NCBI GenBank assembly: GCA_002917775.1
Contig: KZ627155.1
Span: 406,675 to 470,674 of the forward strand
Direction: 5' to 3'
DNA: 64,000 nucleotides
Origin: Glaciozyma antarctica PI12
Lineage: Eukaryota; Basidiomycota; Microbotryomycetes; Kriegeriales; Camptobasidiaceae
Made by a program: the position numbers and the translations under genes. Shown one piece after another: positions 1-64,000 of the stretch (its first letter is position 1; each line of letters begins with the position of its first letter). The notes under the pieces were generated by a model. The model was not told the origin of the DNA and did not search any database. It saw only the letters and a list, made by a program, of their open reading frames with translations.

Positions 1-266
1 CGGGGGAGAAAACGTTCGGCGGGAGTGGCTCGTGCTTGAAGAAGCTTGAGAGCCCGAGCGATAGGCCGTGCTCCTTCATGTCGTCGTTGAGAAGGGCGGC
101 GGCGTTCCTGGGGTAGGCGGCGTGGGGGCGCGACGAGGCGAGGGTGACTGTTCCTCTTCCCCTGAGTAGAGACGAGTGGCGAGCGCGGCGGCGAACACCA
201 GCAGCCTTTTTCGTGGCTTTGGCGCTGTCGAAGGGAGCGAGAGAGGTCGTGGAAGGAAAAGGTCAA
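1..266 (-). CDS. unidentified gene, 5' part only, runs off the window edge
   Basis: Read on the minus strand, one frame stays open from about 266 to the window edge and gives a plausible protein-like stretch containing NDDMKEHGLSLGL and FFKHEPLPPNVFSP. A splice acceptor-like TTCGACAG lies at about 230, so the start codon may sit in an upstream exon. A second minus frame is also open here, so the frame choice is uncertain. I do not recognise the family. From here to 573 I see no other gene. Confidence 0.3.
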   Translation of the reverse strand, partial: MTFSFHDLSRSLRQRQSHEKGCWCSPPRSPLVSTQGKRNSHPRLVAPPRRLPQERRRPSQRRHEGARPIARALKLLQARATPAERFLP

Positions 267-573
267 GACGGGCGAGCAGAGGCGCGCTCGACGATCTATT
301 CTTCCTCTCCGCGATTGGCCGACTGACTCACGCAAATAAAAGGTAAATACCAACAACAGTCTCTACACAAGGAGCACGCTGATGATCCTGTCCGTAAACG
401 CACAAAGAGAAGCTTGAGTCCATCCAGTCACTGCCCGCTCGTCAGCATTCCTCTCGACGAATTTCGCAGAGGAATATCGAACTCACGGTGCTCCGCACGA
501 CTGAGGGGTCCGATATGCTGAGTGAGCTGAGCTCCAGTGGTCGTAGGATGCTCTTGAAGCCACAGTTGTCGAG

Positions 574-3121
574 CTATGGGGAGAGGAGATCAGCTTGGGC
601 GAAAGCAAGGCGCCGAGCGAGCGAACCTTGGTTTGCGGCCTTCGCAGCGGCTTCATCGTCCTGCGAAAAATCAACCGCAGCGCCGTCAGCCGCGCTCAGT
701 GAAATCGAAGGAAGTGCGTGCGGATTACGTACCTTAGGAGCTTGCCAAAGCGAGCAGCGATCGCAGCTCTTGCAAGGGACGCCGACGACCTGCGACGAAC
801 TCAATCAGCGCACTCAACGACGACGAAGGAACCAAGACTCACCGCAAGAAAGTGCTGGCAGAAGTGTTGATAACCCTCCGTAGCTCCAATCGCCTTGCGA
901 CAGACCCAGCACTGGATATACCCGCACCTACAAACGACCTGTTCCTCAATCAGCTCCGTTCCCCATCTCCAACGCTCGCGGATCACCTTATTACACCCCT
1001 CATTCTTCTGCCACGCGACTCCACACGTCGGACAAGTCCTAGTGACGGCCGCACTCATTGCCCGCTCGACAGCAAGTCTCAATCCCTAATCTCTCATCCT
1101 CAAAGCACCTATGCAATCCCTCCACCCACGCCCTCCCACATCCCAAACAGCTGACCCTCCCACACCCCCCCTCCGGCCAAACGTTCCTCACGAGCTCGGC
1201 ATGCGATTTCGCCCCGCTCGCTAGGTCGCCGAACGCGGGGAGCGGAGCGTGAGAAGGCCCGTTACGGCAGCGGAAGATGTTGAGGTTCCCGGTTCGGCGA
1301 GCGAGGATTTCGCGCGCGCGGAGCGTGAGGAAGGAGTGGGCGAGGTAGATGACGCGGTGGGGTTCGAGGAGGGGGAAGAGGAGGTCGGTCGAGAGGGGTG
1401 GGGAGCTGTCGTCGGTCGGTTGGAAGGGCTTTGGAGAGGCGAGAGGGAGGAAAGTGTTGGGGAGGAGGGCGATGGAGAGGGAAATGATGGGGTAGAGGAG
1501 GACGAGGAAAGTTGCGAGGGAGAGGAAGGTGCGGAAGAGGCGCCAGGGGAGGTTCGTCCAGGTGAGTTTGTCCTGCGATACGAGTGGGAACGCCCGTGCG
1601 AGGACGGAGGAATCCTGTACCTCGGTGTACGGGCACCAAGGGCATCGCACGAACGACTCCCCACCTCGCCGTGCCTGGTCGACGGCGATCGCTTCCAACG
1701 CTGCTTCTCCCAGCCTTTGCGAGAGCGCGGTGAAGAGAGCAGGGGAGAGGACGCGCTCGAGCTCCCGCTGCGTGAAGGGCGAGCGACAGCCTTCGATGCT
1801 GAGGCATCGCACGCCCGTTCCCTCCCCAACTCCCTCGCCATCCCCGTCGTTCGAGAAAAGCCTCAGCGGTGCTCCTCCAAAAACGTGTTCCTCGACTTGT
1901 CGTCCAATGCATCCTCGACAGAACGCATGCTGCCCTGCTGCGCAGACGCCGATATCCTCGAAAGGGACGTCGCCGAAACAGCATCCGCAGCTGAACAGCT
2001 GCTCCTCGTCCGTCCAGCTCTCGTTAATCTCCCTCGCAACCCGCTCGTCCTCCTCCGCCCGCTTCTCCCTCCCCGACCGCTCGTACTCCCATATCTCCGC
2101 CCTCAATTCCTCGCATTCCACCTCGTCCTCCCCTTCGCTCGAAGATGTCGACCCCGCAGAGCCGGGAGGAACGAAGATGTCCGTCAACCAGTTCTTAACC
2201 CAGCTCTGCTTCCCTCTCCACAGCGCGACGCTCTCCCTGATCTCGCCGTACGTCCCTCCGTCCACGGTAAGTGACTTGATGACCGACAGCGGGACGAGAG
2301 GGAAGAGCTGCTTGAGATGAGCTGCGAGAGACGGCGCGTATTCGGGCGAGCGGAAGAGGTCGGAGGGGCTAAGGATGGGGAGAGATTGGGGCGACTTGTT
2401 TTTGGGGGGAGGAGGAGGGGCACGACGGCGCGGGAGGAGGAAGGAGAGGGGTTGTCGAACGGGAGTGAGGAGGGCGGGGAGGGAGGTGGATTGGAGGAGG
2501 TGGGATGCGGCGTCGAAGAGGAAGGAGTGGGGGATGGTGAGGAGGAGATTGCGGAGGTCGAGGATAGGAGTCGTCGGGAAGATGGCGTGCAGGCGGATCC
2601 TATCGACACCCAGAGTCAGCTTCCCAGGCCAGCTCCCAGGCACATAAGAGAGTTACTTACAGAGCTTGGTTCCTCGCAAGCGTCTCATCGACGACCATAG
2701 GCCCCTCCATCGCGCCCCTGGATCCTCCCGCACTACGCTCCTCCTCCCCCCTCCCTCCCCGCGCATTCCCCCACGCCTGCTTGACCTGCTTAAGGTCCTT
2801 CAGCTTCCCTCCCGCCTTTCCAATCTTATCGCCCGTCGCCCGTCGCCCTCGCGCTGGGACCCAAGCCGTGCGTGGGTACTCGTCGTGGTTGAGTTCGAGC
2901 ATCTTCTGCGACACGCGCTGGACCAGCTCCGCCGCTCCTGCCCTGGAGAACCCCTTCGCTTTGCCCTTGTTGTCGGAGCAAGGGGTGGGCGGGATGGGGC
3001 GCCAGCTGAGGTGGTAGTCGAGGACTGTTGAGAGATACCCAGGATCTGCGTCGGGGAAGAGGACGTTGAGGTTGGAGAGGGCTTGAGTCTTTGCTGCTGC
3101 CGACTCTGGAGTCTCCCTCAT
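574..3121 (-). CDS. RBR-type E3 ubiquitin ligase, RNF216/TRIAD3-like
   Basis: The protein should transfer ubiquitin through a RING-HECT hybrid mechanism. The start is the Met before RETPESAAAK, followed by LFPDADPGYLSTVL, as in RNF216-like N-termini. Intron 1 is 2660-2600 and restores the frame. RING1-like cysteines (CGCC, CRGC) are followed by an IBR segment (CLGCGRAW) and RING2 (TCPTCG, GCNK, CRCG, CWVCR, FCQHF). The tail SCDRCSLW is typical of RNF216. A 48-nt in-frame intron (986-939) interrupts RING2, and two further introns follow. A strongly hydrophobic stretch (LFRTFLSLATFLVLLYPI) between RING1 and IBR suggests membrane association. Near 1085 the frame changes by one base with no possible intron (EDERLG then LRLAVERAM), probably an assembly error. 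The domain call is firm; the substrate is unknown. Confidence 0.85.
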
Positions 3122-3417
3122 CCTGTCCAGTCCGCCAGCGCAGAGGGAGGATGGGAGGAGAAGAATGCGGGAGGGAACAATTTGGCCTTGAGCCACGTGC
3201 GAGTCTCCTGGGTCCGCGGAGTGTTGGCGTCCTTCTTTCGAATATAACTCCTTCTCTCTGCAGAACGCACGACCGCGACAGGAGCACAATAACGAGAATA
3301 CACAGCTTTGATGCAGCTTGCAGGGATAAGACAACACGAGCCAGGCAGCACGAGGAACAGGTCAATCCATCCTCTCCATTCCTCGAGTGAAGGGAAACTC
3401 ACGACAGCCTCTCCCAC

Positions 3418-4898
3418 TCAACGCAAGAGCACTTCCATCCCACCCCACTCCAGCACCCTAAACTTCTCCACATCCCTCGCCCCCTCCATCACCCCAACCA
3501 CCCTCTCCCAATCCACCCCCCCAACTCGCTCCCTCGCCTCCTCCCATTCCCTGATCTCCTCCGTCCCAACCCCCCTAAACAGCATAAACACCCTCGTCAC
3601 CACCTCCGGCGCTGGCACCACAACGAGCTTCGCACTCTCCTCATACGCCTCCTGCTCGACGAACCGCATCGCTGCCTCCTCTGCCCGCTCCTGGATCCGC
3701 AGGAACGAGGGGAGCCAGTAGGTGATGAAATCGTTGCGCGCCGAGGTGTGGAGAGTGAGTTTGGTGAGAGCGAGGTCGAGGTAGGGGATGAAGGAGGTGA
3801 AGGGGGGGAGGATGGCGTTCGTCGCGTCGAGGTGTGGGCGGGAGGGGTTGAACGTTGGAGGAAGGAGGGGTGAGGAGGGGAGGAGAGGAGGAAAGGAGGA
3901 GAGGGAGGAAGAGCGAGGGCGTGGGCTTCCCAGAAGAGGTAGGAGAGGGAAGTGCCGGTGAGAGTTCGACGAGGGTTCCGTCGCTCGCTGCTGAGACGGT
4001 CCAGTTCCTTGTCGACCCTCCGGATTTCGTGCGAGTGATGGGGGCGAGAGGGTAGAGGGCGGAGAAGGTCCATTCGGGGACGAGGGAGAGGGCGACGTTG
4101 ATGGAGGGGAGGGGAGAGGGAGGGAAGAGGTAGATGACCGGCTTTCGACCCACCACTCCCCGCCAGATCTCAATCACCATGGGCTCTTTGACAGCGTCCT
4201 GCCACTCTAGGAGGGACCAGTCTGGGAAGAACTCCAGCAGAGACTCGTCCTCTCGGAGCCGCATGTTGTCGTAGGAAAGAGCGCAGTGCTCCAGCCCACA
4301 GCCGCGTTGCAAAACGTAAGCGCCGAACGCCTTCTCAAGCTTTGTCGTGAGCTTCATCCTGATCGTAAAAAACCTCGCAGAGCCGGAGCTGGGGTCGTCG
4401 AATTCCACCTCCACCATCAGCTTTCGAGGTTCGACGATCCCGCGGTTCACGTCGGCGACGGAGGGAGTAGCGGCGCGCGATGGGATGGGAGCAGCGACGG
4501 AGGAGGAGGGCGCAGGATCCTTCGCTGGTCGTTTCGTAGAGTCGGGAGAGATGGAGCGCGAGCAGCGCCTTGCTGCCTTCCTCCCTCCCTCCTTCGCTCC
4601 AACGCCCACCCCCTCCTCTACCGTAAGCTCCTCCCGTTTTCTCTTCACCCCCCTCTTCTCCACCACCATAAACTCAACGAGGTCCCCCTGTAGCGGGCGG
4701 GTCCCCCAACGCGTCCTCGCGTCTACCACGCGTCCTCCGTCACCTCGAACCAGCGTTCCCCGAAGCGAGCGCTGAGGGAGATGTTGATGAGGTCGGGGAA
4801 GAGGGAGTGGGATTTTGCGAGGGCGAGAGCGAGGGTGGGAGGACGGGCGGCGATGAAGGAGTGGGTGGAGTGGGAGAGGAGGATGGAGAGTGGGGGGT
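3418..4898 (-). pseudogene. KPVIYLF-family paralog A, frame-broken copy
   Basis: This minus-strand copy has the same domain order as the intact copy at 5141-6706. The N-terminal domain (HSFIAARPPTLAL, SARFGERWFEVTEDAW) is followed by a basic linker, one SUMO-like domain (FTIRMKLTTKLEKAFGAYV), then KPVIYLFPPSPLPS, SYLFWEAHAL, DFITYWLPSF, VVTRVFMLFRGV and FRVLEWGGMEV. A CTAAC plus ACAG acceptor precedes the coding start, but the ATG found in paralog C is missing. A stop follows the N-terminal domain near 4728. The frame changes at about 3955 (CTCTCACC where the other copies read CTCTCCACC) and again in the pyrimidine-rich linker between YLFWEA and FNPSRPH. It is either a decaying duplicate or a correct gene with sequence errors. 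Confidence 0.6.
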
Positions 4899-5140
4899 GG
4901 CCCTGTGAGGAGGTTAGCGGCGACAGGGCTGTGAGGTGGGACGAGCTGACATTGAGCTGAGCGCTGCTTGCTGTGGCGGTCCGGTCGCGTTGAGCGTTTG
5001 GGCGAGAGAGGGAAGAGGGCAAGGGACTCCGGGCCAGAGAATCGGTCTCCGGCCTGTCTGCTTCCTCTTTCTCTTTCAATTCACGACTCCCGCCACGACT
5101 GTGCGGCTGAGCATGGCGGCCAGATTTAATTTCCAGCACT

Positions 5141-6706
5141 TCACCAATAATACAACGCCTCCATCCCACCCCACTCGAGGACCCTAAACTTACTCTCATC
5201 CCCCGCCTCATCGCTCACTCCCACCACCTTCGCCCAATCCACACTCTCAACCCTCTCCCTCGCCTCCTCCCAATCCGGTAACTCGCTCTCGTCCACTCCA
5301 CGAAACAGCATGAAAACCCTGGTCACGACGTCCGGTGCGGGATCGACGTCCAACCGCGCCGACGCGCCGTATAGCTCCTGCTCGACGAACCGAAGCGCGA
5401 TTTGTTCTCCTCGTCCGTGGATCTGGAGGAGAGCTGGAAGCCAGTAGGCGAGGAAATCGGTGCGAGCGAGGAGGGGGAGAGAGAGGCGCGCGAGGACGAA
5501 TTCGAGGTAGGGGATGAGGTCGGGGAAGGGGAGTAAGATGGCAGTGGTGGGGTCTATGAGGGGTAGGGAGGGGTTGAAAGAGGGATGAAGGGCGACGGAG
5601 GGGTCGGCGGAGAGGAGGGAGGGAGGGGCGGGGAGGGCGTCGGCTTCCCAGGATAGGTAGGAGAGGGGGTTGGGGGAGGAGGATTCGGTGAGGAGGCCGT
5701 CGGTGGAGAGGGAGATAGTCCAGTGCGCCGAGGAACCGGCCTTGGAACGGGTGAAGGGGACGAGAGGGGAGATGGAGGAGAAGCACCATTGGGGGACGAG
5801 GGAGAGGGCGACGGCGATGGAGGGGAGGGGGGTTGGGGAGGCGAAGCTGCGAAAGCGAGCGTCAGTAAGACCGGAAGTTTAGAAATCGTTCTCGGCGCAC
5901 TAGAGATGAGGGTTGCCACCCTTTTGTACCGTAACAACCTTGAACGATTGGTCCTCGGACAAGTCGACGACGAGGTCGGGAAACCGCTTGAGGAGGACGA
6001 TGAACGAGTCCTTCCCAACAAGCTTCATCCCTCGCCAATAGCAGTGAAAGGTGTCCATGGGCGCCTCGCTCTCGTTGCTGTACGCCTCAAAGACGCGACT
6101 AAACGACATGTTCGCCCTCGCCTTGATCGCAACGTCCCCCGGCGGTCCAGTCACATGGATAGACACCGGCGTGTAGGGATCTAGCGCGCCGAACTCAGAA
6201 GCAAAAGCTTCAGGCGTCATCGTAGGCTGTCCCCCATTCCGAGCAGCCAGCAATCCCCCCTGCGAAGCCGCCGCCGCCGCCGCCGCCTTCTTCTTGAGCG
6301 CCTTCTTCTTCCCCGACGCGCTTCCTCCCACCGGCACCTTCGTCTTCTCCCCCACCACATCCGAAAGTACCTCCTTCCCCTTCCCCTCGACGCTCTGCAC
6401 CTCCTCCCGCTCCCGCTTCTCCCCCTCCACCACTCTCGATCCCGACCCCGACGCAACCGGCGTCCTCGCGCGCACCTGCACCCCCACCGACTCCTTCCAC
6501 AGCCTCGGCGAGCTCCACGCATCCTCCAGAATCTCGGCTTGGACGCCAGCGATGTTCATCTCGAGGAGGAGGGACAGGTCGGCGGGGAGTTCGGGGAAGA
6601 GAAGGGTTGCTTTGATGAGGGCGAGCTTGAGAGTGGCGGGGCGGGAGGTGGCGATACTACGCTGGTTGTAGGTGTACACGATGCATTTCGAGGTGTCGGT
6701 AGCCAT
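5141..6706 (-). CDS. KPVIYLF-family protein, intact copy D (N-terminal domain, SUMO-like domain, KPVIYLF-type domain)
   Basis: With one 54-nt intron (5900-5847, GTGCGC to TTTCGCAG) this reads as one open frame of about 503 residues, the only undisturbed member with the C-terminal domain. Residues about 10-80 form the N-terminal family domain (VYTYNQRSIATSRP, FPELPADLSLLLEMNIAGV). A KKKALKKKAAAAAAA linker follows, then a SUMO-like domain at about 175-260 (RVFEAYSNESEAPMD, YWRGMKLVGKDSF). The C-terminal half carries NPHLYFASPTPLPS, SYLSWEADAL, DFLAYWLPAL, VVTRVFMLFRGV and FRVLEWGGMEAL. A CTAAC branch and CAACAG acceptor abut the ATG, so a 5' UTR intron ends exactly at the start codon. I cannot name a function. 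From memory the C-terminal motifs recall uncharacterised bacterial proteins with KPVIYLYPE, YLFWEG and EWGG. Confidence 0.75.
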
Positions 6707-7162
6707 CTGTTGGCGCGAGGGAGTTAGCTGCGGAGGGGGAGGAGCAGCGCAGGAAGACTTGCGTTGGGCAGGCTGCTGGGAGCGCTGGCGGGGATGGCGC
6801 GACTCCTCTCGAGGTGGAGGCACCTGGGGTGATTCTCGGGGTGAGCTCAGGAGGTGCAGGCGAGCTTGAAAGCAGCGACAAGATGCAAAAGAAGAAATCT
6901 CGCCCGAAGTTCGATCTTGACCAAATTGAGGACCGTGCGACCGGCGGCGCCGTCGAGAGCGAGCTGGGGGGGGGGGGGCGGACGAAAGAGATACGATCTC
7001 GCTGGTGTGGAAGCCGACGAGCAGGCGGAGAGAAGACTGGCGAGAACGAAGTGCTTTCTCGTCTTCGAAATACCGAAATCGAATACAGATTCGCGCTCTC
7101 GCTGCCGAATCGTCGCACGCGAGGAGTCTCCAACTGACTTGCTTTACAGCGTCCAACACAAC

Positions 7163-8590
7163 TCATCGCGAGAGCACCTCCATCCCACCCCACTCCAGCA
7201 CTCTAAACTTCGTCGCATCCCTCGCTCCCTCCTTGACCCCAACGACACTCTCCCATTCCACCTCCCCAACCCTTTCCCTCGCCTCCTCCCACTCCCCTCC
7301 TTCCTCCTTCCCAACCCCTCTAAACAGCATGAACACCCTCGTCACGACCTCCGGTTCCGGCACCACAACAAGTTTCGCACTCTCGTCATACGCCTCCTGC
7401 TCGACGAACCGCATCGCTACCTCCTCTCCCCGCTCATGGATCCGGACGAACGAGGGGAGCCAGCAGGTGATGAAATCGTTGCGCGCCGAGGTGTGGAGAG
7501 TGAGCTTCGCGAGAGCGAGGTCGAGGTAGGGGATGAAGGAGGTGAAGGGGGGGAGGATGGCGTTCGTCGCGTTGAGGTGTGGGCGGGAGGGGTTGAATGT
7601 TGGAGGAGGAAGGGGGGAGACGTCGGAGGGGAGTAGGGAGGGGAAGGAGGAAGAGCGAGGGCGTGGGCTTCCCAGAAGAGGTAGGAGAGGGAAGTGCCGG
7701 TGGAGAGTTCGACGAGGGTTCCGTCGCTCGCTGCTGAGACGGTCCAGTTCGTTGACGATCCACCAGTCTTGGTGCGAGTGATGGGAACGAGTGAGTAGAG
7801 GGCGGAGAAGGTCCATTCGGGGACGAGGGAGAGGGCGACGTTGACGGAGGGGAGGGGAGAGGGTGGGAAGAGGTAGATGACCGGCTTGCCCCCGCACTGA
7901 TAGCGCATGACCTGGATCGAGACCTCCTCTTCCTCCATTTCGTCGAGCGAGTACAGCGTCGCTTCACGATCGACCTTGCACCCGTCGAACGAAAGGTAGT
8001 ATTCCCTCTGCCCTCAAGAACACCCTTCGCATCGAGCCATGCGTCCAGCACCTTCGTGAGACGCGTCCTGCTCCTGATCGTGAACCGCCTGAATTCCCGC
8101 ACGCCCCACATTGTCTTGTCCTGTAGCACGATGATGAAGCGCGACATGTCTCGACTGGGAAGAGTTGTGAAGGGTGGCGAGGGGAGAGGGAGAGGAATGT
8201 CGGAGATGAGAGCCAACATGGTTGCGGAGAGAGAGGTGGTCGACGGGGGAAGCGTGGCGCGAGCGTCGCTGACTCCTGCGACGTCCCTCCATTGATCCGC
8301 CCGCGACGTCGTCGGCGACCTCGGATGGAAGGACTTGGGAACGACATCGATCACGACACTGCTCCGCAATCCAAACTCCTCCAGCTTCCAATCCTTTCAC
8401 AGCTGCGCGCCCTCCCAAACGAGCTCGACGCCAGACTCCTTGATGTGAAGATGCTTGCAAAGCGCTTTACCTCCACCTCCAGTCTCTCTCTCAAAGTCGA
8501 TGATGGAGCGAGAGCGGAGTGGTTACGAAGCAACAGCGAACTACAAAGACTCCTCCCTCGCGCGACTGATCTGAAACCTGTACGAATCAA
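7163..8590 (-). pseudogene. KPVIYLF-family paralog B, frame-broken copy with two SUMO-like domains
   Basis: Minus strand, tandem with the copies at 3418 and 5141. The upstream part holds a degraded SUMO-like domain (ALCKHLHIKESGVELVWEGAQL) with an in-frame TGA. A second SUMO-like domain (FTIRSRTRLTKVLDAWLDAKG, then YYLSFDGCKVDREATLYSLDE) is split by a frame change near 8010. The C-terminal domain follows (GGKPVIYLFPPSPLPSVNV, SYLFWEAHAL, DFITCWLPSF, VVTRVFMLFRGV, FRVLEWGGMEV), with another frame change in the linker before FNPSRPH, the same offset as in paralog A. No clear N-terminal start was found. It is probably a pseudogene, with sequence error as the alternative. Confidence 0.6.
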
Positions 8591-8614
8591 AGAAGCAATT
8601 GTCAGCGTTCGTTC

Positions 8615-10142
8615 TTAGTGTCGCAGAAGGTTGTGCGTTCGCAAGCCAGCGGTGTCGAAAGGGGGGATCAGAGTGTGCTCGATTATGTTTAGAAGGCGAG
8701 CGGTTGAATCAATGCGAACGCCGTAGCGTCCGCTAATAAGACCGTCGTGATAAAGTAATGGAGGATCATCGTCTCCCAGGGGATGTGGAGGGGAGGGGAG
8801 GGAGGAAAAGAGGCTCACGTTGCGAAAGGTCCTGCGAACGACTTGAGAGGAACGACGAGCAGATCGAGTCCGGAGTGTCAGGAGGAAAGCGAAGCTGGGA
8901 GACTGTAGAGGAACGAGTCAGCGAAGAGCTCAAATGCGTGAAAGGCTGAGGTGCGGCGTCAGTTGATAAAAAGCCGCTTTTATCCACAGCTCGCGCTGAC
9001 GCGACCGAGGTCACGACGACGCGAGGAGTCGGACGGTAATTGAAAACATCCTCGCCAATGGCACCCCTGCCACCACGAAGAGTGGAAGAATGCTCACCTG
9101 GAAGCAGGTATAGATCTTCCGCTAAACGTCGCCACACATCGCCAAAGCCCGAGCTTAGAACCTGGGAGAGCAAAAGCGAGTCAGCAATCGTTCTCCGATG
9201 TATGATGGTTGATTGTAGGGAAGGAGGGAGGTCGGTCTGGCTCAGTAGTTATATTTTGCAGTGCGATTCGTCGTCAACCGAGACCTCGAGGATACCCGAG
9301 CGTAAACACTCGAGCATCTTAACGAATCAAGAGGTCATGTCAGGCGGTAATTCGCGAGGTCATCTCTGCCAGATCGTGTGGGGCGGGGAAGGGTGGGAGC
9401 AAGCGCGTAGCGGAAGGCGGGCTCACCTTTTGAGAAAAATTGTCGTTCCCAGGCGTCGAGGAGGCGGCCAAGGGGGCTAGAGAGTGGCGAGCAGAGGGTG
9501 AGCTCCGTCTAGTGACCTGCGCGTCCTGGTGACAGCAAGGAGAGAAGTCAGCGAGCTGTTCTCCGTTTCTCGAGTGGTCTGTCGGTGTCTTGGGTAGGAA
9601 AGGGGAGGCTCAGTGAGAAGATTAGAGATCGTCAGCACAGGAGCTTCCACATAGGGATCACTCCCGCTCGGATACTCTAGTTTGATTGATAATTAAGAGT
9701 CATCACAGCCGGGGGAGGGGAGAGGTTGGGAGAAGGACTGACCTGGTGAGGGACGGCGTGCTGCTGACGTGCTGGACTCAGGCTGGGAGCTGGACCAAGA
9801 GGATGGTGCAAGGGTGCTGAGGAGGTGGGTGGCGCGCAGGCATTGCTGCTTCGAGAGGGAGGACGAGAGAAGGACGAGAAAACTTTGCCGAGTTCGAGCG
9901 TGAGATTGATAGCTTGGAGGAAGCTGTTCGCTGGGTGAAGATGCCGTGGAGGTTGCTGTCGAAGCTGAACGAGCCGGGCGACGAACAGGAGAGGTCGAAG
10001 TTGAAGTCGGAGTGGAGATAGGAGGAGAAGACGAGGAGAGGGAACACGACGAGCTGGAACTCCGCCAGGGAGTATTAAATCGTTCCAAGAATTCCAGGTC
10101 ACTTGAAAAATATATTCGATTACTTCGTCGCCCTCCAGTCAA
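8615..10142 (-). CDS. possible multi-exon hypothetical gene, divergent from PRP5
   Basis: On the minus strand several short open stretches are bounded by good splice signals. One about 100-nt exon (DAQVTRRSSPSARHS to NDNFSQK) lies between a GCTGAC...CACCAG acceptor and a GTGAGC donor. Another (VLSSGFGDVWRRLAEDLYLLP) is followed by GTGAGC, then VSQLRFPPDTPDSICSS, and a last piece LISGRYGVRIDSTARLL to HNLLRH ends at 8615. The first exon could begin with MTGGRRSNRIYFSSDLEF at 10142. The exons were joined by eye only and frames were not all confirmed. I recognise no family. Confidence 0.3.
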
Positions 10143-10184
10143 GGGCTCCTTCCTTCAACGCTCTCGCCACAGTCGACTAGAACG

Positions 10185-13100
10185 ATGAGCGCAACCCGCT
10201 CACGCTCAGGACGGACTCGCTCTCCCTCCCCTCCGCCCAGCTCCAGCTCGAAACGACGACGCTACGACGACGACGCCGCTTCCTCCTCCTCACGACAAGA
10301 CGACCGCAAGGACCGCGACCGCCACGAGCGAGGCAGCGACAGGCGGGACCGAAGCCGTGAGCGCGAACGCAGGCCTGAGAGCGGACGAGACCGCGAGAGG
10401 GACAGGGACAGTCACCGCTCGTCGCGCCGGCACGACTCTCCTCCGCGTGAGGAGTCACGCCGCTCTAGCGGGTCTTCGAGGAGGGACCGTAGCCGAGATC
10501 GGGATGGAAGGAGGGAGAGCGATCGGGATAGCAGGGACTACCGGGAGAGGGAACGTGGAGGGGAACGAGGTGGGGAGAGGGAGTACCGGGAGAGGGAGTA
10601 TGAGCGCGAACGGGGAAGCGACAGGGACCGCCACAGGGACGGCGACTCGCGACGAGACACGAGGAAACGCCAGGTCTCTCGCTCTTACTCTCCCGAGAAG
10701 CGTGAGCGCTCGATTCCTCCTCCTGCACGACGAGAATCCCCCGTTCCCCCGCCCAAAGCGAAGCCCGCCTTCGTCTCAACCTTCTCGTCCCCCGCTCCTC
10801 CACCTCCCTCCGCCTCTCCAGCTCCAGCCATCAGTACCCCCGCCTCAGCTCCCGGCTCTCCTCTCCCCGGTGGCTCGACGGACAAGGCCAAGGACGAGGA
10901 GGAGAAGCTCCGCATCAAGCGCGAGAAGCTCGAGGCATGGAAGGCCAAGAAGGCAAAGGACGCCGCTGCAGCCGCCTCGACTCCTCCAGCTCCTTCACCC
11001 ACTCTACCTCCCGCCAAACCCCCCGTCTCTCTCCCCTCCAAAACCCCAAACCTCCACCAAGCCCCGTACGCTCCTCCCTCCCACCGTCCTCACTCCCACT
11101 CACTCCCACTCACTTCGCAGACCTCCCCGCCAAACCCCTAGGCTTTCACCCCGCCACGTCTTCCTCCGACCCCGCCGCCCTCGCCCTCGCCGCAGCAGCC
11201 GCCATCACCTCGCGCATCACGCCCCCTTCAACACTCAAGCCTGCTTCCTCCCTCCCCGCCAAGCCGTCTTTTTCGTTCTCGTCGACGGCGTTCAAGCCTT
11301 CGGGACTGAAGAACTCGCTTGCGCTAGGGGAGGACGACGAGGGGGAGCGGAGGGTGGGGCTGGTGGAGATTAAGGGAGAGGTGGATATGAGTTTGGGAGG
11401 CGAGGGCGAGGAAGAGGAGGAGGATGGAGAAGATTTGGAGGGTGGGGTGGTGTTTAAGAAGAGGGAGAGGGAGGTCAAGGAGGAGGAGGACGTGGTGATG
11501 GGCGAGCCCGGGAACCCGGGGGAGGACGAGAAGAAGGCTGAGGAGGAGGAGGAGGAGGAGGAGATTGATGAGCTGGAGATGTTCATGTCGGGCGTTCAGG
11601 CGCAGGTCAAGAGCGTCGACAAGGAGGATCGTGCGAAGCTTGGAGCGGCGAAGGGTCGGAAGCTCGCCGATCCGGAGGCAGAGGAGGAGGAGGTTGAGGA
11701 GGTTGACAGCGAGGATGAGCTTGAGAAGGTCGGGATGAAGGCTGAGGACATCTTAGCGTGCGTGTATTCCCCTTCTCACCTCCTTTTGTCGTCGCTCTAA
11801 CGCTGGCTCGGCCCGCAGTCTCGCAGCGAAGAAGGTCGTCAAGCGCGGTCGTGAGCTCCACTCGGTCGACCACTCCAAGATCGACTACGAGCCGTTCCGG
11901 AAAGCCTTCTATCACGCTCCGCCCGAAGTCGAGCTCCTCACTCCCGAGGAAGTCGAGGAGATGCGTCTCGAAATGGACGGCATCAAGGTGCGCGGAGCGG
12001 ACCCGCCGAAGCCCGTCGCCAAGTGGAGTTACTGTGGCCTTCCTGCGCCTTGGTGAGTCCTTCCCTGCTGGTTCAGTGAGACGCCGCTCATATGCTCCGT
12101 TCGCAGTATCGAAGTCATCAAAGGACTCGGCTATACGGCTCCGACGTCGATTCAGTCGCAGGCAATTCCTGCCATCATGTCGGGCCGCGACATTATCGGA
12201 GTGGCGAAGACGGGATCCGGCAAGACGATGGCGTTCATTGCGCCCATGTTCCGACACATCAAGGACCAGCGCCCGATTCGCTCGATGGAGGGACCGATCG
12301 CGATGATCATGACTCCTACGCGAGAGCTGGCTACGCAGATCCACAAGGAGTGCAAGCCGTTCCTCAAGGCGCTTGGACTGAGAGTGCGTCTTCGGTTTCT
12401 CCTACTCTGAGCTTATCGCTGATGTGCTTTGCGCGCAGGCTTCGTGCGCGTACGGAGGAACGCCGCTCAAGGACAACATCGCTGAGATGAAGCGCGGGTC
12501 CGAAGTCGTCGTCTGCACGCCTGGACGTATGATCGAGCTCTTGACGACCAACTCGGGAAGGATCATCAACCTCCAGCGTATCACGTACCTCGTTCTCGAC
12601 GAGGCGGACCGCATGTTCGACATGGGCTTCGAGCCTCAGGTGCGTCTCTCGCTTTCCTGCGATCCTGCGGGGCTCTGCACTGACGACCGACATTCGCGCA
12701 GGTCATGAAGATCATCAACCAGATTCGTCCCGACCGCCAGACCGTCCTCTTCTCCGCCACGTTCCCTCGCCAGATGGAAGCTCTCGCTCGCAAGATCCTC
12801 CGTCGCCCTCTCGAGATCACCGTCGGCGGCCGCTCCATCGTCGCTCCCGAAATCGAGCAGATCGTCGAAGTCCGCGAAGAAGCGACCAAATTCAACCGAG
12901 AAGTCAAACTCACTCGGCAACCTCACAAACGAGGACGCCGACGCTCGCGCGCTCATCTTCGTCGAGCGCCAGGACGCAGCCGACAAGTTGCTCACTGACC
13001 TCTTGCGGAAGAACTACTCGTGCATGAGTCTGCACGGCGGTATGGAGCAGGTCGACCGCGACCAGACGATCGCAGACTTCAAGTCGGGCGTCATCCCCAT

Positions 13101-14471
13101 CGTTATCGCCACCTCTGTCGCCGCGCGCGGTCTCGACGTCAAGCAGCTCAAGCTCGTCGTTCAGTTCGACGCGCCGAATCACATGGAGGATTACGTTCAT
13201 CGCGCGGGTCGAACGGGTCGAGCGGGGAACAAGGGAGTCTGCGTCACGTTCGTCACGCCCGAGCAGGATCGGTACGCGTTCGATATCCTCAAGGCTCTCA
13301 TGGCGTCGAGCGCGAACGTTCCTCCCGAGCTCAAGGCTCTCGCAGAATGTACGTCCCTCTCCACTTTTCTCCTGCGTTTGAACCCGCTTACAGAGCTCCG
13401 CTTGTTCTTCCTTCTTTCGCAGCTTTCGCCGACAAGGTCAAGAGCGGCAAAGCCTCGGGCGCCGGATCCGGTTTCGGCGGCAAGGGACTCGAACGACTCG
13501 ACACGGAGCGCGATGCTCAATCTCGAGCTGAGCGAGCAGCGTACGGCGAGGCGGCAGGCCCTCCGAAGCCTGTCGTGGACGAGGCAACGGGCGAAGCACC
13601 GCCCGTAATTGATGTCGCCGATTTGGAGATTGAGATCCATAAGGGACCGGCGCCAGATACGTCCAAGGGACGTGGGATGGTAGTCAGCTCGTTGGTGACG
13701 GCCAAGGCGGCGGAGCAGGCGGCGCTTCTTGCTGGGTGCGTTCGTTCTGGGCTTCGTTCGAGGGTGTCGAGGCTGATGCTCGCGACGTTTGCAGGAAACC
13801 GGCGGGAATCGCAAAGGCGCAAGGAGTCATTGCCAACATCAACGCTATGCTCAAGGCCAAGTTGGCGGGAGGTCGACCGGGCGAGACGGATACCTCGACC
13901 GACGCTGCTCGTCGTCGCGATCCCGACGCGACCGACTACCACGTGCGTCGTCTCCCTTTCGCAGCTTCCGTTCTTGAGACTGACGAGACTTGCGCAGGCC
14001 ATCGTCTACATCAACGACTATCCTCAGAAGGCTCGCTGGAAGGTCACGAACAAGGATACGATGGTTCAGGTGCGTCGTCCTCGCTCGTCGACTTGGAATC
14101 GGGTCGCTGATGCCGTTCGCAGCTTGTCGAGACGACTGGTGCATCGATCACTAACAAGGGAACGTTCTACGAGCCAGGAAAGGAACCGAAGGAGGGAGAG
14201 CTGCCCAAGCTTCACCTTCTCATCGAGTCGAACGACGAGTTCAGGGTGCGTCCTTTTCAAACTCTTTTCGGTACGCCCCGCGTTCGCTGACCATTCCTCG
14301 CAGGTCAAGCATGCCATCTCCGAAATCAAGCGGTCCCTCATCGAAGGAGCCACGATGGCTTTGGAGGTACGTCGTTCGTCTCGTTTACCTCGACATCTCG
14401 CTCACGTTGAGCTCGCGCAGGCCGAACAACGCAACGGTCCGAACCTGGCTCCAGGACGCTACACGGTGTAA
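10185..14471 (+). CDS. PRP5: DEAD-box RNA helicase Prp5 (DDX46-like)
   Basis: Prp5 is the ATPase that helps U2 snRNP bind the intron branch site. The first exon encodes an arginine/aspartate/serine-rich tail, then a Lys-rich helix and acidic runs with [10 protein letters not shown], matching the conserved Prp5 linker. About ten short introns follow (first donor near 11758, last acceptor near 14420). Helicase motifs in order: [66 protein letters not shown] and [10 protein letters not shown]. The C-terminal region ends [11 protein letters not shown]. Two places need a one-base shift that no intron explains: about 11,030-11,120 in the Pro-rich linker, and at about 12,915 between EVKL and LGNLTNED. 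Prp5 is essential in yeasts, so these are most likely sequence errors. Confidence 0.93.
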
Positions 14472-14767
14472 ATCGCGCATCGGTACGACTTTCTCTGGCT
14501 CTTCACTCTGAGCACGGTTGATCTGCAAAGGATTCCTTTATTTCTCTCTTCGAGTCCATGTCCGCAGCGAGTTGAGACGTCTTGGGGAGTACCCTTCTCT
14601 CCCCACCCTCTTTTCGAAGAGCATCTCTGACACACTGTTCCCAAGTCGAAGCGACGTGCGAAGCGTCGTCGTATCGCCAACAGCTGCTTCGCCCGTCTTC
14701 GCCTCTGCTTCCTCTCCGCGTAGCTGCAACTCTCCTTTCTCCATCCAAACGCCACTACATTATGAAA

Positions 14768-16468
14768 TCACTGCCTAAACCCTAGCATCGGTCCCTCCTT
14801 TCCCCTCCTATCAATCCTCAACACCGTCTTAGCGACCAACGAATAAATCGCCGTCGTCGCCATCTCCTCCGCCCACTCTCTCTCCCTACAATAAGCTCCC
14901 AACCACAGCTTGAGCATATTCATCGACACCATCGGTTCCTCTTTCCTACTCGTGTTCATCCCCGTCAAAGAACTAGCGAGGACGGGGTCGCGCATCGTTA
15001 TTCCTAACGCGGGGAGCAGGGGAGAGCATGGGGCGCAGCCGGAGAGGGTGGAGAGGAGGAGGGAGAGGAGGTGAGATTCGAGGAGGGAGGAAGGGGTTGG
15101 TGGGTCTGTGGAGGTTGGGTCTGTGGTGGCGCTGGAGGAGTGCGGGGAGGAGGGCTCGAGAGGCGCGGGAGGGGAGGCGAGGATTGTGGAGAGGGTTTGA
15201 CTGTGGGGGCGTTAGTGGGGCCAGGGAGAGGGAGAGAGGACGTACAGAGTTTGGTGGAAGGAGAGTGAGGTGAGAGGGGAGGGGATCTCGGAGCCGGAGA
15301 GGAGGAGCATCTTGTGTGCCCAAGGTCGTAGCGTCTCCCCGACTCCAGCCCACACCTTGTCCTACCGCAAGCATCAGCCCAAAAACTGCAAAACAGCCGG
15401 AACGAAATACTCACTGCAACCGCCTCCAGCTCCTCCTCCGAGATCCCAACCGACTTCTTCTCCTTCCTCGCCGGGCTCGCTTTCGCAACATTCCTCACCG
15501 CCTTGGGCGTCGTTTCGGCCCGTGGCGTCGCAGTCTTCGGCGACGGCGTAGGCGGGACGACGGGGCGAATCTTCTTGGGCGTGATGGGAGGCGTCGCGGT
15601 TGCGGGACGCGAGACGGGGGAACGCGAGGGAGCGGGGGCGGGGACGCGTCGGTCGAGGAGGGTGGATTTGCCGAAGGGGTTTGACGCGCCCATGGGAGGA
15701 GTGGGCTTTGAGGCGGGCTTGGGGCGAGAAGCTTGGGATCGGGCCTGGAGAGCTGGAGTTAGTGGTGAGCTTTGAGAGGAGGGGGAGGACGCACTTCAGC
15801 TTGTTTCTCAGAGATGATCTGCTCGAGCGCAAAGATCTCCATCTGTTCGCGCTTGATAGCTTCCTCTAGCTCTGCAGCGCGGATCGAGGCTTCGCTCTGA
15901 GGGTTGGAACGCGGGATAGGCTGGCAGGAGGAGAGCGGTGAGCGCGGGGCCGCAGTGCGAGAGAAGGAGGGCGTACGCGTTTGACCGACTCTTCGAGGTC
16001 GAGGATACTCTCTATAAGCCCTTCGTACTGCGAATACAACGACTGTACATGCTCCGTCGCGCGCGGGAGCGGGCTACAAACACCACGCGATGAGCTTCAC
16101 CCAACAACACCCCTCCAAGCAAGGACTCACTAGACATCCAGCAGCCGCTTAGCCCCCAAAAGACACCTCGCAGGATCATCATTTCCCCTCCTCTCCTTAA
16201 GCGGGCTCGCCCTCTCCCACCCCCCCACCCTCTCCGGCCCCACCCTCTTCGTAGCAACCCACTCCCCCTCCTCGACCTCATACCTCTCCAACGCAGGACG
16301 GAAGAGGGAGAGTTCATGTGGCTCTGCGTCGCGAATGAGGTGCGTCTCGAAGAAGGATTCGGGGGAGAGGACGGCGGTGGTGAAGGATTGGGTGCGGTGG
16401 AAGGGGAGGGAGGAGATGAGGGAGGAGGAGGCGAGGAGGGAGTTGAGGGAGTCTTGTAGGTAACCCAT
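14768..16468 (-). CDS. SPC34: DASH/Dam1 complex subunit Spc34 with long C-terminal extension
   Basis: DASH subunits couple kinetochores to microtubules in fungi. The start MGYLQDSLNSLL fits the short N-terminus of Spc34; an in-frame Met at 16585 would add 39 residues. SFTTAVLSPES and THLIRDAEPHELSLF match the Spc34 pattern of an early helix followed by an I-RD-E--LF motif. Later exons give LYSQYEGLIESILDLEESV and the terminal coiled coil ELEEAIKREQMEIFALEQI, as in yeast Spc34. After the point where yeast Spc34 ends, the frame continues through spliced exons (PKPASKPTPPMGASNPF, DKVWAGVGETLRPWAHKM, MLKLWLGAYCREREWAEEM) to a stop at 14768. That extension is either lineage-specific or a wrongly joined neighbour; the splice phases support one gene. 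Confidence 0.75.
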
Positions 16469-16763
16469 CTTGAGGTTGAGATGGTGGGGAGGGGCGGGAG
16501 GGAGGGAGGAGGAAGCAGAAGAGCTCAAGTCAACAAACGGATCTGGCCCGTCGGAGCGCTCACTTTGACGCGTCTCAGTCGACAAAGGCAGCTGGCAAGG
16601 GACGCGGTTTATTACGTGCTTAGGAACAGAACGGAGCGGCGAAAGAAATCACGAGCAATGCATCAACAGCGCTGAACGAGCACCTCGCTGCTCTCGCCCA
16701 ACTCGCTCGATATCGACACTGCAGCATTGCAGCCATTTTGGTTCCCCCTCCTTGTGTAACAAT

Positions 16764-18135
16764 CTAAAGGTGAACACGAGTTCCAGTGCGCTCAGCAACC
16801 TTGATCGCATCCGCAACGACTCCCATCGCCGTGACGTCTGCACCAGCTCCAGCGCCCTGGACGATAAGAGGGCGGGAGGAGTAGCGAGCCGTGTGGAAGG
16901 CAATAATATTGTCGGATCCAGAGAGGGAGGAGGCGAAAGGGTGTGCGGAGGGGTACCTGTGAAGTGTGTTAGCTCGAGACGGGAGCGGAAGGGAGTGTAC
17001 GCACTTCTCCAAACCGCACTTGACGACGCCCTTGACGCGATCAATGACTCCAACGTATCGCAGCACCATTCCATCCTTCTCCGCCTCCTCGCGGAGCTTA
17101 TCAAACTCAGCATCGTGCTCCTGAAGCTGGGTGACGAACTCGTCTCCATTCGCAATGTTGGCGAGGGCAGAGGGGATGAGAGTCTCGGTGGAGAGGGAGG
17201 CGAATCCCTCGGGGAGGGCGGGGAGGGCGGGGAGGGACGAAGGGGCGGTGGAGAGGAGGCGAGAGAGGATGGTGAGCTTGCGCGCGACGTCCGAGCCTGA
17301 GAGGTCGTCGGCCGGGTGAGGCTCCTGCGTTTGTGCGACGAGTTAGCTGGGAAGAGCAGGGTGGTAGGAGGGCACGCACGGTGTAACCGTTCGCCTTGGC
17401 AATCTTGACAATCTCGCTGAACTTGGGACCGTTGCCTCCGCTGCCTCCAGGCTTGGAGAACTCGTTGAAGATGTAGCTGAGCGTACCACTGAGGACTCCC
17501 TCAACCTTGATCACCTCGTCTCCCGTCTTAACGAGGTCCCTGAGCGTGCTAATGATAGGGAGTCCAGCGCCAACGGTCGCCTCGAGGTAGACGAGTCCTG
17601 CTCCGACCTTCTTCTCCGCCTCGACGATCTGAGCCCAGAGCTCGTGCGAGGAGGAGAATCCCTTCTTGTTGGGAGTGACGACGGAGAGGCCCGAGGAGAT
17701 GGCGAGAGGGTAGAGAGCCGTGACGGAGAGGTCCGAGGTGCAGTCGATCAGGATCGTGGGGGTCTTGCTGCCGGCGAGCGAGTTGATGAGCGCCGTGGGG
17801 TTGGCGGCAGAGTAGGTGGCTTCGGAGGTGGAAGGAGGGAGAGGGCCGGAGGAGGGAGGGAGGAGGGCGAGGAGGGCGGCTCCGGAGAGAGTGGACGAGG
17901 TGGAGAGAGTGTAGCGGGAGTTGGTGAGGGAGATGATGTTGAAGAGGGGAGCGAGAGTGGGGGAAGTGAGCTGGTGAACGACCTGCTTTCCCACGAGTCC
18001 AACTCCGATGATGGCGACGTTAGAGACCACTGCAACAGGAAAACAAGAAGCAAGAGTCAGTGTCGTCCTCGTCTCAGCTGTCGCCGTTCGCAGCGTCGCT
18101 TTGCTGTGGCCTTAATTAGGCTCTGTTCACTTACT
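16764..18135 (-). CDS. HOM6: homoserine dehydrogenase
   Basis: The enzyme reduces aspartate semialdehyde to homoserine, on the way to threonine and methionine. VSNVAIIGVGLVGKQVV is the NAD(P)-binding Rossmann start. ANPTALINSL, VVTPNKKGFS, YLEATVGAGLPII and KVEGVLSGTLSYIFNEF are family motifs, and the C-terminus has EPHPADDLSGSDVARKL. No ATG opens the main exon at 18030. However, a GTAAGT donor at about 18134 and a CCTGTTGCAG acceptor at about 18030 would join an upstream A to TG, so the start codon is split by an intron. Two coding introns follow (donors GTGCGT). The protein ends at the stop at 16764. It is divergent from the gene at 18409. Confidence 0.92.
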
Positions 18136-18408
18136 GATAGACTAGCTGGGGAGAAGAGTGAAGAGAGAGAGAGAGAGCTGATGCCGACTCGAAGCTCGAA
18201 GTCGTGTCCTTGCCTCGCACGGGCCACAACTTGGGTTGACTTGGGTGGGGCGAGCGGGGTTGCTCCTTCTCTCCTCCAGACTGCTCAAACGGACGAGGAC
18301 TTGAACAAGCTCAGCTGGAACGAGACGGCAAGTCACTCTCGCCAGATCGAGACTGGCTGAGGAGCCCGCGCCGAAGCTCACGAGCTAACTCCTCACTTCC
18401 TCTCCCAG

Positions 18409-20388
18409 ATGGCCAGCAGCAGCAGCAGCTCAAGGACCCTCGTCCTAACCTACAACAACCGGAGCATCGTCACTTCCCGCCCCTCCTCCCTCTCTTTCAC
18501 CCTCCTCAAAGCCGCCTCCCTCTTCCCCGACCTCCCTCCCAACTCCTCCCTCGTCCTCCTCGCTAGCATCGCAGGAGTTCACGCTGAAGTCGCAGCGGAC
18601 GTTTGGCACTCTCCGCGATTTTGGAAGGAGCTCAAGGTGCTGAGGGTTTGTGTGAGGCAGCAGGTTGCGTCGGGGTCGAGGGAGGCGCGGGCTGGGATCG
18701 CCTCGAAGCCGATGCTGCCGCCGGCTACGGAGAGTGGGGAGCGACGGGAGGAAGGGCCGGAGGAGGAGAGGGGCGAGCTTAAGAAGGCTTCGCAGGCCGT
18801 AGGAGGTGAGGGCAAGACGGCGAGGGAAGGAGCGGTCGAGCCTCCTTCGACGAGCGGAGCCCTCCCTTCCTCAGCGCCGGAGGAACCAATCCCCTCTCTC
18901 AACGACTCGCCCTCTCCCCACGACACCAATCCGGCCACACCCAGTCCCGCCGTACCCGAACCTCAACCGCCAACTTCCCCCTGTTCCACCGAACCCACCA
19001 TCGTCCTCCCTCCTCCAATCAACCGCGCCTCCGTCCTCACAGTCCGACTCGCCGGCCCCACCTACCCCGACTTCAACGTTGACATCCGTATGTTGATGAA
19101 GACACCTTTCGACAAAGTCTGCGAGGTGTTCGCTACGCAGGTCGGGGTGATGGACCATACGTTTCGTCTGGTCTGGGAGGGGAGAGAGCTCGTCAGGGAG
19201 CAGTGCTTTTTCGATTTATGGGAGAAGAGGGACGCGCTGGGGCTGGCAGCGTCGAGTTGGGATTTCGAGAAGATGTTCTCTGTCGAGGTTCAGCGCTTGT
19301 CGGTTGTCGCTCCCCGAGGATCAAGAGGACAACGCGTTAGTGGCAGTGGACGAGTCTCGCGCGCTGATGAGGTCGTGAGCCATGCGGAGGAATCGGTGCG
19401 AAAGAGGAGAAAGTGGAGGAAGGAGGAGAGGAGGCGAACGAGCGGGAGGCGAAGGACGAGGGGGATTCGAAGCCTGCGAAGGGGGCTGGGACCGCGCGGA
19501 AGGGAAAGGAAAGGGACGACGCAGATGGACGTGCCCCCGGGCACGAATCGACCAGCGGCGTCGCCCCTTTGTCGACGGGAGACCCGGCCATTTCGCTCGA
19601 CCGCTTCCGACCCTCCGTCGACGATGCTCCGGTCGCCCACAAGATGTTCACCCAGCTCGTCACTCCCAAGCCGCCTCAACCGACTCCACGTACAACCATC
19701 AAGTCGCCCTCCACTCCTCCCGCCGGACGCACCGCCACCTCTCCCAACCCTCCCACCACCCTCCCCCTCCGCCCTACCCACCTCCCCCGCGTCCTTCGTC
19801 GAGTTCCAGGTCTCAGGCAAATCCCCTTACAGCGACGGGATCTTCGAGCTCCCCCGCAACATGCTCTTCCTCGAACTTCGCACAGCCTTCGCCTCTGGCT
19901 GCGCCGTCGACCCCCACCAATTCCTCCTCGGCCACAAAGGCCACGAACTCCTCGACTCGGACTCGTTCGGCGCTCCCGTGGCTCGGTACCCGTATCTCGA
20001 GATTGACGAGGATGCGATAGTACTCGTTGATGTGCGGCATGCGGGCGAGGAGAGCGGGGTCGAACCGGCATTACAACTCGCTCTATCTCTCAATGGACGA
20101 CATCGCATTAACCCCATTACGCCGCTGAGGTTACGTGTCACGAGCGGGCCGGAGGGGAAACCGTTCGCGGTGCAGGCGATGTTGCACATGAGGTTCTTTC
20201 ACGTTGTGGAGGTGTGGAGTCAGAGGACGGGGAAGGAGAGCGAGGGGTATATGCTGGTGTGGGAGGGGAGGGAGTTGGGGATGCAGGATTCGTTCCTCAA
20301 GATGTGGATGAGGGAACCGACGAGGGACTTTAGGATCAACGACTTGGTCCTGATGAAGGTCGTCGCGAGGGAAGCCTCGTCGACGTGA
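18409..20388 (+). CDS. family member E: N-terminal family domain plus three SUMO-like domains, no KPVIYLF domain
   Basis: Single open frame of 659 residues. Residues about 10-85 match the N-terminal domain of copy D (LTYNNRSIVTSRPSSLS, LFPDLPPNSSL, IAGVHAEV, WHSPRFWKE). Three SUMO/Rad60-SLD-like domains follow at about 207-293 (FRLVWEGRELVREQCF), 463-545 (FLLGHKGHELLDSDSF) and 573-655 (YMLVWEGRELGMQDSF). The KPVIYLF-type domain is absent. In the linker (about 19,330-19,790) another frame gives a more natural acidic sequence (EEKVEEGGEEANERE), so two compensating one-base errors may have scrambled about 140 residues. A CTAAC...CTCCCAG acceptor abuts the ATG, as in copy D. Function unknown; a scaffold that binds SUMO-pathway partners is only a guess. 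Confidence 0.75.
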   Translation: MASSSSSSRTLVLTYNNRSIVTSRPSSLSFTLLKAASLFPDLPPNSSLVLLASIAGVHAEVAADVWHSPRFWKELKVLRVCVRQQVASGSREARAGIASKPMLPPATESGERREEGPEEERGELKKASQAVGGEGKTAREGAVEPPSTSGALPSSAPEEPIPSLNDSPSPHDTNPATPSPAVPEPQPPTSPCSTEPTIVLPPPINRASVLTVRLAGPTYPDFNVDIRMLMKTPFDKVCEVFATQVGVMDHTFRLVWEGRELVREQCFFDLWEKRDALGLAASSWDFEKMFSVEVQRLSVVAPRGSRGQRVSGSGRVSRADEVVSHAEESVRKRRKWRKEERRRTSGRRRTRGIRSLRRGLGPRGRERKGTTQMDVPPGTNRPAASPLCRRETRPFRSTASDPPSTMLRSPTRCSPSSSLPSRLNRLHVQPSSRPPLLPPDAPPPLPTLPPPSPSALPTSPASFVEFQVSGKSPYSDGIFELPRNMLFLELRTAFASGCAVDPHQFLLGHKGHELLDSDSFGAPVARYPYLEIDEDAIVLVDVRHAGEESGVEPALQLALSLNGRHRINPITPLRLRVTSGPEGKPFAVQAMLHMRFFHVVEVWSQRTGKESEGYMLVWEGRELGMQDSFLKMWMREPTRDFRINDLVLMKVVAREASST

Positions 20389-20935
20389 TTCCCTTCCTCT
20401 CCACCTGCCAACTCGCTCGGCAATTCGCTCCTCTTCCGCAATTCTCTCCTCCTCAGCACACCTTCTACCTCGTCGAACCGCCATTTACCCTTCCCTCCCT
20501 CTCCCCTCGCATCGCATGCGGCGACTCCTTGCTTCGTCAAATCGTCACCAGGCTTTATGGGAAACCCTGTGGTGGGAGCAGGGCGGCTTGGGAGGGCAGT
20601 GGTGGGGTGGGAGGATGGTGGGCCTCGAGGGTGGGTGTAGGAGCGAGAGGCGAGCGAGAGGACCTTTTCTGAACGAGTGAAGGAGCGGAATCGGAGTCGG
20701 GCACTTTGGAAAAGGTTTTTGGAGTGCAAGGAGTGCTGGATATGCCTGGGAGGGGGATACGCTGAGGAGAACCTTGAGCCAGCCCAAGAGCGGAGATGGG
20801 GGTCGACTGGACTTTGCCAGCTTGGTCGTCGGGTCGTCCTTCTTCTTCTCCTACTTCGCCCCCTTCAGCCGGGGAAGCTCAGGCGCCTCTCCCCCAGCTC
20901 ATCACGACCGCGCGCCCATCTCAGTCCCAGCAGGA
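20389..20935 (+). other. spacer between two family members, no gene seen
   Basis: I find no conserved open frame on either strand in this stretch. It would hold the end of the upstream transcript and the promoter of the next copy. Unlike copies D and E, no clear acceptor abuts the ATG at 20936. Confidence 0.5.
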
Positions 20936-22678
20936 ATGGCCTCCATCCTCCTGTCCCACTCCTCCCAATCCTTCATCGCCGCACGCCCTCTCACCCTCGC
21001 TCTCGCTCTCACCAAAGCACAAGCCCTCTTTCCCGACCTCGTCAATATCGCTTTCAGCGCACGATTCGGGGAACGCTGGTTCGAGGTGACGGAGTAGGAG
21101 AGGGATACGCTTAATCTGAAGGAGGANNNNNNNNNNNNNNNNNNNNNNNNNNNNNNNNNNNNNNNNNNNNNNNNNNNNNNNNNNNNNNNNNNNNNNNNNN
21201 NNNNNNNNNNNNNNNNNNNNNNNNNNNNNNNNNNNNNNNNNNNNNNNNNNNNNNNNNNNNNNNNNNNNNNNNNNNNNNNNNNNNNNNNNGCTTTCAGCGC
21301 ACGATTCGGGGAACGCTGGTTCGAGGTGACGGAGGACGCGTGGGAGACGCGTGCGCTGAAGGAGGATCTGGTCGAGTTTACGGTGGTGGAGAAGGTTGCG
21401 AGGGGGGTGAAGAGGGAGCGGGAGGAGTCTGCGATAGCGGGGGAGCAGAGCGGGGCACTGCGGGTCGAGAGGGAGCCAAGGTCGACGCGACGGAGGGGAG
21501 GAAGGCGGCACGCTGCTCGCGCTCCAGCTCGCCAGGATCCCGCAACCGCTCAGCAGTGGCGACTGCTCCCTCGTCCTCCACTACCCCTGCAGTCCAGTCC
21601 TCGTCCAGCGCCCTCGCGCCTGCCGACAGCGAAAGCAGGGACCTGTCCTCGCTGGTGGCGGAAGTCGTGATCGAAGGGCCCGTCGACCCGTCTATGACCA
21701 TCAAGATCAGGCTCAGCACGCCGTTCAAAAAAGTCTTTCAAGCGTACTGCGATAGAACTGGACGTCAGCGCTCGGACTACCGCTTCAGGTCCGAGGATTT
21801 GCGCGGGTGTGAGTCGGGGGGCCCGCTACCACCGTCTTTGCTGGGGCTGTTCCCTCTTCGGACGTTTGATGAATGGAAGGAGGCGGTCAAGGACCCATTT
21901 GTGGTGGAAGCGACGCTGGAGCAAGCCGGGGGCAAGCCGGTCATCTACCTCTTCCCACCCTCTCCCCTCCCCTCCGTCAACGTCGCCCTCACCCTTGTCC
22001 CCGAATGGACCTTCTCCGCCCTCTACCCACTCGCCTCCATCACTCGCACCAAGACTGGTGGATCGTCAACGAACTGGACCGTCTCAGCAGCGAGCGACGG
22101 AACCCTCGTCGAACTCTCCACCGGCACTTCCCTCTCCTACCTCTTCTGGGAAGCCCACGCCCTCGCTCTTCCTCGCTTCTCCTAAACTGCTCAACCCCTC
22201 CTCTCCCACACTCCTACGCTACTAACCCCTCCTTCCTCCAACGTTCAACCCCTCCCGCCCACACTTCGACGCGACGAACGCCATCCTCCCCCCCTTCACC
22301 TCCTTCATCCCCTACCTCGACCTCGCTCTCACCAAACTCACTCTCCACACCTCGGCGCGCAACGATTTCATCACCTACTGGCTCCCCTCGTTTTTCCGGA
22401 TACAGGAGAGGGGAGAGGAGGTTGCGATGCGGTTCGTCGAGCAGGAGGCGTATGACGAGAGTGCGAAACTTGTTGTGGTGCCGGAACCGGAGGTCGTGAC
22501 GAGGGTATTTATGTTGTTTCGAGGTGTTGGGAAGGAGGAGATCGGGGAATGGGAGGAGGTGAGGGAGCGAGTTGCGGAGGTCGATTGGGAGAGCGTCGTT
22601 AGGGTCAAGGAGGGGGCGAGGGACGCGACGAGATTTAGGGTGCTGGAGTGGGGTGGGATGGAGGTCCTTTCGCGATGA
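20936..22678 (+). pseudogene. KPVIYLF-family paralog C, contains an assembly gap and frame changes
   Basis: Starts MASILLSHSSQSFIAARP with the same N-terminal domain as paralog A (SARFGERWFEVTEDAWE, DLVEFTVVEK). The N-run at 21127-21289 lies inside it. After the gap the linker and a SUMO-like domain (MTIKIRLSTPFKKVFQAYCD) appear, in a frame different from the N-terminal part. The C-terminal domain follows (GGKPVIYLFPPSPLPSVNV, SYLFWEAHALAL), then a stop at about 22185 in the pyrimidine-rich linker. The remainder (SRPHFDATNAILPP, DFITYWLPSF, VVTRVFMLFRGV, FRVLEWGGMEV) continues in another frame. The offset in this linker differs from the one in paralogs A and B. Real decay and poor assembly cannot be separated from the sequence alone. 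Confidence 0.6.
21127..21289. other. assembly gap (163 N) with the same sequence on both sides
   Basis: The 44 bases ending before the gap-side tail (about 21050-21093) recur immediately after the gap (21290-21333). The bases just before the gap look like a low-quality version of the bases after it. The two contig ends therefore overlap, and the gap may be false. Confidence 0.85.
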
Positions 22679-22929
22679 GGGCTGTAAAGATTGCAGTAAT
22701 GTATTAGCTTGCGAAGGGTTTGATAGAAGCCGAACTGAGCGGCTCTCCTCATGAGCATAGCGACTTCGACTCTTCGCACCCCCCACTCGCTCTCGCTCCG
22801 AAGCCAGAATGAACCGTACAAAAGCCTTCGGCGGGCTTGAATTCTCAATCTCGTATACAATCAGGGGGTAGGTACTAAACGCAGCACGGAGGTAGACAGG
22901 GAGGAAACAAAAGGAGAAAATGGGAGTAT

Positions 22930-25900
22930 CTAACGACGAGAGTTCGCTGGCCATTGACCGTGTTGAGGGTGCGGTGCAGGAGGAGGTGGAGGGCGATGAG
23001 GATCTTGGGGAAAGGTGGTGGTGGAAGGAGGAGGGTACGAGGGTCGTTGGATGTTGTAGTTGCGATCGTAGGTATGGATCGCGGGTTTCTGAGGAGGGAA
23101 GTACTCCTGCCGATTCGCCTGATTCGGTCCTGAGTAGTGGCTTCGAACGTCTTGAGAATCGAGAGGACGACGGTAGAAGTCGGAGGAGGTAGGAGGAGTC
23201 CCGTACGTCGCGTACGCCGACGCCGGGGACGACTGCCAGTGCCCGTTCGCGGCGGGTCCTTGACGACCTGGGGCTTCCAACCGACGTTCTTGGGGCGCGG
23301 GAGGATAGGAGGAGGAGTAGCCGGCGGGAGGAGGGTGTCGGTACACGGGAGTGCCGTTGCTCGCATAACGAGGGTCGCTGGCGAAAGGTGGTGCGTAGGC
23401 GTCCTGAGGGCGGGCGGGGAACGAGTCCGGTCGACGAGCTGGGGACCTCGCCTGCGGCTTTGGTACGTCGCTCTCGTCCTCCGTCGTCACGCTCTCCGCG
23501 TCTCCACCGTTCGCGCCGCCCCCGAACCAGTCGTCTCGAACGGGAGGCGGAACCTCCTCGTCGGGCGTATCGTCGTTGAGAAGGTTGCGGAACTGCATGC
23601 CGACTTTGCCGCCGGCGTCGTCGAGGTCGAGGACTGGGAGTCGAGGAGATCGGCCTTCAGGCAGGAAGAAGCCAGCGCGAGGGACTGCGACGCCGCTGGG
23701 TCCGAATGCGTCGCTGAGGGGTACACCGAGAGAGACCTGTGGGCGGGGGGAGGTCAGCATGGGAGCCGCAAAAAACGAGTGAGGAGTACGCACGGTGAAG
23801 TCGCCACCGGGCGTCGTCGCTCCCTCGTCGTCATCATCGAAGCCACCGCTCCTCAACGCTTCCGCAAAGTTGAGCTTCTTGGCGTCTGCAAGCGAAGAGT
23901 CAGCATTCGCTCATCCTCCGAAGCAAAGGTGAGACGTACGGTTCTGAAACCAATTCCGACACTGCACCGCCGTCTTGTTCTCCAACCCCTCCGCCAGCCT
24001 CGTCCAGTCCTTCCCGTACACTCCGAGCAGTCGCACGAACACGTTTCGCTCGGCCACAGTCCAGTACGACGACGAAGCCGTCTTCCTCCTCGCCGCCACC
24101 TTCGCATCCGGCTCCCCGTCGACAAGCTTGCGCTGCTTGGGCTTGCCGTTCCCGTCGTCGTCCGCCTCGTCGCCGTCGAGGTTTCCGACTCCAGCGAGAG
24201 CGCCGAGCGCTTCGGCAGCTTCCATCATTCCGTCGGAGGGGAGGAGCGAGTTCATCGGTGGAAGGAGTTGCGAGTCGCTCGTCTTGGGCGTGCGCGCCTT
24301 CTTGCTTGCCGGAGCCAAGTCGTCGTCGAATAGTCCTTGCGGAGGGGGAAGAGGTCGGGAAGTCGGTCCAGACTGGAAGACGGAGGGGCTCTCGGCAGAG
24401 AAAGACTTGTGCGTCGAGCGAGGTGAGGGTGGGGGAGACTCGTCCTCCTCGTCGCGAGGGTTGATCCGAGCGCGCTTAATGTTCTCGAGAAGCGAGGCTC
24501 CCTTCTTGGTGTTCCCATCGGCGTCGGTCCTGCGGCGGGTCTTCCTCCGTCGTCCGTCTCGCCCGCGACGATCCGAGAGGCTGCGAAAGTCTGCGAAACT
24601 TGTCAGCTCTGTTCTCAGCAGTCCCAATCCAGGAGGAGACTCACCGATCGTGTTCTTCATCCTGTAGTAGAACAGGACCGCCTGCACCGTCGTCTTCTCC
24701 GGGAGGTCCGCCGCAATCTTCCCAAACTGCTTCGGGTGCTGCGAGAACCTCTTGCAGAAGATCTGCACCTCCTCCTCGGTCCAAACGTCGAGCGGCGTAC
24801 GCAGGTCGTAGAACTCGACCGGATCGCTAACGCGCCTTCGATCGTCCTCCAGCGCGAGAAGGTCCCTTCGCTCGGAATCGTCGATGACCATATCGGGGAC
24901 GACGGCGGCCGTTCGAGTCGCTCGAATGTCCGGGTCGTGCATGTCGGCCGTCTCGAGGCTAGCGAGGATCTCGAGGAACTCGGCTTCGGAGCGCACGGCG
25001 TCGCCGTAGTTGGCGTTCCTCCGGTTCGCACGACCGCCACCGACGATGGAGGGGCCCGGCGTGACGGGTTCGGCGTAGAAGGGGAGGCCGGACTGGTCGA
25101 TGGAAGGGGCGGAGGGGGTCGCTGTAGGTTGCCGTCGGTGGACCTTGTCCTTAATCCGATCGAGGCGACGACAGTGGGCGTTCCAGTCCTCGTTCCGCGC
25201 CTTGTACTGCGCTCGAAGCTGGACCATCTTCTGCCCTCTTCGTTCGTCCCTAACCGCAAACGAGTCGAAGAGGAACGGGCAAAGTCGCTCATGGTTCTCC
25301 TGCGCGACCGCAGAGTCGCGATTCGTGAGATCCTGGATCCTCGCCTCGCTCGTCCGCGCCTTCTCGGTCCTCGCGCGGTTCGACTCGATGAGCGCGCTCG
25401 CAAGATCCGAACCCTCCTCGTTCGCCGCGATGATGCCGCCGAGGATGGAGGAGAAGTCACGAGGTGGGGAGATGGGTGGCGAGCCCGACACGGGACGCGG
25501 AGACGGCGAACGCTGCTCCTCGTCCGCTTCGAAGACGGTGTGGCGCTGGACGAGCTCCTCGTCGACCTCCATCGCGAGCGGAAGAGTCTCAACGTCCACT
25601 TTGGGCGTGCGGAAGACACTGAGGCTCTCCCGCTCGACGACTGCGGGGGCGTCGGGTTCCGTCGCGGACGACTCAGCTGCTGGAGGTGCATCCTCGGCCG
25701 CTGAGGCTGCGCTGGGGAGAGTGACGCTAGGAGAGATTGACGAAGGGGTAAAGGGAGGTTGTGGTCGAGGCTGGGGGAAGGCGGAGGGGACGGAGGGCGG
25801 TAGAGGGTGGAAGGCGTTGGAGGAGCTGGCGGGGAATGAACGGGAGGGTTGAGATTCAGCGGACGTGCGGAGAGGCGAGGGCGGTGAGTTAGGCGGCTGA

Positions 25901-27716
25901 GGGAGGACGGGTGATGGTGGAAGAGGTGCGGGGATGGGGATAGGCTCGAGGTCGGCCGGAAGTGGAGGCTGCTGATGGACAGTGGCGGTAGGAGGTGCTG
26001 GCTCGACGCGAGGGAAAGGTTGTGGCGGGCGCTCTGGCGAATGCGAAGCCGCAGATCGCTGGTAGGGACTTGGAGATCGACCTCGAGGACGCGAGACTGC
26101 TTCCTCCTTCGGAGCCTCGTCCTGAACCCGCATCCGCACGTCTCTGACCTCCAGTTCACCGACGGTTTCCTCGATCTTGACTGCCGCGACGACTGGCGGA
26201 GGAGGAGGCGAGGCGGTCTTTAGCTTGGCGTAGTCGGCTCTGGGGACGAACTTGGTCGATTCGCGTGGTCGAGGGGAGCGAGGAGGGGTCCCGTCGCGGT
26301 CGGGGCTAGGTCGACGTAGAGGAAGAGGTTTCGAGGGTAGCGGTCTGGGGGAAGGTGGTCGAGCGGCAGCGGCGTCGAACCTCTGCGCTGCTGCGAATGC
26401 GGCGCCCTGGTCGAGCTGCTGGAACGGGTAGCCGTTCGTCGGCGGTCTCGTCTCCTTCATCCTTCCCTCCTCCTGCTTTGGTCGCAAAATCTCCGCATTC
26501 GAGGGAACCCGACGTCGGAAATCGTCGGCATCTCGTCGGTCCGAACGCTCGTCGCGGGATGGTGGAGGTGATCTTGAGCGAGACCGGGAGGAGGGGCTGG
26601 GGGAGCGACGCGGGAGACCTTCAGATATCTCGCCGGGGGAGTAGGAGCGGGCGCGTCGAGGGCTGTCACGGTCGCGATCGTAGTTGGAGGGACGGCGGGA
26701 GGTTGGTTGCTCGTAGGAGTTGTCGGAGCCGGCAGGAGAGGGGGGTCGACGTCGATCGTTCCGTCCGTCGTCGGGATAGCGTAGAGGAGGGTTTGAGTAC
26801 CTGCATTGCCCTCAGTTAGCTCCTGGGTCTCCCTCCCAATTCGCGCGAGAGAAAGGACGCACCCCTTGCCTTCGCCCATTCTGCGCTGACCTCGTTCGAA
26901 CACCTCCCTCCCTCCGTTCTGGCCGCTCCTCCCTCTCCACTCGACTGAGCTCGCACGACTCCTCGCCCTCCCCGTCGAATACTGGTCATCGTCCCTATCG
27001 TCCTCGTCCGAGCTCTCCCTCGTCCGCTTGCGCGAATTTGGGCCGACCTGCTGCCGATACGGCACCTCGAACCTTCTCCCTCCTCCCTCCTGCCCACTAA
27101 ACACTCTCCCCCTCTCTCTCTCTCCACCCCGATCCCACCCGTCCCTATCACCCTCCCTCCACTCCCCTCGCCCCTCCTTCAGACCGATACTCGTCCCTCC
27201 CCCATCCTCCTCTCGAGTCTCTCCCCCTCGTACTCGCACTCTCGCACTCTCCCCTCTCACAGGCAATCCCGCGATACCCGCGAGGGGAGGACTTCGATAG
27301 CGCTGAACAGGTCTTGCTGGAAGTTGATTCGACCCGTCTGGACGCCAGTAGGCTGCTGGCGCGGTGTAAGCTGGTGCAGGGGTCGATGACTCGCTGGCAA
27401 AGCGCTGGGGACCGGCGGGGCGGAGGGGAATCTGGAAGGACGGGGTTGGGGGGAGGTAGGCGGAGCGTAGGGGGATGGAGAGGGGTGGCGAGTCGCGAGA
27501 GAAACGGGTGGTAGGACGGCTGGGGAACGCAGGGCGAGTCAGTATAGTCTTTCTACGTAGTCTAAGAGTGCAGGGGGAGCGTGGCGAGGCCTGGAGGGGA
27601 GGGGGAGACACCGACTCGTTGTGAGGAAGAAACATGGGAACGCACTTGTCTCGACCGTAGCCTCCTCGTCCTCCTCCTCTGCCATCCCGATCATCTCGCG
27701 GTCGCTCATAGTCCAT
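22930..27716 (-). CDS. SNT1: double-SANT corepressor, Snt1/NCoR/SMRT-like
   Basis: Snt1 is the scaffold of the Set3 histone deacetylase complex. The N-terminus is Arg/Gly-rich (MDYERPRDDRDGRGGGRGG); exon joins at about 27,650-27,525 and 26,862-26,800 keep the frame. A long Ser/Pro-rich part leads to a charged helix (FDSFAVRDERRGQKM). The first SANT domain is DVWTEEEVQIFCKRFSQHPK with KIAADLPEKTT and VLFYYRMK. The second is SSYWTVAERNVFVRLLGVYG with DWTRLAEGLENKT and QCRNWFQN. This SANT pair and spacing are diagnostic of the family. Introns interrupt shortly after each SANT domain. The C-terminus is Pro/Tyr-rich and ends PANSRR. No frame problem was noticed. Confidence 0.87.
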
Positions 27717-28086
27717 GTAAAGTCGGTCGAGCGCCGCCGTGTGCCCGCCTGTGGAGTTGAGAGCGGGAGGGGTGGAGTGTTGAGGTCGAATTCAGAGGTC
27801 GAGACGGGGTAGGGCTGGAGCGAAGTGGAAGAGGGGTGCCTGATCGTGTAGAGTCAGTCGTGTTGACCAGGGCTTCCGCCCAGATGGGGAGTGAGTTGAG
27901 GAGGGAAGTAGAGAAAGCAAGAGAGGCAAACACCGTAGACGCCTTCTTGTTCCAGCCCACCTCTCCTCAGTATCGCTTCTCCAGAAAGAGAACAGCCGTA
28001 TCGACGACAAGGATTCGCCGTACCAGACCAGCCCCGCCTGCCCACCTGCTTGCCGACTCGCTCTACCCTCACTCGAACGTCTCCTC
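27717..28086. promoter_or_regulatory. shared divergent promoter region of SNT1 and VMA22
   Basis: The start codons of the minus-strand corepressor (27716) and the plus-strand VMA22 (28087) face away from each other across 370 bases. I see no gene and no clear TATA box. Confidence 0.5.
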
Positions 28087-28848
28087 ATGACTCCGGCCGT
28101 TGGAGGAGCCGACCTGCAAGACGAGCTCGACGAACTGCTCGTGGAGTACCTTTCGACGTTGGATGTTTATCAGGGAGTTCAGGAGCGGTTATCGAGCGAA
28201 CTGAAGAAGGTGCGTGCTGCGAGGAGGCGGGGCGTGGGGGTTGCTGCTCGAGCTGGGACCTGGGGCTGACGACCGTTGGCCTACAAGGGATACTTTGATC
28301 TGGCAAGAGCGAAGCTGGCGTTGGGACCGACCAGAGTGGGGCAGTCGACCTACGACCTTGGAGAGTGTCGTCCTCAGTTCGCAGTGTGCGTCTCTCGCTG
28401 CTCTTGGTAGCGACCTCACCAGCTCACGAGGGTTTCTGCGTGCAGGAATATCGAACCTCGTACAGCTACGACCGGGGCTTCCTCAAGGTTGGCAACACCC
28501 CGTCCTCCAGCCTACTCCCTCTCGCTCCAACCCACCCCTCCACTCGACTCCCCTCCCCTCGACTCCCTCTCTGAACCCAACTCTTCCACCCTCCGTCAGC
28601 GCACAACGAAACCCACGCCCTCTTCCCTCCCCTCACCACCTCCGACACCGACTCCGGCAGAGCCCTGCACCACGCGATCCGCGACCCGATCTCTCCGCGA
28701 CCCGATCAAGCAGTTCGCTGCCTTCCCGCCTGTGGCCCTCAAAGACGCGCAGCAGGAGTTCAAGAGGTTTGTGGAACTGCTGGTGGAGAAAGTTGGGGTG
28801 GAGAAGGGGTTGAGAAGGAGTTCTCGAGGGACGGATACGGGAGGTTAG
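28087..28848 (+). CDS. VMA22: V-ATPase assembly factor Vma22 (CCDC115-like)
   Basis: Vma22 works in the endoplasmic reticulum to assemble the membrane sector of the vacuolar proton pump. Three exons: 28087-28209, 28288-28385 and 28446-28848. The first gives a helix LDELLVEYLSTLDVY followed by LSSELKK. The second gives GYFDLARAKLALGPTR with YDLGECRPQFA, the conserved G-F-LA-A motif of CCDC115. The last exon has a Pro-rich linker and DPIKQFAAFPPVALKDAQ followed by FVELLVEKV, matching the conserved C-terminal helix of the family. About 200 residues, a usual length. It heads a plus-strand run with the two histone-like genes and the SNF2 gene. Confidence 0.8.
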
Positions 28849-29182
28849 GCGGGGATTGAGGGAGGGTGGAGGGCCGGGTACTGGGCCAATGAGGGTGCAA
28901 GAAGTGTCTTAGGAGCTGTTGGATGCAGGGATCTGTGTCTGATCCTCTGGTGTCGGTTGCTGCTCGTCTGTGATCTGCAAGCGGAACAGCGTGCTTCAAC
29001 GCTCAGAGCACACACTCGAGCCTGTCCTTTTCTTCTCGTTCCTCTCTGTGCATTCCTGTTTAGTTTTCTAGCCAAGAAGATCTGTAGCTTCACTTCGACC
29101 TTCTCACAGCCCAGAGGCGGATTGTGCTCAAAACGGAATCTCCTCGGAGTCCTCAAGCTCTCTCTCCTGCACAACGCCCCGA
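28849..29182 (+). other. spacer, no gene seen
   Basis: Between VMA22 and the first H2A-like gene I see no conserved coding sequence. It should contain the VMA22 3' end and the promoter of the next gene. Confidence 0.5.
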
Positions 29183-29937
29183 ATGGAGTTCCCCGCTCCT
29201 CCCCCCTCTGCCCCTCCTCCAACACCCAGCTCCAGCCCCGCTTCCCTCCCAAAAACAGGTGCGTCCTCCCCACGCCTCCTATGCCGCTCACCGCCTTCTC
29301 ACAGCTCGCGCTCGCGCCGGCCTCGTTGTACGCTCCTCCCTGTTGGCATCTGCTCGATTCTGACTCCCCGCAATTCCCTGTTTCTTCCACGCGACACCAA
29401 ATGGAGGATACCAGCTCGCAGTCAGTGACTACCGAGGCCTCAGGTGCGAAGGGCGATCTGGCGCTGGCGAGGGAGAAGCTGATGCCTCGACAGTCTTTCT
29501 TGCTGCAGTTCTAGAGTATTTGACTGCTGAGATTTTGGAGCTTGCGCGAGGGGGAATGCGGTGCGTTGATGGCGGCTGTGGGAGGGAGGAACGAGCTGAC
29601 CTTCGCTTCTCGGATTCGCTTCGCAGGAAGGAGGAAAAGAGGAAGATTGAAGGGCATCACGTCGAACTGGCTATTCGTGTGAGTCTCTCGGTGGTGGGTA
29701 CCCGTCAAGGATGCTGATTCCGCACCGCAGAGCGATCCGGATTTGTTCAAGCTCGTCGGACACCTCTTGCCCTCTGCGGATTCGCCTGATGTGAGTCGCA
29801 TTCCGTTACAGTCGTTGAGTTGGCAGCTGATTTGAATGGAGCAGGTTGAGATGGAGATGGACCTGGAGAAGGTGGCAAAGGCGCGGAGGGATCACGAGGA
29901 GCTCATCGGTGTCCTCGGTCGACTGGGGTTGTCCTGA
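29183..29937 (+). CDS. highly divergent H2A-like histone-fold protein, gene 1
   Basis: Six exons (29183-29258, 29305-29327, 29415-29560, 29627-29678, 29731-29790, 29845-29937) join in frame to about 149 residues. The histone fold is clear in RARAGL, then VFLAAVLEYLTAEILELA (alpha-2 helix of H2A) and HHVELAIRSDPDLFKL. The N-terminal tail is Pro/Ser-rich (MEFPAPPPSAPPPTPSSS) with almost no Lys. The usual PVGR-H region is replaced by VLAVSDYRGLRCEG, GNAA is replaced by RGGMR, and the C-terminus is acidic then helical (VEMEMDLEKVAKARRDHEEL). Intron positions after R-G-G-M-R and after LAIR match those of the next gene, so the two are paralogs. Neither canonical H2A nor H2A.Z fits. Expression is unproven. 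Confidence 0.7.
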
Positions 29938-30480
29938 GAGCGGAGGTAGTCGCCAAGAAGAGGATGGGAATGCTGAGAACTTGTTGATCGGGAGAGGAGG
30001 GAAAAAAGTTCGCGGGACGAGGGTGGACTACGGCGACGGCGGTTCCTTCTTCGAGAGGTTCTACTTCGTCTCGCTTGGAGAAGCGACGGCTTCTTTCCCC
30101 ACACTGCTTCGTGCTCGCTCTTCATAAAGACGCATCATTCTCGCGCTTCGTCTACCGACTCAAACGACGCCCTCAAAGTGTCGGGGCGCGCCAGGTCCGG
30201 ACTCCGGAGTTTCTCTCTTTGAGTTCTCCAAATCTTGACCTGCACGTCGAGACGCTGCTGCGTCTTCTGAGCTGCGTTAAGGTCTTCCACTAGAGATTCG
30301 CACCAGCGAGCGGAAGAAGCCTGGCGCAAGGCCGACTCCTGGAGGGATGTGCTCGGAGCGAGTTCCTCTCGAAACGAAAGGCGCGACTCTACTCTCCTCT
30401 CTCGTTCCTGCCATCTCCTCGTTTGAAGCTTCTCCTTCTCAATCCCTGCTCAGCCACTACACGTCGCACCCAGCCATCAA
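29938..30480 (+). other. spacer between the two H2A-like genes
   Basis: No conserved coding sequence seen on either strand. It should hold the 3' end of gene 1 and the promoter of gene 2. Confidence 0.45.
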
Positions 30481-31185
30481 ATGCCCTCTGTTCACTGTAC
30501 GCTCGCGCTCCCTCGCTACGTGACTCGCTCTCACTACCGCTTCGCCCTCGCCCTCCCCCAGCCCAAGCCGGCATCATCGTACGCCCTTTCCTCTTTACTC
30601 CTCTTCTTCCCTAACCCCCGTGCAGTTCTCCGTCGCGCGCGTGAAGAAGAACCTCCGCAGCGGACGCTACTCGCAGCGCATCTCGTCCGGAACCCCAAGC
30701 AAGTCCTCGCCTCTTCTTCTCCAGCCCAAAGCAGCTCTAACGCGTATCTCAGTCTACTTCGCCGCCATCCTTGAGTACCTCGTCGCGGAGGTCCTCGAGC
30801 TCGCTGGCAACGCCGCTCGGTCAGCCTTCCCCGTTGCAAACGTCGAGGGGGAAGGGAGCTGATGAGCGCTTTCATTCGATCGCAGGGACCACAAGAAAAA
30901 GCGTATCATCCCAAGGCACCGCGTCCTCGCTATCCGCGTGCGTCGTGCGAAGCTAAAGAGCAGTGGCGCGAGACGCACAAGGGGCTGACGGGCTCGATGC
31001 GCAGAACGACGAGGAGCTCAACCAGCTCCTGGGGCATGTCACCTTCGCCCAAGGCGGTGTTCTCCCTCACGTACGTCCGTCCTCCGCGGTGCGAGAAGGC
31101 GTCGCTGATGGAGTGTCTCGCGGCGTGGTGCAGGCAGATCCACGCCGAACTTCTCCCCAAGAGGACGCACAAGAAGGAAGGTTAG
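30481..31185 (+). CDS. divergent, short-tailed H2A variant, gene 2
   Basis: Seven small exons (30481-30496, 30562-30578, 30626-30698, 30753-30819, 30886-30937, 31005-31070, 31138-31185) give about 112 residues. The N-terminal tail is only MPSVHSQ before AGII. The fold reads [19 protein letters not shown], then [61 protein letters not shown] and [14 protein letters not shown]. The C-terminal half is close to ordinary H2A, but the tail is missing and the L1/alpha-1 part is divergent. The acidic-patch pair (EE of NDEEL) is kept. Intron 3 uses a GC donor (GCAAGT). The next gene, a SNF2 ATPase, starts only 163 bases downstream on the same strand. Confidence 0.78.
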
Positions 31186-31348
31186 GACTAGGGCACTGTG
31201 CTCCTCCAGCGCTCTCGCATTGCTCCTGCTATAAATCAAGACCGTTGTTGCTTGGTCGCGGGAGTACCGGCGGAGAGAGGTCCTTGTCGAGGTGATTAGC
31301 AATCGACTTGTCCTCAAGCTCGCCCTGCTCCTCCCTCCCCGTCTCAAG

Positions 31349-34300
31349 ATGGGGCTCGTCGTCCTCGTGCACGGGGAAGAGAGCTGCGTAACGTCGTCCT
31401 CATCCTTTGCCGCCCTCCTTGCCGCCGCCCAAACTGCCTTCCACCTCCCTTCCTCCTCCTCCGCCGACCTCGAAGTCTACGCCCAGTACTTCGGCCGTCG
31501 CACCAGGATCCTTCAAGCAGCGTGGGAAAATCCGACGTTTGCTTTGGAGAACGGCGCGGAGCTAGAGGTCGTCGTGAGGGAGCCGGGAGGACTAAGGAAT
31601 GCGGAGCTCGAAGTGCGGGGTGCGGTGGACGCTGGCCTTGCGGCGGTGCCGGAGCTGTTGGAAAAGATGGAGATTATGCAGGAGGCTCAGGCTCAAGCGA
31701 TGCACAGGTCAGGAGAGGTTGCAGCTGGTGGGGTGGACCCGTTGAAGGATGATGGTGCTGCTCTTGCGCCTGCCTCAGACAAGATGGTGAGCTCGCAGCT
31801 TTCGCCCCAACCTCACCGAAAGCTAAGAGATACCTCCCAGCTCGTGGACGCCGACCCTCCTATCGACCCCGCTCGCCTCCTCTCCTCCCCTCCTCCGACG
31901 CCCCTCCGCGACCCGCCTTCCCCCTTCCGTTCCCCCTCTCCCCCTCCCCTCAACTCCGTCCTCTCCTCTCAAGGCGGCAACGCCTTACCCTCTCCACCTC
32001 TCGATGCCCGCCCGCCCGCCACTCCTAGAAGCTCTCCCGCCCGCCAGCCCTCAGCATCCGGCTCCGCTCTCGCCTCTCCCACACACTTTCTCCCCCTCGA
32101 TCGCCTCATCAAGGCCGGCACCATCTTCCTTCCCTATCACGCATTCTCCATCGACGCCATGCCGCAAGACGCAGAAGACGACTGGATCCGCCTCACTCGC
32201 GCGCTTCTCGTCCCGACCGGCGAGGCTCCACTACAAGAACCTGTTCTCCAGCCGCAAGCTCCTCCGCAGACGCCATCTCAGAAGCGAAAGGGCAAGGGCA
32301 AAGCGACCCCGGTCTCGACCCCCGTGAAGCGGAAAGCGAAGGTCTCCTCCCTCCTCGACGATATCCTCGCGCTCCAGTCCGCTCTCCTCCTCCGCGCAAC
32401 CGTCAAAGCTTGCGAAACGGATGGCGTCGTGCTGAGAATTTACCTCGTCCCGTTCGATCTTCCGGAGCTGCGCGAGGAGAAGGTGTGGAAGACGAGGAGG
32501 GGGAAGCCGGCGAGTTCGACGGTGCTGGGAGTGCGTGGGGGCGATTCGGGTGAAGGCTGGAGAAGTGGGGGAGTGGGAGCGATGGAGAGGGAGAGGTGCG
32601 AAGGCTGATGGATGAGGAGGTGCGCCGTTCGTTCTCACATTCCGCGCAAATTGCTGATCTCGACGTGGTAGAACAAAGGCTCGCTACTCGAGATTTTCCG
32701 AAACCTCGAATCGCCTGAGCACGAGAACGATTCTTACGATGGGCTCGAAGATGCGAGCGACGAGATCAAGCAGCGCTTGAGGGAGGCCTTGACCGAGGAC
32801 CCGGCCGGAATGAAGTCGACGTTGTATCCCCATCAAAGGGTGAGTTCTTCGCTATCTGCCCGAGGAACTGGATTGACGAGCTCTTGCAGGCTTCTATCGC
32901 TCGGATGCTCGCGATGGAACTCGCTCCTCAGCTTTCGGTTGATCCCTCCTATCACGCCTGCGATTCAGTCGACAGCAAGGTCTCATTCTACATCAGTGTC
33001 ACTGGGGACGTCGTCTTCGATCCTCCTAAGGTTCGAGAGCCGAGAGGTGGAATCCTGTGAGCAGGATTTTCGGCTCTTTGCAAGCGAGCTGACGACGTCG
33101 TCGCAGTGCCGACGCCATGGGCAGCGGAAAGACTGCGATCTCCCTCGCTCTTATCCTCTCCACGCTCGACAATCTTCCGAACCTCGACACGACCTCGAAC
33201 ACGCTCGACGGAGCCCCAGGATCGACTCCCCAGATCCTCACCAAGATCCTCAACTCCGTCGCAGCAACCAACCCTCCCCACCCTCCCCATCCTCCCCAGT
33301 CCTCTCTCACCTTCCCCTTCGAGGCGTACCGAGTCGAGCAGACCGCCCTCAAGCACCGCATTCCGCCGCAGTTCGCGGGCTACGACCCGACGGCCTGGGA
33401 GATCGAGCGTTATCAGGAGGAGCTCGACCGACAAGAGCACGAGGACGCCAACGCTCCCCCTCCCCGCCTTCCCTCCCTCCGCGACATCTGCCTTCACTTC
33501 CTCACCGCTCGTCCGCACCTCATCCCCCGAGCCGTCAATCCTACCACCGTCGACCCTACCACCGTCGATCCTACCACCGTCGATCCTACTACCGTCAATC
33601 CTACCACCGTCGACCCTACCACCGTCGACCCTACCACCGTCGAACCACTCGCCTGGACAGGTCGCCTGCAGCCGTACTACTTCCTCCGTCCATCGGCGGC
33701 GCAGCTCGAGAGTCGGTCGGGACGTCGCGGGGCCTTTTCATCGAAGAAGATGTACATCGGACGGGCGACGCTTATTGTCGTCCCGTCCGTGCTGTTAGCT
33801 CAGTGGACGGTCGAGATTGACAAGCACGTCGAGGAAGGCCGCCTTCGAGTTCTCGTCCTCAAGACCTCGAAGGACGCGTTCCCGACGGCGTTTGAGCTCG
33901 CGAGATTCGACATCGTCCTCATGAGCACTGCACGATTCTCCGACGCCGCGGACGACCCAAACTCGCCTGTGCCGAAAGTTCACTGGCTTCGCCTCCTCGT
34001 CGACGAGGGACACACGCTTTCTGGAGAGAACCGGCTGCGCAAGTTCGCTGAGAAGGTACGCGGCTTGTCCTCACTTCGCCCTCCTGCCTTCGACGCTGAC
34101 AATTTCTCTGCAGCTCTCTTGCGGCGCGCGATGGGCGATCACCGGAACCCCGTCTACGAACCTGCGAGGAGCTCCTGGGGAGGACGAAGGAGCTCTCTTC
34201 GCAAGCGATTCCGAGGTCGGTGGCGACGAGCAGGACTTTCAGCGTCTTGGCGCCATTATCGGGCGCTTTCTTCGCCATTCTGCCTTCAAGAAGTCGGACG

Positions 34301-36221
34301 TCTGGCGTGGCGTCGTGACGGTCCCGTTCCTGGAGGAGAAGCGAGGCGCGGCGAGACTTGCGAGGATCCTTCGTCTCGTCGTTCGGAATCAGCCTGATCG
34401 TCTCAAGTCGTCCTACGACTTGCCACCGATACACTCGCATGTTGTTCACCTGGTGCGTTATACGTCTCTTCTTGCTTGGCAAGGCTGATTGTCCTCGGCG
34501 CAGAACTTCGCATCGGCCGAACGCAAAACGTAAAACGTACAACGTCGCGCTCTTCAACATCAACTCTATCGACTCGCAGCGAACCGACGTTTGTCGTCTC
34601 TCCGTCGATTCGCCGCTGAAAGGGTCGCTGACTTCCCTTCACCTCACTAGGAAGACTACCTCTTCCACTCTCGCAACCGCAAGCATCTTTCGGAAATGAC
34701 GACCAACCTCCTCGCCTCCTCCTTCTTTTTCGCATCGAACGACCTCCCTCGCCGGCTCTATGGAGCCATCAAGCACGCCTCCGACTCTCTTGTCAAGACC
34801 CGAAGCGAAAGCTGGAGCGACGAGGATCGTCTCGCCGTCCGTCACGGCATCGCAATTATGCGGGAAGCTCTGGACGACAAAGAATGGCGACAAGTCTTTG
34901 AGGGGATCGCAGTCGGCATGCATGTGACGAATATGGACGACGAGCTGGTCGATGCGTTCGGAGGACTGCGCTCGGCGAACAACAGCGGCGGAGGTCGAAC
35001 CCTCCTTCCTCTCGGAAGTTTGGTCACCTTCCGTCGAGACGTTGCGGAGCTGCGAAAGCCGGAGCTGGCGATGTGGAAGGATGACGAGGATTTGGTCGAG
35101 GAGATTCTCACGTTCGAGAAGAAGCGGCAGTTTGACGTCCTTCAGCCGCATCAGCCTTCCCAGTCGCCCGTCAAACGCAAGCCGAAGAACGCGCGTGTTC
35201 CCCTCGTTCCACTTCCTCTCGACTCGTCGTTCCGCCGGATTCAGATTGGCGCGTCGACTTCTACGAAGCTCAACTTTGTCGTCGAGGAGGTTCGCCGTTA
35301 CCCAGGTGCGCTCACTCTCTTCGCGTGCCTGAGGATCGGGCTGATGACCTTTGCTCGCAGAGGAGAAGTTTGTCGTTTTCTCGAGCAGCAGGCCCGACAT
35401 GCTCTTCGCTGCTCTCAGTGAAGCTTTCGACGTGTTCGTTTCTCTCCCCCACTCGCACGATATCCCGCGTCTGACCTCCTTACTCGCAGGCTTCGGATCT
35501 CGCACGCTATCATCGCAGGAAGTCATCACAAGGGCGACCGAGGCGCGACTGCTGCAGCTTTTAACTCGTGCAGCGCGAAGGCTCGTCAAGTCTTGCTCGT
35601 GGATGCGAAGGCTGGAGGTCGAGGTGCGCTTTCTCCTTCGCAGGCTATTGTGAAACCTCGCTCACTATTGCACCACACAGGACTCAATCTCACTGGAGCG
35701 TCGCGCATCATCATGCTCGAGCCCATCTGGAACCCAGGTGAGCGTTGTGGCGTCTGGCGATGAGCGAAAGGCTGATCTCAGGCCTCAGATCTCGAGATGC
35801 AGGCTGCGAAGCGATGCCATCGTCTGGGACAGACTCGCAAAGTCGACCTCTCGATCCTCGTCATCGCCAACAGCTTCGAAGATGCGTTGCTCAAGCGTCG
35901 TGCGCAGCTAACCTCGCGAGGTGAGTGGCGTCGCTCGCGAAGCGCTTTACGATTGCTCACGAGTCGTTGGCAGACTTTTCGGCGACGAAGGAGCCTCAAG
36001 GAGATCTTCAGCTTCGCGAGCTTCTCCAGGCTGCTGCGTATCTCGAGGAGTCGGACGTCGACCCGAAGGCAAACACTACGATGACCCCCCTCCTCGTCGA
36101 CGACCCGCCTTTCTCCCCTCCAGCCTCGCCAGCCAAGAGTCGCAAGCGACCTCAGGACTCCAAGGACGTTGTATCGACACCGAAGCGCAAGAAGGGGGTT
36201 CATCTTGTGGAGGGACAGTAG
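31349..36221 (+). CDS. SNF2-family DNA-dependent ATPase with unusual N-terminal domain
   Basis: SNF2 ATPases move or exchange nucleosomes or strip proteins from DNA. Residues about 1-80 (VLVHGEESCVTSSSSFAALL, AWENPTFALENGAELEVVV) resemble the N-terminal domain of the KPVIYLF family. After a Pro/Ser-rich part come YPHQRASIARML, motif I GILADAMGSGKT (joined across an intron at 33057-33106), RATLIVVPSVLLAQW, motif II LLVDEGHTLSG, WAITGTPSTNLRG, FVVFSSSRPDMLF, GSHHKGDRGAT, motif V KAGGRGLNLTGAS and motif VI QAAKRCHRLGQTRKV. Many introns are present. No RING finger was seen in the helicase insertion. A 15-nt tandem repeat lies between motifs I and II. At about 34,527 the 7-base AAAACGT is doubled and puts a stop in the frame, possibly a sequence error. 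Confidence 0.8.
33537..33650 (+). repeat. in-frame 15-nt minisatellite in the SNF2 gene
   Basis: About seven to eight copies of a 15-base unit (consensus ACCACCGTCGATCCT) encode TTVDP or TTVNP repeats. The unit length is a multiple of three, so copy-number changes would keep the frame. It lies in the insertion between helicase motifs I and II. Confidence 0.9.
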
Positions 36222-36597
36222 TAGAGAGGACGAGGAAGTGCTTTGCTGGGAGATTCGGAGCGGGTGGAATGCATCGCTTGATCAGTGCCAGCTTTCGCGC
36301 GTGCGAGAACGAGCAGAAGTTCGAGATTCCGAGAGCGACGCGAGTCCTGGGGCATCACTTGCGTTACACTGATCTACCAAACCCTCCCCCGCCCTAACGA
36401 TCGTCTCCTTGCCGTGGTGGTGTTGAATAGGATGATGATCCATTTGCGAAGGCGGACGGTCGTCTTGATATGGAAGGACGAGGGCCGTGAGGGGACAGAG
36501 GAGCGAGGTCGGGGAGGTTGAACCGAGTGGCGTCGTTTGGAGAGGTGGCGCCTGGGCTCGCTGGGGCATTGGACGAGGCTGGAGCTGGCAGCGAGGA
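36222..36597. other. convergent 3' spacer between the SNF2 gene and RUD3
   Basis: The SNF2 gene (plus) and RUD3 (minus) end facing each other here. No conserved coding sequence seen. Confidence 0.5.
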
Positions 36598-38389
36598 TTA
36601 GCTGGAAGCGGCATGGTGCGGGAGAGTAGACGAACTGCCGGTTTGCGACGACTCCTTTAGCAGGAACTCGATCCACAGATTTGAGAAGGTCTGCTCGGAT
36701 AGGAACGTCAGTCGCCGCTTCGAGATTCACGAAATTGAGATGCTCACTTCGTTCTCCCCCAAACTATCTCCCTCCGACTTGCCCTTGCCACTCCGTGCGT
36801 GTCCTCTCACCGGTCTTGAGCCAGAAGCGATGACGCTCGGCGCGCTCAGCCCCGACGACCGCTGCAGCCCGACTTGTTCCCGCTGCTCGTCCGTCCATGC
36901 GAGGATCGAACTGAGAAGCTGCAGCATCTCGAATCGTTTCGAGTCGGAGCGAGGAGTGTTGAGGAAAGTGATGAGGACGTTCGAGACGAGGCGCCTGTGC
37001 GAAGAGGGGTCAGCCGAGCTTGGAAGGCCAAGAGTTGAGGGACCTACTGGTCTACGCTCGTCTCAATAGAGTCCTTTTTGAGTCGCCGAAGAGCCTCGGT
37101 GAGATGCTCATTGAGAATCACAGCTGCGAACGAATCAGCAAAGAACTGTCGCTGCGAGTGCGGGGACCCACCTTCGTGCCGAATCTTGCCAATGAGCAAA
37201 TTCTTCTCCTTGACCTCCTTTGAAAGCGAGAGTACTCGTTCCGAATCGTTCTGAGCTGCTGCCAGTTGAGCCTGGCGTCGAAAACCCGAGAATCAGCAGC
37301 CTTCTCCCCTCGAACGCCCTCCACTGGAACGCACCTCTGCCGATGTTGCGCGCTGCTTATAATCGGCGAGAGACTTGTTGGAGCTCTGCAGAAGGGTCTT
37401 GAGGTCTCCCAATGTCGACTCGAGCTCACGTTCCTTAGCTGTCCCATCCCCCTCATCAGCTACCTTTCACCCCCTCCCTCGGGCCGCACTCACCAGCCTG
37501 AAACTCCTCGAGCACCGCATGAAGGTTCGCCGCACTCTCCGCCTCCCTATCCCTCTCCTCCCTCAGCACCTCCCTCTCCCCCTTCGCCCCCGCCAGCTCC
37601 ATCTCAACCTGTCCCAATCTCCCCGCCAGCTCATCACTCCTTACTCTCTCCCTCATCGCCTCCCCCCTCCCATTCCTCCTTCTCCATCCTACACCGCTAC
37701 AAATCCAAATGCGCATCTCGGAGCGCTATCTCCCTCGACGTCGCTTCCTCGGACGTATGTTTCTGCGAGTCGGACGCCCGGAGACGAAGTTGCTCGAGCT
37801 CGCCGTGCGCCCTTTCCCCGTCTTCGTGCGAGTTGATCAACTCGTTCTTGAGCGTGTCGAGACTGAGCTCAAGGTCCTCGTTCGCCGCTCTCAGGTCACT
37901 GATCTCCTGCTCCCGCCTATCGAGCTCGTCCTGCCCACCCGCATGAGTCCCGCCGTCGCCCACCAGAGAGGGAAAAACACACCGCATCCTGCTTGAGCTT
38001 ATCCCCCAGCGTATTCCTCATCGTCGTCAACTTGCCCAGCAAGCTCCGGTACTGCGCCTCAAACGTCTCCTTCTCCCCCCTCGTGCGCTCCAGCTCTTCC
38101 TCAAGGCTCTGTATCCGTTCCCTATCCAGCCCTCCCGCATCAGAGCCCGCGTCAGAGAGGGAGGGGAGGGAGGAGGAGAGGGTGACGAGATCGAGCGGGG
38201 TCGAGTCGTCGCGTTGGGAATCGAAGGAGGCGCGAGGGGAGGGGGTCCATGGTGGTGAGGGTGTGGGGGTCCCAAGCCCTGTGAGTGAGGGAGGAGAAGG
38301 CGAGCCCGTGGTTTTGCGTGCGTGTTGTTTGGTGAACGAGCAAGCCGTGCTCGCGGTCTCGCGCCGAAGTCCTCAGTCGAGTGTCGCAT
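36598..38389 (-). CDS. RUD3: Golgi coiled-coil protein with GRAB domain, Rud3/GMAP-210-like
   Basis: Rud3 is a cis-Golgi tether recruited by Arf1 through its GRAB domain. The middle exons are long coiled coil (IQSLEEELERTRGEKE, YRSLLGKLTTMRNTLGDKLK, ELDRREQEISDLRAANEDL, VLREERDREAESAANLHAVL). The C-terminal GRAB domain is clear: LTEALRRLKKD, RLVSNVLITFLNTPR, KRFEMLQLLSSILAWTDEQR and, after a last intron at about 36,700, FSNLWIEFLLKESSQT. The stop is at 36598. The start at 38389 (MRHSTEDFG), with an intron to the CTCACTCACAG acceptor, is the least certain part. A tandem neighbour, NMD3, lies about 115 bases upstream on the same strand. Confidence 0.82.
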
Positions 38390-38504
38390 TGTTCGAAGCT
38401 TCGACAGCTTCCTCGTTCGCTCTCAAAAGAACTCTCTCGTAGGAAACGGCGAGTTGAGCATATACATCCACAACGCTGAAGGAATTCCAGCCCCTCCTCC
38501 TCGT

Positions 38505-40463
38505 TCACTCCGACTCGTCTCCATCCCCCTCCTCGACCGCATCGAGCGTCATCTCGTCCATCAACTGGCTCATATCAATCTCCGGGAAGTCCTCCTCGGC
38601 ATCCTCGACGTCCGACTCGTCCATCATCGCCACATCTCCCGACTTCTCGCCATCCTTGAACAGCTGAACCGTACCACGAAGCTCCTCGTCCTCCTCGAGG
38701 TCGCGAAGGAACATCTCGTAATCCGCCTCGGCCTTGGCTTGCTCGGCCTGTTAAGAAGCATGTTAGGAGGAGTACGAGAGGGGAGGGAAAGGGGACGTAC
38801 GGCTCCGGCTCCGCGGTAACGCTGGTTCTTCTCCGCACGCTCGCGACCGAGTCCGATACCGTCTGCGCCCTCCATCGTCATTCCCGAAATATCTTTGACC
38901 TGAGCAATGGCAAAGAAACGTGTTAGCTTCGAAGGAGCAAGGAACGAGAAAGTAGAGAAACGCACGATCGACTTGAGCCTCCATCCACGAGGCTTGCTCT
39001 TCTTTCTGCGGTTGGGGTACGTCTTGCGAACGAGTATCACCTCGGGCATCATCGTCTGATTCATCGCCTCGAAAGCGTCGTTGTTGAAGTTGGAGTTGGC
39101 GAGTCGGTACCCCAGCACGGTGTCTCCGGGCTTGAGGACGGCTCCGAGGTGCGTACGAGTGTGGTAGATGACGTCCGAGTTCATCGATCCTCCGACGGGG
39201 GTGACTTGCGCGTCGGCGAGGAGGAAACGTCCGCCCTTGGCCGTCTTCGGGGGGTGAGAAGTGGGCTCGATGTCGAGGACGATAAACTCGGTCGCTTGCT
39301 GGATATCGGCGAGAGGAGGGAAGGCGTTACGCCAATAGTGGTTGGCGGAAATGTCGCCGAGGGTGAGAGTCATGGGGTCGATGAGGTAGATCTGGTTGCC
39401 GACGCGGTGGCAGATGGTGAGTTGGGCGATGTTGGACATGGAGCGGGCGACCTTGATCGGGATGCAGACGATGTCGTCCTTGCAGATGGGGATGATCTCG
39501 ACCGAGTAGGTGAGCTTGGAGTTGGTCGTCGAGTTTTGAATGTCCATCGAGATGAGCTGCTCCGACGTCTTGGCCCTGCGAAGTCGAGTCAGCGACCGCG
39601 CAGCACGAGTAACGAGGGAATCGCTGACTTGACGGGGGCAATCGCGCCGAGGAAGTCGACCATCTTCAAGGCGTGCTGCTTGGTCGAGTAGAAGAAGTTG
39701 AGTCCGTCCTTGACCTCTTGCACGCTGATCGTATCCTTGTCGGCGTTGTGCTTGAGGATGAGCTGCTCGAGGTAGAGGAACGTTCGCTTGTGGTCGACCT
39801 TTTGGCGAACCTGCACGAGCGCGCGCCAGGTGTTCTTCGCGGCGAGACGAGTGCACTCGGGGCATTGAGCTCCTTGGATGATGTACTCGACTTCGAAGAT
39901 TTGTTGAAGGATGGTGGAGGAGAAGACCTTGCCACACTCTCGTTAGCTTTCCCTCTTCCGTACGCTATCGCACGACCGCAACTCACCTCCTTTTGAATGG
40001 TAAGCTTGACCCTCAGACGCTTGCTGTGTGGCTCCGTCCAGATGAACCCCGCGTCGATCAGGCGGACCTTGCTGAGTCCCTTGAGCTTGCGCAGGCAGAT
40101 GGCGAGCAGCTCCCTCGACTCGAGGTCGCAGATGACCCATTGAGTCGGTGGCGCAAGGTACCTCGAGCAACCTTTGCACCAGTTGATGGCGGCCTGCTTT
40201 GGGATTCCCTCGGTGATGTCGATGCTGCCCGTGTCGTCCCTCGTTAGCTCCGTTCTGTCCTGGGTGTACCGTGGAATGGTACGTACGAGTTGCGAAGGCA
40301 GTTGACACAGAGGTTGGCTCCGTTCGGCTCGATAGGTGTGCCGCAATCTAGAAGGAGAGTCAGCTCCGCCTCCAGCTCAACCAGCTCGGATAGACTCACC
40401 TGCACAGAGCACGTAGGCAGTCTGAGCGCTTGGCCCAACGTAGGCGATTCCTCCGGATGACAT
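38505..40463 (-). CDS. NMD3: 60S ribosomal export adapter Nmd3
   Basis: Nmd3 binds pre-60S subunits and links them to the Crm1 exporter. The start MSSGGIAYVGPSAQ is followed by two zinc-binding Cys sets (VLCADCGTPIEP with CVNC; WCKGCSRYLAPP) and CPECTRLAAKNTWRALVQVR. Later blocks are SVQEVKDGLNFFYSTKQHA, ISMDIQNSTTNSKLTYSVEI, ICHRVGNQIYLIDP and YPNRRKKSKPRGWRLKSI, all typical of Nmd3. The C-terminus is acidic with a Leu/Met-rich stretch (FPEIDMSQLMDEMTLDAV) in the place of the leucine-rich export signal. About six introns have normal signals. No frame problem noticed. Confidence 0.95.
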
Positions 40464-40494
40464 CAAGCTGAGTGTCTTCAAAGGAGAGGGAGAG

Positions 40495-41000
40495 TTAGAT
40501 CGAGTTGGAGCTGGAGACTGCTTCGGAGGAAGAAAATTGGCTCAGCTCGTTTTGAGCTTGGGCCACACTCTTCTCTTGCTCAGCCAGGCGCGAGTCACTC
40601 AGCCAATTCTTGTCGAGTCCAGAGCTCCAGAGCGCGAGCGTCGGAAAAGCAACTGAATTCACAAAAAGCGACAAGTTTGAGGGAGATGATGGTATGGGGA
40701 GGGAGTCACGGAAGGGGGAAAGGGGAAGACGAGGCAGGAATAGTGTCAAGCCGAGTGAGCTGCACGACAAAATTCAGCGATCGCAGCGAGAATAACTTGA
40801 GCGAGAGGAGCGTACAATCGCAAGGATGCGGGAGGCATGCGGAGCGCGACTGCGAGACGTGGACGGCTCGGATCCAAGCTCCTTGATAATCGCCTTGAGG
40901 TCCTTTATAGGGTGCTGCTCTGAGTAGGCTTCGGTGTAAACTGAAGATGGAAAGCGTTGAACAGTTGATAGGAGGGAGAGAAGCAAGCGCGGTGGAGCAT
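40495..41000 (-). CDS. possible small hypothetical protein with one hydrophobic segment
   Basis: Minus strand. A possible start MLHRACFSPSYQLFNAF at 41000 leads to an acceptor-like CATCTTCAG, then YSEQHPIKDLKAIIKELG. After an intron-like gap comes a helix-rich end (WSSGLDKNWLSDSRLAEQEK, SVAQAQNELSQFSS). The phases of the last join do not agree cleanly, so the model is incomplete. A small mitochondrial or membrane protein is possible; I do not recognise it. Confidence 0.3.
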
Positions 41001-41155
41001 GGCTCGAGAGATTCGCGTCGAGGAGGCCTTCGCTCCTCCTCGTCGAAGCGAGGTCACTTTCTCGATTTTCGAGCTGCTCACTCTCAATCTCCCCTCCACA
41101 GTACAAGCACAGATAAGGCAACTACGATTTTGCAAGCAAAGCATGAAACCCCCCT

Positions 41156-44100
41156 TCACCCTCGAGCCCACACCTCCTCGACCTTCGCAACCTCCCTCGC
41201 TCCCATCTTCTTCAGCAGCACCACATTGTCCAGCCTGCGAACGTTAGTTATCGTCCTCGCACGTAAAAAGCGAAAAGAGAACGCACCTAGCATGAAGAAC
41301 CCACGAGAGCCTCTGCGCCAGCTCCGGCTTGCTTCCTCGCAGCAGCAAGCGCTTGTGCTGGTGCCTCAGGTTCTCCTTGAGCTTCGGGATCGTGAGCGTC
41401 TTGACGAGGTCGGGGTTGGCGATCATAGGATGCTCGATCTCGTTGATCACGATCGCCGACTGCGAGAAAGTGTCAGCGCGCGCGCACACTGAGAAGCGAA
41501 AGGACGAACGAGCTCGGTGCGAACGGCGTCGGGAGGAGAGACGGCGATGAGGCGGGGCTGAAGGTGGGCGGCTTCAAGGACGAAGAAATGTAGTCCGCCC
41601 GTGTAGGCTGGCTGGCCGCGGAGGGAGACCGAGGTGCCGACGAGGTCGAGCGTGATGAGCTGGCGGAGAAAGTGGAGGTCGAGAAGCGCGGCATCGTCGA
41701 TCGAGGGGTTGCCGGCGAGTCGCAGGTGCTGGAGAGATCTTGTGAGGGGCGAATAGGACTTGGGTTTCGAGGAACTGAGGGAGGTGAGATACTTGATCGA
41801 TTCGGAGCTCGTGCAAGTGTTGGTGAGGTCGAGCTTGGTGAGGCGGCGAAGGCGACCGAGCGAGAGAAGGACTTTAAGAGACGAGAGGTCGATGTGCGCG
41901 AGGCTGAGAGAGGTGAGGTAGAAGAAGCCGCAGGGCATTCCGAGGACCTCGATAGAGTTGGCGGCTTGGACGGCGTCGAGGGAGCGGAGGGAGCGAGAGA
42001 GGTCAAGAGAGGTAATCGCTCGAACGCCACGGAGGAGGTTGAGAGCGTCGCGCTTGAGCTGACCTGGATTTGGGAAGGAAGTCGCGCATCAGGGGAACGC
42101 GCAAAAAGGGTACGCACCTGAACTGGCGAGCCACTTGGCGACCGTCCTGAACGCTCCGTCGAGGCACTCGGGCGGAACGACATAGTTGGTTGACAAGGCC
42201 TCGCACTCGACGATGTCCGCCATCCCGCTGTAGAAGCTGCTGCTGATGATGGCGGAGAGGCGAAGGAGGAGGGTGTCGAGGTCGCGAATCATCGGGGCGT
42301 AGAGATCTTCGAAGCTCGCCACGGCCCACTCTGCGAACACGTATCAGCTCACCTTTCCCTTCTCTGCACCAGAAATGCCACGCACCCCGATCGATCTCGA
42401 CGCCATCTCCGCCGTCCTCTCCCGTTCTAGCAGAGAGCATCGCCATCAACCCCTGCACATCAACCCCCTCCAACCCGCTCTCCATCCCTCCCACCACCTC
42501 CTGGCGAATCAACTCGACAAAAATCGCGTCAACCCCCATCGCCATCACCTCCTCCGGCCTCGCATATCCCAACACCCAGCTCTCCACCCCCTTCTTCCCC
42601 AATTCGATACCGAGCTCCGAGAACCGCCTAGCGTAGGTCGGGTACTTGATCATAAGGTGGAGGAAGAGCTGTCCCAGCGGGCGGCGAGAAAATGGGAGAG
42701 GGACGGGGACAATTTCGGCGGTGGAGGAGTAGCGAGTGGGGTCTGAGGGATTGGAGACGACAAGGCAGAGGGAGGAGAGGTGCGAGAGGAGGAAGTCGAG
42801 GACGGGCGTCGGGATGTGGAGCTGCGAGTCGATGGGGAGGCTGCGATAGAAGAGTTAGAGGAGGCGGGGAGAAGGCACGAGGGAAGGCGTACGTCGCGAG
42901 CATGAGGGAGAGATCGGAGGTCGTGTGGAAGACCTGATGACCGTGGAGGTTGTTGCGTGCCTCGAGCGTCGTAAGAACGCGCTGCGCGGTCTCGTCGAGT
43001 TCCTGCGGATAGTCAGACGAGATTCGAGGGAGACGACAAGTATCAGCTCACCTCGAGGTCCTGAGCAGACTGCGAATGGCCAGGTCAGCGAGGAAAGTTC
43101 GCGAGCGGAGAACAAGACGGACCAGCGATTCCATCGCAATTTGCTTCTTCGAGTCGAGAAGCACCTTGGAGGTCGAGGTAGTAGCGTTGGGAACGAGAGA
43201 TTCGGGAGAGGCCTTCTTGCTCGCCTTCTTCTTGATCGTGGCGGGAACTTGCAAAGTTGCAGACGACGTGAAAGAAAGAATTGCTGGGGAGCATCTGGTC
43301 GTCCACGTCACTCTCGCGCACCTGTGGACACGAGAGATCAGCAACACTCCAGCACACGATCGAAGAAAGACATACAGCAGCTTGCGCCTTCTTGCGTCTC
43401 TTTTTCGGAGGAGCTGCAGCCGTCCTAGACACGCTTCGGGGAACGACGATGAGCGGTAGCGACAGCCGTAGATCGTAGAACGTACGACTTGACAAGAGCT
43501 GAGGCTCCTCCAGTTCCAACAGGCGTCGAGGACGAGATCGGTAGAGTAGACGTGGACGCCCCGACGTTCGACGAGAGACCTGACGATCAAGAATGCGCCC
43601 AGGTCAGCTCCCCGAACCTACTCAGCGGAGCTTCAGTCGTACCTGCATTCCCCACCCTCACCATCGCCTTCAAATCCTCCCTTCCCTTCCTCCTGAGACC
43701 ACACACGAGCGCCTTCGGTCCCCCGGTGTTGAACGTGACGCCGAGCTTGGTGAGTCGAAGGCCGTAGAGGAAGTCGTAAAGGGCTGATTCGGATTGGATT
43801 CCAAGATCGTCGCAGAGATCTTCGAGGGGGACGGTGCTTGAGCTGTCAATGTGGTACGCCTTGCGAATCCTGAAAGGGGAGGGTGGGCACTCGGCGAGCA
43901 ACGCGAACGCGAAGGGGCAGCAACGCACCAGTCCACTCGCTTGTTGACTGTTGTAAGATCCTTGCGTCTGATACCTTGGACGAGGAGCTGGTTGCCAGAG
44001 GAGGACTGCTTGACCCAGGAGAACGCCTCGACAAGGTGCAAGTCGAGGAGGGTTTGATCGAGGACCGTACTGGACGGGTCCCAGTCACGGAAGGCTTGAC

Positions 44101-44298
44101 AGATCTGGCGCTGGTTCACGGAGGAGGGATCGTACTCGTAGTTGTGTAGGAACCTTTGGGAGCGTGAAGTCAGCAGTGGCGTCTCAAACTCGAGAGGGTA
44201 ACAAAGGGAACGAACCACAGGCGGATGGGCTGGAGAAGTTCTATTCGCGCCAGCAAGCTGTGGCGGGACTCCATACCGCCTCGAGCCTGGGTTTCCAT
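41156..44298 (-). CDS. large uncharacterised protein with leucine-rich repeats and a SAP-like C-terminus
   Basis: Starts METQARGGMESRHSLL. Exon 1 joins to FLHNYEYDPSSVNQRQI, then LLDLHLVEAFSWVKQSS, an all-helical region (IDSSSTVPLEDLCDDLG, ALYDFLYGLRLTKLG) and a basic stretch PPKKRRKKAQ that could be a nuclear signal. The middle is helical (ESLVRL, SAQDLE, ELDETAQRVLTTLEARN; LGKKGVESWVLGYA). The later part has leucine-rich repeats (LTSLSLAHIDLSSLKVL, LTKLDLTNT, LQHLRLAGNPSIDDAALLDL, LITLDLVGTSVSL). The last exons give IPKLKENLRHQHKRLLLRG with SKPELAQRL, a SAP-like helix pair, and end AKVEEVWARG. Whether the first 700 bases belong to the same gene is inferred from splice signals only. Function unknown. 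Confidence 0.55.
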
Positions 44299-44404
44299 CC
44301 TCGTCGAGAGAGCAGGGAGAAAGGGAAGAGAGAGGGCAGCTCCAGTTAGACTAAATTCAACGTCAACGCTCCGGCTTCGTTTGTCTCTCTACTTCCTCCC
44401 CCAG

Positions 44405-45702
44405 ATGATCTCGAGAACGTACACAGCAAAGGAGCTCCCTGAACAGTCGACATCAACGGCGCCCGTCCTCGCAGGCCTCGTCTCCGCTCTTCGCCCTATC
44501 AAGCGCGTCTCGACTCAGCTCGCCGAAGAGTCCCTCCTCCTCCGCCGCTTCTCCTACAAGAACAAGAACCAGCACAAGGGATGCGGGTGGTGGAGAAAGG
44601 TCATCGAGGTGGACAGAGTCATGGAACGACTGGGGACGGAGTTGCAGGGTCTGTTGGGAGAGTTTGGCTTCGAGTGCGTCCGCGTGCTGTCTTTCGGTGT
44701 GGTGGAGGGAGCTAACGCGGCGTTCTTGGTGATTAGGAAAGATAAGGACGAAGCTGGGAGGATCACGGAGCGGTCGTTGGTGCAAGGGCTACTGCGACTC
44801 CCTCGAGCGATGCTCATTGCGGAGAAGGTGCGTCCCCTTCCTCGTCGTAGCTGCACCTCTGAGGACGCAGCTAACACGTCGGTGTACAGTCCCTCTCCGT
44901 ACTACTAGGATCAGCGAGGTTCGATTACATCCTGCTCCTCATCGCACCCGACGACAGCTAACCCCCGTCCCCGCACCAGCATCCTCGAGCAGCTCCTCCA
45001 CTCGCGCGCCTTCATGGCCTTTGCCCTCGTCGTCGTCTCCCTCCTCGCGCGCCTCCATGCCCTCGCCACCGTCCTCTCCTCCGAGCTCTCCAAGCTCTCC
45101 CACCTCCTCACGCGGCTCATCCGTTCGACCGCCGTTCGTTCCTCCTCCGCATCGTATAGGCGCACACTGATCCCTTGCAGTCGTATCCCACGTACCAAGC
45201 TTCCCTGGCGCAGCTCCCTCTCGTCCTACGCCACCTCCTCGCTCCCCTCCCCTCCCCCACCTCGACCCTACTCTCAATCCCTACTTCTCCCGCCCCTCCT
45301 CCACCCCCCGCCCTCAACGACGAGCTCGGCTCCATCGTATCTCGCCCTCCTCCTCGTTCGTTTCGTGAAGGTGGAACGACCGCGGAAGGTATCTTCCTGG
45401 ACGAGGAAGTCACGGGGTTACGAAAAGCGGGGATTGTAGTCAGCGTGGATCGGCTGGAGGCAGATCTGGGCGACGAGAGTCCGGATGGCGAGGTAACCGA
45501 GGGAGCGAGGGATGGGAGTGCGGGGATGGGAGATGTGGAGCGTGGGAAGGGCGGCAAGAGCGAGAAGGGCGGCAAGAGGGTGCGGGCGAAGGAGGTGGGC
45601 GAGGGGGTCGGGGTGGTGAAGAGCGAGGGGAAGGTGAAGGGCGAGAGGAAGAAGAAGAGGAAGAAGAAGGGGGGAGATGAGATTGACGACATCTTTGGCT
45701 GA
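44405..45702 (+). CDS. nucleolar Rmp1/Nepro-like protein (DUF4477 type)
   Basis: Rmp1 is a subunit of RNase MRP, which cuts pre-rRNA; Nepro is its animal relative. The hallmark LLLRRFSYKNKNQHKGCGWW is present near residue 45, followed by VIEVDRVMERLGTEL. Introns at about 44828-44890, 44925-44980 and 45132-45178 join to SLSVLLGSAS, ILEQLLHSRAFMAFALVVVS and SYPTYQASLAQLPLVLRHLL. The C-terminus is Lys/Glu-rich with KGERKKKRKKKGG and ends EIDDIFG, as in nucleolar proteins. The family call rests on the KNQH-WW motif and overall layout. Confidence 0.65.
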
Positions 45703-46754
45703 AGATGTAGCGAGGTCTGCGAAGTTCTAGTTTCGCTACCTTGGCGAAGGGTCTTACCTCTGCTCGCTCTCTCTGCTCCTTCCTGTTCTGCTTCGATTTG
45801 CTCGACGTGCTCTCGACTGCTCAGACGCCTGCTTCGCAGCGCGCTCGGATCTCATCACTGAATTCGTCGACGGGGGTCAAGGACGCGTTTTCAGCGGACT
45901 TTGTTCGCGTTTCTATCGCCAGATCCCTCGCTGAATCTCCCTCCTACCACCCGCTTTCTCAGGTCAATCCTACTCCCAACTCCCATCTGCCGCTCTGCTG
46001 AAACGCGCGTTCTCAATCACGCAACTACCCCATGCGCGACAACCTACTCAGCAACCGAGGTCCTGTACCCAGTTCTCTCGTTAGCACGTACCAGTCACTT
46101 TCTCCTCCCTCTCCCTCGAGCACCATTGCGTTCGTTCGCCATCTTCCCCCTCCCCCTTTGACCCCGCCTCCGCAGCTTCGCTTCCCCCGGACACTCTCGC
46201 ATCTCTCGTCGACGCCCGAGGTTCAAACGCTCCTCTCGACGCTCGCGCTATGCTCCATTTCAGGGCGGTGAATCAGGATCCTTTTAATCACTGCTGTTCT
46301 CTCGTTTAGGAAGAGCGGGGTGCGAAGAGGGCTCGGCATGAAAGCGAGAACAATGTACCGGTGCTGTTGCGCTCTCGCACAGCATTCCTCACGGTGTCGG
46401 CTCCATTTCTCTGTTTTGATGTCTAAATTCAGAGCGAGTGCTATGCGTTTGTAGCACTGCCTACCTCCTGGCTACTCAGCAAGTGCTGCTAGCGCTGAGT
46501 GGAAGCTCGAGTACCGGGCTTTCCCAGATTCCCCCCGCGGACACCTGCAGAGCCACCTCCTTTCTTTAAAGAGACAACTAGCCTCTACATCGGATGACTG
46601 GCGGGGGGTGGCGCCTCAAAAGTAAAGCTGAAAAAGGAGAGCTGGGAGGGGGGGATTTCGGAAGACAAAAAAAGCGGGGGAGGCGAGCTCAAAATCGCCT
46701 GAGGTGGGGCTCGCTCCTTTACCTCCTACCACACCCTTCCACACTTCGCACAGC
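45703..46754 (+). other. long spacer upstream of the aldehyde dehydrogenase
   Basis: A short open frame at 46032-46271 (MRDNLLSNRGPVPSSLV to LCSISGR) is the only coding candidate, and I do not recognise it. The last 150 bases contain GC-rich boxes (CCCCGCGG at about 46,535; GCGGGGG at about 46,675) that could bind zinc-finger regulators of the CreA/Mig1 type. This is weak evidence. Confidence 0.3.
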
Positions 46755-49112
46755 ATGTCCACCGCACCCACCGCCCAGCTGACCTTCCCTGAGGGCCACC
46801 ACGTCCGCTCGTACGTCTTCCCCTAGTCCTCATCGTACCAGGCCGGCTGCTGACCACCCGCCTCCATGTAGCTCTACCTTCTCGACCGGACTCTTCATCA
46901 ACAACGAGTTCGTTCCTGCCTTGGACGGCAAGACCTTCGTACGTGCTATCCCTCCTTGTAGCCGGCGCCAGAGAACCTGGGGGAGAGCTTCTGGTCGAGC
47001 GGGGAATCTCGAGCTCGTTCGTAAGCTGACCTCCTCCTCTTCGTGCTCTACAGGAGGTCGTCAACCCTTCCAACGACAAGAAGATCGCCGACGTTTCTGA
47101 GGCCTCCGCTAAGGACGTCGACGTTGCTGTGTAAGTGCCGTCGGAGCACGTTTGGCCGGAACATTCAGCTGACACACCCACGTTAGCGACGCCGCCGAGA
47201 AGGCCTTCAACACCGTCTGGGGAGAGAAGTGCCCTGGCCACAAGCGTGGCCACCTCCTGATGAAGTTGGCGGACGCTATTGAGGCGAACGCCGACGAGAT
47301 CGCTTCCATCGAGTCCCTCGGTGAGTCTTTGTGCCGTTGGTCCCATGTCGGTCGAGTCCCCAGCCTCGCTCAGCTCATTCAGCGCAAGCTTACGATGCCG
47401 GTAGAGGCTGAGAGGAGCTAGACTGCGTCACCTTGCGTCGCCGAACTTAAGCTGACGACACCTCCTTCCGCAGACAACGGCAAGGCCTACGGCTTCGCTC
47501 GTGGCTTCGACGTTTCCGAGGGTGCTGCTTGCTTGCGCTACTACGCTAGTACTGGGTACCAGGCGACTCCCTGAAGCTGCCGTCGTTCGACGCTAACAAC
47601 TTGCGCAGGCCGACAAGAACCACGGCAAGGTCATCGAGATTGACGACGCCAAGATGGCCTACACTCGCCACGAGCCCATCGGATCTGATTTACAGGAAAG
47701 GAAAGCACAACCTAAACCACACCGTCCGAGCTCGAGCCAACGAGGACTCACATACAAAGACCATGAACTTGAAACTCTCACTCCCAATCCCAATATCATG
47801 ACAACCAAAGCTCAACGCGCTAGCCCATCCTCATGTTCTGCTGGAAGCTCGGCCCCGCGCTCGCCACCGGTAACTGCATCGGCGAGTCCTTCATCGACGT
47901 CGTCGAGCGAACAGGAGCTGACCTACGTCGGCCTCTCCAGTCCTCAAGACCGCCGAGCAGACTCCCCTTTCTGCCCTTTTCGTCGCGACCCTCATCGCCA
48001 AGATCTTCCCCCCTGGTGTCGTCAACATCATCTCCGGATTCGGAGCCATTGCCGGAGCTGCCATCGCCTCGCACATGAAGATCGAGAAGGTGAGTTCCAG
48101 CCTTGAAGCGTCTTGTAGCGACCGAGCTAACCTTCGTTCTATGCGCAGCTCGCCTTCACCGGATCCACCCTCGTCGGACGTGTCATCATGAAAGCCGCCG
48201 CCACCTCGAACCTCAAGAACGTCACCCTCGAGCTCGGAGGAAAGTCGCCGAACATCATCTTCGACGATGCCGATATCGAGCAGGCCGTCTCGTGGTCCAC
48301 CTTCGGACTCTTCTTCAACCACGGCCAGTGCTGCTGCGCCGGATCCCGCATCTACGTCCAGGACGGCATCTACGACAAGTTCCTCGCCCTCCTCACCGAG
48401 AAGGTCAAGGCGCTCAAGGTCGGAAACCCCTTCGACGCTGCCACCTTCCAGGGACCCCAGACTTCCCAGCTCCAGTACGACCGAATCATGGCCCACGTCG
48501 AGTCGGGCAAGCAGGAGGGAGCCACCGTTCACCTCGGAGGAGAGCGCCACGGAACCGAGGGATACTTCATCAAGCCTACCATCTTCGTGCGTTCCTCCTA
48601 GTTCCTTTCCTCCTCGTCACCGTCGCTGACTCTTTCTCTTCATCGCAGACCGATGTCACCCCCGAGATGCGCATCGTCAAGGAGGAGATCTTCGGCCCCG
48701 TCGTCGTCGTCAGTCGCTTCAAGGATGAGGCCGACATCCTCCACAAGGCCAACGACACCATGTACGGTCTCGCCGCCGCCGTCTTCTCCCGCGACGTCAG
48801 CCGCGCCCTCAAGACCGCCAACGCTCTCAAGGCCGGAACCGTCTGGGTGTACGTTCCTCTCCCTCTCCTCCAATGCGGAAGCTGATCATCCCTCGCTCTC
48901 GCAGTAACTGCTACAACCAGCTTAACTCCCAGGTTCCCTTCGGAGGCTTCAAGCAGTCGGGTATCGGACGCGAGCTCGGAGAGTACGCCCTCGCCAACTA
49001 CACCTCGGTCAAGTCGGTACGTCCTCGCTGCCCTTCTTCGTTGTCCGAATCCACACTGACGCTGCTTCGATTGCAGGTCCACGTCAACCTCAGCCAGCCC
49101 AGCCCCCTCTAA
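46755..49112 (+). CDS. aldehyde dehydrogenase (NAD(P)+), one exon region corrupted
   Basis: Oxidises aldehydes to acids. Exons give [85 protein letters not shown] and [21 protein letters not shown]. Later ones give [43 protein letters not shown], the catalytic Glu in ELGGKSPN, the catalytic Cys in [22 protein letters not shown] and [17 protein letters not shown]. About ten introns; the one after GNC (GCGAGT donor, near 47880) is GC-AG. The segment that should encode VVGQIIPWNFP (about 47,685-47,815) has lost its splice sites and reads as unrelated sequence, while the fragment at 52.4 kb still has it. The PWNF Asn is catalytic in this family, so the copy as written would be defective. Confidence 0.85.
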
Positions 49113-49219
49113 ACGGGCCTCGAGTGATCCTTTCCTGAGCCCTGAAGCGTTTGCTGTAACTTTCGACTCGTTTTTTGACGCACCATTCATACGAGAGAAG
49201 CTTTCCGAGAGACCACCGC

Positions 49220-49335
49220 GAGAATAAAGCTTGGCGAAGGAGAGAAGGCATGGGAGAAGAGTCGGTGAAATGAGGAGTCGAGCTCGGCAGCGAGGTAGTT
49301 CGGCAGCGAGGTCCCAGTGTTCTCCTCTTCATCGC
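49220..49335 (+). repeat. 3' flank repeat a, first copy
   Basis: The stretch with AAGGAGAGAAGG and GAGCTCGGCAGCGAGG just downstream of the aldehyde dehydrogenase matches, imperfectly, 52846-52960 just downstream of the partial dehydrogenase copy. Confidence 0.5.
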
Positions 49336-49424
49336 CAACCCACTTGAAGCGGCACCCAGCCGCTCTCCCTCAGCGTAGACTTGTTCTCGCATAGAAGACA
49401 ACTCTCCAGCTTGTTCCAGCTGTA

Positions 49425-49835
49425 CTCAGCTCTGGCAAACACGTCACGCAGGAGAAACCGCACCGCAAGGAGTTCAGACCCATGCCGACCCGTCGGCGAC
49501 TTTCGTCCATATTTCCACAAAACACTGCCTGCTCGGACTGACTAGAGATTAACGATGTGTTTCAGCTCGAACATTCAGCGGGGACTCTTGTCTGCGAGCT
49601 TGAAAGACGGCGACAGCGAACGCGAGGCTTCACTGCTCCTCGTTTGCTCTTCTACCTCAGATTATTTGCCGAGCTCTCAAGTGTGTGGTTCAGAACGCTT
49701 TGTGCATGAAAGGTTGCTTCTCGTCAATTTGGGAAGCAGCTTTTGAAGGAACAGCACGTCACCTCATCAAAGCAGCAAGGAATCTTCGATTCTTGCACCT
49801 CGCTCTTGGAGCGAAACCTCTGCTATTTCCCTCTT
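49425..49835 (+). repeat. direct repeat b, first copy
   Basis: About 400 bases align by eye with 51455-51865. Shared runs include CAGGAGAAACCGCAC, AAGGAGTTCAGACCCATGCC and TGCACCTCGCTC versus CGCACCTCGCTC. Identity looks like roughly three quarters, which suggests an old duplication. Confidence 0.65.
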
Positions 49836-50104
49836 AAGATTTGAGCTATCGGCTGTTTTTTTAGGCTCTTGGTACTCCTACTTCTGCTTCTTACAGGCAG
49901 ACGACTCTTCCCCCACTGTCATGAGCTCTCAGCGCGTGAGAACGTCCACCTGTGGCTGTGCGGTCCACGTTGATCTATGCCCACCCCAGGAACTGTTTGT
50001 CACAGGCGAAGGCTTTCGTGCTCTCAAGCAGATCTGTACATCTCCTTCAAAACAGACAAGAGAGCGGTAACACAAGAGAGCGGGAACATCGCAATGCGAA
50101 CAGG

Positions 50105-50155
50105 GTGCCTATCGCACCCTATTGCGCCCTATCGCGTCCTATTTTCCATATTAGG
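50105..50155 (+). repeat. short tandem repeat, unit about 10-11 bases
   Basis: Four to five imperfect copies of CCTATYGCG follow each other (CCTATCGCAC, CCTATTGCGC, CCTATCGCGT, CCTATTTTCC). No coding meaning is seen. Confidence 0.7.
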
Positions 50156-51454
50156 GGACCGTCGGTTTCAGGAAACACTTCTGCTGTGAATTTTCTCTTT
50201 CCTTTTCTCCGCTCCAGAGTCTCGAGACTCTCGGCGGAGGGATAAGGCAGCGGCGAGGTACGGAGAGCCGAGGGGCGCCACGCTAAGCTCTTGCGGAGCT
50301 TGCTGCTGGGCTGAACGTCATCTCACAAGGATGGATTTCCCTCTCCTCCTGCTTCTTACAAGTAGTGTGATCTCTCAGACCACCACTACCACTCCACTCC
50401 TGAGCGCAGCAAGCTTTCTCGCTGGTCTCTTCCGCGGATCATCCGTTATCCGTCATCCGTGAACGATCCGTACTTCACCAAAGTGGTTCTGCTCTGTTGT
50501 GATGCTGAGAAATCTCGCTGCTGGCAGCTTCCAGAGAGGCGGAAAGCTTTGTTAGCAGAGGATCAAGAGCTGCAACTGCAAGCGAGCGAGGTACTCACGT
50601 TGCTGGAGTGGAAGCTGTGTTAGGCTCGCAAACTTGCAGAACGGGAAAGATACTCCACCGTGCTTGATCACACCCGCAAGGAAGACGGAAGTTGCGGCAA
50701 TCTACATCCCACCTTCATCCTCGTCTCCTCGGTGAGCGTTGCAGGCTTCACAGTTGCAATTTCCCGCAGCTCAAAGGGTGCTGCACATTTGAATGTGAAA
50801 TCTGGCGGCGTGCACGAGGAGAAAGGGGAACAGCAACTTGCAGGGCCTTCAGCGCTCAGCACTCACAGAGTTGATCTCCCCCTTCCTCCTCACTTTTGCT
50901 CCCATACCAGGTCATCTACACTTGCTCTTCCAGGAATGCACTTGAAGGAGCTTCAAAACAGCTTGTCTGCCAGGCACTTGCAAGTGGAGAGGCGCCTTGC
51001 GAGAGACCTCGCGTCCCAAAGCACGCCCTTCATCGCGACACCACGTCAGATATGAGCTCCCAGCGGTTCCGACCATCCATCTGACGACTCGTTTTTCCCA
51101 TGAAATAATTCTGCATTGATTTGCTCGCGGGATTTCCGGCATTGGGACTTGGACAGGACTCTAAGAGAAGCGGTCCGCACGCGTGAGCGAGGGGTGTTGA
51201 CTGCTCGCTGGTCCCGTACTCCAGGTTGTCCCTTGACGGCCTCCAGCTTCTGATGAAGGCTACTTAGTCCAGAAGATTCCGTTGTGTGAGCTTCGGGAAG
51301 AGAAAGCTTTGCCAGGACAAGCGAGACGGCTTCCTCTCCCCTCCTTGTTTCTTCACAGCCTGCTTGGAGAGCCGCTCGCCTTCAGTTCCACGTGAGAGGC
51401 CGTGCCGATGACGAAGTGGTCTTTCACGTAACACGACGGTCCGGCTTGTGACAG

Positions 51455-51865
51455 CTTTACCAGCTCTGGCGACTACGTTGCTCAGGAGAAACCGCACGGC
51501 AAGGAGTTCAGACCCATGCCGACCTATCGGCGCCCATGTTTCATCCAGATTTCCACGAAACACTTCCTGCTCGGATTGTGTGGAACACGAGGGCGTGCTT
51601 TGGCATGGAGATTGAGTGAAAGCCCTTGTTTGCAGGTCTTAGACGACCCGGAGATTGTGCCCGAGGCTTTGCTGCTCGAGGCTCTGCTGGTCTGACCTCA
51701 TATTCTCTACTGAGCTCTCAGATCTGTGCTTCAGAAAGTCTCACGTATGAGAGCTTTCTTCTCGTTGTTTGGCAAGCAGGCCCTTGGAGAATAGCGCACT
51801 ACCCCTCGCAAACCAGCGAGAATGTTGGTTTCTCGCACCTCGCTCCTGCATCGAAACCTCGGTAG
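51455..51865 (+). repeat. direct repeat b, second copy
   Basis: Second copy of the repeat at 49425-49835, same strand, about 2 kb apart. It precedes the partial dehydrogenase copy, whereas the first copy follows the full gene. Confidence 0.65.
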
Positions 51866-52207
51866 TTCTTTGCCAGAAGTTAAGGGAGGTAAAGACTACT
51901 TCCTCAGCTCCATATATATATGATTTCGAGTACGTCGGCCAGACAGCTCTTGGCCAGCTGTGTGAGGAGCTCCCACCAAGCTTGGACGTCCGCCCGTCGC
52001 TGGTTGCTGGTCGCTGGTCGGTCCGTCCCAACAGATGGTCGGTGCAGGCAAGCTGCAGTGCTCCTCCAAATCCCTGCCACCTCCCACATTGCACACAGAG
52101 ACCGACGAGAGTTCACCGCAATGAGAGAGCCTTCTTCGCAAGGCCCTCCTCGCCCGATTCTCCCGAATTCGGGACCCGATTCGGGGTTTTGAGATAAGCT
52201 CAGTAAA

Positions 52208-52244
52208 GCCCCCCCTCTGAGCCTCTTTGGCTTCTGAGGGGGGC
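52208..52244. repeat. imperfect inverted repeat (hairpin)
   Basis: The arms GCCCCCCCTCTGAGCC and GGCTTCTGAGGGGGGC flank a five-base spacer TCTTT. The outer seven pairs are perfect. It could be a terminator-like hairpin or a remnant of an element end; nothing links it to a gene. Confidence 0.5.
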
Positions 52245-52329
52245 GTAGAGTGCCGTGCGAGCCTTTGGCACACGGGGGCGTGCCTTGTTGCTGTTTATTC
52301 AAGACTTGCGCTTCGCTCACGGATTCATG

Positions 52330-52838
52330 TTTCCGAGGGTGCTGCTTGCTTGCGCTCCTACAGAGGATGGGTACCAGGTGACTTCCTGAAGCTGCCGTCG
52401 TTCGACGCTAACAACTTGCACAGGCCGACAAGAACCACGGCAAGGTCATCGAGATTGACGACGCCAAGATGGCCTACACTCGCCACGAGCCCGTCGGAGT
52501 TGTTGGACAGGTACGCACAGCTTTATCTACACCGTCCGAGCTCGAGCTAACCACGTCGTGCATTCACAGATCATCCCCTGGAACTTCGTACGCTCCTTCC
52601 CAATCTCTTGATCATCTCAGCTAANCNCNAGNCNCTANCCCATCNTCATGTNCAGNNNNGNCCCNNNNNNNNNNNNNNNNNNNNNNNNNNNNNNNNNNNN
52701 NNNNNNNNNNNNNNNNNNGTCGAGCGAACAGGAGCTGACCAACGTCGGCCTCTCCGCTCCTCAAGACCGCCGAGCAGACTCCCCTTTCTGCCCTTTTCGT
52801 TGCGACCCTCATCGCCAAAATATAGACAGCCCACAACA
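52330..52838 (+). pseudogene. partial duplicate of the aldehyde dehydrogenase
   Basis: Starts in the exon encoding VSEGAACLR and carries [27 protein letters not shown], a normal intron, the short exon IIPWNF, another donor, then a run of ambiguous bases. It continues with the equivalent of the GC-AG intron end and [19 protein letters not shown], and stops abruptly at about 52,830. All other exons are absent, so it is a fragment. It preserves the PWNF exon that is corrupted in the full gene at 46755. Confidence 0.75.
52625..52718. other. ambiguous bases and N-run inside the dehydrogenase fragment
   Basis: Scattered N among readable bases (for example CCCATCNTCATGTNCAG), then a solid N-run. 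This looks like conflicting reads from two near-identical copies collapsed into one. Confidence 0.8.
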
Positions 52839-53203
52839 GAAAAGAAGGCTTCGAAAAGGAGAGAAGATATCGGGAGGCAAGGAGTGTTGGAGTCGCAGCC
52901 GCGAGCTCGGCAGCGAGATCTCTGCCGTCTTTTCTTCCGTGCTAGCCCACTTCTCTCCGCATTCCTGTACACTCTCCCTCGGTGCTACACTTTCTCCCAG
53001 CATCCTTTCACCTGGATCATCTAAAGCCTCCCTCAATTCTCGACCCGTCCTCTCGTCAAGTCCCATTTCTCGAGTCCCATTTCTCGCGCTCTCTCGATCT
53101 CGATCTCGTCCGGCTCAGAGACGGGCCGCTATGCATTAGACTGCGCTAAATCTACAACTAAAGAAGACTGGAACCAAGAGAACGGCCCTCTCCGAAATAA
53201 AGA

Positions 53204-56200
53204 TCACAGCAAACCCGTCTGCCGACGCTGAAGCGGCGAATGGGGCGAGGTAGTGCGGGTGAGGGGGTAGGAAGGGGTTCGAGGGAAAGCGGACGACGTG
53301 CTAGGGGGTGTAAGGGATGCGGTACTGCGATAAGGATACGATAAAGAGGTTTCGAATGGGGAGGAAGGAAAGGCAATGACGGGGGAGGAATCCAGCTGGG
53401 GAGCGAGCGGTCTGGTGCTCAGGTTGGAGGTGGGGAGCTCGCGCCGGAGCGAGAGTTTGCGCGGTCGAGAGAGAAGAGTCGAGGGGGATCCGTGGTCCGT
53501 GTCGAAGGAGGATGTCGAGGAGAAGGACATGATGGACCGAGGACGAGGGCGGGAGGTGCTGGCGGAACCTCGCGAGAGGATTGCGGCGAGGCGCGCCTGG
53601 CTCTCGCGACCCGTCTCGAGAGGGAGCGACACCGTCCTCCCTCCCAGAACGTCCGCAGACGACGCCGAGTGCCGTCGCGCTCGTTGAGTCTCGACATCGT
53701 CGCCCTCGACTCCGCCAGGACCAGCGATGTTGATCCGCTCGCGACCCCAATCCCACCACGACTGGTCCGCACTCGACGCATGCTTGTGCTCGCCCGCTGA
53801 GCTGCGATCCTCGCTCAAGGCAGGCGACGGCGCGCGCTCCGACGGGGTAGGAGAAGCGGCTCCTCCCCAGAGCGACCAGACGTCCGAGCCGCTGCGTGGA
53901 CCCGCCGCTCCCAAGGAAGCCTCGCTCCCACTCCTGCCCATGTCGACGGAGGACGGACCGATCTGGCGAGACGACATGCTCACACCGGTCGGAGGCGTCT
54001 TGAGTGCCGACGATTCGCTCGAGGGTCGTTGGTGCAGGGAATGGGCGGACGGTCGAGGAGGGAGAACGATTCGAGGCCGGATCTGGAGCTCGGCGACGCA
54101 GGACGCGCTGGCGATGGAAGTCGTCCTCCGGCGTTCCTGCTTCTGCGCCTTCGAAGCGGCAGTCGAATGGCGAACCTCGGGAATGCTAGCCTCGTGCCGG
54201 GTGCTGGAGCGTCCGTCGGGAGATGGTCGGAGGGCGCTGCTGGGGAGGACGCCCAGGGACTGCCTCCTCTGATGCTTGACCGACGAGGTCGTCCAAGCCG
54301 GTGGCGGCATCTCCTCGCTCGAAGACATGCGATCCGGACGACGAGGTCGCGACGAAGCGAGCTCCGCCGTGGCGACCGAGTGGGAGAGTTCCACCTGGAG
54401 CGAAGGCCGTTCCTGGCTCTTGCCCGCCTGCCAGCTCAGTCGCCGTTCGCGCACAGGACTGATGCCGTTCGGGAAGAGGCCGAGTCCGTTCATTCGCACT
54501 TGAATCCGCTGCGCGGAGGTCGCCCTCGTCGTCGTGCTGATCGTTCGTAGTGATCGCGGAGAGGTGGGAGGAGACCGGGACGAGTCCGAGGGAGCGGAGG
54601 GGCCGTGGAGGGAGGAGCGGCGAGGATTGAAGGAGGGGAGTTCGGAGGCGCGTCGCTGGGGAGGCGAAGAGGCTGGGAAGGGGACCGAGGCGGTGCTGAA
54701 GGCTGGGAGAGGCGAGGTGACGAGTGCGTTGAGAGGGTCGCTGAGGAGAAAGGCGAGCGCAGCCTGGAACGTGACGAAGGACCAGCTGTAAGGAACGAGG
54801 CGGTCAGCGACAGCACCGAACCAAGAAGCGATTCCTGCACTCACTCAAGCTCCGCTGCCAGATCGTCGCTCAGTCGAAACGTCTTGACAAAGTAGAGCAT
54901 GCTTTCGAGGTCCTCGACGCCCGACCGAACCATCACCCACGCCAGCAGCGGGATCAAATCGTCCGGCGCGACCCTCGACCCCGCCTTGACCCCCTCAACC
55001 GCCGCCACAATCTCCTCAATCGCCAACCGCATGATCGAGATGCACCCCAACGGCGTCCTTGCCTCGACGAGCGTCCGCCGCACCTCCTCCTCCGTCTCGA
55101 AGTCCGACCGCAACGCCAGCACGACTTCAAGCAGCACGGAAGCTGGTGAGATCCCGTTTGGCGCCAGCTTGGACATGGCGGCAATGGCGCCTCGGAGCGA
55201 GGCTCCGTTGCCGAGATCGCAGACGTCGACGCCGAGGTCGGAGGGAGAGATTCGGCGGGAGCGGTAGAGGGAGAGGATGTGGTTGATGGCCGAGTGCTAG
55301 AGCGAGAAGAGGGGGAGGATGGAGGTGGTGTAGAGGTTGGCGAAAAGGAGTCCCATGATGATGCTGTGTGCGTTGGGTTAGCGCTCGACGAGGATAAGGC
55401 CGAGGGATAACGTACTTCTCGAGAAGTTGACGAAGGGTGTTTCGCTCCTCCGAGAGAAGCTTCGCACCCGCTTCGCTACTCTGGAGAGAGCCGACGAGCT
55501 GTACCCACGCCTTATCAAGAATGCCCTTCCGAATACGCTGCATCCACCGCATCGTCAGCCTCGAAGCGCACCGCACGCAAAGCGAACGCACCTGAACCGT
55601 AAACATGTCGAACCCCTTGATGTACGCAAAGCTCGCCTCAAACTCCCGCACCCGAACGCGCGTCGTCTCGAGCGTCAAACTCAGCACCGCAGCGAGCGTA
55701 ACGAGTCCGACCGGCGGGCTGGCCAAAAATGCCAGATCCCTGCGCAACCCATCAGTCTCCACCCCCCGGCATCTAGCGAGAAACTCACGCAATGAAGTCC
55801 CGACTGCCTCCCACCCCCGCTCCACCCCCCGCGACGGCCCACACGGCTCTCCCACTCCTCGTACTCCTCGTACTAGCGACCGACGGAGCCTTCCTTAACC
55901 TGCTGCCGCTCCCTCCCACGCTCGCCAGCTCGATCCGACTCTTCTGACTCCCCTCCCTCCTCACCCTCCCTTTCCCCTCCTCTTTCTTCCACTCCCTCAC
56001 CACCTCCCCATCGACCGCAATAACCCTCACGCGCTCCAACATCGGTGCGCGCGTTTCCGTCGGCGGAGCAGGTGGTGCTAGAGTAGGTGCGGAGGAACCG
56101 CGTCGAAGCCATTTTGGGGCTCGGAAACCGGGCTTGGGAGGCTTGATGAGAGCGGGAGTAGGGGGTAGAGAGGGAGGAAGACGGGGACGGCGGTAGATGG

Positions 56201-57859
56201 TTGATTCGGAGACGATTTGGAGAGGGCGCGGGGGGGAGGAGGAGGGGAGGAGGAAAGGAGAAGGGAGGGGGATGAGGGTTGGTGAGGGAGGGGTGTGAGG
56301 GAGGGAGAGCTCGGATTCGGAGCTGTCGTGCGCTTGGAGAGGTGGGAACGGAATTGAGAGCTCTGGAATCGTCGAGCCTGCCGTACTCGCGCTCGTAGGC
56401 CGCTCCTCGACGACCCATTCGACGTGCGCGAGTCCCCTCGCCGGCTCCAGCCGCACTTGCACGAAGCCCGTCCGCGCGTCTCCGCCGACAGAACGCCACT
56501 TGTCGCCTCCTTCGCTCGGCTTAAAAGCGTGCAGCGCGACGAATTGCTCAAGACCTTCGCGCGAGACTTGCGCAGCCTCCTTGTCCTTCTCTGCGCCCCG
56601 GCCTTCGAACTCGCCGCTGACGCCTCTCGTTCCTCGCACGAATTCGAATCCTGACTTTCTAGGCGAGGGCGAGGTGGAGGGTGCGGGTTGGGAGAGGAGG
56701 GCGAGGGAGGGAAGAGATCGGCGTGGAGGGACGAGGACGAGGGTGGCGGCGTCCCAGGTTTGTCGGAGGAAGGGAAGTGCGGAGGTCGAGAGGAGAGTGT
56801 AGAGCGGGTGCGAGTCGGGATCTTCCTCTTCCTCTTCGGAAGAAGACTCGGATTCGGTGGCGTCCTGCTCGTCCTCGCCGTCCGAATAGTCCTCGATGTT
56901 GCGTTCGCGAGTGAGGCTGAGGGAGAAGTCGTTGCCGCGAGTCGGGGTGAGGGTTTGTGGCGGAGCGAAAGAGGATCTGGTGGGAGAGTTGAAGTCTATG
57001 AGGTCGACCGAATGGCGAGGTGTGGAATACGCGTCGAAGAGGGAAGAAGTACGAAGTCGATGCGATGGGCGGAAAGACAAAAGGTCCTGCCCTCGTCGAG
57101 CTCGAGCTGCTCCCCCGCGCGTGCAGCTTCCCTCCAAGCTTCCTCGTCAAACTCTCCCGTTTCTCCGCCGTCGTCCTCCGCGTGCCCAAACTCGTCAAAG
57201 GAGGGAAGGAGAATCGCCGTTCCGTCCGCTCGCGCCTCGGGATCCAGATCTGCCTCGGGAGCGACGTCCAAAGAGTGGTGATCAAGCTGGGCGATGAAGA
57301 GTCCAAAGTCGTAGCTCTTGCTGTCGTCGAGAACGAGTGCCGACGGCGTTGTGATAGACTTGCGTTCTCGCAAGGGTGGGAGGAGGGTCGTTGGCGGCGG
57401 CGACGTGGAGAGAGGTTCATCTGCAGCTCCACGCTCCTGGTCTTCTGATCCCATCTCCAGCTCGTCCCGCAAGCTCGAAAGGGAGACCTGATCCCCGCCC
57501 TTGGCCGACCTCCGCTTCGCGCCAGCTCCGAAGCTCCTCCGCCACTCCTCCGCGAACGGAACCTCTCCTTCCCCGCGCGTGAAGTCAGCCACAACAGGGC
57601 TGCTTCCCTGGCTCCTGCTTGTCCCTGCGGTTCCAGAGTCTCTCCCGGGGAACGCGGTGGTGAGTTGCCGTTGGTCTCCTAGCTCTAGCGTCGGGCCAGC
57701 CGTCACGCGTCGAAGGTAGAGTGGTCGGTCGGGAGAGGTTGGTGGTAGGAAATGGGACGGGGAGAGTGGCGACGGAGTGGCGCCGAGTGGGATATGGGAG
57801 AGGGAGGGATGCGAGGTTGGAGGATAGGTGGGCAGGGCTGAGAGAAGCGTGGCGAGCAT
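53204..57859 (-). CDS. VPS9-domain protein, probable Rab5-type GEF
   Basis: VPS9 domains load GTP on Rab5-type GTPases at endosomes. The domain spans about 55,450-54,700: MLYFVKTFRLSDDLAAEL preceded by APDDLIPLLAWVMVRSG, and after an intron WSFVTFQAALAFLLSDP. Upstream helices (RIRKGILDKAWVQLVGSL, VSLRGAIAAMSKLAPNGI) fit the helical bundle before VPS9. The N-terminal half is long and low-complexity with acidic stretches. The C-terminal 500 residues are Ser/Pro-rich and end QRRQTGLL. The start is set at the Met of MLATLLSALPTYPP (57859) because no upstream ATG is in frame; an exon upstream (about 58,177) reads through but lacks an ATG. Near 57,090 the frame shifts by one base between LELDEG and QDLLSFRP with no intron signal. 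Confidence 0.75.
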
Positions 57860-58235
57860 TTGACGGTACGCCGTAGCCGCCTGGAGGTACTGGAAGTCAG
57901 TGCGTTCCCTCGAAAAGCTCGCAGGACAAAGGCATACCTCTGGGAGCCCGTAGCAATTAGAGAGACGAGAGGGAAGGTGGCCGCCTTGAGTCAACAAAGG
58001 CGAGCTGGCGACAGGCCAAGAGACTCTGTGGTCGAGCTGGTCGCTCGAGTGGGAAGGCGGTCGAGTCGATTCTGTTCTCCCAAAAGAGAGAGGAGAAGCT
58101 ACACTTCCCACGCTAGGAGAGAGGAGAGGAGGGGGGACCTTTGTTTTTCGAGCTCTCGTCCCTTCCCCTCCTCCCACTCACTCGAACAACCTCGCTTCGT
58201 CCAACCCACCTCAAACACCTCCCGACTACTATACA
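57860..58235. promoter_or_regulatory. divergent promoter region of the VPS9 gene and histone H2B
   Basis: Contains a possible 5' exon of the VPS9 gene on the minus strand and the H2B promoter on the plus strand. I found no certain TATA box or histone-type upstream element. Confidence 0.45.
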
Positions 58236-58979
58236 ATGGCACCCAAAGCAGCTGAGGTGAGTACATCGCACCCGCTTCCAGCGAGTCAAGCTAAACGTTC
58301 TTCACACCCACCGCAGAAGAAGCCCGCCTCGACCACCGCCGGCAAGGCTCCCGCCTCCAAGGCTCCCGCTGGCAAGGCTCCCGCCAAGAAGGCCGTCAAG
58401 AAGACGCCTGCCGCCGACGGAGAGAAGAAGAAGAAGAGGAAGACCCGCAAGGAGACTTAGTGAGTCGCGTCGTCGCGGTGTTTGCAGACGACGAGGAAGC
58501 TGACCACGACACGCGCAGCTCCTCGTACATCTACAAGGTCCTCAAGCAGGTCCACCCCGACACTGGTATCTCCAACAAGTGCGTTGACCTCACTTGAGTC
58601 GTCGTCGTCGCGTCCCTCCCTCTGCTGATCACACTGGTTTTTTTCTCTCGCGCAGGGCCATGCTCATCCTCAACTCGTTCGTCAACGATATCTTCGAGCG
58701 CATCGCGTCCGAGGCCTCCAAGCTCGCGTCCTACAACAAGAAGTCGACCATCTCCTCCCGTGAGATCCAGACCTCGGTCCGCCTCATCCTCCCCGGAGAG
58801 CTCTCCAAGCACGCTATCTCGTACGCCCTCCCCCTAAGCTTGATGGGATCATAGCTAACCCGGTCTCCGATACACCGTGAGGGAACGAAGGCTGTGTACG
58901 CCGCGTCTTCGATATCGCCACCTGTTCGACGCGCTGACCTTCTCTCCTTCGCAGCACCAAGTTCAGCGCCGGCAAGTAA
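58236..58979 (+). CDS. HTB1: histone H2B
   Basis: Core histone. Exons give MAPKAAE, a Lys/Ala/Pro tail ([27 protein letters not shown]), [70 protein letters not shown] and TKFSAGK. The sequence is canonical and about 140 residues long. Introns fall at 58257-58316, 58461-58518, 58579-58655, about 58821-58880 and about 58899-58954. The fourth intron has a normal GTACGC donor and GCTAAC branch, but the expected acceptor before TGAGGGAACG reads ACACCG rather than CAG. This is either a rare acceptor or a base error. The gene is not next to a canonical H2A in this window. Confidence 0.95.
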
Positions 58980-59126
58980 ACGAGCATCGGGAGAAGGGGG
59001 GAGTTCGTCTTTACGGGAGGCTGTCGTTCAACAATATCTTTGCGTGCAATACTTTGCGTCGCCCAATCCAGTTGTTGTCGACTTCCTGCGAGCTTGCAAG
59101 CTGATCTACATACAACCCTCCTGCGC

Positions 59127-59953
59127 CTATCGCACCGACGCGAACCCACCCCGCTTCTCCTCCTTCGCTCCATCCACCATCTTATCCACCCCTTGCTCCG
59201 CGCCAACCGCCATCTTATCCCCCGGTTCCTTCTTCAAGACGCGGCTCTCGCCCTGGAAGCCGAGGAAAAAGAGCCTCGCCAGATCCTGGCTCCTCGCATC
59301 GCCCTGTACGCGCGTCAGCTCCCGCGCAGGTCGAAATAGGGAGACGAACTCACAAAGAACATGGTCACGCTCGATACGTTCCCAAACCTGCTCATCCGCA
59401 CTGGATACTCGGTCGCCCCACGGCCGCCTGCGTCCTCCTCCAGCAGCTCCCACTCCCCATCCGTCGCCACCGTCTCCACCTCATCAAACTCGATCCCATC
59501 CACTCGATTGACCCACACCTTGACGCGCCTCGGAGCTTCTGGTGCCCGACCCCCGCCTGTACCGATGAGGATCGACTTGACCCGCACTAGTTCTGAGAAG
59601 CGAATCTACCCACACCCCCTCGTCAGCTCCCACTCCTCCCAGAAGCGCAGCGAAGTACGCACATGCAAGATCAGCTCCGCCTCCCCCTCCTGGCTCTCCA
59701 AGCACCCGGCACTCCACACCCCCTCACTTTCCATCCCTTCCAGCTCCTCATTCGTCTTAACCACATCCTTACTATCCATCGGCCTCAGTAAGCGCGGGAG
59801 GTGGGAAGGGTCGGCGAGGTTGAGACCATGCGATTGGGAGAGGAGGAGGAACGGAAAGAGGGAGATGGTTTGCGAGGTGGAGGAGGTGGAGAGAGAGGTG
59901 GAGGGGGGGAGGAGGGAGGTGTCGAGGGAGGTTAGGTCGTCTTGGCAGGCCAT
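59127..59953 (-). CDS. PITH-domain protein (PITHD1-like)
   Basis: PITH domains bind the proteasome in the thioredoxin-like protein Txnl1; PITHD1 consists of the domain alone. Starts MACQDDLTSLDTSLLPP, with a CGCCACAG acceptor directly before the ATG, so a 5' UTR intron is likely. The N-terminal half gives GVWSAGCLESQEGEAEL. After an intron come VRVKSILIG, RVKVWVNRVDGIEFDEVE and YPVRMSRFGNVSSVTMFF, the conserved PITH core. The last exon gives LARLFFLGFQGES and ends GFASVR. About 240 residues, usual for the family. Divergent from the chitinase gene. Confidence 0.82.
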
Positions 59954-60249
59954 CTGTGGCGGGGGTCAGGGAGGGACGGAGGGAGGAGGGGGAGGACGTA
60001 CTGGTGGCGTCGTGTGGGGTGCGGAGGAGGGAGGGAGGTGGCGCCGACGGGTGGACTGGATAGCGGGGGTGTACGGCGCGGCGTAGCAGCGAGCTTGAAG
60101 GCACGTTGGGGTTGAGGGAAGAGCTGTACTCGACTCGGTCGAAGTCGAAGCTCGAAGACGCAACTCCGGTTTGCTCTCCTCCTCCCAACCCGAGTACCGA
60201 CCACACTGGCTCCTGCACCACCCAGTCCCACCTTCCTTCCTCCAAACCC

Positions 60250-61902
60250 CAAGACTCCCTTCCCAGACGAGGACGACGACCCTCCACCCCGCCGGCGGAA
60301 CCTCTACCTCCTCGGTCTCCTCTGCTTCTTCCTCATCTTCCTCCTCCTCACACGCGACTCGCACTACCTCCAGCAACTCCCCTCCTTCCGTTATTCCCCA
60401 CCCAAGGTTGAGATGAGCGTACCGAGGCCCGAGGGGAAAGTCAAGTGAGAACGACCTGCGAGGAGGGGAGCGTAGCTAATGACGGCCCCCGGCCCCAGTT
60501 CTGCGTATTTCACGAATTGGGGCATCTATGCTAGGGGATACAAGCCCGATAGTATCCCTGCTGAGTCTCTGAGCCACCTGCTGTACGCGTTCGCGAACGT
60601 GAGGGAGGATGGAGAGGTGTGAGCTCGCTTGCGCCTGCTCTACGAGTTGCGTGCTGACGGTGCTTTGTTCAGCTTCTTGACCGACGCTTGGTCGGACGAG
60701 CAGATTCACTACGAGGGTGATAGCTGGAACGACGTTGGGACGAACCTCTGCGGGAATTTCAAGCAGATCTACCTGCTGAAGAAGAAGCACCGCCACCTCA
60801 AGCTGCTCCTCTCCATTGGGGGATGGACGTACTCGTCCAACTTTGCGGCGCCAGCTTCTACGGCTGCGGGGAGGGCCAAGTTTGTCTCGTCTTCCCTCTC
60901 CCTGCTCGAGGACTACGGGTTGGACGGTCTCGATATCGACTGGTTCGTTCTCGCGTCGTTCTCGCTTTCGCCGGAACTGATACTCGCTCTCGCAGGGAAT
61001 ACCCCAAGGACGCGCATCAAGCTCAGCACTACGTTGAACTCCTTAAAGCTCTTCGCGAGGGACTCGACCGTCACGCTGCGAGCAAGGGCCTCAGCGTCGC
61101 TCAGGGCTATGAGCTGACCATCGCAGCCGTGAGCCGCCCTTTCTGCCTTCCTTGAGCGCTCACTGATGCCTTTTCTGCAGCCCTGCGGACCCGACCACTA
61201 CTCCAAGCTTATGATCAAGGAGATGGATCGCTATCTCTCCTTCTGGAACCTCATGGCGTGCGTCTCCCCTCCCACCCCATTCTCTCCCCCGCTCACCTTT
61301 GCGCACAGATACGACTACGCCGGCTCCTGGGACTCTACCACGAACCACCAAGCCGCACTCTTCGACAACGGCTCTCCCAACGCCATCTCCACCGACCGCG
61401 CAGTCAAATACTACACCTCTCACGGCGTCGAACCCTCCAAGCTCGTCATCGGTCCGTCCCCCCTCTCCCTCCCCACCTCTCTCCCACTAACGGCTTCGCA
61501 GGAATCCCGCTGTACGGTCGCTCGTTCCTCAATTCCAAAGGCCCCGGAACGCCCTACCAAGGCGTCGGTCAAGGATCATGGGAGGCAGGCGTATGGGACT
61601 ACAAAGCTCTCCCCCTCCCTGGCTCTTCGGAGGGGTACGATCCCGTCCTCGTCGCCTCGTGGTGCTACAACCCCTCGAGCGGGGAATGGGTATCGTACGA
61701 TTCGCTCCAAGGGACGACGAGGAAGGCGGAGTGGATTAGGGAGAGGGGGTTGGGAGGAGCCATGTTTTGGGAATTGAGTGGGGATAGGAAGGGGGAGGTT
61801 GTGGAGGGGGTTAAGAAAGGGATGGGAGGCGGGGATAGGAGGGAGAATCATTTGGGGTATGAGGGGAGTAGGTTTGAGAATTTGAGGAGGGGGATGGAGT
61901 GA
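60250..61902 (+). CDS. GH18 chitinase with N-terminal membrane anchor
   Basis: Cuts chitin, a major cell-wall polymer. After an acidic/basic stretch ([14 protein letters not shown]) a hydrophobic segment [14 protein letters not shown] suggests a type II membrane anchor. The domain begins [15 protein letters not shown] and continues [22 protein letters not shown] and the catalytic motif [11 protein letters not shown], whose W codon is split by an intron at about 60,953-60,995. Then come [25 protein letters not shown] and [15 protein letters not shown]. Six or so introns. The first ATG is not found in the exon with the anchor, so an upstream exon is missing from my model; an internal Met follows the anchor at about 60,412. 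The C-terminus is short, with no chitin-binding module. Confidence 0.85.
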
Positions 61903-62227
61903 GGTGGGAGATAGATGGACACGTTTTTGGGTAGTTTCTGTGCAAATCGTTCGCAAGCTTGATGCTGAGGAGGAGGAGCGAGGAGGAGCAATGGGGAGGA
62001 CAGTACCTGAAACGAGGGACCCTCTTCGCAAGACCTGTCGCGCGCCACTAGGGACTGACGCGACGACTTGGGTATAGCGAAGAAGTAGAATGGCCTACGA
62101 GAACATTAACGTCGCAAGCAAGTAAAAAGCATGCCGTGGATTACCGCAAATAACGCAAATACCGCAACGCCCCCTCCCCCGCCTCCTCAATCGTAACAAA
62201 CGCCACCTCGGCCCACCAAACGAAACC
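61903..62227. other. convergent 3' spacer
   Basis: The chitinase (plus) and thioesterase (minus) end facing each other. No coding sequence or RNA gene recognised. Confidence 0.5.
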
Positions 62228-64000
62228 CTAAGCGTACACCCTGCAAGCAAAGTTAATCAGCTAGCCTCCCGCTTCGCAGCTGGAGTTGACGAACCTCTGT
62301 AGAATGCGCTTATCCTGCAGCCTCGCCTCACGTCGAGCATCAGCTCCCGCAGCCACTTCGCTCGCCGGTCCTTCGGGCACGCGGACATGCCTCAAGCCTC
62401 CTCGGAGAGGGCGACCACTGTCCTTGTCGATCGCGACCTGAGCCGCAACGATTAGCGAGCTTCGGAGCGGGCGGAGGGAGAGACGCACGAGGGAGAAGAA
62501 GGATTCGCTGACGAGGCGCAGCTTCGGCTTGGGCGAGTTTCGGTCTTCTGCGAAAGAGAGGAACGTCAAATTGGACAGAGGGCGAGGGAGGAATCGTGCG
62601 TACCCGCCATCGCGAGCGCGTAGCATTCGACCGAGCTGTCCCAGACCTTGATTACACATGCGCGAACGTACACGACCTCGCCAGGATGAACAGCGCTCTT
62701 GAAAGTCAAGCTGTCGATAGCCGCGCTGCAATCAGGTATCAGCGTTCGATCTCGTTCGGTGGGCGGCTGAACTTACCTCGACCACGGACAGTACGATACG
62801 CGACGAGCGGCGATGCTGCTAACCTCCTCGATCCACCTTATGAGAGCGCCCCCGAAGAGGATGGACTTGCTGTTGCCTGTGGAGGGGAGGAAAGGGTCAG
62901 CCAATCCCGCAGATCGGGAGGACGTCGAACTCACAATGCTGAGGACGAACGATCCACAGCGACATGACGAGAGTCTCCCCCATCTCCAGCGGAGAAGTCA
63001 CGTCCGCCGTCCTTCCCGCCATCACCTTGACCTCCCCCGTCGTCTCCATATCACCCCCCTCCTCCGTCGGCACCCTCAGCTTCCGATAACCTCCCAATCC
63101 CCTCGACCGCGCCTCCTTCTGAACGGTCGCTAGCGGCATTCGCACTGGCTCCATAAAGCCCTCGATAGCAGCGACGACCCAATCTCCCTCGAACTTGAGA
63201 TCCTGATCTTGACGCATGTACGCTTCGACCATCAGCTCGAGCTGAAGCTCGAGGATCAGGTTCTCCTTATCCTCGGACGACTGGGGAGCCACCGCTTTCA
63301 CCTCCTTGATCGCCTGCTCGATGTCGAGGAGCTGAGCGCGAAAAGCTCCGAGGAGAGCGTCGTTTGCTTTGCTGCCTTTGATGCGGTGAGCGCGACGGCG
63401 GCCGGCGAGGAGGTAGCGCTTTGATTCGAGGGTGGAGAGGGGCGTGATTTCCGGGACTTGGAAGCGGGTTGGTGGGGATGGGGATACGAGGTGGAGAGAT
63501 TGGGCGAGGGAGAGGAGGAGTCCTGGTGGTGGGGTAGGGGGAGACCTGGCGACGAAGGTGAGGTAGGCTGCGAGAGGTCAGCGAAGCGGCTAGGGAGTGG
63601 TTGGCTGCGACGGACCGTGGCAACAGTACGTGTGACGCCCGGTCTCAGCAGACTCGCGCAAAACTCGGACCCCAATCTCCATAGACCTGTTGTGCGAGGT
63701 TAGCCCTCGAAGGCGATTCCCAAACAAAGAGAGCGACTTGCGTTCCCCAAGCGCGGTTCACGGCGACCGACAAGTGCACGCAATCGCTAACGCGGATCTC
63801 CTGCCTGCGACCAAAGGTGTTAGGTACTTGAGATCGATATAGGCGATGCGTGCGCACAGAAAGATGACTCGGCTGAAGGGAGAGCAGTCAGCGCTTGGTC
63901 GACAGCGGAGAAGCGAGGAAGCTCACTCGAGAGATACCGTTAGGCATGGGCCGCCACCGTGCTTCGCAGCTACGACTCCAGCAGCGACGTCGATAAGTTT
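62228..64000 (-). CDS. double-hotdog acyl-CoA thioesterase (ACOT-like), 5' end outside the window
   Basis: Hydrolyses acyl-CoA to free acid and CoA. The first hotdog domain enters from the window edge: KLIDVAAGVVAAKHGGGPCL, RVIFLC, RRQEIRVSDCVHLSVAVNRAWGTQ. A linker with KRYLLAGRRRAHRIKGS and LLGAFRAQLLDIEQAI follows. The second domain shows LVMSLWIVRPQH, then ILFGALIRWIEEVSSIAAR, AAIDSLTFKSAVHPGEVVYV and VIKVWDSSVECYALAMAED. Two domains of this type in one chain match ACOT-like thioesterases. The end was set by a GTTCGT donor and a CTTGCAG acceptor giving QRVYA and a stop at 62228; without that intron the stop is at 62261. Several short introns. No frame break noticed. Confidence 0.75.

Follow-up and report, generated by a model that had tools for sequence, protein, structure and literature searches.

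The window considered here, namely the whole 64,000-nucleotide stretch of Glaciozyma antarctica PI12 DNA that was analyzed, contains two divergent H2A-derived genes, present as strongly altered neighboring copies (Table 1). An earlier note on this DNA had placed a tandem pair of H2A-like genes at positions 29183-31185. The outer coordinates of that pair proved to be exact, and H2A chains were the best PDB matches of both predicted products.

Table 1. Predicted genes, exons and selected introns of the H2A-like pair (positions are those of the window).
Feature	Position	Strand	Description
Gene 1	29183-29937	+	ATG at 29183, TGA ending at 29937; seven exons, 135 aa
Gene 1 exon 1	29183-29258	+	Pro/Ser-rich start, MEFPAPPPSAPPPTPSSSPASLPKT; donor GTGCGT
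Gene 1 exon 2	29305-29327	+	(A)RARAGLV, corresponding to the H2A (K/R)AGL motif; acceptor TCACAG
Gene 1 intron 2, as modeled	29328-29406	+	Acceptor AG at 29405-29406
Gene 1 exon 3, as modeled	29407-29443	+	DTSSQSVTTEAS, replaced loop 1; 5' end provisional
Gene 1 exon 4	29494-29560	+	Histone helix 2, VFLAAVLEYLTAEILELARGGMR
Gene 1 exon 5	29627-29678	+	Loop 2 / helix 3
Gene 1 exon 6	29731-29790	+	SDPDLFKLVGHLLPSADSPD, where the docking region would be
Gene 1 exon 7	29845-29937	+	Charged, acidic C-terminus and stop
Gene 2	30481-31185	+	ATG at 30481, TAG ending at 31185; seven exons, 112 aa
Gene 2 exon 1	30481-30496	+	Start, MPSVH
Gene 2 exon 2	30562-30578	+	SQAGII
Gene 2 exon 3	30626-30698	+	Helix 1 and loop 1
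Gene 2 intron 3	30699-30752	+	GC-AG type, GCAAGT...TCAG
Gene 2 exon 4	30753-30819	+	Helix 2
Gene 2 exon 5	30886-30937	+	Loop 2 / helix 3
Gene 2 exon 6	31005-31070	+	Acidic patch NDEEL and docking domain
Gene 2 exon 7	31138-31185	+	Short C-terminus without SQ motif, stop

Comparison of the two gene models revealed that all six introns correspond in order and in phase (1, 0, 1, 2, 0, 0). Introns 3-6 fall at the same alignment columns in both genes and intron 2 lies directly after column 33 in each, with intron 1 being offset by two codons within a poorly alignable tail. The claim that the genes share introns was thus borne out, although their number is six rather than the two originally reported. 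Eleven of the 12 introns are of the GT-AG type and the remaining one (gene 2 intron 3) is GC-AG, with a CTNAY motif being present in all 12. Moreover, the donor that follows gene 1 exon 2, GTACGC, is the same hexamer as the donor of gene 2 intron 2. For exons 1-7, lengths in the two genes differ by 60, 6, 36, 0, 0, 6, and 45, respectively, all multiples of three, with the exon boundaries having been picked with the reading frame in mind and with the value for exon 3 being 36 as modeled and 3 if counted from the homologous acceptor place. Intron lengths differ by values that are not multiples of three in four of six cases (19, 32, 4, and 13), the other two differences being 0 and 15.

At the place corresponding to the intron 2 acceptor of gene 2 (29372-29373), gene 1 presents AA and not AG, the junction reading gcaa/TTC (29373/29374) in gene 1 as opposed to gtgcag/TTC in gene 2. 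A CTGAC motif lies slightly upstream of this missing acceptor. The acceptor used in the model keeps the reading frame of gene 1 but removes the helix-1 region. Because ten of the acceptor/donor combinations tried for gene 1 remain open in frame and an ATG at 29401, inside the modeled intron 2, provides a possible start that would dispense with exons 1 and 2, the N-terminus of gene 1 is to be considered as provisional. The missing acceptor may be a sign that gene 1 is dead; a single-base assembly error at this site is possible.

Both genes resemble canonical-type H2A

When the predicted products served as phmmer queries against the PDB, the best matches of gene 2 were H2A chains, with 5z23_C at the top (1.2e-54, in two stretches of a chimeric-looking chain), followed by 9lox_C (1.5e-44, in one stretch). 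The same H2A chain, 9lox_C, was the best match of gene 1 (3.2e-14, residues 36-122). In Pfam, gene 2 matched Histone_H2A_C (1.6e-19) and Histone (2.3e-10), in both cases above the cut-off. Gene 1 matched Histone (1.9e-4, residues 36-86) at 22.1 bits, under the cut-off of 26.4, and gave no Pfam match to Histone_H2A_C.

Identity was considered for a 51-residue block, free of gaps, that extends from helix 2 to LLG(H/N). Over this block, gene 2 shares 38-41 residues with the four canonical-type chains compared, 35 with H2A.Z, 36 with macroH2A and 21 with H2A.B, the corresponding values for gene 1 being 27-30, 23, 24, and 19. With respect to 9lox_C, 6uph_C, and 9lrv_C, the values are 38-41 for gene 2 and 28-30 for gene 1. 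Because the canonical chains score highest over this block, both genes look to be derived from the canonical type. Taken at the level of sequence, the descent of both genes from H2A is evident far beyond chance.

In PMC11139335, intron positions are described as informative for the history of H2A variants and sequence trees as weak. The same weakness was seen in the present tree of nine proteins (one being H2A.B), in which no fork was resolved. The earlier claim of paralogy was supported insofar as both genes derive from an H2A gene that contained introns, but the tree did not show them to be closest kin. The H2B gene found in the window is also multi-intron, and a high intron number may thus be usual for core histone genes in this genome, in which case the introns common to genes 1 and 2 may be nothing more than those of their H2A ancestor. 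The canonical H2A of this organism may carry the same introns. No long direct repeat between genes 1 and 2 was found in a repeat scan, and a single repeat family, D2 (25 nt, 76%), joins both gene bodies.

When the 64-kb window was searched by tblastn with two queries, a canonical H2A and an H2A.Z, no additional H2A copy was detected, the other matches having E values of 0.012 or weaker. Scans of viral contigs returned 26 pattern matches for gene 2, 15 for gene 1 and 229 for an H2A alignment, and a scan of prokaryote genome contigs with gene 2 returned 138; none was confirmed, and these collections say little about fungi. In the open literature, covered through titles and the starts of abstracts, no comparable H2A variant was found for fungi. 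In a paper found for H2A variants together with Rhodotorula (PMC9476466), the passages considered treat H2A.Z only.

Gene 2 is predicted to encode a tail-less H2A with a complete core

Gene 2 had been described earlier as nearly tail-less, and its N-terminal tail indeed comprises only MPSVHSQ before AGI, that is, seven residues and zero lysines. No lysine-rich exon was detected upstream of the gene, in that the three unspliced frames of 29938-30500 contain no 15-residue stretch with at least three lysines. At the other end of the protein, the SQ(E/D) motif, the C-terminal motif of the H2A.X type, is absent from gene 2 (KRTHKKEG), as it is from gene 1 (GRLGLS).

Of the 89 columns that are invariant in three canonical references, 65 are kept in gene 2 and 24 are changed. 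Gene 2 keeps all six acidic-patch residues (E56, E61, E64, D90, E91, and E92). Ten DNA-contact positions were checked, namely 29, 32, 35, 36, 42, 71, 74, 75, 77, and 81, and eight of these are kept, the two changes being position 32, where K replaces R, and position 36, which is S. Compared to canonical H2A (9lox_C, 6uph_C, and 9lrv_C), gene 2 is alike over the whole core, the acidic patch and the docking domain, yet lacks the lysine-bearing N-terminal tail. GC3 is 0.805 in gene 2, close to the 0.868 seen for codons 1-129 of the H2B gene found elsewhere in the window, and 0.610 in gene 1.

With a Pfam Histone match above the cut-off, H2A chains as best PDB matches and the Histone_H2A_C match covering the C-terminal docking domain, gene 2 reads as a divergent but complete H2A core, comprising histone fold, acidic patch and docking domain. 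Its product is thus probably nucleosomal, representing a tail-less variant. Given the 24 changed columns, gene 2 may be loosening too. The possibility that gene 2 is the canonical H2A of the organism was also considered and, in light of these same changes, judged unlikely.

Human H2A.Z and gene 2 have AAILEYL-AEVLELA and PHIH in common, and over the first 18 residues of the block, gene 2 matches H2A.Z at 15 positions, as compared to 12-13 for the canonical chains. However, although its helix 2 is nearer to that of H2A.Z, gene 2 presents canonical-type motifs in loop 1 and the docking region, with NDEELN and LLGHVTxAQGG found in place of the H2A.Z sequences. Among the best 60 of the 208 PDB matches of gene 2, none was H2A.Z.

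Gene 1 retains part of the H2A core

Helix 2 of gene 1 (VFLAAVLEYLTAEILELA) is near-canonical, with 15 or 16 of its 18 residues being found in the four canonical-type chains, and helix 3 is kept in part. By contrast to canonical H2A, gene 1 presents no recognizable helix 1, loop-1 arginine or docking domain. The helix-1 columns are gapped as modeled and, if read from 29374, are changed and not recognizable. Four of the six acidic-patch residues are kept (E56, E61, E64, and D90), with E91 being replaced by P and E92, conservatively, by D, while only positions 71 and 75 are unchanged among the ten that were checked for DNA contact. Three traits that the earlier note ascribed to gene 1 were recovered, namely, a Pro-rich tail without the usual lysines (exons 1 and 2 encode a Pro-rich start of 33 residues with one lysine), a replaced loop-1 region (in exon 3 as modeled) and an acidic C-terminus (in exon 7). 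To judge from the residues kept and lost, the product of gene 1 is probably not nucleosomal.

In PMC8015243, mammalian short H2As are reported to differ in having a docking domain that is shortened and an acidic patch that is reduced in size. Gene 1 resembles these proteins in its strong divergence, loss of docking sequence and fewer DNA contacts. In a comparison that covered H2A.B and left out H2A.L, H2A.P, and H2A.Q, identity to H2A.B was 19/51, with gene 1 differing in that it adds an acidic C-terminus and presents no recognizable helix 1. The mammalian short H2As are the nearest analog of gene 1. Among fungi, ascomycete H4E is a divergent core-histone variant for which its authors have so far detected no function (PMC10878826). 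H4E differs from the present case in being an H4 and not an H2A, and in that its introns are described there as unlike those of canonical H4 genes, whereas here the intron pattern is common to both genes.

Past constraint and coding signal in gene 1

The earlier note had proposed dN/dS as a check. For the gene pair itself, this failed, with synonymous sites being saturated (NG86 returned a dN of 0.52 and no dS; LWL85 and YN00 gave no estimate). Third positions match at just 14 of 51 codons and, as such, the split between the two genes looks old. What could be addressed was the 18-residue helix-2 block of gene 1, selected as the best conserved, in which 15 of the 18 residues are the same as in 9lox/6uph, with GC3 being 7/18 as compared to 16/18 in gene 2. 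When neutral drift to this GC3 was simulated from a start with codons like those of gene 2 and H2B, an ancestor of the 9lox/6uph type gave the observed identity 3 and 7 times in 3000 runs, and a composite ancestor (17/18) gave it 0 and 2 times in 3000. With gene 2 plus a neighboring gene as start, the observed value was reached in 9, 12, and 14 of 2000 runs. These tests presuppose that the initial codon usage of gene 1 resembled that of gene 2 and H2B and address past, rather than present, constraint. Because the protein was kept while its codons drifted, the results point to past purifying selection on helix 2 of gene 1.

Genes 1 and 2 have 25 residues in common over the 51-codon block. When gene 2 was neutrally evolved to the same DNA distance over these codons, the mean numbers of shared residues were 11.4-12.2, and the count of 25 was reached in none of four simulation sets of 2000. 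What this shows is constraint on the pair, rather than on gene 1 by itself.

Coding scores were likewise considered. In gene 1, the in-frame score was the top of six frames both for exons 4-5 (6.2 bits) and for exons 6-7 (14.1), and when the bases of the latter were shuffled, none of 5000 shuffles scored as high. The reverse-complement frame was also positive (3.3 for exons 4-5 and 8.4 for exons 6-7), as it was in gene 2 (38.8 in frame vs 24.8 in the reverse complement). Exons 1-2 of gene 1 scored 0.7 bits and exon 3 scored 1.8, with another frame being higher in each. When a 135-codon frame was simulated, the share of 1000 runs still free of stops was 54% with 0.1 random draws per site, 29% with 0.2, 12% with 0.4, and 5% with 0.8. 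The open frame alone is thus compatible with recent decay. A long period of selection followed by the recent onset of decay fits all of the evidence on gene 1; a gene 1 protein with a new role fits the same evidence as well.

Origin and possible roles of the two genes

H2A variants known in detail are mostly those of animals and plants. For the present pair, we lean, if only slightly, toward a reading in which both genes come from a duplicated H2A gene, with gene 2 being nucleosomal and gene 1 corresponding either to a non-nucleosomal protein or to a gene in early decay. Here, an intron-rich H2A gene would have been duplicated at the DNA level to yield both genes. The gene 2 protein would form a dimer with ordinary H2B and enter nucleosomes as a replacement H2A, one that could receive neither the usual H2A tail acetylation nor damage phosphorylation. 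Gene 1, the helix 2 of which would have long been under selection, would no longer have DNA wrapped in a normal nucleosome and would now either encode a non-nucleosomal H2A-derived protein or be in early decay after loss of the splice acceptor. Three features count against gene 1 being functional, namely, its lost acceptor, exons 1-3 in which coding signal is missing, and the absence of parts required in a nucleosomal H2A. If kept, a tail-less H2A with an intact core would offer a direct fungal test of what the H2A tail and the damage-signaling SQ motif contribute, while gene 1 would reveal how much an H2A can lose and still count as a histone.

Alternatively, both genes could be working special-purpose H2A variants, for instance stage-specific ones, with gene 1 being a fast-evolving analog of the mammalian short H2As. 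The roles in meiosis, spores or dormancy that the earlier note suggested would be of this kind. In agreement with this possibility, all seven exons are open in frame, helix 2 of gene 1 was constrained in the past, exons 4-7 of this gene carry coding signal, and the branch leading to gene 1 is about as long as that of H2A.B (1.7 vs 1.44, in a tree with no fork resolved). Still, given the missing intron 2 acceptor and the lack of clear coding signal in exons 1-3 of gene 1, together with the failure to find an ortholog in the viral and prokaryote collections, a result with little bearing on fungi, we regard this explanation as doubtful.

It is improbable that both genes are decaying tandem copies of canonical H2A, open merely because their decay is recent. 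While the missing acceptor and lower GC3 of gene 1, as well as the 24 of 89 invariant columns changed in gene 2, could be so explained, both frames are open, the core motifs of gene 2 are intact and its codon bias is like that of a histone gene (GC3 0.805), and the split looks old, as reflected in the 14/51 matching third positions. We similarly give scant credence to gene 1 as a working helix-1-less H2A derivative that would retain helix 2 and most of the acidic patch but not wrap DNA, acting beside a tail-less nucleosomal H2A, be it as a soluble H2B partner or as a decoy for acidic-patch binders, two roles which, offered as examples, are to be viewed as just as speculative.

Surroundings of the gene pair

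The gene pair is preceded by a Vma22/CCDC115-like gene (Pfam, 2.7e-13) and followed by a SNF2-type helicase gene (Pfam, 2e-16). tRNA and Rfam scans of the 64-kb window were empty, and a promoter/terminator scan, relying on a bacterial pattern that is uninformative for this DNA, revealed nothing above shuffles. Positions 21127 to 52718 contain 230 N in total, including one run near 21.1 kb, indicative of assembly gaps.

The H2B gene lies at 58236-58979 on the plus strand (tblastn, 2.6e-28) and presents a lysine-rich tail and several introns, its first four exons having been modeled and its end read by eye. With one canonical H2A query, no H2A neighbor of this gene was found. Elsewhere in the window, look-alike frames were noted at approximately 3400-8400 (minus strand), 18361-20388 (plus strand), 21115-22185 (plus strand) and, perhaps, at the start of 31349-32536 (plus strand). 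By eye, these would seem to form one family, perhaps ubiquitin-like; at a threshold of 0.01, Pfam returned no match for two pieces of these frames or for the frame at 31349. Finally, a short tandem peptide repeat of the VDPTT type was observed at 33537-33641 on the plus strand, within the SNF2-type helicase frame.
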